From the NCBI RefSeq assembly GCF_000217715.1, contig NC_015658.1, forward strand, positions 372,001 to 436,000: DNA of 64,000 nucleotides, in the 5' to 3' direction. The notes below the pieces were generated by a model, which saw only the letters and a list, made by a program, of their open reading frames with translations, did no database searches and was not told the DNA's origin. The position numbers were made by a program, and so were the translations under genes. The DNA comes from Halopiger xanaduensis SH-6. GTDB lineage: Archaea > Halobacteriota > Halobacteria > Halobacteriales > Natrialbaceae. Positions 1 through 64,000 of this stretch are shown here, piece after piece. The number at the start of each line of letters is the position of its first letter. Position 1 is the stretch's first letter.

Positions 1-312
1 CTCGGCGTACTCCGGGAACTCCTGGAGGTCGGCCCACAGCTCCTGCTCGCGTTCGCCTTCGATCCCGCTCAGCCGGTCCTTGACGTACCAGTTGAACGAG
101 ACGCGGGATTGCTCGCCGTTGTTGGCGATGTCGAGGCCGGCCTCCGTCTGCCGTTCGACGACGGCGCGCGTCGCGTCCGCGACGGTCGACTCCCACTCGT
201 CCTCGTCGACGCCCTCGCCGTCCTGGCGCTTCTCGAGCAGTTCGAGCAGTTCCGGCGGTCGCGGAAGACTCCCGATGTGCGTCGTGCGAATCCGATCTGC
301 GGTATCTCTCAT
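1..312 (-). CDS. Cobalamin-independent methionine synthase-like protein, 5' part only
   Basis: The reverse strand reads from an ATG at 312 and stays open to the window edge, so only the first 104 codons are visible. The N-terminus contains RTTHIGSLPRP, the signature that opens MetE-type methyltransferases and their archaeal single-domain relatives; it is followed by a helical stretch and IANNGEQSR, where family members bind substrate. Members transfer a methyl group to homocysteine or a related thiol in the cytoplasm. Because the zinc-binding half lies outside the window, true methionine synthase cannot be separated from the many uncharacterised MetE-like paralogues. An AT-rich stretch just upstream (about 320-355) is a likely promoter. 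Confidence 0.75.
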   Translation of the reverse strand, partial: MRDTADRIRTTHIGSLPRPPELLELLEKRQDGEGVDEDEWESTVADATRAVVERQTEAGLDIANNGEQSRVSFNWYVKDRLSGIEGEREQELWADLQEFPEYAE

Positions 313-592
313 TGAGTACTCGTTTGAGTAATAAATACTCGCCATAATATAACCCACGGTATTTTCTCGACGGCTACGCGACGCTCATCGCCGCCGTCGA
401 CAGGGACGATCGGACCTGTGTTTCCGGCGTGCGAGTGAGTCGCGTGTAACCCGTTCACGTATATGTAGAGATTTCGTGAACTGTATCCTATTTCTCCATT
501 AAACATCGGTACCAGCACTCATAGCGTGCAAACGACCGTTACATACAGATGATATATGAAGCGTTTTACGCCTGAGACACGGACGAACTATC

Positions 593-2062
593 GTGGCTTC
601 TCGAGTGCCGAATCCGTTCCGGTGGCTGCTGCTCTCGATCGGGTACCTCCTCGCTCGAGCGGACGTCGTCGACCCGCGCCGCGTCGAGCGGACGACCGAT
701 CTCGCCTGGCCGCGGATCGTGACCGGGATCGCCCGGATGTCGAAATCCGCGGCCGACGTGGCGATGGTCGGGATAGCGCTGGGTCCCGCAGCGATCGCCG
801 GCGTCGGATTCGCGACCCCCTTCTGGGGACTCGCGTTCGCGTTCGGCGGCGGCGTCGCCGGGGCGACGATCAGTCTCGTCTCCCAGCGGTACAGCGCCGA
901 CGCGGACGACGAGCTGTCGCTGGCGGTGACCACGAGCGCGCTCCTCGTCGTCGCGATCACCGTTCCGCTCGCAGCCCTGTTCTGGACGCTCCCCGAGGGC
1001 CTGATCGGGCTCGTCGGCGACGGGACCGCGTCCGTCGCCTACGGTGCGGACTATCTGCGCGTCGTTGCCCTCGGCGTTCCGTTCGCCGGACTGAATCTGA
1101 TCGGGAGCCGCACGCTCGTCGGCGCGGACGACGCGTGGACGCCGATGATGCTGCGAGCGGGCGGTGCAGTCGTCAACGTCGTCATCAACGCCGTGCTGCT
1201 GTTCGTCCTCGAGGTCGGCGTCGTCGGCGCGGCGATCGGGACGGTCGCGGCGAACGTACTCGTACTGGCGGCCTTCGTGACTGGATTTACCGTCGGTTGG
1301 CTGCCGCTGATCGGCGAGTTTCCCGTCACCGTGGATCTCTCGCGACCCTACACGACGGTCGCCGATATTCGGGACGTGGTCGACATCGGAACCCCGCTCG
1401 TGTTCACGAACGTCGCCCGTCGCGCCGCGCAGTTCCCGATGCTCGCGATCGTCGCGCTGTTCGGCCCGAACGTCGTCGCCGCCTACGTCGTTGCCCGCCG
1501 CGTGCGCGATCTGATGGACACGCCCGGCTGGGGCTTCTCGCTGGCCTCCTCGAGTCTGGTCGGCCAGGAACTCGGCACCGGCGACGAGCGGGGCGCGGGG
1601 AGGTACGGGCAGGAAGTGCTCCGGTTCGGGACCGCCGTATACCTCTTTAGCGCAGCGGGCGTCTTCCTCTTCGCCGAACAGGTCGGCCGGCTCTTCGTCG
1701 ACGATCCGTCGATCCTGCCGCTGGTCACGACGTTCATCGTCGTCGCCTGCGTCAGCGTCATCTTCCGCGGCGTCAGCGGCGGCGCGACCGGCCCGCTCCG
1801 CGCGAGCGGCGACACCCGCTGGCCGTTCTACGGCCAACTGCTGGGACTGTACGTCTTCGCGCTTCCGCTCGCCGCCCTCGGCGCGATCTCGCTGCCGGTA
1901 CCCGTCCTCGGTGCCGTGACGCCGCTGGGAATCGAAGCGCTGTACGCGGCGCTGATACTCGAGACGCTCGTTCCCGCCGTGATCACCTACTACCGGTTCA
2001 CCACCGGCCACTGGAAGGTCGTCAGTCGCGGCTACCGACCGCAGTCGTCGCACAGCGACTGA
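593..2062 (+). CDS. MATE-family multidrug/sodium efflux protein
   Basis: The 489-residue protein has about twelve hydrophobic segments arranged as two similar halves, typical in length and composition for the MATE (DinF/NorM) family. An early segment, WPRIVTGIARMSKSAADVAM, matches the first-helix region of the family, and small-residue-rich helices (GVGFATPFWGL, GGGVAGATISLV) follow. MATE proteins export cationic drugs or metabolites in exchange for Na+ or H+ at the cytoplasmic membrane. The start used is GTG at 593; no in-frame ATG lies before the conserved region. It stands alone, convergent with nothing obvious, so the substrate is unknown. Family assignment is firm. Confidence 0.88.
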   Translation: MASRVPNPFRWLLLSIGYLLARADVVDPRRVERTTDLAWPRIVTGIARMSKSAADVAMVGIALGPAAIAGVGFATPFWGLAFAFGGGVAGATISLVSQRYSADADDELSLAVTTSALLVVAITVPLAALFWTLPEGLIGLVGDGTASVAYGADYLRVVALGVPFAGLNLIGSRTLVGADDAWTPMMLRAGGAVVNVVINAVLLFVLEVGVVGAAIGTVAANVLVLAAFVTGFTVGWLPLIGEFPVTVDLSRPYTTVADIRDVVDIGTPLVFTNVARRAAQFPMLAIVALFGPNVVAAYVVARRVRDLMDTPGWGFSLASSSLVGQELGTGDERGAGRYGQEVLRFGTAVYLFSAAGVFLFAEQVGRLFVDDPSILPLVTTFIVVACVSVIFRGVSGGATGPLRASGDTRWPFYGQLLGLYVFALPLAALGAISLPVPVLGAVTPLGIEALYAALILETLVPAVITYYRFTTGHWKVVSRGYRPQSSHSD

Positions 2063-2194
2063 ACTGATCAGCCGAGCTCGTCGTAATTCGCTTTTCGAGA
2101 AGTTTCCGAGCGAAATACGGACGTTCAGCACTCAATCGATCGGTGCCACTCGATAGCTCAATATCGATCTCACGAATAGACGGATCCCGCCCGG

Positions 2195-2377
2195 TCAGTC
2201 ACCAGCGTACACTCGAGTGTATTCCAGAACGAGACGGCCGTCGTCGTCTTCCGCAGTTTCGATAGCGAACACGTCCCCTTGATCGATATCGTACTCTCGT
2301 GAAAGAGCTGCAGGAATCGTGAGATCCATCGTTGCAGTGCCAGTTCTCCCACGCACCTTCACCGTTTTCTTCGTCAT
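2195..2377 (-). CDS. AbrB/MazE/SpoVT-type DNA-binding protein
   Basis: Sixty residues beginning MTKKTVKVRGRTGTATMDLT, followed by IPAALSREYDIDQGDVFAIE, the swapped-hairpin AbrB fold in which the IPA-xL-R-x-x-x-I-xxGD pattern is diagnostic. Such proteins act as dimeric transcription regulators or as antitoxins. No toxin gene adjoins it on either side, so a solitary regulator is more likely than half of a toxin-antitoxin pair. It is divergent from the HalOD1 gene to its right, and the AT-rich stretch at about 2380-2490 probably carries both promoters. Confidence 0.8.
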   Translation of the reverse strand: MTKKTVKVRGRTGTATMDLTIPAALSREYDIDQGDVFAIETAEDDDGRLVLEYTRVYAGD

Positions 2378-2536
2378 CCCCGTTGCGTATTCGGGAATAT
2401 GGCTTGAAACACTTTTTCGATTACTGTGCGTAAAATGTACATATACCCTAACGCTGCTGAACTATTCGCCACCGTTAATATACTCGATATGGAACGCTCG
2501 TCGCGGGGATGGGGGCGCCCCCATTGCTGGAGAGCC

Positions 2537-2773
2537 ATGGAATACGAAATCGATACCGACGAGTCTGCTAGTATCGCAGTTGTGCGAGCTCTTGCTGCCT
2601 ATACTGAGGCCCGGCCAGAGGAACTCGACCCACTATACAATGTGATTGATCCAGAAGCACTAGCGAATTTGATCGACGAGTCGAAGGTTGCCGTTCGCGT
2701 CGAATTCGAGTACTGCGGGTATGATGTCGCTATCGACGCAGAGAAGGTATACGTAGACGAAAACGTCGAATGA
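2537..2773 (+). CDS. HalOD1-domain protein
   Basis: Seventy-eight residues from the ATG at 2537. The sequence has the shape of the HalOD1 output domain, found almost only in haloarchaea either alone or fused to sensor domains: a helix containing VVRALAAYTEARPEELDPLY, then NVIDPEALANLID and a strand pair VAVRVEFEYCGYDVAI. Its biochemical role is not known. Upstream in-frame starts at 2426 and 2489 would add residues that do not resemble the family, so the later ATG is preferred. It is the last gene before the replication origin. Confidence 0.75.
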   Translation: MEYEIDTDESASIAVVRALAAYTEARPEELDPLYNVIDPEALANLIDESKVAVRVEFEYCGYDVAIDAEKVYVDENVE

Positions 2774-3078
2774 GGATGTCCTGTATTCGGCGAGATCGTT
2801 CGGATATGACCTCTCTTCGAACAGCGAGGAAATCCCGCCGTTCACGGCGAGGAGACTGGTACCGGTATCCCTGATCTGGCATGGGAGAGGCCGACGGAGC
2901 GGCAACACCGTTCGGTTCCGAAGCGACGAGACACGATCGGAGTAGCGGTGCTGCGTGTCCTCGGCGATCCCGGGAATCCTAATCATTGGGAAACCTGGGA
3001 ATCCCTCGAATTCAATGGAGAGTCACTCGAGACAAACGAGACAGTTGGAACGAGATACCATACACCAAACAGAGGCAC

Positions 3079-3098
3079 ACACCGCGTTTCCGGTGAAA
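3079..3098 (-). repeat. ORB-like element 1
   Basis: Reverse-strand TTTCACCGGAAACGCGGTGT, a full match to the local consensus. It faces elements 2 and 3 across the AT-rich stretch upstream of orc1/cdc6. Confidence 0.85.
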
Positions 3099-3134
3099 GC
3101 CGCTGAAAGGGTCACGGGGTGGATTGATTTCCGT

Positions 3135-3240
3135 CTGTTAGTTCACATTATCTTCACGGATCTACTCCTGCCATACCATACTATTTATTATCATGTAATG
3201 AGTAAAGTCCATTGAATGGATCGCATTCAAATAGATAAGC
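3135..3240. other. AT-rich stretch, candidate unwinding element
   Basis: A conspicuously AT-rich, gene-free interval (contains ACTATTTATTATCATGTAAT) enclosed by the inverted ORB-like elements at 3079 and 3388. The position fits a DNA unwinding element; this is inference from base composition and layout only. Confidence 0.5.
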
Positions 3241-3387
3241 GACGAAGTCGCAACATATGAACTCCTGAAATCGGGCTCTATTGTTGGGTTACGCTACTCC
3301 TCGCATTCGCACTGTCAGCTGTCGTAGCATCTTTCCAGTGAATTCGAACCCCCGTTTCTTTTGGACACCATCCCCGCTTCCGATGTG

Positions 3388-3407
3388 TTTCACCGGAAAC
3401 GTGGTGT
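3388..3407 (+). repeat. ORB-like element 2
   Basis: TTTCACCGGAAACGTGGTGT, differing from the consensus at one position in the variable part. Confidence 0.85.
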
Positions 3408-3434
3408 GTGTGTCTCGGCGAAACGTTGAAGAGA

Positions 3435-3454
3435 TTTCACCGGAAACACGGTGT
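3435..3454 (+). repeat. ORB-like element 3, abutting the orc1/cdc6 start
   Basis: TTTCACCGGAAACACGGTGT ends 8 bp before the ATG of orc1/cdc6. If the gene is transcribed from a leaderless or short-leader promoter, the initiator bound here would cover its own start site, which suggests autorepression. Confidence 0.85.
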
Positions 3455-3462
3455 CCAAGTAA

Positions 3463-4677
3463 ATGTCCGACTCCGACGATCTGTTCGTTCGCACGGATCC
3501 GATCTTCGTCAACAAGGAACTCCTCGAGATCAGTCACGTCCCTGACGAAGGTCGTATCGTCGGGCGCGACGACGAAATCAGCCAGTTAGCGAGTGCGGTC
3601 AACCCTGCTATCTTCGGTCAAAGTCCGAGCAACGTCCTCATCTACGGCAAAACGGGTACTGGAAAGTCGTTGTGTGCTAAGTACGTCTCGAGCCGACTCG
3701 TCGATACCGCCGAGGAGGAAGGCACCGATGCGACGTACGTCTACGTCGACTGCGCGCAAGATAGCACCGAAACCCAGACGGTCCAGACGATCGCCAGCTC
3801 GGTCAATACGGACGAGACGGATATCTACATTCCCGATAAAGGGATCAGCACGGCGACGTACTACAAACGCCTCTGGCGAATTCTCGACGAAAAGTACGAC
3901 GTCGTGTTGATCATTCTCGACGAGATCGACAAACTCGAGGACGATGCGATTCTCATGCAGTTGTCTCGAGCTGGCGAGGCCGGAAAACTCACTAACTGTA
4001 AGGTCGGCGTCGTCGGTATCAGTAACAAGATCCAGTACAAAGATCGGATGGACGAACGAGTGAAATCGAGTCTGTGCGAGCGCGAATTCGTCTTCCCGCC
4101 GTACAACGCAACGCAACTCAACGATATTATGGCGGCTCGAAGCGACGCGTTCCGCTCGGGCGTCCTCGAGGAGGGGGTTATTCCTCGCGCTGCGGCACTC
4201 GCCGCTCGCGAGCACGGCGACGCGCGGAAGGCGATTGACATTCTTCGATACGCCGGCGAAATCGCGCAATCGACCGGCGCTGACACGGTCCGCGAGGACT
4301 TCGTGGTGCAAGCCCGAGAGCGAGCCGAGGTCGATCGGTTCAGGGAACTCATTCGCGGGTCGACGCCGCACTCGAAGTACGTCCTGCAAGCGTTGACTGT
4401 CCTCTCGCTCGAGCAGAAGTCGGACGATTTGGACACTCCTGAACAAGGATTCCGTACGACACGAATTTACGAGGTATACGAACAGATCTGTCGACAGGAA
4501 GGGGTCGATACACTCTCACTGCGTCGCGTTCGCGATCTCCTCAAGGAGCACGCGTTCCTCGATGTGATCGAACAGTCGCGTCACAGTGGAGGGAGTGCCG
4601 AAGGAAGCTACACCGAGCATATGCTCCTGGAGGATCCCGAGGTTGTCAAAAACGTCCTCGCCGACTCCATCGAGTAA
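3463..4677 (+). CDS. orc1/cdc6: Orc1/Cdc6 replication initiator
   Basis: The 404-residue AAA+ ATPase carries Walker A GKTGTGKS at residues 62-69, Walker B LIILDEID ending at 156, a sensor-1 Asn in VGISNK (188) and a sensor-2 type GDARKAID motif near 250. The last 120 residues form the winged-helix DNA-binding domain. The protein recognises origin recognition boxes, and here it is embedded in an array of ten of them. Length and domain order are normal for the family. It has no operon partner; the start at 3463 follows an ORB-like element by 8 bp with no Shine-Dalgarno sequence, suggesting a leaderless message. Haloarchaea carry many Orc1/Cdc6 paralogues, so no numbered name is given. Confidence 0.95.
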   Translation: MSDSDDLFVRTDPIFVNKELLEISHVPDEGRIVGRDDEISQLASAVNPAIFGQSPSNVLIYGKTGTGKSLCAKYVSSRLVDTAEEEGTDATYVYVDCAQDSTETQTVQTIASSVNTDETDIYIPDKGISTATYYKRLWRILDEKYDVVLIILDEIDKLEDDAILMQLSRAGEAGKLTNCKVGVVGISNKIQYKDRMDERVKSSLCEREFVFPPYNATQLNDIMAARSDAFRSGVLEEGVIPRAAALAAREHGDARKAIDILRYAGEIAQSTGADTVREDFVVQARERAEVDRFRELIRGSTPHSKYVLQALTVLSLEQKSDDLDTPEQGFRTTRIYEVYEQICRQEGVDTLSLRRVRDLLKEHAFLDVIEQSRHSGGSAEGSYTEHMLLEDPEVVKNVLADSIE

Positions 4678-4682
4678 TGCTA

Positions 4683-4702
4683 TTTCACCGGAAATTCGGT
4701 GT
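4683..4702 (+). repeat. ORB-like element 4
   Basis: TTTCACCGGAAATTCGGTGT begins 5 bp after the orc1/cdc6 stop codon and is followed 1 bp later by element 5 in the same direction. Confidence 0.85.
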
Positions 4703-4703
4703 G

Positions 4704-4723
4704 ATTCACTGGAAACCCGGTGT
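4704..4723 (+). repeat. ORB-like element 5
   Basis: ATTCACTGGAAACCCGGTGT, two differences from the consensus, in tandem with element 4 at 21-bp spacing (two helical turns), so the two initiator molecules would lie on the same face of the DNA. Confidence 0.8.
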
Positions 4724-4757
4724 GTGGGTTCGCAGGAAGTCTCAATTTCTCGAACTC

Positions 4758-4777
4758 ACACCAGGTTTCCGGTGAAC
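4758..4777 (-). repeat. ORB-like element 6
   Basis: Reverse-strand GTTCACCGGAAACCTGGTGT; inverted relative to element 7. Confidence 0.8.
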
Positions 4778-4832
4778 CGGTGTCAGTTTCAGAATGTGTT
4801 GAAATAGACAAACTATATGTATCTGTATGCTA

Positions 4833-4852
4833 TTTCACCGGAAACCCGGTGT
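4833..4852 (+). repeat. ORB-like element 7
   Basis: TTTCACCGGAAACCCGGTGT, consensus match. Confidence 0.85.
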
Positions 4853-4890
4853 ATGGTGTGCCCATTCTCTGTATTCAATACGCAGAGTGG

Positions 4891-4910
4891 ACACCGCATT
4901 TCCGGTGAAA
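4891..4910 (-). repeat. ORB-like element 8
   Basis: Reverse-strand TTTCACCGGAAATGCGGTGT. With element 9 it encloses the second AT-rich interval. Confidence 0.85.
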
Positions 4911-5051
4911 CTCCATATTCATATTATTCTTGATGAATATTGGTCCAGTCAATCGACTGTAGACTGAGCGTTCCGGAGAAAACGACAGAGACGTCTGGTC
5001 CCCCAATTTGGATATCGGTTGAATTAGTCGAATGACGTCTCTACCTCTGTA

Positions 5052-5071
5052 TTACACCGGAAATTCGGTGT
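5052..5071 (+). repeat. ORB-like element 9
   Basis: TTACACCGGAAATTCGGTGT, one difference in the left arm. Confidence 0.8.
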
Positions 5072-5249
5072 GGCCGATTACTCGACAGTACGACACTTGG
5101 CAACTCTTCCTCTAGGGGAACTTGATTGTTTTGGGGTCGTGGTCACCCAATCACTCGACGGAAACCAGTTCCGGACGTTCGACGATACTGTCGATACACA
5201 CATTTGTAGCATCATCGGCCTCCTGAATCTCGAGACGATCTTCACCGTC

Positions 5250-5269
5250 ACACCGGATTTCCGGTGAAA
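5250..5269 (-). repeat. ORB-like element 10
   Basis: Reverse-strand TTTCACCGGAAATCCGGTGT, the rightmost copy. From here to 5398 I see no gene and no further copy. Confidence 0.85.
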
Positions 5270-5398
5270 TGGTGCCTGTACGATACTCCTCGGTCGTCGC
5301 TATCTCGGGTCTAACGACCGAGACAAAGGCTGAGCGCCCCAGTTGCCATTGCGCAGATTCTGTAGTGTACGAACTCTCTTCTTTCGGCGAGGTGGAGG

Positions 5399-5959
5399 TT
5401 ACTCGATGTTCTTCCGCAGTGAAGTCAACGTGTGAATCTCTGAGATGCCTGGGTCATCAAGCTGCTCGTTGATCTTCTGAATATTTTGTTCGCTGTGGCC
5501 GCTTGGCAAGTCAGCAACTTTCTCAGTTAGTTTCTCAAGGAGTGTTACGGCTTTGTCGTAGTTTTTCACCACCCAGATCGCGTCTCCGTAGCCTTCCTTG
5601 AGGGCTTCGTAGTCGTCGATGACGTGCTGTTTCTTCTCCGGGCTGATCTCGACTTCGATAAGCTGGCGTCTATCGCTGGGGGATTCTTTCGTGGGTTCTG
5701 CGAAGACGTCGGTTTTGTTCTCTCCATCGTTGATGTCGCCGTAGAGTTCGATGTTGTAGTCTTGCTGTCGGTAGCAGGCGGCTGAGAGTCGGACCCCGAG
5801 ATGATGTAGGGGACTTTCTTCGCCTAACTCTCCCCCTTCATCCGGTGAGAGCGTTTTGCCGTCAACGATGGGATCTGCTTCTTTCGTCGGGAGGTAGTAG
5901 ACCTTGTTTTGACCTATTTTGACTTTCTTGAGGAATCCTACCCTATCAGACGGAACCAG
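5399..5959 (-). pseudogene. Headless ORF, possible wHTH/nuclease-like plasmid protein remnant
   Basis: An open frame of 187 codons on the reverse strand, directly after and in the same frame as the stop codon of the subtilase gene. It has no ATG, and its first in-frame GTG lies deep inside, so it cannot start on its own. The N-terminal part (VGFLKKVKIGQNKVYYLPT) resembles the wing of a winged helix; a central RRQLIEVEISPEKKQHVID and a C-terminal helical part follow. Codon use is coding-like with no internal stop. It looks like the C-terminal two thirds of a gene whose 5' end was cut away at a recombination junction near 5955. The family is not firmly recognised; plasmid replication-relaxation-type proteins have a similar shape. 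Confidence 0.55.
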
Positions 5960-7312
5960 TTAGTCCGTAAGCGCAGCGTAGGTGTCGAGATACCCTGAGC
6001 CGTAATACTTGTTCTCGTATTCGTCTGGGCGATCCGCAGTCCGTTTCAATGTATTGCGGATTTGATTTCCATTATATTCCGGATGTACGCTGTTCACGAG
6101 CGCAATAGCACCCGCAACCTGCGGTGCAGCCATCGACGTCCCAGCTAACCATCCGTATCCGTACTCGGTATCGAGATACTCACCCGTCTCCTCATCGAAG
6201 ACGGGTATTGCGGTGGCATTCAGTACGTTGTCGTACTGGTTCTCACCGCCGTTTCCGCCGGGAGCGGCAAGATCGATCGCACCGACCCCATGGGTCGTGT
6301 AGGTCGACGGCGAATACGCGGGTTCGTCGACGTCACCGGAGTCGGGATCAAAGCCGACTGGTCCCGTTGCACTCGTTGTGATACCACCGGCTGTTTGGGA
6401 TGAGTCAGTTTCGTCTTGGTTGAACTGGAGACTCTCGCCCCAATTGCCCGACGCGTGAGTATGAATTGTCCCGTTCCGACGTGCATAGTTACCGACTCGC
6501 TGGTGGACTTTGCCCCAGAATTTCCCCCAGCCATCCATCCGCATTCGCCATGTCCAGCCAAGGCTCAGATTGGCCGCATCACAGCCAATCTCAGTAGCGT
6601 ATACAAGTGCAGCCATCACGGAGCCATAGTAGGCCTCGCTCCAGTATGCTGGTGGGAGGTCCTGATCGTGTTGTTCAGTACTCGCTGGGGAAGCGCCGAA
6701 GACGCGCAGGTCGACAAGTTCCGACTCAGGAGCGGATCCGATAACCTTCCCAGTCTCGTTGCTGGCAGCGACGATTCCTGCAACGTGGGTCCCGTGGGTT
6801 CCAGAATATGGCTTCCCAACACCGTAATCGTCATCCGCGAAGCTCCGGGACAACTCGAGATTCACTTGCCCTTCGAGGGCGGGGTGGTCTGCGGCGATTC
6901 CGGAATCGATAATCGCAACGCGACTCCCGTCTCCTCGAGTAATTTTGTGCGCTTCTGAGATCCGTTGATCCTGTTTGTCCCACTGATATTCGACCAAGTC
7001 ATCGTCCTCCGCTGCGGTCTCAGCATCGGATTGACGTACGGGTCCGTACGGTTCTGGTCCAAGGCGGATATCTGGCGCAAACGTCGCTCCAGAGTCGTTG
7101 AGCTGTGATTCCGTAGCCCGGACGACGAGGAGATCGACGGGATCCAATGAGTGGACGACCTCGACATCATCCTCATTTCGCAGGCTCTTGCGGTCAACGA
7201 TGAATCGCTGTAGAGGGCCCTCGGCTGCACTCACGGCTGTCGAACCGAGTACAAGCCCTCCGATCGATACACCAGTTCGCCGTAGCAGTGTTCGCCGTTG
7301 CAGACGTGCCAT
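5960..7312 (-). CDS. Tat-exported subtilisin-like serine protease (family S8)
   Basis: The 450-residue protein begins with a twin-arginine signal (RRTLLRRTG, then a hydrophobic run ending VSAA at about 30). A propeptide-like segment of about 80 residues follows, then the catalytic domain: Asp136 in AIIDSGIA, His173 in THGTHVAG, the oxyanion Asn290 in HASGN and Ser393 in GTSMAAPQVAG. All members of the triad are present, so it should be active as an extracellular haloprotease (halolysin type). It lacks the C-terminal extension of some halolysins. The next gene on the same strand encodes a secreted carboxypeptidase, so endo- and exo-peptidase form a protein-degrading pair. Confidence 0.93.
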   Translation of the reverse strand: MARLQRRTLLRRTGVSIGGLVLGSTAVSAAEGPLQRFIVDRKSLRNEDDVEVVHSLDPVDLLVVRATESQLNDSGATFAPDIRLGPEPYGPVRQSDAETAAEDDDLVEYQWDKQDQRISEAHKITRGDGSRVAIIDSGIAADHPALEGQVNLELSRSFADDDYGVGKPYSGTHGTHVAGIVAASNETGKVIGSAPESELVDLRVFGASPASTEQHDQDLPPAYWSEAYYGSVMAALVYATEIGCDAANLSLGWTWRMRMDGWGKFWGKVHQRVGNYARRNGTIHTHASGNWGESLQFNQDETDSSQTAGGITTSATGPVGFDPDSGDVDEPAYSPSTYTTHGVGAIDLAAPGGNGGENQYDNVLNATAIPVFDEETGEYLDTEYGYGWLAGTSMAAPQVAGAIALVNSVHPEYNGNQIRNTLKRTADRPDEYENKYYGSGYLDTYAALTD

Positions 7313-7344
7313 AGTTGGATAGCTAGTAGGGGTAATCAGCGGTC

Positions 7345-8691
7345 TCAGCGGTCGTCGTGTGGATTTTCAATTCCTTCGCTGAGCGGGATATCGAAGTACG
7401 ACATCTCATCAACGTCGTGAATCGATCCGTCTGCGATCCGTTCGAACGAGGCCATGATTCCTTCGACGGTCACCTTCACCATCGTGCCGCGGGCCTTATG
7501 ACCGCGGTCGTCGCTCTGGTGTGAGACTTCGTAGAGCGCCCCTGCTGCGTCAGTCTGCGGGCAAAGCGCGTCGAGGTACGATCCCCAGAGTGGGCCGTAG
7601 CCGTACCGCGTGATCGTATTAAATCGACCGTGGCCGAACTGCTCCATCTGGTCGGCGACTAACCCGCTGAGCTGCAGGGAGCGAGTCTGTGCGTCGACCG
7701 AGAGGAACGGATTCCCCTGCCCGACATACGAGCGATAGTCAACGCCGTCGAGCCCGACGTACGACGGTCCGAACGGCGCCATCACGCTCATGATCGACTG
7801 CCATTCAGGACCGCCCTGATCGCCGGATTCCGGATCGATCGTCGGCCCCTGGTGATGGTGGGTGATCGCCCAGTCGGGGTCTGCCTCGAGGAATGACTCG
7901 GTCACCGCCTGCGTTTCCGGATTGAGGTTCAGTCCCACGCTCCAGAGTGCCTCATATGGATCCCCGTCTTTGAGTTCGAGCGGCACCTCGTCGACGGGCA
8001 TATTCAGCGTGGCGAGGTTCTCGGCTTCGTCTTCGACAGTCCACCAATCCTCGTCTTCATCGCCAGGGGTGAACTCAGGGTCGATACTGAATCCGCGGTT
8101 GAGGTCGTACCCGGGGGTCTCGAGGTCGTAGGCGTAGGAGTTCGTGTTGATATACTGTGAGTCACCATCTTCCCACTCGGTCGTATTATATCGGCGCTGG
8201 CGGAGTTCGCCGTCCGTTCCGAGTCCGTCGTCGCCGACGAAGTTTGCGCCGTCAGGATTCACCCGCGGGATGATCGTGATCGTCAGTTCGTCCAGAATCG
8301 CATCGATGGTCGGTCCGGAGCCGTTTGCGAGTGTCTGCAGGATTTTCACCATCGCCTCCGCTCCGGTCGGCTCGTCGCCGTGAATCTGGTTGATGATATG
8401 AACGTTCTCGTCACCGTCCCCGACGGTTACCTCCCAGATCGGATCGCCGCGGCCGGCGGATTCGCCGATTTGCTCGAGCGTGATGCGGTCGCTGCGCTTG
8501 TCGATGCGTTGGAGCCGCTTTCCGAGCTCCTCGTTGTTGAGATAACCGCTATAATTGACGGCTTGCTCGTTCGGCGCCCACGGGCCGCCGGGCCGGTACC
8601 GGTCATCATCTTGCGCGCTCACCGTATTTGTTAGTCCAAGTCCGCTCACCACAAGCCCGGTTTCGAGGAACCGTCGTCGGTTGAGCTTCAT
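7345..8691 (-). CDS. Tat-exported zinc carboxypeptidase (family M14)
   Basis: The ATG at 8691 gives 448 residues; a GTG 6 bp upstream is less likely. The N-terminus NRRRFLETG plus a hydrophobic run is a Tat signal. The M14 zinc site is visible: HGDE (His104, Glu107) and a third His among the HHH run at 278-280. IIPRVNPDGAN and DLNRGF supply substrate-binding Arg/Asn residues, and LYEVSH (Glu388) the general base. It should remove C-terminal residues from peptides outside the cell. It lies 32 bp upstream of the subtilase on the same strand, so they may be co-transcribed. Acidic insertions near 205-230 are typical of halophilic adaptation. Confidence 0.9.
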   Translation of the reverse strand: MKLNRRRFLETGLVVSGLGLTNTVSAQDDDRYRPGGPWAPNEQAVNYSGYLNNEELGKRLQRIDKRSDRITLEQIGESAGRGDPIWEVTVGDGDENVHIINQIHGDEPTGAEAMVKILQTLANGSGPTIDAILDELTITIIPRVNPDGANFVGDDGLGTDGELRQRRYNTTEWEDGDSQYINTNSYAYDLETPGYDLNRGFSIDPEFTPGDEDEDWWTVEDEAENLATLNMPVDEVPLELKDGDPYEALWSVGLNLNPETQAVTESFLEADPDWAITHHHQGPTIDPESGDQGGPEWQSIMSVMAPFGPSYVGLDGVDYRSYVGQGNPFLSVDAQTRSLQLSGLVADQMEQFGHGRFNTITRYGYGPLWGSYLDALCPQTDAAGALYEVSHQSDDRGHKARGTMVKVTVEGIMASFERIADGSIHDVDEMSYFDIPLSEGIENPHDDR

Positions 8692-8836
8692 AGCCACCCG
8701 CTTAGTTCATACATGGAGAAATAAACGTTAGCGTTATGCACAGTGTTGCATGAATTCAATTCAGTTACAGCTATATTTACTTCTCTTAGAATATTTATAA
8801 CTCTGAAATTACCGCTTGTGGGCCGTCTAGTCAGGT

Positions 8837-8857
8837 ACCCACCCCCAAAGGGTGGGT
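8837..8857. repeat. Perfect 8-bp stem-loop, IS605-type end
   Basis: ACCCACCC, a 5-nt loop CCAAA, then GGGTGGGT. Haloarchaeal IS200/IS605 elements end in such ACCCACC/GGTGGGT hairpins. No tnpB-like coding remains adjoin it, so it is probably a scar. The surrounding interval 8700-8925 has no gene. Confidence 0.5.
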
Positions 8858-8927
8858 TTCCGCGCTGTACCTGTATGAGACTAACCACCAGGTGAACTAT
8901 ACTCTCCCTCGTCGCTGTTCAGTAAAT

Positions 8928-9183
8928 CCAAGAGATACTGTGAACAGCACCACGACGACTGGTATGTGCTGTCGGCAAAGCACCACCTGCTCGAGCCAGA
9001 CGGGTCACCGATCGAACCGTACGACGAGATGCTCACGGGAGCTCGAATCCGCGAGAACCGAGCGTGGGCAACCGCTACGAGGAACTGCTGCCACTTCCCG
9101 ATGAGACTGCAGTTTCTGTACAGCTCCCAGTCGAGGATCTAATGATTGGTGAGCAACTTGGATGGTACAACGAGCGGACATAA
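8928..9183 (+). pseudogene. Frameshifted DUF6884-like protein remnant
   Basis: One frame reads YCEQHHDDWYVLSAKHHLLE then PDGSPIEPYDEMLTGARI; near 9060 the coding sense moves to another frame that reads YEELLPLPDETAVSVQLPVE and ends at the TAA at 9181. WYVLSAKHHLLEPD is the hallmark segment of DUF6884, a haloarchaeal family of unknown role. No start codon precedes it. A second decayed copy of the same segment is at 62710-62829. Confidence 0.6.
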
Positions 9184-9350
9184 ACGAGACTGAACTCTAC
9201 GACGCTGATTGGTTTGGCCTCGAGTGGTCGCCATGGCTGTCGCTCGCTCGAGCAGACGGCGATCTGGGAACGATCTCGAGTGCGCCCGGTCTCTATCGAA
9301 TTCGGCATCGGCGGCGTGAGGGAGTGCTTGCCATCCATTGTCCGCTTTGA
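9162..9350 (+). pseudogene. Possible GIY-YIG nuclease-like fragment
   Basis: A 62-codon frame containing WFGLEWSPWLSLARADGD and APGLYRIRHRR. The second part resembles the GLYxI start of GIY-YIG domains, which in haloarchaeal small proteins follows a W-xxW lead such as this. It stops directly where the YIG strand should come, so no functional nuclease is possible. The assignment is tentative. The interval 9351-9471 holds nothing recognisable. Confidence 0.3.
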
Positions 9351-9471
9351 TGTCCGAGAGCTTGCGCGTTGTACTGCTGAGCGTCCAAGCAGACCATATT
9401 CCGTATCAGAAATGGTCCCACTACATCGGTGGTGGGCGGGGTATAGAGGGCTGTAGTACCTACTAGTAGTG

Positions 9472-9678
9472 ATGTCCGAATCAGAAGTGACCCGCTGGGA
9501 GTACGAAACGCTTCGCCCACCGCGCGATGAGACCCAAAAAGAAGCAGAGGATCCGAAAGCAGAGTTGAATCAACTCGGTGCAGAGGGCTGGGAGTTTGTG
9601 GAGACAATCGACTACGAGGGAGGTGGCACCAAGTACCTCGTTTTCAAGCGACCTGCCCAATCGGGTGAGCCAGTATGA
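9472..9678 (+). CDS. DUF4177-domain small protein
   Basis: Sixty-eight residues with RWEYETLRPP at the start and LNQLGAEGWEFVETI in the middle, followed by a strand ending KYLVFKRP: the DUF4177 pattern (short strand, helix with LNxLGxEGWE, strand). Function is unknown across the family. The stop overlaps the start of the four-TM protein gene by 4 bp, so the two are translationally coupled and probably work together at the membrane. ATG at 9472 is chosen over the GTG immediately before it. Confidence 0.75.
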   Translation: MSESEVTRWEYETLRPPRDETQKEAEDPKAELNQLGAEGWEFVETIDYEGGGTKYLVFKRPAQSGEPV

Positions 9679-10691
9679 CTGACGAGACCGACATCAGTAC
9701 GGCCAACACGATGCGTGAGCGCTCAGGCGAAAGTCGGATTAAACTCTGGTTGCTGCTGCGTGCGAACCGTTTTCTCGTCTCCAGCATTCTGACCAGTGCC
9801 GTGTTCGTCGCATTCGTCATCGGCGTCGCTGTCCTCGATCCACCGTTTTCACAGCAAATCGAGTCTGGCGACATGATCGACACGATGTTCTCGACGATGA
9901 TCACGGTCATCGTGACTGGGACGACACTCGTCGTCACGATCGGTCAGCTCGTCCTCTCCCAAGAGAACGGCCCGCTCGGCGATCAACGCGAGCGTATGTC
10001 CAGTTCGATGGATGTCCGGGACTTTACTGAAGAGTTAATCGGATCTCCGAGTCCTGCCGATCCGTCCGAATTCCTCCGGCAGATCATCGGAATCACGGCA
10101 CAACGGACGACGGCTCTTCGAGAGTCTATTGACAAGAATGATAACGAGAACCTCCGAGAAGAGGTCGATGAATTCGCTGAAAGCGTCACTGGAAACGCTG
10201 ATACGGTGCATGACCAACTTGAGGATGCACAGTTTGGCTCGTTCGATGTGTTACTCGCTGCACTAAACTTCAACTATAGCTGGAAAATATTCCAAGTTGA
10301 ACGTCTCGCGGACGAATACGAAGAGAGCCTCAATGAGGAAGAACGCGGCTTGCTTGCCGACCTCAAAACAGCGCTGTCTCTGTTTGGTCCGGCGCGCGAA
10401 CACATCAAAACGCTGTACTTCCAGTGGGCACTCATCGACTTGTCTCAGATGATTCTCTATGCTGCAGTCCCGGCATTGACCGTTGCGGGTATCATGGTCG
10501 GAATCGTCAATGCAGGAACGTTCCCAGGAAGCACACTCGGTCTCGATCACATCATCCTCGTCGTGGGCGGTGCGTTTGCGGTGACGCTCGTTCCATTCAT
10601 GCTGTTCGTCTCGTACGTCCTTCGCATCGTCACCATAGCGAAACGGACACTTGCCATCGAGCCGCTAATCCTTCGCGAATCACAACGCTAA
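9675..10691 (+). CDS. Four-helix integral membrane protein of unknown function
   Basis: 338 residues. Two hydrophobic helices lie near the N-terminus (about 30-55 and 75-98), then a long soluble helical stretch of about 130 residues rich in charged residues (LRQIIGITAQRTTALRESID onwards), then two more helices near the C-terminus (about 255-275 and 290-318). This layout recalls small conductance or sensory membrane proteins, but I recognise no named family. It is coupled to the DUF4177 gene by a 4-bp overlap. After it, 10692-10956 contains no gene that I can support, and its end is AT-rich, likely the promoter of the next gene. Confidence 0.75.
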   Translation: MTDETDISTANTMRERSGESRIKLWLLLRANRFLVSSILTSAVFVAFVIGVAVLDPPFSQQIESGDMIDTMFSTMITVIVTGTTLVVTIGQLVLSQENGPLGDQRERMSSSMDVRDFTEELIGSPSPADPSEFLRQIIGITAQRTTALRESIDKNDNENLREEVDEFAESVTGNADTVHDQLEDAQFGSFDVLLAALNFNYSWKIFQVERLADEYEESLNEEERGLLADLKTALSLFGPAREHIKTLYFQWALIDLSQMILYAAVPALTVAGIMVGIVNAGTFPGSTLGLDHIILVVGGAFAVTLVPFMLFVSYVLRIVTIAKRTLAIEPLILRESQR

Positions 10692-10956
10692 GATCCGACG
10701 CAGAACTCAAACCTCAGACACGGTTTGATGTGGACGCTTCATGGGGTACTGAGATTAGTCACTCTCAGAACGGGCATCGATTGCTCGCGTCCCCAGAGCA
10801 ACGACGCTTACATCGCAGTATTCTCGGTTCAGTGCGGACGCAACATTGCTGGTATCGCTGCAGTTCGTCGTCTAATCGTCGCTGGCGGCCGACCCCACGA
10901 GTACAGCGATCTGCCTGAGAATAATTTTATTTTCATCATATTATTGGCCTGGTCGT

Positions 10957-11313
10957 ATGTCGAATACAGACAATAATATTTTGGGTCGGCGAACAGTGTC
11001 CATCAGCAGGCGAACCCTCCTCTCGACAGTCTCTGGCGTCGCCCTCGGTGCGGCGCTCCCGGTCGGGACCGCGACGGCAGACGACAGTGACGACGTGACA
11101 GTTGGTCCGCTCATGCCGCGGCCCGCGACGGCGGGCGACGGTGACGTGCGTTCGCTGAACGGAACCTGGGACTTCACGCTTGCGTCCTCAATCGACGACC
11201 AGAGCAACGAGTGGCGCGAGGAGGTGGTCCCCGGGCAGTGGGGGTACGACGACGGAGGGCCAGATGAGTGGTATCCCCTAGAGGGGCAATTGGGATTCCG
11301 GTTGATGGCGTGA
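10957..11313 (+). pseudogene. 5' fragment of a Tat-exported family 2 glycoside hydrolase
   Basis: The ORF has an intact start and a Tat signal (ISRRTLLSTVSG, hydrophobic run, cut near TATA at about 45), followed by VRSLNGTWDFTLA, the opening of the GH2 sugar-binding jelly-roll domain, and VVPGQWG. Similarity ends near GPDEWYP (about 11275), after which an unrelated short tail runs to a stop. Family members are usually 600-1000 residues, so the barrel with the catalytic Glu pair is missing. A palindrome CCCCTAGAGGGG lies exactly at the break (about 11276-11287). A short exported sugar-binding peptide is possible but unlikely. Confidence 0.7.
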
Positions 11314-11460
11314 ACTGAGTGGTAAAAGGGCGAGTTCGTATATCCTCCAATTGGTATTCACTTCGGATCCACGAAGTCGACTCAAACCCGGGCCAAAAGA
11401 AGTAATTTCGGAGATTGTCAGACGGCAGTCGAACTATTCAGACGAAGCAACTGAACCCGC

Positions 11461-11814
11461 TCAGTACTGGGTTTGGACTTTGTCGATTTTGCATTGGACA
11501 CACAAATCGTCGACAAAACACGAAACGCTATCGTAGGGACAGTCATACTCCTCGACATTAACATTCTGGCGTCGTCTCTCCTGTCGCCAGACACTTTCCC
11601 AATCTTCGATCTCCATGTCGGCAGACGTGAAGACGACGTTATTATCTCGATCGACGATCTTTGCTACTGTCACAGAATACTGGTTTTCTTTGACGATTTC
11701 GATCGCTTCTTCGTACGAGGAACAGTTGATTTGCTCCGTTCCGGCGTGGTCATCCAGAAGCCGAACAGTAATCGAACCGTCGTACTCCTCCGTTGGATCC
11801 AACCCCGCGGTCAT
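11461..11814 (-). CDS. Haloarchaeal conserved hypothetical with Cys-rich C-terminus
   Basis: The ATG at 11814 gives 117 residues; the frame is open further upstream but that part looks non-coding. The N-terminal half has alternating strands (GSITVRLLDD, QYSVTVAKIVDRDNNVVFTS). The C-terminal part ends with CPYDSVSCFVDDLCVQCKID, four Cys that could bind a metal or form a small zinc module. I recognise the general type as haloarchaeal but not a named family. It faces the GH2 fragment. The interval 11815-12228 beyond it shows no supportable gene. Confidence 0.6.
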   Translation of the reverse strand: MTAGLDPTEEYDGSITVRLLDDHAGTEQINCSSYEEAIEIVKENQYSVTVAKIVDRDNNVVFTSADMEIEDWESVWRQERRRQNVNVEEYDCPYDSVSCFVDDLCVQCKIDKVQTQY

Positions 11815-12228
11815 AGCGAATACACTCGAAATAGCGCCTAAAAGCTTGGGATAGACACTTTCTACAGAGAACAGAGAAAGCAATTCAAGTGTCTCGGGGT
11901 TAAGTCCGAGGCAGTTCACTCTCTAGGTCACACATATAATCAGATACGCTGTAGTGATTTAGAGAGGAGAACGACTGCAGAAGAGCTAACTCTCGACTCT
12001 ACTTTATGATTAGCTCGCAAAACGCGGAATAGGTGTAATAGACCCGATAGGGACAATCGGTAGCTATTCCTCCGTTGAAATAGCGCTGCTGTGGTTGAAC
12101 TCGAGTTACAGATATTCTGACGATAGCTGTAGTATACACGATGTAGTCCTGATACAAGTCGCATAATCATTCGATCACCGTTAGAACCAAAGGGGTTCCT
12201 GAAGGCGTTACAGATAGGTCAGTCTCTA

Positions 12229-12684
12229 ATGGAAATTCCAGACGACTTACTATGCCTATTCACTGCAGAACTAGAGGAAAAGAACGGAAGCTACATCATC
12301 GAAGTGCCTGCTCGTGAGGTTTCAAAAGGTCAGTTACAACCAGATCAGACCTATTGCGCAGCGGTAGTCCAAACTGAACCAACGAAGCAAGAAGTCCAAA
12401 CTCGAAACCGGGATCAGCCTGATTCAGCAGCCAAAGACTCAGAAGACCAGTCCCGGAACCACGAGCAACCGAACCAAGAACCACCCGTTGAGAAAGGGGA
12501 GCAGCGCACCGTGGAAATTGAAGATCTCGGCGATCAAGGAGACGGCATCACTCGTGTTGAACGTGGTTATGTCGTTATCGTTCCTGATACCGAGCCGAAC
12601 GAACGAGTGCGAATCGAAATCACGGACGTTAGTGAGAACGTCGGCTTCGCCGAAGTCGTTGAACGCAAAGACTACTACGAGTAG
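12229..12684 (+). CDS. TRAM-domain RNA-binding protein
   Basis: 151 residues. An N-terminal strand-rich segment of about 45 residues is followed by a Gln/Glu/Asn-rich low-complexity linker (about 50-90), then a TRAM domain: VEIEDLGDQGDGITRVERGY, VVIVPDTEPNERVRIEITDV, and GFAEVVER. TRAM is an OB-like RNA-binding fold, widespread in archaea as single-domain proteins thought to act as RNA chaperones, and in tRNA-modifying enzymes. The N-terminal extension and the long linker are unusual, since most haloarchaeal TRAM proteins are under 100 residues or carry a zinc ribbon. Confidence 0.85.
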   Translation: MEIPDDLLCLFTAELEEKNGSYIIEVPAREVSKGQLQPDQTYCAAVVQTEPTKQEVQTRNRDQPDSAAKDSEDQSRNHEQPNQEPPVEKGEQRTVEIEDLGDQGDGITRVERGYVVIVPDTEPNERVRIEITDVSENVGFAEVVERKDYYE

Positions 12685-12865
12685 CAGTCGCTCACTCGAG
12701 AACAGCGAGGAAACTAGCGGCGAAAGTGACCTCTGCTACCAATGAGGTTCGATCGCTAACTTATGGTCTCATCTGAGTAATCAACTCAGAAGAGATACGC
12801 CGACAAACGGCACTCTCGAGTACCTCAGTGTCGGAATCCAGACCTACTTATAATATGTAATAGCA

Positions 12866-12876
12866 TACTTTTATCA
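12866..12876 (+). promoter_or_regulatory. TATA-like element of the exonuclease gene
   Basis: ACTTTTAT centred about 29 bp before the ATG at 12900 with no Shine-Dalgarno sequence between, as in leaderless archaeal genes. Confidence 0.45.
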
Positions 12877-12899
12877 ACGAATTTCATGTACGCTGGTGC

Positions 12900-13619
12900 A
12901 TGTCCACAGGACGGTTCGCCTTCGATATCGAGACGATCAATCCCCAACTCGAGGCCCACCAGAAACCTGACTTTCAGAACCCCGAGCACTTCGAACTGTT
13001 CTCGCTGTGCTGTGCGTATCAGCCCGAACCCGGCGCTAATATCGAGCACGAGGTCTTCTTTCGACAGGGGCGTGACGCTGCTTCCGAGTTAGATCTTATC
13101 GAGGAAACGCTTGAGTGGTTCGACGTTCGCGACGCCGAGTCGATCATCACCTACAATGGGGAGTACTTCGATTTCACTCAGTTCGAAGGGCGCGCTCGGG
13201 TTGCTGCTGACGATCTCGGCGATCGCCACGATGTCGTCGACCAGGTCGAATCGTTTCTCGCATCGATTGGTAGTGACGACCTGAAAGAAGATTCGTGGGA
13301 CTGCTTTGGTGATTATACACGCTTCGAGGAGACATGCGAGTACTGTGGCATCGAACCGCCGCGTACGATGCTCTCGGAGTTCGATGTGGATACCAGCGAC
13401 TATCCCGAACACCGGTCAACGACCGACGCCATGAAGCGGTATTTCGTCGGCAGAGACGTGCCAGTCGTCGGCGAGAAGTATCTCGACCTACTCGAGGTTG
13501 GCGCCACCGAGACAAAAACTTTCTGCGAGTTACATCGGATGCTCGAGCACTACGCCGCGACGGACGTCGTGCCATTGTTCGAGTTGGCTGACGAGCGTCC
13601 ATTCGACCGGTACGTGTAG
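12900..13619 (+). CDS. RNase H-fold 3'-5' exonuclease (DnaQ/PolB-exonuclease type)
   Basis: 239 residues. The three exonuclease motifs are visible: FDIETIN (Asp9, Glu11) at the start, YNGEYFDF in the middle (Asp near 86), and a C-terminal HYAATDVVPLF whose Tyr and Asp match the DEDDy class. No polymerase domain follows, so it is a stand-alone nuclease similar to the proofreading domain of family B polymerases. Four Cys residues around 36-37 and 145-148 (CEYCGIEP) are a local feature. It should act on single-stranded DNA or RNA ends using two divalent metal ions. It is a single gene, probably leaderless. Confidence 0.8.
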   Translation: MSTGRFAFDIETINPQLEAHQKPDFQNPEHFELFSLCCAYQPEPGANIEHEVFFRQGRDAASELDLIEETLEWFDVRDAESIITYNGEYFDFTQFEGRARVAADDLGDRHDVVDQVESFLASIGSDDLKEDSWDCFGDYTRFEETCEYCGIEPPRTMLSEFDVDTSDYPEHRSTTDAMKRYFVGRDVPVVGEKYLDLLEVGATETKTFCELHRMLEHYAATDVVPLFELADERPFDRYV

Positions 13620-14008
13620 CTGACGCGCCTATCTGCTCGCCGTCCCTACCCGCGTGATGGTCACTCGTCCTGTCTCGATGGGTGCTACTACTGCGAGCCT
13701 TGCCACGAACTGCCCGTCGACGAACCCAATTCATCCCTCCATATATGACAACACAATCCGGAGGAGAGAAATAATGCGTATATTCTGTTCCTTGCTCTTC
13801 AGTATGAAATAGGGATAGTCCGCCGATTCTAATTTCCTATCACTGAGAAGACTTTCCCGAGGTACACTCGATAATCAGAATCAAAAACGACCGGTAGTCA
13901 TGCGATCTGCACTGACCAACCCGTCGGTCGTGATCGGCGGTAGAAGGACGGTTCTCGGTCGATTTAGTGAACCGAGCTACGAAGATAAAAACCGGAGAAC
14001 GATATCCG

Positions 14009-14632
14009 CTATTCGGAGACGCGCGTATTGACCTGTTCGGACACCCGTTCGCCGGGGCGACGGAGCGCACCGCTTTCGACTTCGTAAATGTACCCGTGGA
14101 CGGCGACCTCATCGGGGATGAGCGGATGGTCCTCGAGATAATCGACTTGCGCTTGGCAAGCGTCGTCGATATCGTCGGTCATCGAAACCCACTCGGCGAT
14201 CGAGGCGTCCCCGATATCTAAACTGGGGAGTGCGGGGTTAAGATCGACGTCGTCGAGGCTGCCGTCGGCAACGTCTTCGAGTCCGTCGACGACGGCGTCG
14301 TCCGGTGCGCTCATCATCCCGCAGTCCGTGTGGTTGATGACGATTATCTCTGTCGTGTCGAAGAAGTTCGCTGTCAGTGCGGCGCTCCGGATGACGTCGT
14401 CGGTCACCTTCCCGCCGGCGTTTCGAAATATTTGGGCGTCACCGAGGGAAATACCGAGCGCTTCTTCGACGGGAATTCGCTCGTCCATGCACGCGATGAC
14501 TAGCAGTTGCTTGTCCGTGGGGATCCCTTTCCGCCGCCGGCGCGCCCAGTCGTCCCGTTGATCGACTCGCTCTTCCACGGACTCGAATACCTGTCCGGCT
14601 TCCGGTTCGGAGGGGTCAGTTGGGTCCGCCAT
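14009..14632 (-). CDS. Beta-class carbonic anhydrase
   Basis: 207 residues. The zinc ligands of the beta class are all seen: Cys48 and Asp50 in ACMDERI, and His101 and Cys104 in NHTDCGMM. Asp50-Arg52 form the usual catalytic dyad. The enzyme interconverts CO2 and bicarbonate in the cytoplasm. An insertion of acidic residues (VVDGLEDVADGSLDDVDLNP, about 113-132) enlarges it relative to the roughly 165-200-residue archaeal forms. The ATG at 14632 follows an AT-rich stretch. No operon partner. The interval 13620-14008 contains no gene I can support, only a short CYYCEPC-containing frame after the exonuclease stop. Confidence 0.9.
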   Translation of the reverse strand: MADPTDPSEPEAGQVFESVEERVDQRDDWARRRRKGIPTDKQLLVIACMDERIPVEEALGISLGDAQIFRNAGGKVTDDVIRSAALTANFFDTTEIIVINHTDCGMMSAPDDAVVDGLEDVADGSLDDVDLNPALPSLDIGDASIAEWVSMTDDIDDACQAQVDYLEDHPLIPDEVAVHGYIYEVESGALRRPGERVSEQVNTRVSE

Positions 14633-14980
14633 ATATGGTGTGCAATATCATATCAACCATCACGGTTGGCGTTACGGCAACCACCGCCACCATATCTCTG
14701 CGGAGAATGTCGCTCTGAGCGAACAGCGGTAGTTTCAGGCGGAGGGACTGACGAGATACTCGGCGCCCGCATCGTGGGCGAAGCCGGTGCTGAACTCGTC
14801 GCCGCGAGAGACTCGCCGGGACACCGTCGAACGTTGTGAATACGATCCGCGTCCATCCGCTCCTCCCAGAGTCGTCAACTCCCCGGCAGATGGAGCGTTT
14901 AATCCCTCACAAATCGCGTCATGCACAACAAGTGCACAACCGGGACAGAACTTTGTGGCTCGTCAGTCGAGGTGAATGCG

Positions 14981-15286
14981 ATGCTCGTTATCCACGCGGC
15001 GTTTCCGATCGATCCGGATCGACGCGACGAAGCGCTTGAGCACGTCAAAGAGCTGGCTGAACACTCTCGTGAAGAAGACGGCGTCGTCGACTATCGAGTC
15101 ACGACGGACGTCGAGGAACCGAATGTGTTCCGGTTCTTCGAACGATACGAGGACGAGGCTGCCTTTGGTGCGCACGCGGAAACCGACCACTTCGAGGCGT
15201 TCGAAGAGGCGCTCCCGGATCTGCTTTCGGGAGAACCGGAAGTCACCCGATTCGACATCGAGTCGGCGTCGCCAGTCGAACTGTGA
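14981..15286 (+). CDS. Antibiotic-biosynthesis-monooxygenase-fold protein
   Basis: 101 residues from the ATG at 14981: LVIHAAFPIDPDRRDEALEH, then EDGVVDYRVTTDVEEPNVFRFF and EAFGAH-like AAFGAHAETDHFEAFEEAL. This is the dimeric ferredoxin-like ABM fold, in which the ETDHFxxF helix is characteristic. Members include quinol monooxygenases and methylglyoxal-related enzymes that need no metal or cofactor; the substrate cannot be told from sequence. The frame is open upstream to 14921 but the extra residues do not fit the fold. The intervals 14633-14980 and 15287-15474 have no gene. Confidence 0.8.
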   Translation: MLVIHAAFPIDPDRRDEALEHVKELAEHSREEDGVVDYRVTTDVEEPNVFRFFERYEDEAAFGAHAETDHFEAFEEALPDLLSGEPEVTRFDIESASPVEL

Positions 15287-15474
15287 CCGCCGAGACGCGT
15301 TGCTCTCGCTTCTGATCGGATCGAATGCGGCCGTCCGAGTGGGCTTCGTTCGACCAGCAACAGTCGTTGCGATATTGCGGCCAGGAGAGCGCAGATTGAC
15401 GTTGGATTTCGAATCGTAGTGTGACTCGGCTGTTAGAAAACCTCGTAAACTGCCGGTAACGATCGAAATCCCTG

Positions 15475-15957
15475 CTACTCGCCGAACGGATCCTCGTAGT
15501 CGTTCCGGATGAAGTACCGGACCCAGTTGCCGTAGGTGCGATCGGCGGGGTGGTCCGCGACCTGTTCGAAGCGAACCGTCCCCTCCTCGTCGATGACGTA
15601 CACGCCCGAGATACCGGTGAGCCCGTGGCTGGTCTCCTCGGTGCCGCTGTACTGCTCGGCGACCTCGCCGTCGGGATCCGCCTGCAGTTGGATCTCGAGG
15701 TCGTACCGATCGCGCATTTCGGTGACGCGCGCCAGCGGATCGGTCACGACCGGCAGAACGTCGACGTTCTCGTTGAACCAGAGGTCGTAGGAGACCTCGC
15801 TGAACGTCTGGAGCTGTTCCGCACAGAAGCTACACCAGTGACCGCGGTTGATGATGACGATGGCCGGACCGTCCTCGAGTCGGTCCGAAAGCGACACCTC
15901 GTTGCCGGCGGTGCTCGGGAGCGTGAAATCGGGTGCTTGCTCGCCTTCTAATCCCAT
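15475..15957 (-). CDS. Thioredoxin-fold peroxiredoxin (AhpC/TSA type)
   Basis: 160 residues from the ATG at 15957. GLEGEQAPDFTLPS opens the fold; INRGHWCSFCAEQL holds a CxxC pair (Cys42, Cys45) where the peroxidatic Cys of Prx-like proteins sits; and a conserved GVYVIDEEGTVRF strand pair follows. The CxxC arrangement and the lack of the PxxxTxxC motif suggest an atypical Prx or redoxin that may reduce peroxides or disulfides. It lies 115 bp from the convergent end of the flavoprotein gene, which may supply thiol-reducing power; that link is inference. Confidence 0.8.
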   Translation of the reverse strand: MGLEGEQAPDFTLPSTAGNEVSLSDRLEDGPAIVIINRGHWCSFCAEQLQTFSEVSYDLWFNENVDVLPVVTDPLARVTEMRDRYDLEIQLQADPDGEVAEQYSGTEETSHGLTGISGVYVIDEEGTVRFEQVADHPADRTYGNWVRYFIRNDYEDPFGE

Positions 15958-16072
15958 ACCCAACCGAGGGCCCACAGGGGGATATGACTGTGGGAGGGAG
16001 AGCTATTGGACACAGTCGTTCCGCAGTGAACGAGCGGTCTCCCGGAGGAACAGCACCCCTGACTGAAGCGGG

Positions 16073-17488
16073 TCATCGCAATTTCCCGGAAAGCACCTTC
16101 GACGCGACGAGCACGGGATCCCACGTAGTGTTGAACGGCGGGGCGTACGCGAGGTCGTAGTTCTCGAGGTCGAACACGGTTGCCCCCTCCTCGAGGGCCC
16201 CGACGACCGCGTGACTGCGATGGACGGCGCCCTCGCCGTACTCGCTGACCAAGCTTGCGCCGAGCACGCGTTTGGTGTCGCGGTCGGCGGTCAGCGTGAC
16301 CGTGACGGTCCCGCCGTCGGGGTAGTAGCCCGCGCGGGATTTCGCCGTGATGGTCTCGCTGATCGGATCGAAGCCCGCTTCTCGAGCCTCGTCGTGGTCG
16401 ATGATCCCCGTTCGGGCGGCCTCGACGTCGAACGCTTTGACGGCCGCGGTGCCGGCGATCGCGCCCCCTTCGGTCGGGCGACCGGTGACGGTCTGTCCGA
16501 CTGCGCGGCCGTGGCGGTTGGCGGTCAGCGCGAGCGGGACGTACGCCGGCTCGCCCGTCACGACGTGAGTCGCCTCGGCGCAGTCGCCCGCCGCGTAGAC
16601 GTCGGGAACGTTCGTCTCGCGGTAGGCGTCGGTCTCGATCGCCCCCGTTTCGCCGAGTTCGATCCCGGCGTCTTCGGCGAGCGCCGTTCGCGGCCGAACG
16701 CCGGTTCCGAGCAGCACCATCTCGACCTCGATCCGGTCGTCGTCCGTGACGACGGCCTCGACGCGTTCGTCACCCGAAAGCGTCTCCACCTCGGTGTCGA
16801 GATGTACTGCGACGTCCTGTTCTCGGAGGTGATCGGCGACCGCTTCGCTCGTCGCCTCGCTGAACCCCTTCAGCACGCGATCGCCGCGCTGGAACAGGTT
16901 CACTTCGAATCCGTTCGCGGCCAGCGCCTCGGCCATCTCGATGCCGATGTAGCCGCCGCCGACGACGCCGACGGAGCCGGTACAGTCCTCGAGATATCGG
17001 CAGGCCGGTCCTCTGTCGGGCTGCTGGAGGGATTCACCCTTCCGTGCTCGCGCGACGTACTCGCGGAGTTCCTTCCCGTCGCTCATCGATCCCAGCGTGT
17101 AGACGCCCTCGAGATCGGTCCCGTCGATCGGCGGGACCACCGACTCGGCTCCCGTCGCGATGAGGAGCGAATCGTACGGCTGGACGGTTTCACCGCCGTC
17201 GTGTTCGGCGGTAACCGTTTTTGCGTCGGGATCGATCGCGACGACCTCGTGGCCCGTCCGCAGATCGATGTCGCGCTCTTCGCGGAACTCCTCGGGCGTG
17301 ACTGAGACGAGGTGTTCGAGCGACTGGATCTCGCCCTTGACGTAGTACGGGAGGCCGCAGGCACCGTAGGACACCCACTCGCCTTTCTCGAAGACGACGA
17401 CCTCGAGGTCGGAGGCGTCGCGTTTCGCCTTGCTCGCGGCGGCCATTCCCGCTGCGTCTCCGCCGACGATAACGAACGTGTCGGTCAT
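16073..17488 (-). CDS. CoA-disulfide reductase / NADH oxidase-like flavoprotein
   Basis: 471 residues with two dinucleotide-binding motifs, VIVGGDAAGMAAA at the start for FAD and VGVVGGGYIGIEMAE near 172-186 for NAD(P)H, and the third FAD motif DVYAAGDCAE near 300. The single redox Cys44 in SYGACGLPYYV marks the CoA-disulfide reductase / NADH oxidase / persulfide reductase subgroup. The C-terminal dimerisation domain includes AYAPPFNTTWDP. Members regenerate CoASH or related low-molecular-weight thiols, or reduce O2. Haloarchaea use gamma-glutamylcysteine as their main thiol, so the true substrate is open. No rhodanese extension is present. Confidence 0.88.
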   Translation of the reverse strand: MTDTFVIVGGDAAGMAAASKAKRDASDLEVVVFEKGEWVSYGACGLPYYVKGEIQSLEHLVSVTPEEFREERDIDLRTGHEVVAIDPDAKTVTAEHDGGETVQPYDSLLIATGAESVVPPIDGTDLEGVYTLGSMSDGKELREYVARARKGESLQQPDRGPACRYLEDCTGSVGVVGGGYIGIEMAEALAANGFEVNLFQRGDRVLKGFSEATSEAVADHLREQDVAVHLDTEVETLSGDERVEAVVTDDDRIEVEMVLLGTGVRPRTALAEDAGIELGETGAIETDAYRETNVPDVYAAGDCAEATHVVTGEPAYVPLALTANRHGRAVGQTVTGRPTEGGAIAGTAAVKAFDVEAARTGIIDHDEAREAGFDPISETITAKSRAGYYPDGGTVTVTLTADRDTKRVLGASLVSEYGEGAVHRSHAVVGALEEGATVFDLENYDLAYAPPFNTTWDPVLVASKVLSGKLR

Positions 17489-17771
17489 GCGTACGCGAAC
17501 ATCGGCCAGTCCCTTGAACGATCGCCGACTGGTCCTCCTCGAACCGGAACGGAGTTGATGTCCTCACTGGTTCGGACACGGTGGGGCGTCGGGGAAACCG
17601 ACCGTCGAAAGCCAGACCGGCATCACGAGGACGGCAAGAGCGACGGTCGTTAGCTGTGGGAGTTGGTTTGGAGTCGATATGTTCTCCACTTGAGACCGAA
17701 TAACACCGGGAGTTGAGAGTCTTCTGTGGCGGTCTGTGCATATTTAAGGGCGGGGTTCGAGAGATGCGCCG

Positions 17772-18089
17772 TCAGGACTCGCGCCACTTGTGGCCGCACT
17801 CGACGCAGGTGAACAGCCGAACTTCGTAGGAGCCGCCCGGCTTCGGCATTATCTCGGAGTAGGCTCGGTTGCTGTCGCAGTCGTCCGCCGGACAGGACTC
17901 CTGCATCGTCTCGGTGGAGCCCTGGGTTGCGTCAGCCACGGCGGGTGTCCCGTCGTCCCGCTGTCCATCTTGGGTCGTCATCGCCGCTTCTGCTTGCGAG
18001 TCCCGCGACTCCTTGTTCTCACAGGAGCGACACACCCACGTGTCGCCCTCCGTGTGCATCATCGAACCACACTCGTCGCAGAATTGCAT
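17772..18089 (-). CDS. TFS/RPA12-like zinc-ribbon protein without the acidic cleavage pair
   Basis: 105 residues. An N-terminal zinc ribbon (FCDECGSMM ... WVCRSCENK) and a C-terminal ribbon (ESCPADDC ... TCVECGHKWRES) reproduce the two-ribbon layout of transcription factor S and RpoM/RPA12. In cleavage-competent TFS the C-terminal loop carries an Asp-Glu pair that reaches the RNA polymerase active site; here that loop reads PKPGGSYEVRLF, without the pair. The linker (about 30-65) is long and low in complexity. It is therefore probably a regulatory TFS paralogue rather than a transcript-cleavage factor. The ATG at 18089 follows an AT-rich stretch. The interval 17489-17771 has no gene. Confidence 0.82.
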   Translation of the reverse strand: MQFCDECGSMMHTEGDTWVCRSCENKESRDSQAEAAMTTQDGQRDDGTPAVADATQGSTETMQESCPADDCDSNRAYSEIMPKPGGSYEVRLFTCVECGHKWRES

Positions 18090-18267
18090 ATAAGGTAGAA
18101 ATACACGGTTGCGGATATATGTGTTAACTTTCGATCCGTCGTGGATTTCAGGTAACTGCTCATACTGATTGTACTAAGTTCGAAGAGGCAACAGGCAGCG
18201 TTTGATCTTGCCCGCCATCTATCAACTAGCCACGGGGTGTAGTAGATATGGCTCAGAATCTCGGAAG

Positions 18268-18429
18268 GTCGAGTTCGAGCGGCTGCACACCAACGGCGAA
18301 GGCAGGACGGGGATCGGCTTAGCGCTGTGTGCACGCATCGTCAAGCTCCACGGCGGCGAGATCTGGATCGACTCTGAACTCGGCGATGAATCGACGTTTT
18401 CGTTTACGCTGCCGGCTGCCGACACATGA
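18268..18429 (+). pseudogene. Histidine kinase C-terminal fragment
   Basis: Fifty-three codons reading VEFERLHTNGEGRTGIGLAL, then a segment with IVKLHGGEIWIDSE and STFSFTLPAADT. This is the G2 box and final strands of a HATPase domain, very close to the same segment of the three full-length kinases in the window. The H box, N box and G1 box are missing, so it is a relic. It shows that this kinase family has expanded and decayed here. Confidence 0.8.
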
Positions 18430-18459
18430 ACATCGCGTACTGGTAGATACCTTCCACAG

Positions 18460-18554
18460 AACGGCTATTGAAGCTGCTGAATATGCGCTATCTATTCAGC
18501 AAGGCCTGATCGAGCTACCGATCCACTGTCGAGAGCGACCTGCTGCATACAGAC
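18460..18554 (-). repeat. Dispersed MITE-like repeat, copy E
   Basis: The reverse strand reads CTGTATGCAGCAGGTCGCTC then GACAGTGGATCGGTAGCTCG, and continues ATCAGGCCTTGCTGAATAGA. It is collinear with copies at 46266-46404 and 50224-50355. It lies directly after the kinase fragment. From 18555 to 18751 there is no gene. Confidence 0.6.
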
Positions 18555-18751
18555 CATAGATGCAGCAAACAGGCGCCGATTCGTGCTGAAGCGACTCATT
18601 AGTAGACTAGTAAACTGAACGACGAGAATTATGTTAGTTTGAGGAATAATCTGGTCGTTCTGTAAGATAGTAAGGCTACGATATTTTCAGAGCCTTGATT
18701 ACATCTAGGAGTATATTTATAATGTTTTGGTTGCACAACGGACATATAAGT

Positions 18752-21385
18752 ATGAGTGACGGTATTCCAGACATGTTGTTAAGTTCATCGTCAGTTCAAC
18801 CCAGACGGGGATTTTTAGCTACGCTAACAGCTTCCGCTAGTCTACCTATATTCTCTAGTGGAAGTGGAGCGGTGCAAAATAATCAGGGTACAAGCACGGA
18901 TATACCACTACAAAATACGTCTGGGCAAACGCAGTCTGAAATCCCACCGTACCCGGACGATCCGTTTATCCAACCCGCTTATGGTATCCAATATATACTG
19001 GGATGGGAAAATCACGGCTGGGAGAGTGTCAGTTCAGAACAAATCCAGCAGACAGTACTCGGTCTCCATCCAGACGTGCTCGCCTTTGACCAGTTACTCA
19101 AATACGAGGACGGCGAAATTGAGTTCTCCTTTCCAGGCGGGAATTATCGAGCCCAATTGAATCTCGCGCAGGATTTGGAACTTCCCGCGACGTCGGGAAT
19201 GAATGTTCACATCGCCTCAGACGAGGCGGAAGCGCGTTCCCGATATGGTCCCATTATCGAGGAATCAGAGTGGGCGTTTCCTGACGGCACACCGGTGGAG
19301 TCACCGCAGGATATCCTCGGCAGAACGTTCGATGGCAACCCGCATGAGACCGCGTATGAATTCGAAACGTTGGGTACACCCTCGGTATTCGCTCCGGGCG
19401 GACTAGAGCTAATGCTCCATGCTACCGTTACACAGCTTGAGAAAGGATATTCTGGGTTTTTCATCGATGGCGTTGGTGTATTCCGTCTCCACGGCCTTGA
19501 CTTCTCTCGGTGGGCCCGGGCTGCGTTTCGGACCCACCTCCAATCACTTTCCGAGGCTCGATTGTCCACGCTATCGATTAACGACCCAGAATCATTCGAT
19601 ATCCGAGAATACCTGAAGGCTAATGATCTAACGCCGGATGACGATATCGACCCGCGAGAAGACCCTGTTTTCCGGGAGTATCTTCTCCATCAACACCAAG
19701 GTATCGATAATTGGTTTGATGACTATCGAAAACACATAAATGAACAGTTTCCTGAGCGAACTGAAAATGGAGATCTCGTATTATATGCAAACCAATTCAC
19801 CGGCAATCTACAGAATCCACAAGCACCGAATATCTACATCAGCGATTCAATGGACGTAATCTACACGGAACTGTTCCCGACTGGTGATCCAGCAGCCGAT
19901 GTGAATTACAAAATCATGCGGTCTGTCGGGAACTTCTCGAAGCCGGTTCTTGCGAAAGGAACGTTGGCACCCGCTCAGCAACGTCTACCAGACGGTATGG
20001 ATACGGATTCCTCAAATACCATGTTCCAGCGGTTTCAACTGGCAGAAGCGTATTCCACTGGGACTCGCTTACAGTTACCACTGACGAACAGGATGGGGTA
20101 CTCTGAAGAGGATTCTGTGACGAACTGGGTCGGGCCTAATGGCACTGTCCCCGATGAACTATCCTCATTTATAGACTTTGTCTGGGCCCACAAACGATTT
20201 TTAACCGATATCGAACCAGCAGGAAATATTGCGCTGATTTGGTCCCTCCCTACCCACGTCTGGCGACGGGAACCGTCCTGGCAAATTTCTGATGACGGCG
20301 AGGAGGGTCTAATTAATTCGTTCACCCGGACCGCGAGAATTCTCCGGGAAGCAGGCTTTACCTACGATGTTCTTACGTTCGGCCATCCGCGCCTCTGGGA
20401 TGATAGCATCCAATTAGACCGACTCAAGGAGTATGAAACGGTGGTCCTCGCTGGCGTCGAATGTGTGTCCGATAGGCAAGTTTCGGCACTACAGACTTAT
20501 CTTGATAATGGTGGCACGGTTCTCTGTACAGGCCCTGTTCCTGATCGAGATGCAATGTACGAACCTCGTAGCGACGTTGCAGCAATCTTCGATAGCGATA
20601 ATGCGACAGTATTAGACGGGGTTACCGGCACCCAACGAGAGTCACAAGATGAATCTCTACTCAGTGTGTTAGCGGACAGTGGTGTTGACCCCACCCGCCA
20701 GATGGATGATTCGAATATTGCGATTCATTCACATAGTCAGTCCGACCCAGATAGATACGTGATTCCCCTAGTGAACTACGACTACGATCCGGAAACCGAT
20801 TCATTCTCAACGAAGTCTGATATCCGTGTACGCCTCCCAAAAATGGATAGCATGGAATTCGCCGTTCGGTATTATTCACCAGTAAAAATCACTGATTTGG
20901 GAGTTTCTGAACGAGACGGTTCCCCTTATGTGACCGTACCAGAACTAGTCGAATGGGGGTTTATTGTGGTGGCCAAGACTCGCGAGGATTTAGAGCCGAC
21001 CACCTCAGAACAGTCCGCTCTTGATGCGGTTGAAAATGCACGCGAATCACTCGAAAAAGCAAAAGAGCAGGGGCAATCCACCGATGTGGCACTCGTAACT
21101 GCAAAGTCAAAATTGCAAGCCGCAGAAATAGCCATGTCATTTGACTCTTATGAACAGGCCAAAGCGGCTGCGGCCGAAGCTATCGATGCTGTGGTTAGTG
21201 ACGGAACTGATGAAGAAGGTGTATCTGACGATCAAAATACTACTGACAGCAGTGGAACAGACACACAAGATGTTACTGCAGATGATACTTCTGGGTTCGG
21301 AATTGCAAGTACAGCCACAGCACTCGGAAGCGTAGCATACCTATTGAAAAGTCGACTAACTGACGCTGAGACAGATTCTTCGTAA
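18752..21385 (+). CDS. Tat-exported, membrane-anchored glycoside-hydrolase-like protein (GH42-type layout)
   Basis: 877 residues from the ATG at 18752; an earlier in-frame TTG/ATG extension is AT-rich and unlikely. RRGFLATLTASASLP is a Tat signal. Residues of about 60-480 look like a TIM-barrel hydrolase: LGLHPDVLAFDQLL, YSGFFIDGVGVFRLHG, DVIYTELFP, and EPAGNIALIWS-type strands. Residues of about 500-640 resemble a class I glutamine-amidotransferase-like fold (YETVVLAGVECVSDRQVSAL, then LDNGGTVLCTGPVP), as in the trimerisation domain of GH42 beta-galactosidases. A helical segment (about 770-830) precedes a Thr/Ser/Asp-rich stalk and a final hydrophobic helix SGFGIASTATALGSVAYLL. Codon and base use is visibly less GC-rich than the neighbours, which suggests recent transfer. 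The catalytic acids are not assigned with confidence. Confidence 0.7.
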   Translation: MSDGIPDMLLSSSSVQPRRGFLATLTASASLPIFSSGSGAVQNNQGTSTDIPLQNTSGQTQSEIPPYPDDPFIQPAYGIQYILGWENHGWESVSSEQIQQTVLGLHPDVLAFDQLLKYEDGEIEFSFPGGNYRAQLNLAQDLELPATSGMNVHIASDEAEARSRYGPIIEESEWAFPDGTPVESPQDILGRTFDGNPHETAYEFETLGTPSVFAPGGLELMLHATVTQLEKGYSGFFIDGVGVFRLHGLDFSRWARAAFRTHLQSLSEARLSTLSINDPESFDIREYLKANDLTPDDDIDPREDPVFREYLLHQHQGIDNWFDDYRKHINEQFPERTENGDLVLYANQFTGNLQNPQAPNIYISDSMDVIYTELFPTGDPAADVNYKIMRSVGNFSKPVLAKGTLAPAQQRLPDGMDTDSSNTMFQRFQLAEAYSTGTRLQLPLTNRMGYSEEDSVTNWVGPNGTVPDELSSFIDFVWAHKRFLTDIEPAGNIALIWSLPTHVWRREPSWQISDDGEEGLINSFTRTARILREAGFTYDVLTFGHPRLWDDSIQLDRLKEYETVVLAGVECVSDRQVSALQTYLDNGGTVLCTGPVPDRDAMYEPRSDVAAIFDSDNATVLDGVTGTQRESQDESLLSVLADSGVDPTRQMDDSNIAIHSHSQSDPDRYVIPLVNYDYDPETDSFSTKSDIRVRLPKMDSMEFAVRYYSPVKITDLGVSERDGSPYVTVPELVEWGFIVVAKTREDLEPTTSEQSALDAVENARESLEKAKEQGQSTDVALVTAKSKLQAAEIAMSFDSYEQAKAAAAEAIDAVVSDGTDEEGVSDDQNTTDSSGTDTQDVTADDTSGFGIASTATALGSVAYLLKSRLTDAETDSS

Positions 21386-21664
21386 CTCTTGGCGGTCCCC
21401 GACGCAATTTACGGCTCTGTGTAACTAGATTTTCTAGATCTTGTACGATGTTCTTGACAGGTAATGTGTAATACAGTAAGGTGCTCAGTACGTGAGTTCC
21501 CTGTACTGAACGATCCATGAGTCCCCTATACTGAGCGTTCCGGTGCTTCTCGGTAGATGGATAGACTGTACTGAATTCGTGCGCTGTATTCAGCACGGCT
21601 GCTGAAACCTATCTCTGCGTGAGGGTTTCAACAAGGCCAGATATCAAGAATACAGAAATACGTT

Positions 21665-23218
21665 TTATATAACGGAATCAGCCACTGCTGGGAGAGTGAA
21701 CGAGAAGGTCGATCCCTCACCAGGTTCGGACTCAACCCATATCTCTCCACCGTGACGTTCAACAATCCGTTCGCAGACTGCAAGGCCAATGCCTGTTCCC
21801 GCATACTCACCATCGGCGTGCAGCCCCTCGAAGACCTCGAATATCTGTTCCTGATCCTCGGGATCGATTCCGATTCCGTGGTCAGCGACAGATACTACCC
21901 ACTCTTCGCCATTCCGTTCGGCAGAAACGTGTACTCGCGGCGGCTCTTCACCACTGTATTTGATCGCGTTCGACAACAGATTCTGGACCAGTTGGCGCAG
22001 CTGGTTTTCATCCCCTTTCACACGGGGAAGCCGGTCTGCGGTTATTTCTGCCCCGCTCTCTTCGATTGTTACTTGTAAGTCCTCACAGACATCGTCGAAC
22101 ACGCTATCGAGATCGACCGGTCTAAACTCGCTGCCCATCGTTTCGATTCGGGAATACTGGAGTAGTCCATCGATCATTGAACGCATACGCTCGGCACCGT
22201 CCAGAGCATACTCGAAGAGTTCCTTCCCCTCCTCGTCGAGTTTCTCCCCGTATCGGCGTTCGATGAGTTGGAGGTAAGACGAAACCATCCGCAGTGGCTC
22301 TTGCAGATCATGTGAGGCAGCATAAGCGAATTGCTCCAAGCGCTTATTCGATTCCTCGAGGTCGGCAACTAACTGTTCAAGTTTCTCCTCGTACTGCTTG
22401 CGCTCAGTGATGTCCTGAGTCATCGCCAAGATGGCGTACACATCACCGTCGTCATCGGTCAACGGGTGCGTCCGAAACTCGAACACGCGTCCTTGCACCG
22501 TCAACTCGAACGACGTCGGCTCGCCAGCGAGCGTCTCACGATAGTTCGACTCGATCATTTCTAGAATCTCGCCCGAATACACGTCTTGAATCTGTTCACC
22601 CTGGAGATCTTCAGCGCCAAAATCGAGCGGTTCGAAGCCCTGCCCGCCGACGATTGTATAACGTAACTCGTCATCCAAGAGCGCGACCGCGCCGTTCGGG
22701 AAGTTCTCCGCGAGCGTCCGGTATCGTTGCTCGGATTCTTGGAGTTGGTCGACAGTTTCTTCAAGCTCTGCCTGTGTTTCCTGTAGCTCTTGGTTCCGCT
22801 GTTTAAGCGTATATGTCCGTGTTTTGGCCCGTGCGTCGTGTCTCCCTGCGCCGGTACCGGCGACGGCGGCGAGCGCCGGCAGGATGAGGAAGTTGTGAGC
22901 CGGATCGTTCAAATCGGCAACGAGTGCGATGAAGACGAGGATGCCGACCATCACCGCGACTGCGCGGAAACACCAAACGGCGACGGTATCGAAGAATTCG
23001 GGCCGGATATCGGTCTGCGGTAGGCGATAGCCCCAATAGAAGAGCATGATACCAGCCCCACCAACCAGAATAGTAACGATCAGTTCCTCCGCAAGCGGTG
23101 TCGGTCTCGAGAGACTTACCAACGGCCATACAAAACTCAGGACAATATACATGCTCCCGAGACCTAAGATAGCACGCCGCCCAACAATAGTTGAAAGAAT
23201 ACCGATCACGGGCTTCAT
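21665..23218 (-). CDS. Membrane-bound PAS histidine kinase
   Basis: 517 residues. Four hydrophobic helices (about 15-35, 45-65, 80-105 and 110-125) are followed by a coiled coil (LKQRNQELQETQAELEETVD), one PAS domain (about 165-285, ending MTQDITERKQYEEKL), a HisKA helix with the phospho-acceptor near residue 303 in YAASHDLQEPLRM, and a HATPase domain with N box NLLSNAIKYS, G1 VADHGIGI and G2 GTGIGLA. It is an orphan: no response regulator is adjacent. The kinase core is nearly the same as those at 23497 and 50505. It is divergent from the 23497 kinase, and the 280-bp gap holds both promoters. The gap 21386-21664 has no gene but contains a CGTGCTGAATACAG repeat piece on the reverse strand. 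Confidence 0.93.
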   Translation of the reverse strand: MKPVIGILSTIVGRRAILGLGSMYIVLSFVWPLVSLSRPTPLAEELIVTILVGGAGIMLFYWGYRLPQTDIRPEFFDTVAVWCFRAVAVMVGILVFIALVADLNDPAHNFLILPALAAVAGTGAGRHDARAKTRTYTLKQRNQELQETQAELEETVDQLQESEQRYRTLAENFPNGAVALLDDELRYTIVGGQGFEPLDFGAEDLQGEQIQDVYSGEILEMIESNYRETLAGEPTSFELTVQGRVFEFRTHPLTDDDGDVYAILAMTQDITERKQYEEKLEQLVADLEESNKRLEQFAYAASHDLQEPLRMVSSYLQLIERRYGEKLDEEGKELFEYALDGAERMRSMIDGLLQYSRIETMGSEFRPVDLDSVFDDVCEDLQVTIEESGAEITADRLPRVKGDENQLRQLVQNLLSNAIKYSGEEPPRVHVSAERNGEEWVVSVADHGIGIDPEDQEQIFEVFEGLHADGEYAGTGIGLAVCERIVERHGGEIWVESEPGEGSTFSFTLPAVADSVI

Positions 23219-23496
23219 CGCTTGCGGAAAATGGCTCCACTCAGTTATGGCTGCTGGATCACATCCTCAATAGATCCGCTCACAGAGTGACAAATACCAG
23301 ATAAGATCTTTTACTGGCCGCAACGTTCACTCAGTGCTCAGCATCAACGTCAACCACACAACTATCTCATCCAATATAGCCGGCCGTTCAAACGGAGGAG
23401 GTGAAGAAACATCAGTCTCCCTCTCTTTCACGCAACTAGTCCACTTCCTGTTCTGTTGACGGAACTCTTTTTGACACTCCGTTATTGAAACCCAGT

Positions 23497-26400
23497 ATGG
23501 CTTCTGACCGGGTGACGGACTCCGAGACTCTCAGTGCAGTCGCCAGCACAGGGTCAGTCCATGAACCCGTCACGACGAGCGAAATCGCCGACATACTCGG
23601 ATGTTCTCGGCGCACTGTCTACAACAATCTCGAGGAACTTCACGACCGCGGTGCGGTTCACACGAAGAAAGTTGGTGCCCAGGCGCGTGTCTGGTGGCGT
23701 CCTGCTAACACCTCGAACGAGCATCCCATATCCGTCAGCGGTGAGGAGAAGTACCGAACGTTGTTCGAATCCATCAATCAGGGGTTTTGTATCATCGAGA
23801 TGCTGTTCGATGATACGGGCGATCCCGTTGATTTTCGCTTTCTGGAGACAAATCCGGCGTTCGAGGAACTGACCGGATTGAGAGACGCAGAGGGCGAACG
23901 GATGCACGATTTGGAGCCTGAGCACGAGCAATATTGGTTCGACCGCTACGGTGAAGTCGTCCAGACAGGTGTGCCAGTAGAATTCGAAGCAGAGGCAGAA
24001 GCATTAGACCGCTGGTACGACGTGTACGCATTTCCGTTTGGAGACCACGAGAGCCAGCAAGTCGCGGTCCTTTTCGACGATATAACTGAGCGCAAGCAGG
24101 CCGAGGCGAAACTTCAGACGAGCAAAGAACGATTCCGTGCACTGGTCACTGCCAGCTCGGACGTGGTGTATCGCATGAGCCCCGATTGGAGCGAGATGCA
24201 AGAACTCGAGGGTAAAGAGTTCCTCGCTGATACGGACGAACCGATCAGCGACTGGCTCGATAAATACATTCATCCGGACGAACAGCCGCGAGTCACCGAG
24301 GCCATCGACGAAGCAATCCGGACGAAAAGTACGTTCGAGTTGGAACACCGGGTGGAACGGGACGACGGGAGCACGGGCTGGACGTTCTCGCGTGCGGTCC
24401 CGATGCTGGACGAGGACGGTGAGATCGAGGAATGGATCGGCATGGCGAGCGATATTACCGAACGGAAACAGCACGAGCGGGAACTCGAACGGTCCGAGCA
24501 ACGCTACCGGACTATCGCCGAGCACGTTCCGAACGGGCTCGTCACGCTGTTCGATCACGACCTTGAGTACACGCTGGCTGCGGGTCGGGGCTTCAACCGG
24601 ATTCCCGTCGAGCCCGATGACCTTGAGGGGACGAAGTTCCACGAGGTCTGGCCCGACGAGATCGCCGCCGAACTCCGACCGGTGTTTCAGGCTGCCCTCG
24701 CGGGCGAAGAACACTCGGTCGAACTCGAGTACGCCGGCCACGAATGGATCCTCCACGCGGTCCCGATCACCGACGAGCGCGGCGAGGTCTTTGCCGGGAT
24801 GACGATGGCCCAAGACATCACCGAGCAGAAGGAGCGCGAACGGTACCTCCGGGACGCCAAATCCCAGCTCGAAGCGGCGACGGAGGCAGGTGCGGTCGGG
24901 ACGTGGGAGTGGGACGTCCGGACCGACGAGATGGTCGTCGGCCCGTCGTTCGCCCGGACGTTCGGCGTCAATCCAGACGCGGCGCAGCAGGGGGTCTCGC
25001 TCGACCGGTTCATTGACGCCATCCACGAGGACGACCGCGACCGGGTGGTCACTGAGATCGAAGCGGCCGTCGAAACCTGCGGCGAATACGAGTCCGAGTA
25101 CCGCGTGTGGAACGCCGACGGCGAGCTGCGCTGGGTCGTCGCCCGCGGCCGCGTTGAGTGTGACGATGACGGCGAGCCGCTGACGTTCCCCGGCGCGCTG
25201 ACCGACATCACTGAGCGCAAGCGCGCCGAACTCGAGCGCCGGCGCAACGAGGAGCAACTCCAGACACTGTTCGAAACTCTCCCGGTCGGCGTCGTCGTCG
25301 CCGACGCAGACGGGTCGCTGATCAGAACCAACGACACGACCAAGGAGATTTGGGGTGGCGACATATTAGACGCCGACTCGGTAGCGGAGTACGAACAGTA
25401 CTCGGTCCGATGGGCGGACTCGGGCGAGTCGGTGGCAGCCGAGGAGATGACGATGAGCCGTGTCCTCGACGGGGAAGAGGTTCGGGAGCCGGACATCTTC
25501 GAGATCGCGGTCGACGATGGCGAACGCCGAATCGTCCGCATCGAGGGAATGCCGGTTCGGAGCCCCGACGGCGACGTAACTCGGGGCGTCATCACGATTA
25601 CGGACATCACCGACCGCCGCGAGTACCAGCGCAAACTCGCCGAAAGCGAACGCCGGTACCGGACGCTCATTGAGAACTTCCCAGAGGGCGCGGTTGGTCT
25701 CTTTGACGAGGACCTCGAGTACACGGCCGTCGGCGGACAACTACTCGATGAAATCGGGATTGATCCGGACGAGCGCGTCGGAAACACCATCATGGACATC
25801 CACTCGAGCGATTGGGTGGACGAAATCAAGCCGTACTTCCACGCGGCGCTTGAGGGAGAGTCGAACGAGTTCGACCTCGAACTGTACGATCGGCACCTCT
25901 ACGCCCATACGTTGCCGGTCAGAAACGGCGACGATGAGATCTTCGCCGGCATGATCGTCGTTCAAAACGTCACCGAACGCCGCGAGTACCAGCGGAAACT
26001 CGAGGAGTCCAACGAGCGGTTGGAACAGTTCGCCTACGCGGCCTCCCACGATCTGCAAGAGCCGTTGCGGATGGTCACAAGCTACCTCCAGCTCATCGAG
26101 AAGCGCTACGCCGACGCTTTCGACGAGGACGGCGAGGAGTTCCTCGAGTACGCCGTGGACGGGGCCGAGCGCATGCGCGAGATGATCGACGCCTTACTCG
26201 AGTACTCGCGGATCGAGACACGGGGCGATCCGTTCGAGCCCGTCGACCTGAACGAGATTCTCGAGGATGTACGCACGGATCTCCAGGTTCAGATTGCAGA
26301 GAGCGATGCCGACATTACGGTCGAGGAACTTCCCCATCTCGAGGGCGACGCCAGCCAGCTCCGACAGTTATTCCAGAACTTGCTCGACAACGCGATCACG

Positions 26401-26694
26401 TATAGCGGCGACGACCCACCGTTGATCCACGTCGACGCAGATCGGCGCGGCAACGAGTGGGTGATCTCGGTCGAAGACAACGGCATCGGGATCGAGCCCG
26501 ACAAGCAGGAGCGGGTGTTCACGGTCTTCGATCGGCTCCATAGTCGCGAGGAGTACGACGGGACTGGCATCGGGCTCGCGCTCTGTCAGCGTATCGTCGA
26601 GCGCCACGGTGGTGAGATCTGGGTCGACTCCGAGCCCGGCGACGGAGCGACGTTCTCGTTCACACTCCCAGCCGGAAGTGAACACGATTTATGA
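23497..26694 (+). CDS. HTH-fused multi-PAS histidine kinase
   Basis: 1065 residues from the ATG at 23497. The N-terminus holds a winged helix-turn-helix (SEIADILGCSRRTVYNNLEE, then ARVWWRPA), followed by about six PAS/PAC repeats, each closing with an ITERK- or VTERR-type motif, and then HisKA with His851 in YAASHDLQEPLRM and a complete HATPase (NLLDNAITYS, VEDNGIGI, GTGIGLA). No membrane helices, so it is a cytoplasmic sensor. Two PAS repeats start RYRTIAEHVPNGLVTLFD / RYRTLIENFPEGAVGLFD and appear duplicated. Fusion of a DNA-binding-type HTH to a kinase is unusual outside haloarchaea. No response regulator adjoins. Confidence 0.93.
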   Translation: MASDRVTDSETLSAVASTGSVHEPVTTSEIADILGCSRRTVYNNLEELHDRGAVHTKKVGAQARVWWRPANTSNEHPISVSGEEKYRTLFESINQGFCIIEMLFDDTGDPVDFRFLETNPAFEELTGLRDAEGERMHDLEPEHEQYWFDRYGEVVQTGVPVEFEAEAEALDRWYDVYAFPFGDHESQQVAVLFDDITERKQAEAKLQTSKERFRALVTASSDVVYRMSPDWSEMQELEGKEFLADTDEPISDWLDKYIHPDEQPRVTEAIDEAIRTKSTFELEHRVERDDGSTGWTFSRAVPMLDEDGEIEEWIGMASDITERKQHERELERSEQRYRTIAEHVPNGLVTLFDHDLEYTLAAGRGFNRIPVEPDDLEGTKFHEVWPDEIAAELRPVFQAALAGEEHSVELEYAGHEWILHAVPITDERGEVFAGMTMAQDITEQKERERYLRDAKSQLEAATEAGAVGTWEWDVRTDEMVVGPSFARTFGVNPDAAQQGVSLDRFIDAIHEDDRDRVVTEIEAAVETCGEYESEYRVWNADGELRWVVARGRVECDDDGEPLTFPGALTDITERKRAELERRRNEEQLQTLFETLPVGVVVADADGSLIRTNDTTKEIWGGDILDADSVAEYEQYSVRWADSGESVAAEEMTMSRVLDGEEVREPDIFEIAVDDGERRIVRIEGMPVRSPDGDVTRGVITITDITDRREYQRKLAESERRYRTLIENFPEGAVGLFDEDLEYTAVGGQLLDEIGIDPDERVGNTIMDIHSSDWVDEIKPYFHAALEGESNEFDLELYDRHLYAHTLPVRNGDDEIFAGMIVVQNVTERREYQRKLEESNERLEQFAYAASHDLQEPLRMVTSYLQLIEKRYADAFDEDGEEFLEYAVDGAERMREMIDALLEYSRIETRGDPFEPVDLNEILEDVRTDLQVQIAESDADITVEELPHLEGDASQLRQLFQNLLDNAITYSGDDPPLIHVDADRRGNEWVISVEDNGIGIEPDKQERVFTVFDRLHSREEYDGTGIGLALCQRIVERHGGEIWVDSEPGDGATFSFTLPAGSEHDL

Positions 26695-27431
26695 ATGGCC
26701 TGTATTGGCCGCTCACCTTCAACAGCCGTCCCGATCACGGTCTTCTGAAAAGGGAATATGTCGACTGGGTGCGGTGAGTCATGTGTTCTGACTAGGCCCG
26801 AACAGTCCCAGTGTGACTGTCCCCTTAGCGACCACGCTGCCGGGTTTTGGCCCACTGATTCAAAATATTCTGATCGTCTGCCCCACTATTCCTGCCGCAA
26901 TAAATTGATCGGCCAGATAGAGTTACAGCCCAAACCAATGTTATTTGGCCTTAACCACTTCTGGTGCGACGGTCTACTTACAGTCACACTCGCGGGAAAG
27001 ATCCCTCTGGTGGATGAGCTCCAAAGTACGGCGCGTTGCCCCCGACGTCGACGATACCCCTCGCGGTATGTCAGAGGCACGCCCCGCGAGTGTATTCTCC
27101 TGCCCCGGTCTCAAAAGTCCAGTGGCAACTGGTACATTGTTGAAAACACCACTCAACTGCCGCGTCAAATTGCCTCACACAGTGTGGTGTCGTCCGTTCT
27201 TTAAGTGGTTCTAGCCACAAGGTAGAGCTATGACGGGAAGTCGGCTTCTCCCCAGTACCCGCACACTCGAGAGAGTCATTTCTACGACCCGCGGCGAGTG
27301 ACTCGCCGCAAACCCGTTTCACGCTCACCGCCGTCGCTTCACGGGACGAGTGAGTCTCAGGACCTACCGTCCACCAGTACGCTGTTACTGTTTTGCCTCT
27401 ACTAGGGAACGGTGGTTGTCTGTTCGAGCGA
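26695..27431. other. Gene-free interval with possible tnpB-tail debris
   Basis: No ORF here has convincing protein character. On the reverse strand, about 27240-27400 reads THSSREATAVSVKRV in a frame that resembles the low-complexity tail of haloarchaeal TnpB proteins, but too little remains to be sure. The left third is AT-rich without a recognisable motif. Confidence 0.35.
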
Positions 27432-28028
27432 TCACTTCGAAATTCTAGCCTGGTTCTGGGGCACCTTCCCAATACTCATAGCGACAGCGACAACCACTGC
27501 AGCGAAAACCAAGCCACCGACCGACTCTACCACGGAGTGGGCGTCGATCGCAATGCGACTCCAGACTAATCCCACTGGGATAAGCAGTGAAACCACGAAG
27601 CGTCGATCAACAAACACCAGAAAGCCCGTCGATACCGCGGCATAGGTTACGTGGCTCGAGACATCCCATAACGGCACCACTAGGATGTGGACGACGGACG
27701 TCCCGATTAATAACAGGCAGTACAGTGGCAGTACCTCTCCCCAGCCTCCCTGATCCCAGGCAAGCCAAATTACCACGAAGCCCACAATCAAGCCAATACT
27801 CGCAAAGAAATCTTCTCCACCCGGTACAGACGTCGAGACTATGGTCGGTCCACCTTGATACACCGCAAATGCCAAACCCCACGCCGTCAGGACTGCAGCT
27901 ATCCTGCCAGCAAGACTCCTCGAGCTGAACCCGCTTCCGATTAACTCGTATCCAGCTACGGTGACGGTCACAACAAGGACGAACAGTTCTGGTGCGAATA
28001 CCTCCGAAAGGGTAGCTGCGACATTCAT
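27432..28028 (-). CDS. PAP2-like membrane phosphatase
   Basis: 198 residues with about six hydrophobic helices. Two of the three PAP2 signatures can be seen: DVSSHVTYA where the family has PSGH, and SRIAIDAHSVVE where the family has SR-x5-H-x3-D, here with Glu in place of the final Asp. The N-terminal K-x6-RP motif is not evident. PAP2 enzymes remove phosphate from lipid phosphates such as phosphatidic acid or polyprenyl diphosphate. With the first motif missing, activity is uncertain and a transport-like or degenerate member is possible. The ATG at 28028 is clear. Confidence 0.6.
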   Translation of the reverse strand: MNVAATLSEVFAPELFVLVVTVTVAGYELIGSGFSSRSLAGRIAAVLTAWGLAFAVYQGGPTIVSTSVPGGEDFFASIGLIVGFVVIWLAWDQGGWGEVLPLYCLLLIGTSVVHILVVPLWDVSSHVTYAAVSTGFLVFVDRRFVVSLLIPVGLVWSRIAIDAHSVVESVGGLVFAAVVVAVAMSIGKVPQNQARISK

Positions 28029-28044
28029 AGCTGTGTAGAGTCAT

Positions 28045-28329
28045 CTATCGCGAAAAACCAGTTACGGAAATAGTTACTTGAACTAATTTATTCCCATACT
28101 CAGAGCGGAAAGGACACTCAGAAGGGCAGAACGTGACTGACTCCTCCCACGACTGAAGTCGTGAGGTTCTGCTGGCCACAGACCAGCGCCCGTCACAGAC
28201 GGTATCCCCACGTGGGAGTTCCTTGGTCGGATGCCAAGGTTTGGGCCAAGCCAGTACGGCCCCCGACTCGGACAGCGGCTTTGGTGGGCTTGCCCGAGAC
28301 TCGGTATCAGTCACTACAGAAGATACCAA
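28045..28329 (-). pseudogene. IS605-type tnpB C-terminal tail remnant
   Basis: The reverse strand encodes VTDTESRASPPKPLSESGAV, then GDTVCDGRWSVASRTSRLQSWEES. In haloarchaeal TnpB genes the last codons run through the right-end hairpin, and here SRLQSWEES is encoded by the stem-loop at 28148-28163. Nothing of the RuvC-like catalytic domain is left. Assignment rests on the hairpin and the tail character. Confidence 0.45.
28148..28163. repeat. IS605-type right-end hairpin
   Basis: CACGAC-TGAA-GTCGTG, a perfect 6-bp stem. On the reverse strand the loop is TTCA, the same loop as in the hairpins at 29122 and 62964. Confidence 0.55.
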
Positions 28330-28348
28330 CTAAGCTTATATGCTTCAT

Positions 28349-28368
28349 CCCATGGCGAAAGCCGTGGG
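28349..28368. repeat. Second IS605-type hairpin
   Basis: CCCATGGC-GAAA-GCCGTGGG, an 8-bp stem with one T-G pair, in the same orientation as the hairpin 200 bp to its left, so it marks the end of another lost element. Confidence 0.5.
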
Positions 28369-28489
28369 CTTTCGCACTGCTCCCGCTGTAATAGTAGAGT
28401 AGTGCGCTGTACTTTCTACTTGAGTAGCTTCACTAAGGAGCCTGCACACCGCCCCTCTGTGAGTAAAGCATCATCCTGAATCATCCATG

Positions 28490-28745
28490 CAGATCTGCGC
28501 TGCCCTCACATCACCCGAACTTCTACATGAGTTCCCGGTTTTCGAATCAGCGATGAATGCAGAAATGACGACGTTGGCATCAATGACCAGCTTCTTTCGT
28601 TGAGTCTACGCCGATTCTTCTTCGACGCGCTTGCGTCCACGTTCGTGATCTTATCGACGATTTCCTGAACGTCGCGCTTAGTGAGTTCTGTCTCGTTGAC
28701 CTGACTGACCTAGTCACCACCGAGTACGACCATCATCGGCGTTGT
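28490..28745 (-). pseudogene. Decayed antitoxin / PIN-domain toxin pair
   Basis: The reverse strand reads NETELTKRDVQEIVDKITNV, then a run to RRRLNERS, followed in another frame by KKLVIDANVVISAFIADSKT. LVIDANVVISA is the first strand and catalytic Asp of a VapC-type PIN RNase. The remaining three acidic residues of the nuclease are lost and the upstream frame has a stop, so neither component is functional. Confidence 0.6.
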
Positions 28746-28931
28746 AGAAGGGCTGGACTCAGCGTAAGATAGAATTGCAGTGTTGAATAGTTCCCTCTAA
28801 GCAGGGTAAAGATAGACACTGCTATTCCACAGAGGAGGAACTGTAATAGACATCCGATCAGTACACTACTGGTGCAGTAGTATAGCCGCTATTGTATTTT
28901 CCACGTCTTATTACACTTAACTTTGGATGTC

Positions 28932-29148
28932 GGGTACGAGGTTGACGGCGACTACAACGCGGCGAAAAACATCGATCTGCGCCTGTTAGCTTTACCATCA
29001 GGCAACCCCCCCCGATGGATTGGGCAGCGGTCAGCTTGCCCTGAAGTCGGGGACGTTGAACGTGAGCGATGTGTCCAACGTTCACTCCAGTGTGGAGTTT
29101 GAACGGGAGTCCACCGACAAGCCCACCGCTTCAGCGGTGGGTAGCTGA
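28932..29148 (+). pseudogene. TnpB C-terminus with poly-C frameshift
   Basis: GYEVDGDYNAAKNIDLRLL is the DYNAA(K)NI block that carries the last RuvC Asp of IS605 TnpB (transposon-encoded RNA-guided nucleases, ancestors of Cas12). After a run of eight C at 29005-29012 the frame shifts, and coding continues as SGQLALKSGTLNVSDVSNVH to a tail PTASAVGS ending at 29148, encoded through the right-end hairpin. The rest of the gene is absent upstream. One C fewer would restore the frame. Confidence 0.75.
29122..29141. repeat. IS605 right-end hairpin
   Basis: CCCACCGC-TTCA-GCGGTGGG, a perfect 8-bp stem at the end of the tnpB remnant; in live elements this segment is part of the transposon end and of the guide (omega) RNA scaffold region. 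Confidence 0.7.
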
Positions 29149-29180
29149 CGTCAGTGGTGTGGATGTCGCCGACACGGATC

Positions 29181-30089
29181 TCACTGGACGGCGGAACTTG
29201 ACGCGCGGTTGAGCAGGTAGACCATGGCGCCGCCGAGCACGATGTCGAGCGCGAGGAGCACGGCGATGGCGGGGACGAGCGTGTCCCAGATACCGCCGAA
29301 GCGGGTGACCTCGATGACGGTCATGACGTCCTGGTCGAGCATGAGCGCGCGTGCGGCGTCGACGCCGTAGGTGATCGGGTTGTACGTCGCGACGACCTGG
29401 ATCCAGTCGGGCATCGCACTCAGCGGGAGGAAGGCGGTCGAGACGAACAGCAGCGGGAACTGCAAGAGGTTCGCGCCGATAATCGTCGACTCCTGGTCGC
29501 GCGTGACGATCGCCATGATGTTCGAGAGCGCGATGAACCACAGCGAGAAGAGGATCCCGATGCCGAGGATCCCGAGGGCGCCGAGGAATCCGGTGGCGAC
29601 GTTCGCGCCGAGGACCGTGCCCAGCGCGAGGATGATGGCGATCTGGACGACGATCCGGACGATCTCGGCGGCGGTCTTGCCGAGGAACATCGCCGAGCGG
29701 CTCATCGGCATCACGAGCGTCTTCTCGAACATCCCCTCCTCCATGTCGTTGACGAGACCGATCCCCGACCCCGCGGCGGCCGCCAGCGACACCTGCATCG
29801 CGATGGCGGGCAGCAGGAACGTCTCGTAGGTGATGCCCCCCGCCCCGCCACCGCTACCGAGTGCGCTTGTCGCGATCTGGCCGAACACCTGCGTGAACAG
29901 GACGAGGAAAATGATCGGTTGGACGAGCGACCCGACGACGACGAACGGGTTGCGTATCGCCTTCAGATTCCAGCGGACGAAGTTTACCCAGAAGTCGCTG
30001 AAAAAGGAATTGCTCGACGGCGTCGTGCGGACGTGCCCACCGTCGGCGCGGGCCTCGTTGGCGGCCTTGTCTCCCGGGCCCTCGCTCAT
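29181..30089 (-). CDS. ABC-2 type exporter permease
   Basis: 302 residues with six membrane helices in ABC-2 layout: an N-terminal cytoplasmic part, WNLKAIRNPFVVVGSLVQPI leading into helix 1, a long extracellular-like loop near FGQIATSALGSG, the conserved MEEGMFEKTLVMPMSRSAMF, and FPLLFVSTAFLPLSAMPDWI before the last helix. It forms a dimeric pore for drug or lipid export, powered by the ATPase encoded just upstream, whose reading frame overlaps it by 4 bp. Length and helices are normal for DrrB-like proteins. Confidence 0.92.
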   Translation of the reverse strand: MSEGPGDKAANEARADGGHVRTTPSSNSFFSDFWVNFVRWNLKAIRNPFVVVGSLVQPIIFLVLFTQVFGQIATSALGSGGGAGGITYETFLLPAIAMQVSLAAAAGSGIGLVNDMEEGMFEKTLVMPMSRSAMFLGKTAAEIVRIVVQIAIILALGTVLGANVATGFLGALGILGIGILFSLWFIALSNIMAIVTRDQESTIIGANLLQFPLLFVSTAFLPLSAMPDWIQVVATYNPITYGVDAARALMLDQDVMTVIEVTRFGGIWDTLVPAIAVLLALDIVLGGAMVYLLNRASSSAVQ

Positions 30090-31144
30090 TCAGCGGTCAC
30101 CTCCGGTTCCGTCACGTCAGTGGCGTCGGCCGACCGGTCCTTGGAGTCGAGTTCCTCGCCGGTGATCGCGAGGAAGACGTCGTCAAGCGTCGGTGCGCGG
30201 ATATTGAACCCGGTGACGGTAATCCCGGCGTCACGCAGGGCGACGAGCAAGTCCGTCCCGTGCTCGCGCGCCCGCTCCGCGGTGACGCTGATCCCGCCGT
30301 CGGTGACGGTCACGTCCGCATCGGCGTCGAAGACGTCGCCCTCGCGGGCGATCTCGGCGGCGTGCTCGCGGGCGTCCTCCCCGGCGGGGATGTCCACGTC
30401 AAGGATTTCCCCGCCGACCCGCCGTTTCAGCTCCGCGGGCGAGCCCATGGCGACGATCTCGCCGTCCAGGATGACGACGATGCGGTCGCAGAGCTGGTCG
30501 GCCTCTTCGAGGTACTGCGTGGTGAGAAACAGCGTCGTCCCGCGCTCGTTGATGCGCTCGAAGTACTCCCAGAGGCGGTTGCGTGCCTTCGGATCCAGCC
30601 CGGTCGTCGGTTCGTCGAGGAAGACGAGCGGCGGGTTGTGGACGAGCGCCGTCGCGGCGTCCAGTCGCTTCTTCATCCCGCCGGAGAACTCGCCGGCCTG
30701 CTTGTCGCCCACGTCCGCCAGATCCACCAAGTCGAGCAGTTCGTCGATGCGCTCGGCACGCTCGCTCTTGGGGACGCCGTAGGCCCGCGCGGCGAAGCGG
30801 ATGTTCTCGCGGGCGGTGAGCTCCTCGTCGACGCTGGTCTCCTGAGCCATGTAGCCGATTGTCTCGCGGACCCTGCGGGGCTCGTCCCGCACGTCGAAGC
30901 CGTTGACGGTGATTGATCCCGCAGTTGGCGACAACAGCGTCGAGAACGTCTTGATCGTCGTCGTCTTCCCCGCGCCGTTCGCGCCGAGGAAGCCGAAGAA
31001 CTCGCCCTCGGGGATCGTCAGGTCGATCCCCTTCACCGCCTCCGTCCCGTCGGCATAGGTGAGTTCCACGCCCTCGGCGTCGATGGCGGCACCACGCCCG
31101 TCCGTCCGTAACATGTCGTTGATCACAGACGTCTTTGTGACCAC
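30086..31144 (-). CDS. ABC exporter ATPase (DrrA type)
   Basis: 352 residues. Walker A GANGAGKTTTIK lies near 55-66, the Q-loop in GYMAQETSVD, the signature FSGGMKKRLD near 154, Walker B PLVFLDEPTTGLD near 172 and the switch His region replaced by TTQYLEEADQL, as in the DrrA subfamily. A C-terminal domain of about 100 residues (DVDIPAGEDAREH onwards) with the DDVFLAITG motif is the regulatory domain typical of DrrA. The GTG at 31144 lies 27 bp after an AATAAATTA box, fitting a leaderless start; an ATG at 31114 is an alternative. It forms an operon with the permease. Confidence 0.93.
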   Translation of the reverse strand: MVTKTSVINDMLRTDGRGAAIDAEGVELTYADGTEAVKGIDLTIPEGEFFGFLGANGAGKTTTIKTFSTLLSPTAGSITVNGFDVRDEPRRVRETIGYMAQETSVDEELTARENIRFAARAYGVPKSERAERIDELLDLVDLADVGDKQAGEFSGGMKKRLDAATALVHNPPLVFLDEPTTGLDPKARNRLWEYFERINERGTTLFLTTQYLEEADQLCDRIVVILDGEIVAMGSPAELKRRVGGEILDVDIPAGEDAREHAAEIAREGDVFDADADVTVTDGGISVTAERAREHGTDLLVALRDAGITVTGFNIRAPTLDDVFLAITGEELDSKDRSADATDVTEPEVTAE

Positions 31145-31162
31145 GGCCCCGTAGCCCCTGTC

Positions 31163-31867
31163 CTAATTTATTCGGGGTTTTATGCTAGAGCTGCGTCGAA
31201 ACTCCGCGATGAGGTGGTTCTGTGCGCGGCGCAGTCGCTCGGAGAGCGACGCGGACGCGACGCCGAGTTCGTCAGCGACGTCGGCCATCGTGGCGGTCCG
31301 CGGCGTGTCGAAGTAACCCATCTTGTGGGCGGTGACGAGCGCCTCCTGCTGGGCCTCGGTCATCTCGCGCGGCCGAGAACGGTCACCGGTCCCGAACGGG
31401 CTTGTCACCCTCCCGTCCGGCCCTTCGTCGGCCTCCACGAGGCGGTCCAGCTGGAGTTCGTAGTCGTTGGCCCGGCAGAACGTTCGGAACTGGTCGAACT
31501 CCTCGCGGTCGGCGAACCAGCGCCGCTCCTCCCAGCCGCTCGGCGTGGCGAGCACCCGGTCGGGGATCGACCCGTTGTCCGCGAGTAGTTCCAGGTCCGT
31601 CGGCGGGTTGCCGGTCGGGCGACAGCGGTAGCGCCGTGTCGCCCCGTCGGCGACGACCAGCGAGTGGTCGGTCACCGAGTCGGCGTCGGCGAACGCCGCC
31701 TTGATCGCGTCAGCGTCGGCGCCCGCGACCCGCACGATGAACGTCGGCGCCCCCGACGGGTGCCCCTGGACCGACTCGAACTCGACGGTTGCTTCGGGCA
31801 CGCCCTCCGCCACGTCGACCAGCGGCAGCTGCTCGGAGGTCATCCGGAACTCCGCGATCAGTCCCAT
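31163..31867 (-). CDS. Bacterio-opsin-activator-type HTH regulator
   Basis: 234 residues. The N-terminal 150 residues are a bacterio-opsin-activator-like sensory domain (EQLPLVDVAEGVPEATVEFE, then RYRCRPTGNPPTDLELL). The C-terminus has the HTH_10 module: LTEAQ-type MTEAQQEALVTAHKMGYFDT, then ATMADVADELGVASASLSER. This class controls drug-responsive and redox genes in haloarchaea. It sits 18 bp upstream of the ABC exporter genes in the same direction, so it most likely senses the exporter substrate. Confidence 0.88.
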   Translation of the reverse strand: MGLIAEFRMTSEQLPLVDVAEGVPEATVEFESVQGHPSGAPTFIVRVAGADADAIKAAFADADSVTDHSLVVADGATRRYRCRPTGNPPTDLELLADNGSIPDRVLATPSGWEERRWFADREEFDQFRTFCRANDYELQLDRLVEADEGPDGRVTSPFGTGDRSRPREMTEAQQEALVTAHKMGYFDTPRTATMADVADELGVASASLSERLRRAQNHLIAEFRRSSSIKPRIN

Positions 31868-32003
31868 AGGGAGACAAAGGACGGACGGTCAGTTAGCGCT
31901 GGCGGGTGAGCAAGCCCCTTGGAGTATTTGCCTTGGCCGCCGTTGAGCTACCGCGAAACCCACTACTGAGAAATTCGCCGCTAGAAAAAATAGTTTAGCA
32001 TAA

Positions 32004-34247
<2,244 letters not shown>

Positions 34248-34256
34248 GCGACCGAC

Positions 34257-34540
34257 CGCGTCGCACTCGGGGCCGAAACGACTCGCCTCGAGAAACTGGC
34301 TGAGGCCGCGCTGACGAAGGCCAACGCGAACAAGGAACGCGTAACCGAACTTCAGTCTCGCGTGCTCGAGGCTCCTTTTCCGAGCTTTTTCCGGGAACGA
34401 ACTCAGAATCGACGATCTCGGCTGCTTCCGGAACGCACGACTCGAGAATCTCGACGACAGTCTCGTCGTCATCGGTGGGTCACAGCGGGCTGGAAAGACG
34501 ACGTTCACTCGAAATCGATCATACATCAGTTTCGTACTAT
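34257..34540 (+). pseudogene. Scar of an SbcC/Rad50-like ATPase gene
   Basis: Two fragments after katG. At 34257-34376 the frame reads LGAETTRLEKLAEAALTKAN and on to ERVTELQSRVLE, a coiled-coil segment. At 34405-34540 it reads RIDDLGCFRNARLENLDDSL, then VVIGGSQRAGKTTFTR, the Walker A region of a RecF/SbcC-type ATPase N-terminus. The order (coiled coil before Walker A) and the lack of the rest point to deletion, perhaps joining the tail of one gene to the head of another. No functional product is possible. From 34541 to 34610 nothing else is seen. Confidence 0.5.
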
Positions 34541-34610
34541 GTTACACTGTGATCCGGAGGATCTGACTCGAGATACATCTCGAGACGTGGGACGAGAACG
34601 ATAACGTTGG

Positions 34611-36881
34611 TTACTCAACAACTGTGAACGACATCGAGAGTCCGCCGCTCGAGACTTCGAACCGACCCGGTTCGACGACCCGCGAGCCGTCTGAGTAAAT
34701 GACGGCGAGATCTGACGGCTTGAGCGTCATCGTCGCCTTCTGTTTTTCGCCAGAGGGGATCGAAACGCGGTCGAAGCCCGCCAACTCGCGGACCGGCGTC
34801 ACCCGCGAACTGACGATGTCACGGACATACAACTGGACGACTTCCGTCCCAGCGCGGTCGCCGCGGTTGGCGACGGTAACGGTGACATCGAGCGAGTTGC
34901 CAACCTCAATCTGGTCGGCGGTACAGTCAATTGATTCGTACTCGAACTCGGCATAACTAAGCCCGTGTCCGAACGCAAACAACGGATCGTACGCGTCGGG
35001 GTGTTCGTCACCGCCGAGCGGTTGAGGATGCGGACGGTGATCGTGGACAAGCGGCAGTTGACTGATCGATCTCGGCATCGAGATTGGAAGCCGTCCGGAT
35101 GGATTCGTCGCGCCGATCAAGATTTCGCCGATTGCCTGGCCGGCCTCGTAGCCCGGGTAGAAAGCCGCGAGCGTCGCGTCGGCGACCTGAACTTCGTCCG
35201 GGATCGCTAGCGGCCGACCCGTGGCGACGACGAGGACTGTCGGCGTTCCCGTGTCGGCGACGCGCTCGAGTAGTCGCCGCTGGGCGTCGGGCAGTCGAAG
35301 CTGCGTCCGGTTTGGGAACGCGTCGTTCGGTCCAGTCATCGACTTCGGACCGAACTCGTGGACGTACCAGTTCTCTCCGCAGACGACGACGGCCGCATCC
35401 GCGCCCACCGCGGCATCCGCGGCCGCCTCGATATTGATTTCCTCACGAACGGTGGCTCCCGGTTCGTACGCGACCGTCGTATCGTCGTCGGTCGCGTTCG
35501 AGAGCCCCTCGAGGATGGTCGTGCCGTGATCCGCGGCGAGGTCGGCGACAGTCCAGCCGCCACAGAGAGCATCGAGGGAGTCGGCGTTCGGTCCGGTCAC
35601 CAGCACCTCGTCGGGGTCATTGAACGGCAACGCATCATCGTTGTCCAGCAGCACCACCGATTCCCGAGCGCACTCGAGCGACAGCTCGCGGTGTGCGCTC
35701 CGCCCGACTACCTCCCGGCTCCGACGGGGGTCGACGTATGGATCGTCGAACAGGCCGAGCCGGAACTTGAGCTCAAGCACCCGTCGAACGCTCTCGTCGA
35801 GCCGCTCCTCCGATAGTCGACCGGACTCAACCAACTCGCACAGGTGCTTCGCGTACTCGGGGCCGCCGATTGAGGCCACGTCGAGACCAGCCCCAACCGC
35901 CTGCGCGGCCGCCTCTTTCGGTGACGACGCGGTTCGGTGCCGATCGTACAGGAACGCGACCCCGTGCCAGTCTGACTGGACGAGCCCGTCGAAGCCGAGA
36001 TCATCCCGCAGCAGCGACGTGAGGTATCGTCGGGAACCGTGGGCTGGCTCGCCATCGACCGCGCTGTAGGTCGGCATCACGGCGGCAACGCCGGCGTCGA
36101 TCGCGCGATCGAAGGGCGGGACGAAGACCCGGTGCAGCGTACTAGGCGAGATGTCGACCGGCGCGGCGTCCTCGCCCCGTGCCGGTGCGCTGTACGCCGG
36201 GAAGTGTTTCACCGTCGCCGCGACCGCCGTCGTCTCGAGCGGATCACGCGATGACGGGTCGCCGCCGGTGTCGTCGGCATTTGAATCCGCATTCTGCAGG
36301 CCCGCGACTTCCGCGGCTGCGAGTTCGCCTACGAGGTGCGGAGACTCGCCGTACGTTTCGTAGGTACGACCCCACCGCGGTTCCCTCGCGACGTCCGCGT
36401 TCGGGGAGTAGTTCATCGTCGCGCCGGTCGCCCGCATCTCGGCTGCCGTCGCGCGAGCGGCTCGCCGGATCAGGGCCGGATTCCAGGTCGCCGCCATCCC
36501 CAGGTTGTGCGGGAAGACGGTCGCTCCTTTCACGTTCGCGTGCCCGTGGACCGCGTCGACTGGAACGAGCAGCGGAATCCCGAGCCGCGTCTCCTCTCGC
36601 GCGATCCGTTGCAGGCGATTCGCGATTCGCGGCACAACAGCTGGACTGTTGTGGCTCGAGAAGCCGGTCGCGAACGGCGTGACCGAGCCGATAGCGTGCT
36701 CGCGAACGGCGTGCTCGACGTCGTCGAGCGTGTAGCTCTCGTACGGATCCGCCTGCACCTCCGAAGCGAAAAGACCGGAGAGCTGGCCGGCCTTCTCCCT
36801 GAGGGTCAGCCGCCCAAGGAGATCCGCCGTCCGCTCGTTGACGGGCGCGGTCTCGTCTTCGTAGGTTGGCGAGGCCGTCAC
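34611..36881 (-). CDS. Family 3 glycoside hydrolase (beta-glucosidase/xylosidase type)
   Basis: 756 residues from a GTG at 36881. An N-terminal (beta/alpha)8 domain carries PVDAVHGHANVKGATVFPHN, KHFPAY (225-230) and the nucleophile Asp304 in GLVQSDWHG; the second alpha/beta sandwich domain (about 380-600) and a C-terminal fibronectin-III-like domain with VTVANRGDRAGTEVVQLYV follow. It hydrolyses terminal beta-linked sugars from oligosaccharides with retention. There is no signal peptide, so it acts on imported sugars. It is divergent from a second GH3 gene about 1.2 kb away, with a small hypothetical between. Confidence 0.93.
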   Translation of the reverse strand: MTASPTYEDETAPVNERTADLLGRLTLREKAGQLSGLFASEVQADPYESYTLDDVEHAVREHAIGSVTPFATGFSSHNSPAVVPRIANRLQRIAREETRLGIPLLVPVDAVHGHANVKGATVFPHNLGMAATWNPALIRRAARATAAEMRATGATMNYSPNADVAREPRWGRTYETYGESPHLVGELAAAEVAGLQNADSNADDTGGDPSSRDPLETTAVAATVKHFPAYSAPARGEDAAPVDISPSTLHRVFVPPFDRAIDAGVAAVMPTYSAVDGEPAHGSRRYLTSLLRDDLGFDGLVQSDWHGVAFLYDRHRTASSPKEAAAQAVGAGLDVASIGGPEYAKHLCELVESGRLSEERLDESVRRVLELKFRLGLFDDPYVDPRRSREVVGRSAHRELSLECARESVVLLDNDDALPFNDPDEVLVTGPNADSLDALCGGWTVADLAADHGTTILEGLSNATDDDTTVAYEPGATVREEINIEAAADAAVGADAAVVVCGENWYVHEFGPKSMTGPNDAFPNRTQLRLPDAQRRLLERVADTGTPTVLVVATGRPLAIPDEVQVADATLAAFYPGYEAGQAIGEILIGATNPSGRLPISMPRSISQLPLVHDHRPHPQPLGGDEHPDAYDPLFAFGHGLSYAEFEYESIDCTADQIEVGNSLDVTVTVANRGDRAGTEVVQLYVRDIVSSRVTPVRELAGFDRVSIPSGEKQKATMTLKPSDLAVIYSDGSRVVEPGRFEVSSGGLSMSFTVVE

Positions 36882-36901
36882 TACCCTATGACTTTGGAAA
36901 G

Positions 36902-36921
36902 CCCGATAATAAACTGTCGGG
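36902..36921 (-). promoter_or_regulatory. TATA box inside a short inverted repeat, GH3 promoter
   Basis: On the reverse strand TTTATTAT is centred about 28 bp before the GTG, enclosed by the arms CCCGA and TCGGG. An operator overlapping the TATA box is plausible; this rests on position and symmetry only. Confidence 0.4.
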
Positions 36922-37005
36922 ATCCGGTTAACGTATTCGAATGATGATGTTATTGACGGATCGGCTGATCGATATCGATAGCCGAAACCTATTAGCTACC
37001 ATATA

Positions 37006-37029
37006 GTAAAACCGTAGTATCGGTTTTAC
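37006..37029. repeat. Perfect 9-bp inverted repeat upstream of the GH3 gene
   Basis: GTAAAACCG-TAGTAT-CGGTTTTAC, about 125 bp upstream of the GH3 start in an AT-rich, gene-free interval (36890-37487). It could be a sugar-responsive operator or a terminator-like structure. Nothing else in the interval is recognisable. Confidence 0.45.
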
Positions 37030-37487
37030 GTTTTATAATCCGCTACTCTTATCAAAGATGTAAATTTCCTCAATTAGGCCCTAATAAGGGGATATAGTCG
37101 AGATAAATTGCTCCCCTCTTTCGAATCCACTTCTTGTTTCAAAATCGGGCTAAATTCCAGCTTCACCTGTTTTAACGTACTGATTTACCGGCTTTATCAA
37201 GTTAGCAATCTCCATTCTATACATAATATACTAAACATACAGTCGTATATTATCGTTCGTCTGTGTTCGCGACTCTGAATCGCGGTTGTGAAATACTCAT
37301 CGTAAGGATAGTACTGAAGGTATTGTGATCAGGGATCGAAGTTGTTAGTCAAATCGCCCGGTCAAACAGATTCCATTACAGATGTATGGATGTAAAATTG
37401 GGTGTTGTCAGTCGAGCAGAGCTCGTCCGGAGTGACTCGGGACGAGTCGCGGTTCCGCAACGAGCGGAAGACGCCGAGACGAACGCG

Positions 37488-37856
37488 CTACTCGAGGTCG
37501 TATTCGGCGGCGCTGTACGCGAGGATATCAGTGATTTCCTTACCTTCAATACCTTCGAGACTCTCGAGGCCGAGCACCATTAACAGCGGGTAGAAGTCCC
37601 GCAACTTCTGGAGGTCGTGGCCCTCGGCGCGCATGCACTCGTAGCTGGTTTCGCGAAACGCCAGTTCGATCTCCTCGCGAAGCCCCTCGGGGAGGTAGAT
37701 CGTCAGGTTCTCCCACTCCTCTTTGACGTTGGTCACCTCGATCGGTTCGTACTCGTCCTCCTCGTCGGTGTTCACCCAGAACTTCGCGAAGTCACCGTTC
37801 GCCGGTTCGTCGTCCGGATCGTCGCTCGTCGGCGGTTCGGAACCGTCACCGCTCAT
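37488..37856 (-). CDS. Haloarchaeal hypothetical, possible ribbon-helix-helix-like protein
   Basis: 122 residues from an ATG at 37856, chosen because GGAGGTGA lies about 5 bp before it on the reverse strand, a good Shine-Dalgarno match. The first 35 residues are acidic and disordered. Then NLTIYLPEGLREEIELAFRE could be a strand-helix like a ribbon-helix-helix, followed by two helices (LQKLRDFYPLLMVLGLESLE). I recognise the type from haloarchaeal plasmids but not a function. It sits between two GH3 genes without obvious linkage. Confidence 0.65.
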   Translation of the reverse strand: MSGDGSEPPTSDDPDDEPANGDFAKFWVNTDEEDEYEPIEVTNVKEEWENLTIYLPEGLREEIELAFRETSYECMRAEGHDLQKLRDFYPLLMVLGLESLEGIEGKEITDILAYSAAEYDLE

Positions 37857-38079
37857 ATAGGTCACCTCCGGTACGTCGGTCCGACCGCGTCCGTCTCGCG
37901 AGTATTGCTCGTCCAACCATCAGGACGTAGTTGCGTCGTCGTCGATTTATATGTTGGGCTACCGAGGTCGATCATCCTCGGTCCGTCGGCGAGAACCGGC
38001 CAGTTTCACCGATTCGGCAGTATTATAGGTCGTCCATTGGTGTTCGTGCACTGTATGCAGACTCAGGAGGACCGATAGC

Positions 38080-40170
38080 ATGTCCGATACCGCAGCACTC
38101 GTCGACGACCTCACGCTTGAGGAGAAGATCGAACTCCTCCACGGATCGCTCGACCCGGACGGGAAGGCGACCGGCTACGTCCCCGCGAACGATCGGGTCG
38201 GCACCCCGCCGTTGAAGATGGTCGACGGCCCGCTCGGCGTGCGGGCGATGGGGGAGCGGGCGACCGCGTTTCCCTCGTCGATCTCGCTCGCGTCGTCGTG
38301 GCGGCCGGACCTGGCCCGGGAGTTCGGCGCGGCGCTCGGTCGAGAGACCGCTGCCCACGATCAGGACGTCTTGCTCGGACCGGGCGTCAACATCGTCCGG
38401 GTCCCACACGGCGGACGGAACTTCGAGTACTACAGCGAGGATCCGCACCTCACGTCCCGGGTCGGCGTCGGAACCATCGACGGCATCCAGTCGGAAGGGG
38501 TCGCGGCGACGGTCAAACATTACGTTGCGAACAACCAGGAGACGAACCGCTACGAGGTCAGCGCCGACGTCAGCGAGCGGGCGCTGCGCGAAATTTACCT
38601 GCCTGCGTTCCGCGCGGCCGTCGAGGAGGCCGACGTCCTGTCCGTGATGACGGCGTACAACCGGGTCAACGGCACCCACATGAGCGATCATGAGCGTCTC
38701 CTCACGGACGTCCTGAAAGACGAGTGGAGGTTCGACGGCGTCGTCGTCTCCGACTGGTGGGGCACCCGCAGCACCGGCGACGCGGCGCTGGCCGGCCTTG
38801 ACCTCGAGATGCCCGGCGTCGAACTCAAGGAGTACATCCCCGAGGAGGCGGCCGAGGCGGTGGACGCGACTGACGACGAGGACGGCGAACTGCCGCCGCT
38901 TCCCGACGTGCCGGCTTACTTCGGCGAGCCGCTCCGCGAGGCCGCCGAGGCCGGCGAGGTCGACGAGTCGGTGCTCGACGAGAAGCTCTCGCGGCTCTTC
39001 GGGCTCATGGAGGCGACCGGTTGCTTCGACGACGGGGACCGCGAGGGCGTGCTCGACACCGAGGAGCACCGTCGGCTGGCCCGTGAGATAGCGATCGAGG
39101 GGACGGTCATGCTACGAAACGACGACGCGCTCCCCCTCGCGGCGGACGATTCGATCGCCCTCGTCGGGCCGAACGCCGACGCGGCCAAGCTCGGCGGCGG
39201 GGGCTCCTCCGAGGTCTCGGCGTTCACCGAAACGAGCCCCCTCGAGGGACTCGAGGACCGCGCGGTCGATGTTCGGTTCGAACGCGGAGTCTCGCCGATC
39301 GCCGAATCGTCGTTCTTCGACGACGGCGATGACGACGATACCGCCGACGAGGAGACGAGCATCGACGACGCAGTCGCGGCCGCTGCCGAGGCCGACTGCG
39401 CGGTGGTCGTCGCGCAGGACGACGCCTCTGAGTTCAAAGACCGGTCCGACATCGAACTCCCTGGCGACCAGAACGAGCTGATCTCGGCCGTCGCCGACGC
39501 CGCCGACCGGACGGTCGTCGTCCTCCGGACCAGCGGCCCCGTCGAGATGCCGTGGCTCGAGGCCGTCGACGCCGTTCTCGAGACGTGGTACCCCGGCCAG
39601 ACCGACGGCGAGGCCCTCGCCGACGTCCTGTTCGGCGATGCCGATCCCGGCGGTCGGCTCCCGGTGACGTTCGGCCGATCGGCGGCGGACTATCCGACCG
39701 CCGACGAGGGGTCATTCCCGGGCGTCGACGACGTCGCCGACTACGACGAGGGCGTCTTCGTCGGCTACCGCCACTTCGACGAACATGACCTCGAGCCGCT
39801 GTTCCCGTTCGGACACGGGCTCTCGTACGCGACCATCGAGTACGAGGACGTCACCGTCACCGAGACCGACGACGGGGTCGAGGTCGCCGTCGACCTCCAC
39901 AACGCGAGCGACCGCGCCGGCAAGGAGGTCGTCCAGGTCTACGCCGAGAGGGCGGCCGCGCCGGTTCCGACCCCTGAGCGCGAACTCGCCGGATTCGAAC
40001 CGGTCTCGCTCGAGGCGGGCGAGTCGACGACGGTGACCGTCGCGCTCGAGGCCGAGGACTTCGCGTACTACGACGAAGACGACGGTTGGACGGTCCCCAG
40101 CGGGACGAACGGCGTCTCGGTGGGCCGATCGTCTCGAGACGCGGAAGCGACGATCGACGTCGACGTCTAA
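38080..40170 (+). CDS. Second family 3 glycoside hydrolase
   Basis: 696 residues. The barrel domain has KMVDGPLGVRAM, KHYVANNQETNR (146-157) and nucleophile Asp225 in VVVSDWWGTRS. The sandwich domain starts near 340 (IEGTVMLRNDDALPLA), with LRTSGPVEMPW and ETWYPGQTDGEALADVLFGD, and a C-terminal FnIII-like domain contains HNASDRAGKEVVQVYAE. It has no signal peptide and is only distantly similar to the GH3 at 34611, so they likely have different sugar specificities. AGGAGG lies 9-15 bp before the ATG. The domain spacing resembles bacterial beta-glucosidases of the NNQE type. Confidence 0.93.
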   Translation: MSDTAALVDDLTLEEKIELLHGSLDPDGKATGYVPANDRVGTPPLKMVDGPLGVRAMGERATAFPSSISLASSWRPDLAREFGAALGRETAAHDQDVLLGPGVNIVRVPHGGRNFEYYSEDPHLTSRVGVGTIDGIQSEGVAATVKHYVANNQETNRYEVSADVSERALREIYLPAFRAAVEEADVLSVMTAYNRVNGTHMSDHERLLTDVLKDEWRFDGVVVSDWWGTRSTGDAALAGLDLEMPGVELKEYIPEEAAEAVDATDDEDGELPPLPDVPAYFGEPLREAAEAGEVDESVLDEKLSRLFGLMEATGCFDDGDREGVLDTEEHRRLAREIAIEGTVMLRNDDALPLAADDSIALVGPNADAAKLGGGGSSEVSAFTETSPLEGLEDRAVDVRFERGVSPIAESSFFDDGDDDDTADEETSIDDAVAAAAEADCAVVVAQDDASEFKDRSDIELPGDQNELISAVADAADRTVVVLRTSGPVEMPWLEAVDAVLETWYPGQTDGEALADVLFGDADPGGRLPVTFGRSAADYPTADEGSFPGVDDVADYDEGVFVGYRHFDEHDLEPLFPFGHGLSYATIEYEDVTVTETDDGVEVAVDLHNASDRAGKEVVQVYAERAAAPVPTPERELAGFEPVSLEAGESTTVTVALEAEDFAYYDEDDGWTVPSGTNGVSVGRSSRDAEATIDVDV

Positions 40171-40318
40171 TCCCCTCGCGAGGAGCAGGTTTCGTAGCTG
40201 ATCGCCTTCGCGAACGTTGCTGTTCCGACAGCTACCGCCCGCGAACCAGCGTCGGCCGGAGACGGCATCGTTTGCGACGACGATTGAATTTTTGTCCCCT
40301 TCGTGAGTCTCGTTTTAT

Positions 40319-40825
40319 ATGGCGATAGAAACCGTACTGGTAGCCGTCGGTGACCAGGACAGTGACCGTATCGACCGACTGACCTCGACCGCAGTCGAAA
40401 TCGCCGATCCGCTCGAGGCGACGGTAATCGTCGCCCACGTGTTTCCCGACGAACCGGCATCCCTTCCTGAGGGCGTGTTGCCGATCGCGGGGCAACATCG
40501 ACCGTACGTCCTCTCGGACGCGGAGTACGACGAGGCGGTCAACCCGTCCGCGGCGGACGACGACTCGGTCGCCGACGCCACGATTCGCCACGAAATCGTC
40601 CATGAGATCGTCGATCGACTCGAGGAGACCGGCGTCGATTACGAGACCCGCGGCGCGGTCGGCGAGCCGGGTGACGCGCTCGTGACGCTCGCGGACGAGG
40701 TCGACGCCGACCGAGTCGTCGTCGGCGGGCGGCAGCGATCGCCGACGGACAAGGTCGTGTTCGGAAGTGTCGCGCAGGACGTGCTTCTGTCGTCGCCGTG
40801 TCCGGTTACGTTTGTTCGCGACTAG
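40319..40825 (+). CDS. Universal stress protein (UspA family)
   Basis: 168 residues. The fold starts with IETVLVAVGDQDSDRIDRLT and ends with ADRVVVGGRQRSPTDKVVFG SVAQDVLLSSPCPV, i.e. the GG-(x2-3)-R-x(7-9)-G-S/T ATP-binding pattern in a slightly altered form. It should be a cytoplasmic dimeric nucleotide-binding protein. The ATG overlaps a TTTTATAT box, so the promoter must lie further upstream. From 40826 to 41127 there is no gene. Confidence 0.88.
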   Translation: MAIETVLVAVGDQDSDRIDRLTSTAVEIADPLEATVIVAHVFPDEPASLPEGVLPIAGQHRPYVLSDAEYDEAVNPSAADDDSVADATIRHEIVHEIVDRLEETGVDYETRGAVGEPGDALVTLADEVDADRVVVGGRQRSPTDKVVFGSVAQDVLLSSPCPVTFVRD

Positions 40826-41127
40826 TGACCGATCCCGTCCGCGGCCCGAACCGCGTTCGATACTGAGTCGATCGACGAGAGCGCTCGCTTAGACCCGTTC
40901 CCTTCCTTCGGTACGGATGACCGTTATCGAGAGACGGGTGCCGAATCAGCACGCCGTTCTCCGCCATCGTAATATTTTACTATAGTTAATGTAAATGGTC
41001 GGTAGACGCTGGGTTCGAGTAACAGACCCACGATCGAAAATGACAGCAAACGTACTCGGAGTAACCGAGGGTATTGGACGAGTGACAACGCTGTGCTCCG
41101 TCGCAGCGAATTTCGAGGTGACGTCGG

Positions 41128-42357
41128 ATGTCTGAACAGGGAGAGAAATCATGGCTGACGATCGGAACGTTACTGCTGGCGACGACGCTGGTCGCACTTT
41201 CCGGCGGCATCGTCAATCCGATCCTGCCGGCGATCGAGAACGCGTTCCCGAACGTGCCGAACGCCGGAACGCTCGCGCAGTTGGTCAGCACACTGACCGG
41301 ACTGATCATCGCCATCTTCGCGCCGATCATCGGCGTGCTGGTGGATCGATACGGTCGCAAGTCGATTCTGGTCGGTTCGATTATCATCTACGGAATCGGC
41401 CCGAGTTTGGCGTACTTCCTCGACTCACTGTACCTGATCCTCGCGACCCGGGTCTTCCTCGGGATCGCCGTCGCCGGGATCATGGTGAGTTCGACGACCC
41501 TCATCGCCGACTACTTCTCGGGCAAGCGTCGGGAAACCGTGATGGGCTGGCAGGGCGCGATGATGCCGTTCGGCGCCGCCGTCGCCATGGTTGCGGGCGG
41601 CGTCATCGCCGACCTCAACTGGCGGACCGCGTTCCTGACCTACCTCGTCGCGTTTCTCATGCTCCCGCTCGTCGTCCGCTACATCGACGAACCGGACATC
41701 GACACGAACGGCGAGGAGACGTCGCTCCCGTCGCTGACCGAGGTTCGTGAGATCCTCAGCGGGCTGCCGCTGGCGTTCCTCGCGGGCGTGTACCTGACGA
41801 TGTTCATCGGCATGATCGGGTACAACCAGATCAACGTCGAGATTCCGTTCTACCTGCAGACGGTCACGTCGGTCAGCGGCACGATGACCGGCATCGCGAT
41901 TGCCGCTGTCTCGGTCGCCGCCGGTCTCGTCTCGCTGAACTTCGACCGCATCCGCGAGCGACTCCACCCAGTGGCGATCATCGCGTGTATCTTCGCCGCG
42001 GCCGGCGTCGGCTTCCTGATCGCGGGGCTGACCGGGAGCTACTGGATCATCGTCGTCGGAATCATCATCGCGGGGGCTGGGCTCATCCTGCTCACGCCGA
42101 CGATGAACTACTGGGTTGCATCCCGGATCACCGAACAGTACCGCGGCCGAGCGCTCAGCGGCGTCACGACGACCCAGTTCCTTGGGATGTTCATGTCGCC
42201 GATCGCCGCACAGCCGCTCATCAGCAGCCTCGGTAACGGCCAAGCGCTGGTTGCGATGGGTGGGCTAGGATTCGGGCTCATGGTTCTGTTCGCCGTCATG
42301 GCGCTGCGAGGGCGTTCGGTATCGGACACTGCCTCTCCGCCACAGCCGAACGACTGA
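41128..42357 (+). CDS. Major facilitator superfamily transporter
   Basis: 409 residues with twelve predicted membrane helices. The loop between helices 2 and 3 contains GVLVDRYGRKSILVG, the MFS signature (G-x3-D-R-x-GRK). A short central loop (DEPDIDTNGEETSLPSLTEV) separates the two halves. The family exports drugs or moves small metabolites with H+; the short central loop and the sequence near helix 1 (LSGGIVNPILPAIE) fit the drug-efflux subgroup. No adjacent regulator, so the substrate is unknown. Confidence 0.92.
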   Translation: MSEQGEKSWLTIGTLLLATTLVALSGGIVNPILPAIENAFPNVPNAGTLAQLVSTLTGLIIAIFAPIIGVLVDRYGRKSILVGSIIIYGIGPSLAYFLDSLYLILATRVFLGIAVAGIMVSSTTLIADYFSGKRRETVMGWQGAMMPFGAAVAMVAGGVIADLNWRTAFLTYLVAFLMLPLVVRYIDEPDIDTNGEETSLPSLTEVREILSGLPLAFLAGVYLTMFIGMIGYNQINVEIPFYLQTVTSVSGTMTGIAIAAVSVAAGLVSLNFDRIRERLHPVAIIACIFAAAGVGFLIAGLTGSYWIIVVGIIIAGAGLILLTPTMNYWVASRITEQYRGRALSGVTTTQFLGMFMSPIAAQPLISSLGNGQALVAMGGLGFGLMVLFAVMALRGRSVSDTASPPQPND

Positions 42358-42956
42358 CCATCTCAATACTTTTGTCGGAATCCGTGTCACAACCTCGGAG
42401 ACGCGCTGTAACGACTGCTGGGGGGTGACAATACCTGTATCAGCGAGATCAGTGACGGGCAGGAGAGCCTTCGCTTCGCCGATATCTGCCGGCGAAGCAT
42501 CAGCATGTCTTGCTCGCGGTCAATGCGGTCTGTTTCGAACTGCTCTAGATCGGCTCCGGTGGTGAACACGGAATCAGACCTGGGGACTCACATTGGGTGC
42601 GCTCGAGCGCATGTCACGCCTCTCTGCTCGAACAAACAGTCCGTGTCGTAAAAGCTCAGTTTGTCTTCGAGTCTCGATAGCAAGTGATGCTGACATCATC
42701 AATGAACAAGACGATCTTCATGAAGTCGAGTTTGGCCAGACTGAGCTGGTAGAGGTTGTCTGACTCCGATAGTTTACCGGGATACCTATGCCCCGAACTC
42801 AATCGCTCTATGTATCGTCGAGCCATCGTAGACGCTCATTGGGACGGCCTTGACAGCCGACCGAATCGACGCCAGCGCAGCATTCAGGAACGTCTCGGAC
42901 ATGGTCTGTGTGCGTCGCTCGTTTAATCGGATGATAGCTCGACGACGGTACTGTCT
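42358..42956. other. Decayed interval, origin not recognised
   Basis: Short coding-like pieces occur on the reverse strand (MSETFLNAALASIRSAVKAV near 42900, and LAKLDFMKIVLFIDDVS near 42710) but stops and frame changes interrupt them. They may be remains of a transposase or an accessory gene; I cannot name the family. Confidence 0.4.
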
Positions 42957-43590
42957 AGCTTAGCACCTCCGCTGGTGTCTGTTTGTTGAGTGACTGATTC
43001 GGACACTGTGTGTTATAGTAGTGTGCGAACCCTTCAAGACACTCTCTGACGCTCGCCCGACTGCCGACCCACGAGTTATGGAAGTGATCGATCCGCATTT
43101 TGAGCGCGTGAGACTACTCTTCGATGTGGTTTCGACCAACGTAGTCGAGGTGACCGCTCAATCCTAAACGAGAGAGGGTAGTCAGATAGTCGGCACCATC
43201 GATGAGAAACTCAGCGCCGGAGAGATCGTGTTTCTCGGCGAGTCCATGCAGAAACGCAGCAGATGAATCGGTACCTCGCCGTCCAAAGAGCGCTACATCG
43301 AGAATGAGTTTCGTGTCGAAGTCTATTGCAGCGTATGTTCAAGATCGGCCGTCGTTAATCCTGACAGCGGTTTAATCAACTGCGACTCGCGACGGCTTCA
43401 CCGTCAGCAGGTCTAGAACGATATCAGAAAGAAGATATATCCAGTTCCAGATTGTTTGGTGAGACCGTTCAACGCCGAGTGAGTGAAGAATCGCTTGTGT
43501 CTCCCGAAGCGAACAACCGATTACGTGGACCCAGACGGCGAACGCCCTGTCGGACGTCGCCGTCCACTCACGCTCCCAACTCCGCTGGCT
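42957..43590 (-). pseudogene. IS6-family transposase, inactivated
   Basis: The reverse strand can be read from TSDRAFAVWVHVIGCSLRET through LGVERSHQTIWNWIYLL, VKPSRVAVD, TYAAIDFDTKLILDVALFG, GAEFLIDGADYLTTLSRLG and FHNSWVGSRASVRECLEGFA to NTQCPNQSLNKQTPAEVLS. These match the DDE core of haloarchaeal IS6 (ISH14/15-like) transposases, with catalytic Asp residues in AVD and LIDG. At least three stop codons interrupt it (after AVD, after NDGRS and after HIEE). The 5' end joins a GC-rich block. Confidence 0.8.
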
Positions 43591-44090
43591 GGCGCAGGGT
43601 GAGACGAGATGCTTCGCAGTTCAGCGGCAAACCCCGTCGCAGCGCGGGCAAACGCTGCACCGACCACTTCAAGGGGAGTGACTCTGCGATCAAACGGACA
43701 CGTTTGTGGGAAACCCTGTGGGCGGCAAAGGTTTCGACGCCCGTCAGCGAGGAGTCCCAGCGCGGCGACTCGCTGAGTCGGCGGGCTGGAGCCCGCAGCC
43801 ACGGAGGTCGAACGCCGAGCCGTCTCCGCAGAGCGGGACGGAGTGTGCACGCCTGCTGGCTAAGAGAAGGAGCCCGCGCGGCCGGGTCACGCGGGAAGTT
43901 GCTCTCGCCAGCAGGTTGTGCCGGAGTCACGCGCAAGAGAGATGACTGGAGGGAGGCGGGAAGCTGTCGTCTCCCGTAGGTCCGCACGCTCGCAGAGCGC
44001 GTCGGAACCTGGACTTCGATTTCGCGCCCGGAATCGCTAGCGAAGCGGTCTGCACCACGGACGGCCCGCCGCGAACGCAACGATGTCCGT
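43591..44090. other. Unexplained GC-rich block
   Basis: About 500 bp, much more GC-rich than both flanks, with long stop-free frames in several phases on both strands but no frame that looks like protein (Arg/Ser/Pro-rich, no conserved segments). Repeated short GC-rich half-palindromes (for example GGCTGGAGCCCGCAGCC near 43785) suggest secondary structure. It may be a structured RNA, an IS end or imported sequence. From 44091 to 44452 nothing else is seen. Confidence 0.4.
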
Positions 44091-44452
44091 GAGCAACCAG
44101 CCGTCCGTAGTCAGGCCGGTAAGCAAGACTCCCGAGAGGCAGATCTGTTTGATCTGCCGACGCGCGACAATCGAAGGAAACGGGAGGACTGTGGTGCGGC
44201 TTGAGTCCGAGTCAGCTCGAGCTGGGGTGAATCTAGCTGAGTTTAGTATAGTATCGAATCAGGGTCGTCTTTCTACTCCGTTCAGATGCGAATCTCACAT
44301 TGGATCTTCCATCAGCTATTGGTGATGTTGGTTAAGTTGTGCTGAATACAGGGTGCGATGTCTCATGAGATTCGGCTTGGTTTGGACAGTGACGATCGGT
44401 ATTGGGTATCCACGTATCGGGCAGATTTCACCAATCAATACGTCTGTGATGC

Positions 44453-44773
44453 CTACATAGGTGGGTCTGCGTCATCGGCGAATCCGCTTCCGTACGTCTC
44501 GATGATCTCCGTCACAGTGACTTCGTACGCATCGTACCACTCCGTCCACCGCTGTTTCGCGCGTTTGTGGTCTGCATCTGCTCCAAACGACTCGAGCGCG
44601 TCCAACGACTCCCAGTAGTACACGACGAGAATCTCCTCACTTTCTGGAGCGTGCCACGTCCGTTTGCCCAGATACCCCTCCGTGTCCTCGGAAGCCTCCT
44701 GTATCGCGTCGTTCAACTCGTGAAACTTCGAATCGTACTCTCCCGGATCGAGGCGGAACATAACGAGATACAT
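44453..44773 (-). CDS. ABM/EthD-like monooxygenase-fold protein
   Basis: 106 residues from the ATG at 44773: MYLVMFRLDPGEYDSKFHEL, then YLGKRTWHAPESEEILVVYY, then a helix containing WESLDALESFGADADHKRAK. This is a dimeric alpha/beta (ferredoxin-like) fold as in antibiotic-biosynthesis monooxygenase and related heme-degrading or stress proteins. It is divergent from the Cys/Met enzyme gene, with about 220 bp between them holding both promoters. Upstream in-frame residues to 44926 do not fit and are left out. Confidence 0.78.
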   Translation of the reverse strand: MYLVMFRLDPGEYDSKFHELNDAIQEASEDTEGYLGKRTWHAPESEEILVVYYWESLDALESFGADADHKRAKQRWTEWYDAYEVTVTEIIETYGSGFADDADPPM

Positions 44774-44995
44774 AGGACTGCTTATTCGACTGCGCGAACA
44801 AGACGCTTCCTCTCTGCGGGGACAATAGTTCGCTGTGAATGACTCGCTGATCTGTGCCCGTGTCAGTTGGTGTGTCTGGCTACGCTCGCCGGGAACTCCA
44901 CGTCTATCCTTCGCGACGGAGAACATTCATATAGGTATCCGATCTGTATCGGTAACCTGTACAACTGCCCGAGTCGGCCCCATTGTGAATTACAT

Positions 44996-46180
44996 ATGAC
45001 ACGACACGATGACCACACCAATGAGAATCGATTCGCGACCGTCGCCGTTGGCGCAGCTGAGACTGGGATGCATCTCCACAGAGGTGGAACAAACGATGTC
45101 GTCCCACCGATCCACCTCTCGACCACGTTCGAGTGGGCCAGCGGAGAGGAAGCCAACGAACACGACTATTCGCGCGAGAGCAATCCGACCCGGGCAGCCC
45201 TCGAAGAGCAGTTAGCCCGCCTCGAAGGCGGCGAGCATGGATTGACGTTCGCTTCTGGGATGGCTGCTACCTCGACGACGATGCTGGCGCTGGTCTCGCC
45301 GGGAGGCCATATCGTCTCTTCGGACTCCATCTATAGCGGGACCGAAAAACTGCTCACGGAACTCGCCGCTGGGCACTTCGACATCAATGTCGACTTCGTC
45401 GACGCTCGCGATCCCGAAAACATCGCCGCAGCAGTCGACTCTGACACCGACCTGATCTGGGTGGAGACACCATCGAACCCCCTGATACGGCTGTGCGACA
45501 TTCAGGCGATATCTGACATCGCTGACGCCCACGATGCCCAATTCGGCGTGGACAGTACCTTCGCGAGTCCGTACTTTCAAGCACCGCTGGAACTCGGTGC
45601 CGATGTCGTCATCCACAGTACCACTAAGTATCTCAACGGGCACTCCGACTCGATTGGCGGCGCCGTTATAACCGACGACGGGGAGGCCTTCGAGCAGTTG
45701 GCGTTTGCTCAGCAGGTCGGACTTGGAAACATGCTGTCGCCGTTTGATTGCTATTTGGTTGCGCGAGGTACGAAGACGCTGCCCGCACGGATGGAACACC
45801 ACGAGAAGAACGCAATGGCGGTTGCGCGGTTCCTCGAGAGCCACGAGCGGGTCGACCGCGTTCACTATCCAGGACTTGAGAGTCACCCACAACACGAGCT
45901 TGCGAGTGAGCAGATGTCGGGGTACAGCGGGATGCTGTCCTTCGAGTTCGACGGGACGCTCATCGAACTTGAAGCGTTTATTGAAGAGTTGGAGGTATTC
46001 ACGCCGGGCGCTAGTCTCGGTGGGGTCGAGAGCCTCGTTGAGGTACCGTCGCTTATGATTCCGGACGAATTTAGTCGTGGAGAAGCCACAGCGGAGATTC
46101 CTGAGACGTTGGTCCGGGTGTCAGTTGGCCTCGAAGATGCCGAGGACCTCTGCAAGGATCTCCGGACGGCACTCCCGTAA
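44996..46180 (+). CDS. PLP-dependent Cys/Met metabolism enzyme (cystathionine gamma-synthase/lyase family)
   Basis: 394 residues from the ATG at 44996. The PLP Lys211 lies in VIHSTTKYLNGHSD, with the family signature; Asp186 in FGVDSTFASP holds the pyridine nitrogen, and YSRESNPT (58-65) binds the phosphate of the partner subunit's PLP. ETPSNPL and GGVESLVEVPS near the C-terminus also match. The family contains cystathionine gamma-synthase, gamma-lyase, O-acetylhomocysteine sulfhydrylase and methionine gamma-lyase, which cannot be separated reliably by eye. The MetE-like gene at the far left could work in the same pathway, but the distance makes this weak. Confidence 0.9.
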   Translation: MTRHDDHTNENRFATVAVGAAETGMHLHRGGTNDVVPPIHLSTTFEWASGEEANEHDYSRESNPTRAALEEQLARLEGGEHGLTFASGMAATSTTMLALVSPGGHIVSSDSIYSGTEKLLTELAAGHFDINVDFVDARDPENIAAAVDSDTDLIWVETPSNPLIRLCDIQAISDIADAHDAQFGVDSTFASPYFQAPLELGADVVIHSTTKYLNGHSDSIGGAVITDDGEAFEQLAFAQQVGLGNMLSPFDCYLVARGTKTLPARMEHHEKNAMAVARFLESHERVDRVHYPGLESHPQHELASEQMSGYSGMLSFEFDGTLIELEAFIEELEVFTPGASLGGVESLVEVPSLMIPDEFSRGEATAEIPETLVRVSVGLEDAEDLCKDLRTALP

Positions 46181-46265
46181 GCTCGCCCCGTCCTTCGTTC
46201 CCGAGAAGAAGTGCACGTTTATCGGACGAGACATATCGGTTTCAGCTGGAACGACCAAGGGAATC

Positions 46266-46404
46266 GTGCTGAAATTATCGTCTGTATGCAGTAGGTCGCT
46301 CTTGACAGTGGTTCGGTAGTTCGATCAGGCATTGGTGAATAGATGGCACGAATGTAGCACGAAATTCAATATGATTTGCGAAGGTGGTGATCGCTCAGTA
46401 CAGG
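46266..46404 (+). repeat. Dispersed MITE-like repeat, copy A
   Basis: Begins GTGCTGAAAT, continues CTTGACAGTGGTTCGGTAGT, TCGATCAGGCATTGGTGAAT and ends CGAAGGTGGTGATCGCTCAG-TACAGG. Aligned by eye, it is collinear with copy B at 50224-50355 over its full length, with a small indel. It has no coding capacity. Confidence 0.7.
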
Positions 46405-46492
46405 CTAATGACAGACCAAAACTTACCCTTCTAGAGACCACCTCACGTTGATGTAATAACATATATATGCGGTTGATGGAAATTACCTGCCA

Positions 46493-46663
46493 ATGAATGA
46501 AGAACGAATAATATTCCGACTGAATCTTATTATTGCACTCTTGATTAGCATCCTTGTGATACTTCTTCTCCCTATTCTTTCTGTAGAACGGCTGGTCCTC
46601 GGAGTGTTTCTGGTCGGATTTGTATTTCCACTACTCTATCTAATTATAATGGTGATCCGATAA
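46493..46663 (+). CDS. Small two-helix membrane protein
   Basis: 56 residues: NEERIIFRLN, then two hydrophobic stretches (LIIALLISILVILLLPIL and LVLGVFLVGFVFPLLYLIIM) joined by SVERL, ending VIR. Haloarchaea encode many such small membrane proteins of unknown role. The ATG follows ATATATATGCGG (TATA-like) by about 25 bp. The base composition is AT-rich compared with neighbouring genes, and it lies between two copies of the dispersed repeat, so it may be mobile. Confidence 0.6.
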   Translation: MNEERIIFRLNLIIALLISILVILLLPILSVERLVLGVFLVGFVFPLLYLIIMVIR

Positions 46664-46760
46664 GTTCGCACGTGTAGTGAGCAGATGGTCCGCCATTTTC
46701 GGTGTGAAACAAATGCCGTGCTGAACTTATCCTCTGTGTGCAGCAGCTGATTCCTGACGG
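46664..46760 (+). repeat. Dispersed repeat, variant copy C
   Basis: GTTCGCACGTGTAGTGAGC, later GTGTGAAACAAATGCCGTGC and TGAACTTATCCTCTGTGTGC. Matches the copy at 53221 and shares its right part (GTGCTGAA...TCTGTxTGCAGCA) with copies A and B. A further GTGCTGAATACAGGGCGC piece is at about 46780. Confidence 0.55.
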
Positions 46761-47070
46761 CTGCTGGAGAGATAATTCCCGTGCTGAATACAGGGCGCAT
46801 ATCCATCACGATCTGTGTTCCAAGAAACGTGTGCTAGACTGAGCAGTCTACCGTCACTGGTCAGCGATGAAATGAATCCAACAACGGCCAATACGTCATG
46901 TTCTGCGAGGCTGTCGTGCAGTTCGTCTTGGGCGGTTTCGTCATCGAGGTACTCATCCAGCAGAGGTAGTCGTCACCGGGATTCCCGCTACAGTCCAGTT
47001 CGACAGTTCTAACCACGAGACCAGAAAGGTACTCAAGCGTTTCGTCGAGCGATTGATCGCCGAAGTCGTC

Positions 47071-48165
47071 TCAGGTCCCGGTCGAGTCCGCTCCACGGCG
47101 TGCGCGTCCGCCCCGGTCGTCTATCGGGTCTTCGAGGTCGCCCATGACCTCCTCGAAGGCATCCGTCGAGGTCAGGAGACCAACGACCTCGTCGCCCTCG
47201 GTGACGAGGGCGAGTTCCTGATTTTCCGTCTGGAAGCGGTCGATGGCGTCATTGATTTCCTCCTTGGCCGGGAGCGTCATCGACGACTCGGCGAGGTCTT
47301 CGATGTTGACTTCGCCGCTCATGAGGTCCTCGAAATGGTTCGTGATCGTCGGAAGATAGACGACCCCGCGGAAGTCGTCCATGTCCTCGCCGACCACTGG
47401 GTAGCGAGAATGGGAGTGTTTCTCGACGAGCGCGAGGTTCTCCTCGGGGGTGTTCTCGGTCGAGAGCGCGACGACCTCCTCACGCGGAACCATGATCACC
47501 TCGACCGGGATGTCGCCGACGGCCAGCGCGTTCATCACCTCCTGCTGGCGTTCTTCGGGAACGTTTCCCTCTTCAAGAATCGAACTGAAGCGCGTGTAGA
47601 GACCCGCACGCCCCTGCATGACGTCGGCTTCGGTTTCGAGCCACGCGCCAGTCATCTCGACGCCGAACAGCGAAAGCGTCCATTTCGCCGCCCCATCTCC
47701 AAACTTGATGATCGGCCAGATGGCCCGCGTCCACCAGTACAGCGGCGTCGCACAGTACCGACAGACCAGTTTCGAGCGCTCGACGCCGAGATAGGTCGGC
47801 GTTTGCTCGCCGTGGGTCAGATGGACGAGGTTGACGATGAGAAACGCGAGGATGGCCCCTGCGCCGACCGATGCGAGAACCGTCCCACCGAACAGCGGTT
47901 CGAAGATGGCCGTCAGCGCGGGTTCGGCGATGATCCCGACCGCGATGCTCGAGAACGTAATCCCGATCTGACAACTGGTCAAGTAAATCTCTAAATTCTG
48001 AGTCATCTCCCACGCGCGTTCGAGACCGGGTTCCATGAATTCCGCTTCGGAATACTGTCGGGCCCGGGTCAGCGCGAACTCGATGGCGACGAAAAACCCG
48101 TTGGCGAGAATAAGCAATAGACCGGCAATAAGCCTGAGAGAGGCTTGGAGCGCGGTCATCGGCAT
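47071..48165 (-). CDS. DUF21/CBS-pair membrane protein (CNNM/CorC-like), copy 1
   Basis: 364 residues. An N-terminal DUF21 domain with three to four helices (LRLIAGLLLILANGFFVAIE starts helix 1; YLTSCQIGITFSSIAVGIIA is conserved), a connecting helical segment, and a CBS pair (MVPREEVVALSTENTPEENL and SMTLPAKEEINDAIDRFQTE). CNNM/CorC-type proteins take part in Mg2+ or other cation efflux, with the CBS pair binding Mg-ATP. The C-terminal CorC_HlyC domain found in longer members is absent. It is a tandem duplicate of the gene directly upstream. Confidence 0.9.
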   Translation of the reverse strand: MPMTALQASLRLIAGLLLILANGFFVAIEFALTRARQYSEAEFMEPGLERAWEMTQNLEIYLTSCQIGITFSSIAVGIIAEPALTAIFEPLFGGTVLASVGAGAILAFLIVNLVHLTHGEQTPTYLGVERSKLVCRYCATPLYWWTRAIWPIIKFGDGAAKWTLSLFGVEMTGAWLETEADVMQGRAGLYTRFSSILEEGNVPEERQQEVMNALAVGDIPVEVIMVPREEVVALSTENTPEENLALVEKHSHSRYPVVGEDMDDFRGVVYLPTITNHFEDLMSGEVNIEDLAESSMTLPAKEEINDAIDRFQTENQELALVTEGDEVVGLLTSTDAFEEVMGDLEDPIDDRGGRARRGADSTGT

Positions 48166-48254
48166 AGCAAGTTATATAAACGGCAGCACGGATAAACGGT
48201 TTGTCTGCAAACCGATTCTTCGCGCTCCGAGGAACACCGTTCTCACGAGGTATC

Positions 48255-49376
48255 TCAAGCCGGATCGCCTTGAGAGTCTAGTCTCGATGCGTCGTCCCCG
48301 CGTTGTTCGCGCTGGTAGACGTCAATGGGATCTTCGAGTTCGCCCATCACTTCCTCGAAGGCATCCGTCGAGGTTAACAGGCCGACGACCCGTCCCTCCT
48401 CAGTGACGAGCGCGAGTTCTTGATTTTCCGTCTGGAAACGGTCGATGGCGTCGCTGATTACCTCGTCGGCCGGGAGCGTCATCGGCGACGCGGCGAGCTC
48501 TTCGATGTCGATGTCGCCGTTTTTGAACGCCTCGAACTGGTTTGTGACCGTCGCGAGGTAAACGACCCCGCGGAAATCGTCGATGTCCTCGCCGACCAGC
48601 GGATAGCGGAGATGTGGATGCTCTTCGATGACCGCGAGGTTTTCCTCGGGGGTATTGTTGGTCGAGAGTGTGGCGATCTCCTCGCGCGGCACCATGATGT
48701 CACGGATGGGGATTTCCTCGACTACCAACGCGTTCATCACTTCCTGACGACGCTCTTCGGGAATCTCATTGTCGTCGAGTATCGACTCGAGCTGTCGGTG
48801 GAGGTCCGCACGCCCCTCAATGTCCTCGCCGTCGGATTCGAGCCACGCACCGGTCATCTCGACGCCGAACAGCGAAAGCGTCCATTTTGCCACCCAGTCA
48901 CCGACGCGGAGAATCGGTCGAATGACCCACGTGAACCAATACAGCGGTGTTGCACCGTAGCGGCAGACTTGTTTCGAGCGCTCGACGCCGAGGTAGGTGG
49001 GGGCCTGTTCACCGTAGATCTTGTGTACCAAGCTCACGATGATGTACGCCAGGAGCACGCCCGCGCCAATCGACGCGAGAACCGTCCCGCCGAACAACGG
49101 TTCGAACAGCGCTGCGAGCGCGGGTTCGGCGACGATACCCAGTGCGATGCTACAGGCGGTGATACCAACCTGACAGCCGGTGAGATAGATTTCGAGGTCC
49201 TCGGTCATCTTCCACGCGCGTTCGAGACCGGGTTCCATGAACTCCGCTTCGGAATACTGTCGGGCCCGGGTCAGCGCGAACTCAATGGTGACGAAAAACC
49301 CGTTGGCGAGAATCAACGCGGCACCCGCAACGAGACGGAGGAGTATTTCGGGTGCTTGCATTGAGTCTAGGTCCAT
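48255..49376 (-). CDS. DUF21/CBS-pair membrane protein (CNNM/CorC-like), copy 2
   Basis: 373 residues from the ATG at 49376 (an ATG at 49361 is also possible). Same architecture as its neighbour: DUF21 helices (ALILANGFFVTIEFALTRAR, YLTGCQVGITACSIALGIVA), then two CBS motifs (MVPREEIATLSTNNTPEENL, MTLPADEVISDAIDRFQTEN). The two proteins are very similar along their full length and lie 89 bp apart on the same strand, so they come from a recent tandem duplication. They may form a heterodimer, since the family is dimeric. Confidence 0.9.
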   Translation of the reverse strand: MDLDSMQAPEILLRLVAGAALILANGFFVTIEFALTRARQYSEAEFMEPGLERAWKMTEDLEIYLTGCQVGITACSIALGIVAEPALAALFEPLFGGTVLASIGAGVLLAYIIVSLVHKIYGEQAPTYLGVERSKQVCRYGATPLYWFTWVIRPILRVGDWVAKWTLSLFGVEMTGAWLESDGEDIEGRADLHRQLESILDDNEIPEERRQEVMNALVVEEIPIRDIMVPREEIATLSTNNTPEENLAVIEEHPHLRYPLVGEDIDDFRGVVYLATVTNQFEAFKNGDIDIEELAASPMTLPADEVISDAIDRFQTENQELALVTEEGRVVGLLTSTDAFEEVMGELEDPIDVYQREQRGDDASRLDSQGDPA

Positions 49377-49627
49377 CGATACGACGTCGAGGCAAAAAAG
49401 CACGGGTGGCAAACTGACATTGCTGTCAGATGGGCGTTCAGTTGGGTCTGACCGACCGCCCGGTCTCCGAGGAGCGATAGATGGCTTTGATGACGCGCTG
49501 GACGATGAGACCTTCCTCGAGCGTGTTCCGCTCCGGGGTCACGAGCCAAGTTCCCACTATCACGACATCGTCCGGTCCATCTGACTCGTGGACACCCTTT
49601 TTGCCGTTCAGCCAATAGGACTTCGAC

Positions 49628-50059
49628 GTGTACCGCGACATCCTTATCCCGACGGATGGATCTGATGCAAGCGTAACAGCGCTGGATCACGGGATGGAAA
49701 TCGCGTCGAATATGGGCGCCAAGGTGCATCTCCTGCACGTCGTAGATGTTGGGACGGAGATGTCCGCATCCGCCGTTGGCGACATCGCGAATGACCTCAC
49801 CGAAACACTTGATGAGGAAGCGGAAGAGGCGCTCGATCAGGCCGAGCAAATGGCCGATGAGGCCGGTGTTACGTCCGAACGAGCCATTCTCGAAGGATTT
49901 CCAGAAGACGCAATACCCCAGTATAGCGCCGATAGTAGGATCGACCTGATCGTGATCGGAGAAAGCGAGGATTCGACCTTCACAGAACAACTCTTCGGGA
50001 GCACGACGGAGGACGTTCTCGAGTCGGTGACTACCTCGGTTCTGGTAGCTCGGGAATGA
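49628..50059 (+). CDS. Universal stress protein (UspA family)
   Basis: 143 residues from a GTG: YRDILIPTDGSDASVTALDH, then VHLLHVVDV, and IDLIVIGESEDSTFTEQLFG STTEDVLESVTTSVLVARE. The GE/GxxxxxxxxxxxGST nucleotide-binding pattern is present, so this one is probably of the ATP-binding type. Divergent from the CNNM/CorC pair; the intergenic region is about 250 bp. Confidence 0.9.
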   Translation: MYRDILIPTDGSDASVTALDHGMEIASNMGAKVHLLHVVDVGTEMSASAVGDIANDLTETLDEEAEEALDQAEQMADEAGVTSERAILEGFPEDAIPQYSADSRIDLIVIGESEDSTFTEQLFGSTTEDVLESVTTSVLVARE

Positions 50060-50223
50060 GTCCCCGCTCGTAGAAACTACCGTTATCGCACCAGTCCGGC
50101 AGAGAAAGAGAACCATCCACGGGGAACTGGCCCTCCAGACGATGATTTCCGGCGAAATCAGTATATCGGGACTCTGATTTGTCGGTGCTTTCGTCAGCCC
50201 GTACGCGAATCAAACATATCGAT

Positions 50224-50355
50224 GTGCTGAATGCACCCTCTGTATGCAACAGGTCGGTCTTGACAGTGGTTCGCTAGTTCGATCAGGCCTTAATGAATAG
50301 ATGGCGCGGATGTCACACAGCCTGATTTACGAAGGTGGTGGTCGCTCAGTCCAGG
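50224..50355 (+). repeat. Dispersed MITE-like repeat, copy B
   Basis: GTGCTGAATGCACCCTCTGT, then ATGCAACAGGTCGGTCTTGA, continuing as in copy A. It lies between the UspA gene and the HTH-PAS kinase gene, in the region where the kinase promoter would be expected. Confidence 0.7.
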
Positions 50356-50504
50356 TCAAACAGTTACCGAATCGGCTGCCGATATCTCTTTGATCTATCA
50401 AAATCTGGCTGCTGATTATAGTGAGTGTATGCAGCACATCGGCACCGACATAGCTTGGTGTTATTGCAGAAAAGTTGCCGATCTGGGAGAGCAACAAAGT
50501 GTTT

Positions 50505-53015
50505 ATGAGTCGCCTCGCCTGTCCTGTCCGTATGGGAACCCCGGGGTCTGCACCAGACGTGACACAGGGGGACGTCCGGAGGCTGTTCACCCGCTCGGAT
50601 GCGCCAGCGACACCGATTACAGCCACCGAAGCTGCCGACCAATTAGACTGCTCCCTCGCTGCTGCTCGTGAGAACTTAGCTGAGCTCGCCGACCGCGGTG
50701 AACTCCAAACGAAGCGACTCGACGAGGAGAAGGACGTCTGGTGGCGACCCGTCGATCAATCGATTGCCGACCAAGGTGGGGACCAAGAAGAGTTCAGCGC
50801 GTTCGTGAGCGCTGTTAAGGATTACGCGATTTTCCGACTCGATCCAGATGGCATCGTCACGAGCTGGAACGACGGTGCCGAGCGAATCAAGGGCTACGCT
50901 GCGGACGACATCATCGGTGAGCACTTCTCGACGTTCTACACCGACGAGGCGACTGCCGAGGGCGTGCCAGAACGGAATCTCGCCATTGCGACGGAGGAAG
51001 GCCGCGTCGAAGACGAGGGCTGGCGCGTTCGCAAGGACGGGACGCGGTTCTGGGCGAACGTCACGATTACCGCTATCCGGGACGACCAAGGGGTCCTCCA
51101 AGGGTTCACGAAGGTCACCCGCGATATGACCGAGCGCCACGAATATGAAGAACAGCTCCGCAAGGAAAAGGAGCGATTCGAAACGCTCGTGCAGGAAGTC
51201 CAGGACTATGCGATCTTCATGCTCGATCCCGACGGCATCATCCAGACGTGGAACGATGGCGCACGCGAGTTGAAAGGCTACTCGGAAGACGAAATCGTCG
51301 GCCAGCACTTCTCGACGTTCTACACCGAGGAAGACCGCGAAGACGGACGTCCTGAACAAAACCTCTCCAAAGCTATTGAAAACGGTCGAGTCGAAGACGA
51401 AAAGTGGCGCGTCCGTAAGGACGGGTCGAAGTTCTGGGCGAACGTCATCATCACAGCGCTCCACGACGACGACGGCGAACTTCGAGGATTTGTGAAGGTC
51501 ACCCAGGATATGACCGAGCGCCGCGAGTACGAGCAGCAGTTGGAGGCGCAGGCCGAACGGCTCGAACGGCAACGGGACGAGATACAGGAGGAGCTCGACG
51601 ACGTGTTCGAGCGTATCGACGACGCGTTCTATGCCCTCGACGAGGAATTCCGGTTCGAGTATGTCAACGACCGCGCCGCGGAGTATCTCGGCACATCCCC
51701 AGGAGAACTCATCGGCAGACCCATCCACGATATCCTTGGAATCGACGAGGACCACCCACTTTTAGTAGAGTTCGAGGAAGCGCTAGCCACCCAAGAACAG
51801 CGAAGTTTCGAGCGGTACTCCAACTCCATGGGGATCTGGGAGGTGATCCGCGTCTATCCGTCCGAGTCCGGACTCTCTGTGTACTTCCGGGACATCACCG
51901 AGCGCAAGGAGCGCGAGCGGGAACTCGCACGGACTCATGACCTTCTCGCACATACCGAGCGCATCGCCGATGTTGGCGGCTGGGAGGTTGACCCAGAGAC
52001 GATGGAGCCGTTCTGGTCAGACCACCTTTTCGACCTCTTGGACGTGAACTACGACGAGCAGCCGACGCTGGAAGAGGCGCTCGATGTGTACCACACTGAA
52101 GAGGATCGGGCAACTGTCGAAGGGGCCGTCGAGGAGGCCATGCAAACCGGCGAGTCGTTTGATGTCGAGGTCCGCTTCCCGCGGCCCGTTGGCGACATTG
52201 GCTGGCTCCGGGTTAAAGGCGCTCCCGAGGTAGAAGACGAGGCAGTGGTCACGCTCCGTGGGGCCGTCCAGGACGTCACCGAGCGGAAACGCCGTGAGCA
52301 GCGGCTCGAGGAGCTGATCGACCGGCTTGAAGAGTCGAACAAGCGCTTAGAGCAGTTCGCGTACGCCGCCTCCCACGACCTCCAGGAGCCCCTCAGGATG
52401 GTTTCCTCCTACCTCCAGCTCATAGAGGACCGGTACGGGGACGACCTCGACGAAAACGGTCGGGAATTCATCGAGTTCGCCGTCGATGGTGCTGAGCGCA
52501 TGCGCGCGATGATCGACGGTCTCCTCAAGTACTCCCGCGTCGAGACGCAGGGCGAGCCGTTAGAACCTGTGGAGCTTGACGCGATCATGGAGGACGTACT
52601 AGCGAACCTCCAGGTCCAGATTGAGGAGTCCGACGCCGAGATCGCTGTCGAGAATCTCCCAAAGGTCGAGGGGGACGCGAGCCAGCTCCGCCAACTCTTC
52701 CAGAACTTCCTCGATAACGCCATCGAGTATAGCGGCGATGAACCGCCATATGTGGAGGTATCGGCTGAACGCCTCGGGCCGGAGTACCGCATCTCGGTCC
52801 GGGACGAAGGGATCGGCATCGATCCGGCGGATCAAGACCGCATCTTCGAGGTGTTCCAGCGGCTTCACTCGCGTGAAGAGTACACCGGCACAGGCATCGG
52901 CCTCGCACTCTGTCAACGCATCGTCGAACGGCATGGCGGCGACATCATGATCGAGTCAGAACCTGGCGAAGGGGCGACGTTCATGGTGACGCTCCCGGCT
53001 CCGGCTGATGGCTAA
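50505..53015 (+). CDS. HTH-fused multi-PAS histidine kinase
   Basis: 836 residues from the ATG at 50505; an ATG at 50532 is a close alternative. Begins with an HTH (ITATEAADQLDCSLAAAREN, then VWWRPVD) like the kinase at 23497. Two PAS domains that are near copies follow (FVSAVKDYAIFRLDPDGIVT and LVQEVQDYAIFMLDPDGIIQ), of the type that ends GYAADDIIGEHFSTFYTDE, then a coiled coil, a third and a fourth PAS domain, HisKA in YAASHDLQEPLRM and a HATPase with NFLDNAIEYS, VRDEGIGI and GTGIGLA. No membrane helix. Orphan kinase; the kinase core is paralogous to those at 21665 and 23497. Confidence 0.93.
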   Translation: MSRLACPVRMGTPGSAPDVTQGDVRRLFTRSDAPATPITATEAADQLDCSLAAARENLAELADRGELQTKRLDEEKDVWWRPVDQSIADQGGDQEEFSAFVSAVKDYAIFRLDPDGIVTSWNDGAERIKGYAADDIIGEHFSTFYTDEATAEGVPERNLAIATEEGRVEDEGWRVRKDGTRFWANVTITAIRDDQGVLQGFTKVTRDMTERHEYEEQLRKEKERFETLVQEVQDYAIFMLDPDGIIQTWNDGARELKGYSEDEIVGQHFSTFYTEEDREDGRPEQNLSKAIENGRVEDEKWRVRKDGSKFWANVIITALHDDDGELRGFVKVTQDMTERREYEQQLEAQAERLERQRDEIQEELDDVFERIDDAFYALDEEFRFEYVNDRAAEYLGTSPGELIGRPIHDILGIDEDHPLLVEFEEALATQEQRSFERYSNSMGIWEVIRVYPSESGLSVYFRDITERKERERELARTHDLLAHTERIADVGGWEVDPETMEPFWSDHLFDLLDVNYDEQPTLEEALDVYHTEEDRATVEGAVEEAMQTGESFDVEVRFPRPVGDIGWLRVKGAPEVEDEAVVTLRGAVQDVTERKRREQRLEELIDRLEESNKRLEQFAYAASHDLQEPLRMVSSYLQLIEDRYGDDLDENGREFIEFAVDGAERMRAMIDGLLKYSRVETQGEPLEPVELDAIMEDVLANLQVQIEESDAEIAVENLPKVEGDASQLRQLFQNFLDNAIEYSGDEPPYVEVSAERLGPEYRISVRDEGIGIDPADQDRIFEVFQRLHSREEYTGTGIGLALCQRIVERHGGDIMIESEPGEGATFMVTLPAPADG

Positions 53016-53220
53016 ATTGTCTGAAAATACGGATCCCTTGTATACACCTCTGTGTTTCACACGTCCATCTAAAACCAAAGGGAAGCTGACGACATTGGAC
53101 CGTTTCTGATGCAGTCCGCGTTATCGGAATTTCACACGGAATCATCGTGGAAGATATGCACCGTGGATTCAGCACGTCTCTCTCAACATCTCTATTTGCT
53201 GATGGAAAAGACGGCGTTAG

Positions 53221-53330
53221 GTTCGCACGTGTAGTGTGCGAGTGGTTCACCGGTTTCGACGTGAAACAAACAAAGTCGTCGTGCTGAATTCACCTTCTGT
53301 ATCTCGCACGCAGTTTTTGACAGGATGTAG
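53221..53330 (+). repeat. Dispersed repeat, variant copy D
   Basis: GTTCGCACGTGTAGTGTGCG, GACGTGAAACAAACAAAGTC, then GTGCTGAATTCACCTTCTGT. Collinear with copy C at 46664. An inverted GGATTCAGCACG piece is at about 53165. The interval 53016-53462 carries no gene. Confidence 0.55.
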
Positions 53331-53462
53331 GTAGATCAGTGCTATGCGTCGGTGTGTGGATTATCCCTACTGAACATGGATTTCGCCCCTAACACTCAAG
53401 AAAGAAACTGTAGCACTAACTGCCGTTAATCAAGTATAGAGGTCATACACTTCGGTTAGCGA

Positions 53463-53870
53463 TTATAATGCTAGGAATCCGAGTACCACAAGCTGCCAGC
53501 AAAACGCAATGCCTAGCAGCGCCAGTACTGTCTGGTGGATCCGGACAGGTAGTGACCAGTACTGGCACCACCATGCTAGCAAAGCACCAACAGTTGTACC
53601 GACCGTGAGGATACCGATGAAATACGGGAGAAGAAGTGCGACCTGCATTGCGAGCGGTCGTGTGAAGAGTGTGACCTCGCCGCCAGATTCTAAGACGAAT
53701 AGAAAGAGTACGATGAACCCAATCGAGACACTGCTCAAGCCGGCACCTGCTGTGCGGGCGAGCCATGGAGGGCTCGTCACCCGGCGTTTGACGGCATGTA
53801 TGAACCCACGTTGGTCATTGCGTTCATGCGAATTTTCCATCTGCTGTTGAGGGACATGTCGATCTGTCAT
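53463..53870 (-). CDS. Three-helix membrane protein, third gene of the serine-hydrolase operon
   Basis: 135 residues. A charged N-terminus of about 45 residues is followed by three hydrophobic helices (SSVSIGFIVLFLFVLES, VALLLPYFIGILTVGTTVGA and LALLGIAFCWQLVVLGFLAL). The start overlaps the end of the serine-hydrolase gene by 4 bp (ATGA), so the two are co-translated. In many archaeal and bacterial class-C beta-lactamase homologues a membrane domain is fused to the C-terminus; here it may be split into a separate subunit. Function not known. Confidence 0.7.
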   Translation of the reverse strand: MTDRHVPQQQMENSHERNDQRGFIHAVKRRVTSPPWLARTAGAGLSSVSIGFIVLFLFVLESGGEVTLFTRPLAMQVALLLPYFIGILTVGTTVGALLAWWCQYWSLPVRIHQTVLALLGIAFCWQLVVLGFLAL

Positions 53871-55546
53871 TCAGAGTCCTCCATATCTGGCTTATCACTG
53901 GTTCGATGCTGCTTCAACTGCCGCCAGGCACTGTGTCCACCCCACCCAACGAGCGAGAGGCCAAACCCAAATATTGCCGTTCCGAGAACACCCCCGGAGA
54001 CGAGTTGGCGTTCATGGAACGGGACTGGTTGGTAGACACCAGTCGGTTCACTGCTCATGTTCAGCACGTTCACAGCCCCATCTGTAACCTCGAAAGCAAG
54101 GACATCGTGGCCGCCGATCTCTTCGTACACGTATGGCTCGGTCTCAATCCACTTTCGGGCGTCACCCTCGAGAGTCGTTGTGCGCAGATCGCCGTTGTCC
54201 GCTGGTTCGACAGTCATGTGTTCCAGCAGATCTACTACCTGGAGAGGACCGCTTTGCGGGAGATATGAGAGGCTGTACTCGCCAGCGACGGTTTCAGCGC
54301 GTTCACGACCACCCGGTTCTGAAGTCGGAATAGGTGGCGTCGGTGCTGGTTGGTGACCATACTCTTCGACAATCTCCTCAACGACAGCCGCCGGAAGTTC
54401 GCTGGGGTTGCTGTTGTAGGCGACGAAGATCCCGACATCGTGGTCTGGGGCAAGCAGCAGGTGGCTCGTGAAGTTGACCGTCCCGCCAGAGTGAGCAATG
54501 AGATTGGCGTCTGGGTTCCCGTACTCGTGGAAGCCATACCGCCAATTCGTGACTGCTGGGTGGCGTACGTGGTGACGACTGTGCATCAGTTCAGCGGTCG
54601 CCGTGTCGAGAATCCGCCTGTCGTCAATTGAACCACCACCAAGGTGTGCACTCATGAACGCCGCCATATCCGTCGCTGTCGCGCTTAACGAACCCGCAGG
54701 ACGCATGTTGATGTACACATCGTTAGTTACCGTGAACGACTCACCGTCGCTGACGTGCGGCGCGGCAAGGTCGCCAGGCTGATCGTCAGAGACAGGCTGG
54801 GCAAACGTGCTGTGAGTCATGCCGAGCGGTTCGAAGATCTTCGACAGGACGTACTCGTCAAACGTCGTCTCGTGAGCTTCAGCAACGATGTGACCGGCGA
54901 GCGCCGCGCCATAGTTGGAGTATCCGACGTGCTCGCCAGGGGGACGGATGCGCGAGCGCTGCTGCTCGGTGAGCACAGTCTCCAACGAGTCGAGATCAGC
55001 TGGATCGGCGACGATGTCAGGGTCAAGCGCTGACTCAAATCCGGCAGTGTGCGTCCCGAGATGTCGGAGTGTCACCGGGTCGTCGTATGTGTCTGGGACA
55101 GTCACTTCCGAATCGTCAAGGTACGTGTTCACGTCGACATTAAGGTCGAGCACACCCCGTTCGACACCCTGCATAACAGCGGTATAGGTCACGAGTTTCC
55201 CGACCGATCCAACCCGGAACATTGTCTTGTCAGCTCGAACCGGATCGTCGGCATCGACATCAGCAGCACCGTACCCTTTGGTAAGAACGGGTCTGTCTCC
55301 CGAGACGATGGCGACAGTGGCTCCGGGTGTCGTCGTTCCAATCCGTTTGGCCATCACCTCGTCAACGAACGCTTCGAGTTCGTCCGAGTTCGTGAATGGG
55401 CTATCACCTGAACGAGAGTCGATGTCGTGAGAGGTGGTCGTGGCGCTCGTTCGACTGGCCGCAGTTCCAAGGCTGCCGAGTCCGAGACTACTAAGACACC
55501 CGAGGAACGACCGTCTCGTGGTTCCAGCGGTGCTGGTATTCATCAT
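53867..55546 (-). CDS. Tat-exported serine hydrolase (class C beta-lactamase fold)
   Basis: 559 residues from the ATG at 55546. TTRRSFLGCLSSLGLG is a Tat signal. The three active-site motifs of the penicillin-binding/class C beta-lactamase fold are intact: Ser114-Val-Gly-Lys117 in FRVGSVGKLV, Tyr209-Ser-Asn in GYSNYG and His-Ser-Gly-Gly at 352-355. A lipocalin-like domain of about 100 residues and a final membrane helix (LVSGGVLGTAIFGFGLSLVG) follow. Archaea lack peptidoglycan, so the substrate is an ester, an amide or a D-amino peptide of unknown kind rather than a beta-lactam target. Overlaps both neighbours: upstream methyltransferase and downstream membrane protein. Confidence 0.88.
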   Translation of the reverse strand: MMNTSTAGTTRRSFLGCLSSLGLGSLGTAASRTSATTTSHDIDSRSGDSPFTNSDELEAFVDEVMAKRIGTTTPGATVAIVSGDRPVLTKGYGAADVDADDPVRADKTMFRVGSVGKLVTYTAVMQGVERGVLDLNVDVNTYLDDSEVTVPDTYDDPVTLRHLGTHTAGFESALDPDIVADPADLDSLETVLTEQQRSRIRPPGEHVGYSNYGAALAGHIVAEAHETTFDEYVLSKIFEPLGMTHSTFAQPVSDDQPGDLAAPHVSDGESFTVTNDVYINMRPAGSLSATATDMAAFMSAHLGGGSIDDRRILDTATAELMHSRHHVRHPAVTNWRYGFHEYGNPDANLIAHSGGTVNFTSHLLLAPDHDVGIFVAYNSNPSELPAAVVEEIVEEYGHQPAPTPPIPTSEPGGRERAETVAGEYSLSYLPQSGPLQVVDLLEHMTVEPADNGDLRTTTLEGDARKWIETEPYVYEEIGGHDVLAFEVTDGAVNVLNMSSEPTGVYQPVPFHERQLVSGGVLGTAIFGFGLSLVGWGGHSAWRQLKQHRTSDKPDMEDSE

Positions 55547-56244
55547 GACGGGATAACCTCGATAGCAGTGACGAGACCGAAGAACGCGGTCGAGGCGTTT
55601 TCGACTGTAAGGCCGGCCTGTTCGACGGTCTCCAGCGGGTCGTGGTTCAGTCGGCAACCATTCTTCTCGTAGTGAGAGTTAGCGCGCCAATCTTGAAGCC
55701 AGGCGAGCAGCGCGGCGTCGCTGCGACTGTGTTCGAGCAGCAGGATCTCGCCATCAGGCGTACAGACGCGCTCCATCTCGCAGAGTGCGGTAATCGAATC
55801 GGGGAATGTACACGTCGAAAACGACGAGATGATGGTGTCAAAGCTGTCGTCGGGGAAGTCGAGTGTCTGAGCATCCATCTGGCGGACGATACCGTCCAGA
55901 TTGAGCCTGTCGAGTTCATCGCGGGCGTGGGCAAGCATCTCAGCGCTGATGTCGATGCCGACGACTTCGCTTGACGATGAGAGATACCGGAAGTTCCTCC
56001 CGGTGCCGCAGGCAACGTCGAGCACGCGGCCGTTCGCGTCCCCGAACTGGCGACGGCGATATCGACCGGCGAATAGTCGATCGAGTTGCTGCCACCGGGC
56101 AAGTTTGTCAGCTACGTCTGCGTATGCGTCGGTGATCTCCTCGGCCGACTTCGATCGTCTCTGGCTCGGTTGCTGTCGCTCAGTATTCTCGCTGGGTGTT
56201 CGATTCTGCTCGTTTGCCGGTTCGTGGGGATTACTCGATAACAC
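55543..56244 (-). CDS. Class I SAM-dependent methyltransferase, first gene of the operon
   Basis: About 233 residues if started at the GTG at 56244; an in-frame TTG at 56334 would add an AT-rich hydrophobic stretch that is unlikely to be translated. RVLDVACGTGRNFRYL is SAM motif I and VVGIDISAEMLAHAR motif II; FDTIISSFSTCTFPD and GEILLLEHSRSD complete the Rossmann methyltransferase fold. The LLEHSR motif is shared with ubiquinone/menaquinone-type (UbiE-like) and phospholipid methyltransferases. Its stop overlaps the start of the serine-hydrolase gene, so it heads a three-gene overlapping operon. The substrate is unknown, possibly a lipid. Confidence 0.82.
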   Translation of the reverse strand: MLSSNPHEPANEQNRTPSENTERQQPSQRRSKSAEEITDAYADVADKLARWQQLDRLFAGRYRRRQFGDANGRVLDVACGTGRNFRYLSSSSEVVGIDISAEMLAHARDELDRLNLDGIVRQMDAQTLDFPDDSFDTIISSFSTCTFPDSITALCEMERVCTPDGEILLLEHSRSDAALLAWLQDWRANSHYEKNGCRLNHDPLETVEQAGLTVENASTAFFGLVTAIEVIPS

Positions 56245-56442
56245 GGGTGGGTCTCCGTTAACTGCAATTACGGACCGAGCCAGCAACACCGATAAAACTA
56301 TTGTATACTTGATAATTAATCGGATTTGCTTCAAAACTGGCGTTGAGCGGACGGCCGAGCGATTACACTTCTAACACCGATACTCAGAGAACCACCCGAT
56401 CAGCACCAATATCCGCTCAACGTCGATTTCGTAATAATTCTG

Positions 56443-57366
56443 TTAGGAACGCTGAAACTCGCCGCTCTCACGTCGCACGCGCTCCGTCTCTATCACCGTC
56501 GCAGTCGAATCAAGATAGAGCCTCACTGCATCGTTCCCATGACGCAACACAACCTCGTACTCGTCGGGATCAGACGCGATCTGCTCGGAGGTCCAGTTCC
56601 CTTCGTAGACGTATTCGTGGAACTCCCAGATACCCCGCCTAGTCACATCGACCCCACAATCCCAATGGAATGCAATCGACGCCGGGTGGTAGACGACACT
56701 GTAGGTCAACGGGCTGTTGTACTCACGGAGACACTCCTCACAGGTACTCGTCACAACGAACGAATCGGCATCAGGCAACGCACTTTCAGGCACTTCGATT
56801 ACGTCGGCAGAGAGGTGTGATCCACACTCTGGACACATTCCTCTCCGAATCTGCCTGGCATTCTCCGCGGTACGTAGCTTGACACTCTGAATGAGAGTGT
56901 CGACGTCTCGTGTCTTGATCTGTGCGGGTGTTATCGGATGCCCTGTAACCTGTTGCTCACACGCCGTACAGTCAATCCGGAAAAACTGGTGCGAGAGGCT
57001 CGCCTCGAGCGCATCCGCTCCACAGAAGACACAGATCCCATCAATCGGTTCAGGACCGAACGATTCCGGCTGCTCGTAATTCTCAGACAGGATGAATCGA
57101 ACAATACGCTCACCAGCGTGTGAGAGCGAATACCCGTCGTCGCTTTTCCGTAGATAGGTCCCAGTGAGTTCCCCGAGATGATACGACAATTTCGACGTAT
57201 TCTCTACGTCAACATGCTCATAAATCTCAGAAAATGTGAGTTCAGCAGCCCCTGCCCCAACCTCATCAAGTTCGTATTGCGCAACAGCGACAGCGCGAAG
57301 AATATCCACACGGGTATCGTCAGCAAGAAGACGAAAGATATCCGTCGCCGAACGCTCCTCAGTCAT
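56443..57366 (-). CDS. Haloarchaeal ArsR-like winged-helix regulator with Cys-rich domain
   Basis: 307 residues. The first 90 are a winged helix (MTEERSATDIFRLLADDTRV, then TSKLSYHLGELTGTYLRKSD) typical of ArsR-like haloarchaeal regulators. Two Cys-pair clusters follow (CVFCGADAL..DCTACEQQ near 115-140 and MCPECGSHL..TCEECLREY near 175-215), which look like zinc ribbons. A C-terminal alpha/beta part includes SVVYHPASIAFHWDCG. This combination matches the DUF7351-type proteins. It reads toward the methyltransferase operon and may regulate it, but a gap of about 200 bp separates them. Confidence 0.82.
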   Translation of the reverse strand: MTEERSATDIFRLLADDTRVDILRAVAVAQYELDEVGAGAAELTFSEIYEHVDVENTSKLSYHLGELTGTYLRKSDDGYSLSHAGERIVRFILSENYEQPESFGPEPIDGICVFCGADALEASLSHQFFRIDCTACEQQVTGHPITPAQIKTRDVDTLIQSVKLRTAENARQIRRGMCPECGSHLSADVIEVPESALPDADSFVVTSTCEECLREYNSPLTYSVVYHPASIAFHWDCGVDVTRRGIWEFHEYVYEGNWTSEQIASDPDEYEVVLRHGNDAVRLYLDSTATVIETERVRRESGEFQRS

Positions 57367-57810
57367 TGTCTTCCGTATGTACTCTCAGTTCAGCAGCGAT
57401 ATTGAAACCCCGGTCGTCCTCGTTGGAGAAAGACAGGGAAAGAAGTACACGAGATTTATGAACGATGGATGACCGAGGTCGATGAAGCAGATGAACTCCG
57501 ACGGTTAGCGGCCGAGTTGGTCGAACTGTAATCGATCTAGTCGCAACAGTACTCAACGATTTTTCTCTTGCAACGGGCTCCTTCCAATAATCATCCTGTG
57601 CCGAATGCGGAAGTTTGGTGGGGCGATTCCAGACGTCGGAATCAAAATGAACGGCCACAGATTACGAAATCGAACGTCAGATCAACCGTACATCGGTGAG
57701 CCGTTGAAGGAAGCGCTACTGTGTGAACTGGGATGCCGAACTGACAGGCGTCAGGAGTACACGCGGGGCAACCGAAGTAGATGGTGTCCGAGCACGGCCT
57801 GTTGTGGCCG

Positions 57811-58443
57811 TCAGCACGCGCCGCCGCCACCGCCTGCTGCACCAGCCCCGGCGCAGCTTGCAGCACTGGCACTAGCACTCGCAGCGGCAGCCGTCCCGGC
57901 GACGACGATAGCCGCGTTGTCCGTCTGACTGTAATCCTTGCATTCGCCCCATGCGACCGGTGCGATTTCGTCGTCGATATCGTCCGCTGTCTCGACTGCG
58001 TTGCGGAGATCAGTTATACCGAATCCGGCGTCGGTCGCGTATTGATCGACGAGTTGGTCTGTGAGCGCGATACGTCGGCATTCCTCGGCTTCGAAGAGTT
58101 CGTCGCCGTCGAACGTGAACTGGACGTCGTAGTGACGGACGAACACGTCGTCGAACGGCACTTGAACGGCCTTGACTGCTTCGCCGACGAGTTGCCAAAC
58201 GCGATCCATATCGGGGTCCTCGACGTCTTCACCGAGTGAGAAGCGAGCGATCGGAACGACGACCGGTTCACCGTCCGGACCTTCATTCACGACCGCGACA
58301 CCAGTTACTCCGCAGTCCTCGACGGTGTAGTTGCCACGCTCCACGGCGTCATGGAGCGCTTCATCTGCGTCGTTCTGACGAGATTCGAGATCGACCTGTT
58401 CGTCGGGCGTGTCGTCGCCGAGTAAGCGTTCGAGCAGGGACAT
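57811..58443 (-). CDS. Acidic hypothetical protein with Gly/Ala/Ser/Cys-rich tail
   Basis: 210 residues. The N-terminal half (residues 1-125) is an acidic alpha/beta protein: SLLERLLGDDTPDEQVDLES, NYTVEDCGVTGVAVVNEGPD, FDDVFVRHYDVQFTFDGDEL. The last 35 residues are nearly all small: VVAGTAAAASASASAASCAG, then AGAAGGGGGAC as the C-terminus. A tail of this sort occurs in exported or surface-attached proteins and in modified peptides, but there is no signal peptide. I recognise no family. From 57367 to 57810 there is only a short frame ending DELRRLAAELVEL near 57531, of unknown origin. Confidence 0.65.
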   Translation of the reverse strand: MSLLERLLGDDTPDEQVDLESRQNDADEALHDAVERGNYTVEDCGVTGVAVVNEGPDGEPVVVPIARFSLGEDVEDPDMDRVWQLVGEAVKAVQVPFDDVFVRHYDVQFTFDGDELFEAEECRRIALTDQLVDQYATDAGFGITDLRNAVETADDIDDEIAPVAWGECKDYSQTDNAAIVVAGTAAAASASASAASCAGAGAAGGGGGAC

Positions 58444-58697
58444 CCAGATCTAGTCTTTCGAGCGGCACAACTTTGTCATTGTGGTGAAAATATGATGCGG
58501 TCCGGGGCCCCGAACGATTCTCGTTTCCCGTTGATCGTGAGAACACAGGTTTGGGTAGTCTCGGTAGCTAGCTGGTCGGTGTCTCATTATCATCGTTTGC
58601 GCCACTCTTGAGGGGCTTAATCACCGTCTCAACAATTGTATGTGGACCAGTCTCTCTGCTCCAGTATCTTCAACACACGAGCGACCCTACGATAACT

Positions 58698-59051
58698 ATG
58701 GACTGCCCCGCGTGCGGCTCCCCTGTCACGCTCAAGGTTGGGCCAGAGCAGCCGCTTTCGACCTCGCTTTCCGACGCAGTTCTTGCGGCCGATCCAGACG
58801 AGCGCGTCGAGGTTACACGGGACTGTTGGAACTGTGGATGGCACGAAATACGCCAGCTTCGAGTCGAATCGATCGACACGACCGAAGGCAATGAAGCCGC
58901 TGTCAAGCGCGCCGCGCTCGTTGAGGAGATTACCGACGAACTTGCGGCGATCGATGATATAGCAACGCTCAAAGAAGCTCTTGGCGAGATTCGCCGCCAG
59001 CGACGGCGGGAGCTACCGACAGACGATACTGAAGAGAACATCCCGGAGTGA
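58698..59051 (+). CDS. Zinc-ribbon protein with C-terminal helical region
   Basis: 117 residues from the ATG at 58698 (DCPACGSPVTL ... RDCWNCGWHEIRQL), a two-CxxC zinc ribbon, followed by a helical, Ala/Glu/Arg-rich region (AAVKRAALVEEITDELAAID, LKEALGEIRRQRRRELP). Such ribbons occur in haloarchaeal nucleic-acid-binding proteins and regulators. The upstream in-frame stretch to 58608 does not look protein-like. Function not known. From 59052 to 59210 nothing is seen. Confidence 0.65.
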   Translation: MDCPACGSPVTLKVGPEQPLSTSLSDAVLAADPDERVEVTRDCWNCGWHEIRQLRVESIDTTEGNEAAVKRAALVEEITDELAAIDDIATLKEALGEIRRQRRRELPTDDTEENIPE

Positions 59052-59210
59052 GTGACGATTCCTGATGTGGCCGTCGCCATCAATAAAACTACTGTCAAGA
59101 TTAACGGCAACTGGTCTTGGGTATATACTGCAATAGTACTGGACCAAGATTACTTCTTGATGTTGCAGTGTTCGGATGCCGAGGCACCGATCCAGTTGCT
59201 GCATTCCTGC

Positions 59211-59501
59211 ATCGATTGACCGAGAAACACGATTTCTCCGGGATGGTATTTCTCGTCGATGGCTATGGTTATCTGACTACCCTCTCTCCCGATTAGATTG
59301 AGCGGCCAGCTTGACTATGCCGAGAGAGATCTGATCGAAAAGTGGTTTCAGACCTTCAAGATGCGGGTTGACCCCTTCCATAACTCGTGGGTGGACAGTC
59401 GGGGGAGCGTCAAAGAGGAATTGAACAGTTCATACACTACTACATCATACAACGACCACACCAGTCACTCAATGGACCGGAACCAGAGGAGGTACTAAAC
59501 T
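59211..59501 (+). pseudogene. IS6-family transposase fragment
   Basis: TEKHDFSGMVFLVDGYGYLT, then (after a stop and a frame change) LSGQLDYAERDLIEKWFQTF and VDPFHNSWVDSRGSVKEELN, then a frame-shifted HYYIIQRPHQSLNGPEPEEV. This is the C-terminal half of the same IS6 transposase type as at 42957, including the second catalytic Asp and the Glu in DLIEKW. The 5' half is missing. From 59502 to 59703 nothing is seen. Confidence 0.8.
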
Positions 59502-59703
59502 AAACGGTGCCTTATCCATTCGGCTATTGATATATCTAAATCGTGGCTCGAAGCGTTTGCCGTCTACCACAATTCATGCCAAAATTAAGCGACTGATTGT
59601 TCGTTTACAACCGAGATTCCAAAAATACTCGGAGGCTAGTCTCCGGGCATGCAATCCCGGTGTAACCGTCGTTCCGGTCGAAGGCGTGCCCCCGCGGGAT
59701 TGG

Positions 59704-62664
59704 TTACTCGCCGTCGGGGTCGATGAACTCAAACAGCTGGTTCTCCGCGCTGGTCACGTTCCAGTGGCGGATATCCGCGCCCGGATTGGGATCCTGCTCC
59801 CAGACGTCGGCCGCGAGGTCAGCGTGGGTCGGTTCGAGCGTGAAGCCCGTGCCGCCCTCGGGCACCGCCGCGAACTTCTGGTAGTCGGCGCCCTCCCACT
59901 GGCCGAGTTCGAGGTTCGTGCCGGTGTCAGTACCGCCGCCGGCGGCCTCCAGCACGAGGTCCTCGGCGTCAGCCGCGTCGATGCGGTAGATGCCGTCTTC
60001 GAGTTCGGTCACCTCCCACGTTTGGCCGTTGGCCTCGCCCACGGTGTCGTTGTAGACGTTCGCCCCGTCGGCGAGTTCGCCGTCGACGCTCATCACGATG
60101 TCGTCGCTGTTGAGTTGGGAGGTCAGACGGTAGGTGCCCTCCGTGAGGTCGACCGTGATCGTCTCGGAGTACGATGTCGCACAACCGCTTTCGGCGGTGG
60201 CGTTCAGCGTGACGGTGTACTCGCCGGGACCGTCGTAGCTATGCGTAGCTGACCACCCCGTCGCAGTCGTGCCGTCTCCGAACTCCCACGTCAGGGAGTC
60301 GACCGACTCCTCGTTGCCGGAGACGTCCTCTGCCTCGAAGTCAATGGACTCGCCCACGTCGACGCGGGTCGCACTCGGCACGGCCCGCGCTAGCGGCTCC
60401 GGTTCGGTGATCGTGATCGTCTCAAAGTCGGTCGTCGTCTCCCCGTTCTTGTCCGTCACGGTCAGCTTGACGGGATACGTCCCCAGTTCGTCGTAGGTGT
60501 GACTGACCGACCATCCTGTCGCAGTCGTGTCGTCGCCGAACTCCCACGTCAGGGAACGGACCTTGTTGCCGTTACCCGTCAGGTCGACCGCTTCGAATTC
60601 GACTTGGTCACAGGGAGTCGCGTCGGTTTCGCTCGCGGATATCTCGGCGAGTCGGTCGTGTCCCGCAGGCTCGAACGAGGTCTTGATGTCAGGCTTCGGC
60701 GGGTCGTCCATCCCGTGGCCGAGGAAGAAACTGGGCCACGGCGGTTGGTTGTAGCCGACGTTCTGCCGGGCGATACCGGTCCGGTACTGCGGGTCGTGCA
60801 ATAGCGTATACAGCCGTGTATCCGTCTCGTGGGGCGTCGCGTACAGGCGCAACGCCTCGCTGTCGTCGGTCCGCCAGATCACTTCTTCGCGCCAGTCACC
60901 GAGAATGTCCCCCGACAGACACGGGTTGCCCTTCGACGAGTTGTTCGAGCGAGTGCCCTCGAACGATTTCAGGAGGTCGAGTTCCTGGGTCTTGGGGTTC
61001 CACTTCTTGATCCAGCCGACACCGTATCCCGCGTCCCAGCCGAGGAAATCGTGATCCAGCAGTTCACGGTGCAGATCGCCGGTCCACCAAATCGCCGAGT
61101 TTACCGAATTGACGCCGGTCTCACTGATCTGCTCACCGTCGGCGGTGAACGTCCCGGCGATCTCGCTATCGGTTTCCAGGGGCACGCCCGCCCACGCTTC
61201 CGCCCCCTCGTAGTTCGGATCGATGTCGGCGACCATCGCTCTGCCGATGTCCGCGCCGTTCCTGACGGCCCAGATGTACTCGCCCGTCTCGGCGTCGCGC
61301 ATCGACAGGCTCGGTGCCCCCTCGGCCGGATACTCGGCGGGGACGAAGATCTCCAGACCCTCCCGATCGGGGATGAAATCACCGCAGTGCTGGGCGTCGG
61401 GGTTCGACATCGTCGTCGTGTGCAGGCCGGTGCCGTCGTGGTCGATGACCGCCCCGCCGAAGACGATCTCGTCTTTGCCGTCGCCGTCGACGTCCGCGGT
61501 GGCCAGGCTGTGTGCGCCCACGCCCTCGTACTCCTCGTTCCCGTCCTCGCTGTCGAAGATCCAGCGCAAATCGAGTTCGCCTTGCCGGAACTCCCACGTG
61601 GCGAGCATCGTTTTTTCGTAGTAGCCCCGTGTGAACACGATGCTCGGTCGCTCGCCGTCGATGTAGGCGACGCCGGCGAGGAACCGATCGACGCGGTTCC
61701 CGTAGCAGTCACCCCAGTCACAGGCGTCTCCGCGTGCAGGCTGGAAGTCCTCCGTCGCAAGCTCCTCGCCCGTCTCCCCGTCGAAGACAGTAAGATACTC
61801 CGGCCCTTCAAGGATGTATCCGCTGTCATTCGTCCAGTCGGCGTCCGGATCGCCGATAACGTTACCGGCACCGTCTTCGGTACCGTCGCCTGTCCGTACC
61901 ACTAGCTCCGACTTGCCGTCGCCGTCGAAGTCGTACACCAGGAACGGCGTGTAGTGCGCGCCGGCCCGGACGTTCTGACCGAGGTTGATCCGCCAGAGGT
62001 GCTCACCTTCTATCGTGTACCCGTCGATTAGGACGTCACCCGTCGGACCGCCTTGGGAGTTGTCCTTCGCGTTCGACGGCGTCCACTTCTGGACGATGTC
62101 GAGCGTGCCGTCGCCCGTGAGGTCGCCCATACTCGCGTCGTTCGCGTGGTACGTGATTGTCTCGCCGTTCTCGCCTTCGACCGGCTCGGGCTTGTTCAGC
62201 GGAATCTCCTTGTACTGGTTGTCCCAAACCTCGACAGACTCCGACATTCCGGGTTTCCGGTTGCCCTCCTTCCTGCCGCCGGCCCGCCCGTTGCCGACCG
62301 CTCGAACGGCGTAGGTCGAGTCAGTCGTCCCCTCGGGGTCGAGGTAATTCGTGCTGTCAGTGATCGGTTTGTTGTTTAGCCGTTCACCGTCGCGATAGAC
62401 GTGGAACCCGAGATCGGCGGGTTCGGTCCCGAACAGCCGCCACCGGAGCAACACCCCGTCGTCCGCCGGAACGGCGACGAGCCCCCGATCGAGGGACTCC
62501 ATCTGACGTGTACCGTGCTCGTTGTTTCCTTTTCCTCTCCCTTGCCCGTTCCCTCTCCCAGAGGTCGCCATACTGACACCGCTGGCCCCCAGCATCGCTG
62601 TCCCGGCAGTGATTCCTAGAAACTCGCGTCGATACCGGTCTTCGTTCGTGCCTCTGTCAGACAT
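59704..62664 (-). CDS. Tat-exported rhamnogalacturonan endolyase (polysaccharide lyase family 11) with two PKD domains
   Basis: 986 residues. YRREFLGITAGTAMLG is a Tat signal. After a fibronectin-III-like segment (about 60-125), the PL11 beta-propeller occupies about 130-660, with repeated Ca2+-binding loops (DLTGDGTLDI, YDFDGDGKSELVV, DVDGDGKDEI) and the family stretch RVDRFLAGVAYIDGERPSIV. Two PKD domains (about 690-850; each with LTWEFGDxTTATGWS) and a ricin-type beta-trefoil (about 855-985) follow. The enzyme cuts the rhamnose-galacturonate backbone of pectin by beta-elimination outside the cell. Size and modules fit bacterial YesW/YesX plus binding domains. This is the strongest sign of plant-polysaccharide use in the window. 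Confidence 0.94.
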   Translation of the reverse strand: MSDRGTNEDRYRREFLGITAGTAMLGASGVSMATSGRGNGQGRGKGNNEHGTRQMESLDRGLVAVPADDGVLLRWRLFGTEPADLGFHVYRDGERLNNKPITDSTNYLDPEGTTDSTYAVRAVGNGRAGGRKEGNRKPGMSESVEVWDNQYKEIPLNKPEPVEGENGETITYHANDASMGDLTGDGTLDIVQKWTPSNAKDNSQGGPTGDVLIDGYTIEGEHLWRINLGQNVRAGAHYTPFLVYDFDGDGKSELVVRTGDGTEDGAGNVIGDPDADWTNDSGYILEGPEYLTVFDGETGEELATEDFQPARGDACDWGDCYGNRVDRFLAGVAYIDGERPSIVFTRGYYEKTMLATWEFRQGELDLRWIFDSEDGNEEYEGVGAHSLATADVDGDGKDEIVFGGAVIDHDGTGLHTTTMSNPDAQHCGDFIPDREGLEIFVPAEYPAEGAPSLSMRDAETGEYIWAVRNGADIGRAMVADIDPNYEGAEAWAGVPLETDSEIAGTFTADGEQISETGVNSVNSAIWWTGDLHRELLDHDFLGWDAGYGVGWIKKWNPKTQELDLLKSFEGTRSNNSSKGNPCLSGDILGDWREEVIWRTDDSEALRLYATPHETDTRLYTLLHDPQYRTGIARQNVGYNQPPWPSFFLGHGMDDPPKPDIKTSFEPAGHDRLAEISASETDATPCDQVEFEAVDLTGNGNKVRSLTWEFGDDTTATGWSVSHTYDELGTYPVKLTVTDKNGETTTDFETITITEPEPLARAVPSATRVDVGESIDFEAEDVSGNEESVDSLTWEFGDGTTATGWSATHSYDGPGEYTVTLNATAESGCATSYSETITVDLTEGTYRLTSQLNSDDIVMSVDGELADGANVYNDTVGEANGQTWEVTELEDGIYRIDAADAEDLVLEAAGGGTDTGTNLELGQWEGADYQKFAAVPEGGTGFTLEPTHADLAADVWEQDPNPGADIRHWNVTSAENQLFEFIDPDGE

Positions 62665-62691
62665 TATCTTTCACCACAATGTTTCACACAT

Positions 62692-62707
62692 GAATATATT
62701 ATATAAA
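62692..62707 (-). promoter_or_regulatory. TATA-like promoter of the rhamnogalacturonan lyase gene
   Basis: TTTATATAATATATTC on the reverse strand, about 30-40 bp before the ATG at 62664. Confidence 0.45.
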
Positions 62708-62709
62708 TG

Positions 62710-62829
62710 TTAGGGTACCATAACTGCCGGCGTTTCGATTTCCGTGGCGTTCCGTCTGAAATAGGAGCCCTGATCGATCGGTGGCCCGTCTGGCTCGAGG
62801 AGGTAGCGCTTTGCCGACAACACATACCA
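62710..62829 (-). pseudogene. Second DUF6884-like fragment
   Basis: The reverse strand reads WYVLSAKRYLLEPDGPPIDQ, then a short foreign end ETPAVMVP and a stop at 62710. The first part is almost the same as the relic at 8928 (WYVLSAKHHLLEPDGSPIEP). No start and no C-terminal half. Confidence 0.6.
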
Positions 62830-62911
62830 GAGGATGGGGTGCATTTGACCACGCCACAAGACAGCCACGCCGATGCTCAACCCCAGCAAGAGACGCGTGG
62901 AATGTATACGC

Positions 62912-63049
62912 CTTGAAACTAGAGGGCCGGTTGTGCTCAGCCTGAAATCCTGTGGGGAATTCCCGCGTCTTCAGGCGCGAGAAGAGGTCAATGTCGTAGC
63001 TGAGACCGGCTGTGCGGACAGTAATTTTGATATAGGCTCGATGTGGTGA
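62912..63049 (+). pseudogene. IS605-type tnpB tail remnant with right-end hairpin
   Basis: The frame reads LETRGPVVLSLKSCGEFPRL, then QAREEVNVVAETGCADSNF and a stop at 63049. FPRLQAREE is encoded through the stem-loop CGCGTC-TTCA-GGCGCG at 62964-62979, the same TTCA-loop layout as at 29122. Only the last part of tnpB is left. Confidence 0.55.
63025..63034 (+). promoter_or_regulatory. TATA-like box before the F420 dehydrogenase gene
   Basis: TTTTGATATA centred about 28 bp upstream of the GTG at 63058, inside the tnpB-tail scar; consistent with a leaderless message. Confidence 0.4.
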
Positions 63050-63057
63050 TCTAACAT

Positions 63058-64000
63058 GTGACTACCGACGACACACTACCAAAAAAACCATCCAACGTAG
63101 CTACCGACGGCGGTAGCGAGACACCAAAGTTGCGGAACGATTACGAGGGCAGTAAACCGTCCGAAACCTGGTTTACGGAGCTCGATCAGGCTGTCATCCA
63201 GGAGGATCGCTGTATCCAGTGTGGGAGCTGTATCGCCGTCTGTCCGGTCGATACGATCGGTACCGATGAGGACGGACTACCAACGCTAACGAAGATGTGT
63301 ATCGGCTGCTCGCGTTGCTGGGACTTCTGTCCCCGTGGCGGCCTTCGATACGAACGCCAGTGGAAGATTACCGGCGGGGAAGACAACGTCAAAGGTGCCG
63401 GCGACCCGATCGACGAACACTCCGCGAAGGTCCAAGACAACTGGCGAGAGAACGCACAGGACGGTGGCGTCGTCACCGCCATGCTTATTCGCCTACTCGA
63501 GGAGGGTAAGATCGACGGCGCGGTCATCGCAACCGAAAGCGAGGACGAGCCGTGGAAGGCCGAGCCGTTTATCGCAACCACTCCCAAGGAGTGTATCGAG
63601 AACGCAGGTTCGTTCTACAACCAGACGATGGCGCTGGAACACCTCGATTACAGAGCGATCGAAGAGACGTTCCCGGAGATGGACCTCGACGACCTCGATC
63701 TCGCAGTCGTCGGGACGCCGTGTGTAATCGAAGGTATCGAAGCCCTGCAGGACTTCGAGTGGGACTACGGGAGCCACGAGGAAGGCGTCCGTGCGATCGA
63801 GTATACGATCGCGCTGATGTGTACCAAGAACTTCAACTACTACAAGTTCGTCGGCGAACAACTCGAGGAGAAACGCGACATTCCGCCGGAAGATATCAAG
63901 AAGATGGATATCCTCCACGGCAAGCTGATGGTCTGGGACCACTCCGACGAGATGATCCTCGAGGAAGACATCGAAAACTTCCACAGCGCCGCGCTGAAAG
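63058..64000 (+). CDS. Coenzyme F420 hydrogenase/dehydrogenase beta-subunit-like protein (3' end outside the window)
   Basis: Starts with a GTG and is open for 314 codons to the window edge. Two ferredoxin-type clusters (DRCIQCGSCIAVCPVDT and KMCIGCSRCWDFCPRGG) give two [4Fe-4S] centres. Next comes the N-terminal FrhB domain, QDGGVVTAMLIRLLEEGKID, then LAVVGTPCVIEGIEAL with the conserved Cys that leads to the flavin/F420 site, and IALMCTKNFNYYKFVGEQL. Such proteins pass electrons between reduced F420 and ferredoxin or sulfite/glutamate-synthase-type partners; haloarchaea make F420. Partners are likely beyond the window. Confidence 0.9.
   Translation, partial: MTTDDTLPKKPSNVATDGGSETPKLRNDYEGSKPSETWFTELDQAVIQEDRCIQCGSCIAVCPVDTIGTDEDGLPTLTKMCIGCSRCWDFCPRGGLRYERQWKITGGEDNVKGAGDPIDEHSAKVQDNWRENAQDGGVVTAMLIRLLEEGKIDGAVIATESEDEPWKAEPFIATTPKECIENAGSFYNQTMALEHLDYRAIEETFPEMDLDDLDLAVVGTPCVIEGIEALQDFEWDYGSHEEGVRAIEYTIALMCTKNFNYYKFVGEQLEEKRDIPPEDIKKMDILHGKLMVWDHSDEMILEEDIENFHSAALK

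Follow-up and report, generated by a model that had tools for sequence, protein, structure and literature searches.

The window, a stretch of 64,000 nt from contig NC_015658.1 of Halopiger xanaduensis SH-6, carries two adjacent genes (HYD and TM3) that their homologues identify as two parts of a membrane-anchored serine hydrolase encoded by one gene in relatives. Most likely, the two products form one two-chain hydrolase that would be made 1:1 by termination-reinitiation at a 4-nt gene overlap. Homology searches further place both genes in a cassette with the order REG-MT-(CPBP)-HYD-TM3, which has a patchy distribution across haloarchaeal families. Taken as a whole, the best explanation is a two-chain split hydrolase within a regulated cassette that serves compound inactivation or modification, to which a probability of roughly 55% is assigned; the part of this explanation that concerns the split enzyme and the cassette is held with high confidence.

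Three overlapping genes and their co-occurrence

A sequence-only reading of this DNA had described a methyltransferase (MT), an exported serine hydrolase with a membrane anchor (HYD) and a small three-helix protein (TM3), overlapping by 4 nt at each junction. Both overlaps are present as ATGA (Table 1), and the kinds of protein, the anchor and the three helices are borne out by Pfam matches, motifs and hydrophobic segments. Co-occurrence was checked in a class-wide sample of 391 genomes, with E-value limits of 1e-130 for HYD and 1e-60 for MT and REG; here MT lies within 2 kb upstream of HYD on the same strand at 25 of the 33 HYD places, so the three-gene association is not confined to the window. 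The regulator gene REG is also present at 23 of these 25 places, and the eight HYD places without MT comprise five single ORFs and three split genes (G276, G331 and G292). A membrane process shared by the three genes is plausible.

Such overlaps are common in prokaryotes, and the presence of an overlap alone is therefore little proof of a functional tie: overlapping co-directional pairs of any length are put at ~15% in most prokaryote groups (PMC6728339), and spacings of -4 and -1 nt are given as by far the commonest between genes (PMC10666635). The HYD/TM3 overlap stands out, beyond this ordinary frequency, through its conservation. Two components escaped the earlier reading, namely the helix-turn-helix (HTH) regulator upstream (REG) and, in other loci, a CAAX-type membrane protease (CPBP).

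Table 1. Features of the cassette in the window (nucleotide positions within the window)
Feature	Position	Strand	Description
TM3	53463-53870	minus	Three-helix membrane protein; matches the C-terminus of single-ORF hydrolases
HYD/TM3 overlap	53867-53870	minus	ATGA, exactly 4 nt; split junction
Shine-Dalgarno-like GGAGG	53878-53882	minus	Upstream of the TM3 start codon
HYD	53867-55546	minus	Exported S12/class C beta-lactamase-like serine hydrolase, PF00144
MT/HYD overlap	55543-55546	minus	ATGA, exactly 4 nt
MT	55543-56244	minus	Methyltransferase; GTG start, 233 aa
Promoter/operator-like block	56286-56347	minus	Upstream of MT; conserved in aligned REG-MT spacers
Palindrome-like element	56289-56304	minus	Inside the block upstream of MT
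Element related to TGATA-N3-TATCA	56310-56322	minus	Inside the block upstream of MT
REG	56443-57366	minus	HTH regulator, first cassette gene; DUF7351 3.5e-43, DUF7347 3.8e-24 (Pfam)

TM3 as the membrane part of the hydrolase

TM3 has three hydrophobic segments by hydropathy (residues 42-60, 73-91 and 115-133), no Pfam or NCBIfam match at E<=0.1 and a structure prediction (12 rows) with a pLDDT of 58.7. When HYD and TM3 were each searched against 125 genomes of the family, the matches to both fell within one ORF of ~700 aa in several relatives. Eight HYD loci of the family without MT nearby were fetched (L114-L121), and six of these (L115-L118, L120 and L121) are single ORFs of ~704-726 aa, HYD followed by TM3, and their fetched flanks hold no match to MT. 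Of the other two, L119 has the split form and L114 is what remains of a split gene. The genome of the window holds a paralogue of its own (L002), one ORF of 720 aa whose end matches TM3 at E 3.3e-7.

The order of the helices is the same in the one-piece and two-piece forms. The four C-terminal hydrophobic helices of L116 (556-574, 631-649, 664-682 and 706-724) follow the order of the single C-terminal hydrophobic segment of HYD (residues 515-533, by hydropathy) and the three of TM3; L115 agrees, and the last three of the four helices of L002 pass the hydropathy cut-off used, at which the split HYD of L119 has no anchor helix. These single-ORF haloarchaeal PF00144 hydrolases (L115, L116 and L002, the three for which helix order was compared) share the catalytic domain of HYD, whereas the hydrolase of the window is encoded by two genes, making it a naturally split membrane protein with colinear single-ORF homologues. 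TM3, which had been taken for an independent third partner, is instead the split-off membrane part of HYD's own hydrolase, given its match to the C-termini of the single ORFs.

The gene break falls between transmembrane helices 1 and 2, in an R/K-rich loop that follows the first helix. Under the positive-inside rule R/K-rich loops are cytoplasmic, so the break is predicted to lie on the cytoplasmic side. In a HYD tree of 54 rows, built without L114 because of its short length (141 aa), the split label has to change twice, although the AU test does not reject a topology with all split forms in one clade (p-AU 0.293). We infer a single fission of an ancestral one-piece gene, with a second fission or a re-fusion as possible alternatives. 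Split-Doa10 is likewise described as a polytopic membrane protein divided by gene fission (PMC3464245), though in a eukaryotic nuclear gene, as against an archaeal operon with overlapping reading frames in the window.

The methyltransferase and its junction with the hydrolase

MT is a class I SAM-dependent methyltransferase (Methyltransf_11 1e-22, Ubie_methyltran 6.9e-16; Pfam), and its 702 nt equal the length of the RefSeq MT of Haloarcula pelagica, also 702 nt. The fold family is common to UbiE/MenG and other class I methyltransferases; unlike them, MT does not reach the cut-off of any of the 25 NCBIfam families listed (the best 25 of 59 matched), and it reaches 71.4 bits against a cut-off of 158.35 for the UbiE/MenG quinone methyltransferase family TIGR01934. 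HYD lies downstream at 25 of the 101 MT places in the class sample, and because MT mostly occurs without HYD it may not act on the substrate of HYD. An identity as a thiol-methyltransferase (METTL7/TMT1-like), considered because of a C-terminal pattern, is not claimed, and no archaeal enzyme of this kind stood among the papers listed. Two further roles, halocin immunity and synthesis of the PGP-methyl ester, were considered and dropped for lack of evidence; in the latter case the lipid is generally regarded as universal in haloarchaea, whereas MT (E<=1e-60) occurs in 88 of the 391 genomes.

The tight coupling of MT and HYD that the overlap in the window had suggested is not conserved. Across the 29 MT-HYD loci (L106-L113, L167-L184, L187, L102 and the window), an ATG at -4 is the sole nearby HYD start in five (the window, L112, L113, L181 and L187), while most others have candidate starts at -8 to +251 nt, some of them several, and L111 has none within 10 nt. 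A CPBP gene or its remnant lies between MT and HYD in eight of the 29, near full length in L106, L107, L108, L170 and L184 and as a remnant in L172, L173 and L102. The cassette of Haloarcula pelagica also carries CPBP, and L124 and L196 have REG-MT-CPBP without HYD in the fetched flank. Since the window groups in the HYD tree with L113 (100/96) and then with L108 (100/95), in which CPBP is kept, loss of CPBP on the branch of the window is the simplest history. The MT/HYD overlap of the window would fit an origin through this gene loss, with a gain in L108 as the possible alternative.

The three genes might instead encode independent proteins of one membrane pathway, in which MT modifies a lipid or peptide, HYD hydrolyses that molecule and TM3 is a separate partner such as a permease or immunity protein. 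Such an arrangement would account for the conserved co-occurrence and gene order, and for TM3 being a separate ORF under purifying selection. It is nonetheless unlikely, given that TM3 aligns colinearly with the C-terminal end of the one-piece hydrolases, that the spacing of MT and HYD varies and that a CPBP gene may intervene.

The hydrolase domain

HYD matches PF00144 at 1.2e-56 (192.8 bits, cut-off 27) and carries S114-V-G-K117, Y209-S-N211 and H352-S-G354 (SxxK, YxN and HxG), invariant across 11 aligned rows; motifs and score together place it among the S12/class C beta-lactamase-like proteins. It falls short of the class C beta-lactamase equivalog NF033085 (90.9 bits against a curated cut-off of 415). 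The best two PDB sequence matches are 2qmi, the Pab87/CubicO peptidase of Pyrococcus abyssi, and 7spn, the IS11 carboxylesterase. Pab87 has the same SxxK, YxN and HxG motifs and is reported to hydrolyse D-amino acid peptides (PMC2651629), IS11 has equivalent residues and is reported to hydrolyse esters (PMC9972953), and both are described with a C-terminal lipocalin domain (PMC2651629, PMC9972953). HYD differs from the two in its membrane anchor and in lacking the CubicO-specific motifs given in PMC2651629: read by eye, -YAEAF/L-, -FFYLN- and the C-terminal -ERY- are absent, and VGYSNYG stands at the position of the second. The C-terminal part of HYD has no Pfam match, the alignment to 7spn ends at residue 424, and the structure prediction of HYD (11 rows) has a pLDDT of 31.6. 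A near-invariant RR lies close to the start of HYD in the 11 aligned rows. The protein is predicted to be exported, probably through the Tat pathway, and to sit anchored in the membrane with the catalytic domain facing outwards.

The regulator and a candidate operator

REG precedes MT in 27 of the 29 MT-HYD loci, being missing in L109 and L110 and present in two frames in L172. In the class sample MT follows within 600 nt at 37 of 57 REG places, and some REG-MT pairs lack HYD within the flanks that were fetched. The REG-MT spacer measures 197-209 nt in 24 of 25 close loci (326 nt in L172) and 164-227 nt in distant loci. With L122 excluded by hand from the comparison, one block within the spacer is conserved in the 25 close loci and in 11 distant loci whose REG identity is 48-56%. 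The element TGATA-N3-TATCA, allowing up to two mismatches, occurs in 32 of these 36 spacers compared with ~9% of mononucleotide shuffles, for a motif picked after viewing the alignment and in spacers that are related by descent. As the matches in L171 and L190 fall off the aligned site, the element is in place in 30 of 36, and the site of the window itself has two mismatches. On the 5' side of REG just a short promoter-like stretch is conserved (24 aligned loci), which is taken as the left edge of the cassette. We infer that REG regulates both MT and HYD/TM3, with the block as a candidate operator.

A regulator, an operator-like block, a serine acyl-enzyme fold and sometimes an intramembrane protease in one cassette would also suit HYD/TM3 acting mainly as a sensor, where a compound acylates the outer domain, the membrane domain and CPBP (if present) signal inward and REG frees the operator, loosely as in BlaR1/BlaI. 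A split HYD of another lineage (L188) points the same way, since an HTH gene lies ahead of it and the longest ORF for HYD overlaps that gene. In systems of the BlaR1/BlaI type, however, the sensor chain is fused to an M56 metalloprotease; Pfam detects no protease family besides PF00144 in HYD and none in TM3, and the CPBP protease is a separate gene that is near full length in 5/29 cassettes and a remnant in 3/29. Regulation also appears to be independent of HYD, because distant REG-MT pairs retain the block without it, and the YxN motif is intact, as true hydrolases have it. A mainly sensory role is thus improbable. More doubtful still is an archaeal envelope-sensing cassette, in which the split beta-lactamase-fold protein senses an acyl compound outside the cell or breaks it down, CPBP relays the signal where it is kept and the operator-bound HTH regulator then turns on MT and the hydrolase; if true, archaea would have a functional counterpart of BlaR1/BlaI made from different parts.

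Conservation of the HYD/TM3 junction

The 4-nt overlap of HYD and TM3 could be read directly in 29 of the 31 split loci, as ATGA in 27 and as GTGA in two (L186 and L188), and the remaining two (L102 and L108) retain ATGA with frameshifts elsewhere. Three further HYD loci stand outside this count, L182 at a contig end and L184 and L187 with a truncated HYD, and a plasmid copy in Haloarcula pelagica provides one more 4-nt junction. It should be noted for annotators that TM3 of Haloarcula pelagica is annotated from an internal start. In all 29 directly read junctions TM3 lies in the -1 frame relative to HYD, and in 21 of them GGAGG stands just upstream of the TM3 start.

A short overlap with a Shine-Dalgarno motif inside the upstream gene is the configuration of a termination-reinitiation pair, and it is that of co-directional Haloferax volcanii pairs with a 4-nt AUGA overlap (PMC6728339, PMC10666635). 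All four of the 4-nt pairs tested in H. volcanii are reported as strictly coupled (PMC6728339), and pairs spaced -8 to +10 nt are reported to encode subunits of a complex in 45.2% of cases compared with 5.6% of widely spaced pairs (PMC10666635). HYD/TM3 differs from the H. volcanii pairs in that its products are two parts of one hydrolase, and the coupling here is putative.

The constant -1 frame, together with the existence of fused homologues, could also be read as a programmed -1 frameshift at the junction that yields one fused polypeptide. This is very improbable: every junction retains the ATG or GTG of the overlap, most have GGAGG ahead of it, and no slippery run was seen in the junctions when judged by eye. 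Decay of the cassette is frequent: L184 and L187 have a truncated HYD, L102 and L108 carry frameshifts, and REG of L172 is in two frames. Even so, the notion that the splits themselves are recent pseudogenes or assembly errors is scarcely credible when 31 loci from several families share this overlap and dN/dS is well below 1 (0.10-0.39 in 27 comparisons of REG, MT, HYD and TM3 across seven locus pairs, one of them without REG, by our own Nei-Gojobori script).

Distribution and mobility of the cassette

The HYD tree mixes the haloarchaeal families f1, f3 and f4 with support; for example, L178 (f4) groups with L106 and L107 (f1; 98/94), and L172 (f3) with L182 (f4; 97/97). Three close copies reside on plasmids, those of Natrinema sp. 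SYSU A 869 and Halobellus limi, which are L108 and L176, and that of Haloarcula pelagica as the sole extra copy. As read from these sequences, the cassette moves horizontally. The literature found holds no description of the cassette, in a search that was weak for subscription journals.

An HTH_10 protein (at least 57% identity) lies downstream in 15 of the 29 MT-HYD loci, as counted in fetched flanks of unequal length. Neighbouring HTH_10, alpha-beta hydrolase and P450 genes were weighed as further members of the system and excluded, as the window does not have them; the genome of the window has no match to the neighbouring P450 at E<=1e-90 or to HTH_10 at E<=1e-40 (23 of 72 candidates scored).

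Discussion

Under the preferred reading, a two-chain hydrolase in a regulated cassette, HYD would leave the cell, probably via Tat, and stay anchored with its catalytic domain outside. Ribosomes finishing HYD at the TGA would restart on the overlapping ATG, aided by GGAGG, so that TM3 would be made at ~1:1 with HYD and could pack on the anchor of HYD to rebuild the four-helix domain. REG would control MT plus HYD/TM3, and the methyltransferase inside and the acyl-serine hydrolase outside would have a common target, a single class of small molecules or peptides met at the envelope, where the most likely outcome would be that a foreign compound is inactivated or modified. Compound inactivation is favoured on two grounds: the cassette is an accessory, mobile and regulator-linked unit, and the known substrates of HYD's relatives are D-amino acid peptides or esters. 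As a role it is offered as a tentative guess. On this account the components represent an unusual variant of familiar enzymes.

The hydrolase of the window would be a membrane enzyme split in nature, its two parts linked by a 4-nt overlap that has persisted across divergent haloarchaea. The neighbouring MT/HYD overlap in the same operon, unlike that of HYD and TM3, comes and goes, and the contrast between the two offers a natural setting in which to test whether overlaps persist because they keep the subunits of a complex at 1:1. With a mobile cassette and its candidate operator now named, a search for the substrate becomes possible.

Genomic neighbourhood of the cassette

The serine hydrolase (HYD) or its split-off three-helix membrane domain (TM3) has decayed repeatedly through truncation, frameshift or reduction to a remnant (L184, L187, L102, L108 and L114), and the regulator and methyltransferase genes are kept in four of these five loci. 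The annotated TM3 of the Haloarcula pelagica plasmid copy (L199:7719-7958) uses an internal start, although reading from the ATGA gives a complete ORF of 135 aa. In Natrinema the copy (L201:6589-6828) is annotated in the same way, yet is truly frameshifted.

Window features flanking the cassette
Feature	Position	Strand	Remarks
Histidine kinase, multiple PAS domains	50475-53015	+	Convergent with TM3
210-aa ORF	57811-58443	-	Ala/Ser/Gly/Cys-rich tail at end
Rhamnogalacturonan lyase family 11 protein, 986 aa	59704-62664	-	PKD and ricin-B-like lectin matches also

No counterpart of the kinase was found in the ORF clusters that the window shares with the 13 named loci, and a Pfam scan of the 210-aa ORF gave no match at E<=0.1. 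Beyond the cassette, downstream of TM3, many loci carry an HTH_10 regulator together with alpha/beta hydrolases and, frequently, a cytochrome P450 (L093, L095-L097, L106 and L107, among others). The HTH_10 protein, at 57% identity or more, lies downstream in 15 of the 29 methyltransferase-HYD loci, as judged from fetched flanks of differing lengths. The genome of the window held no match to the downstream P450 (cut-off E<=1e-90) or, with 23 of 72 candidates scored, to the HTH_10 protein (cut-off E<=1e-40).

The six relatives in which the hydrolase is a single ORF (L115-L118, L120 and L121) share a common neighbourhood: homologues of a DUF7521 protein lie near all six, and five also have an aldehyde ferredoxin oxidoreductase homologue nearby. 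The Pfam scan of these neighbours covered the L116 copies.
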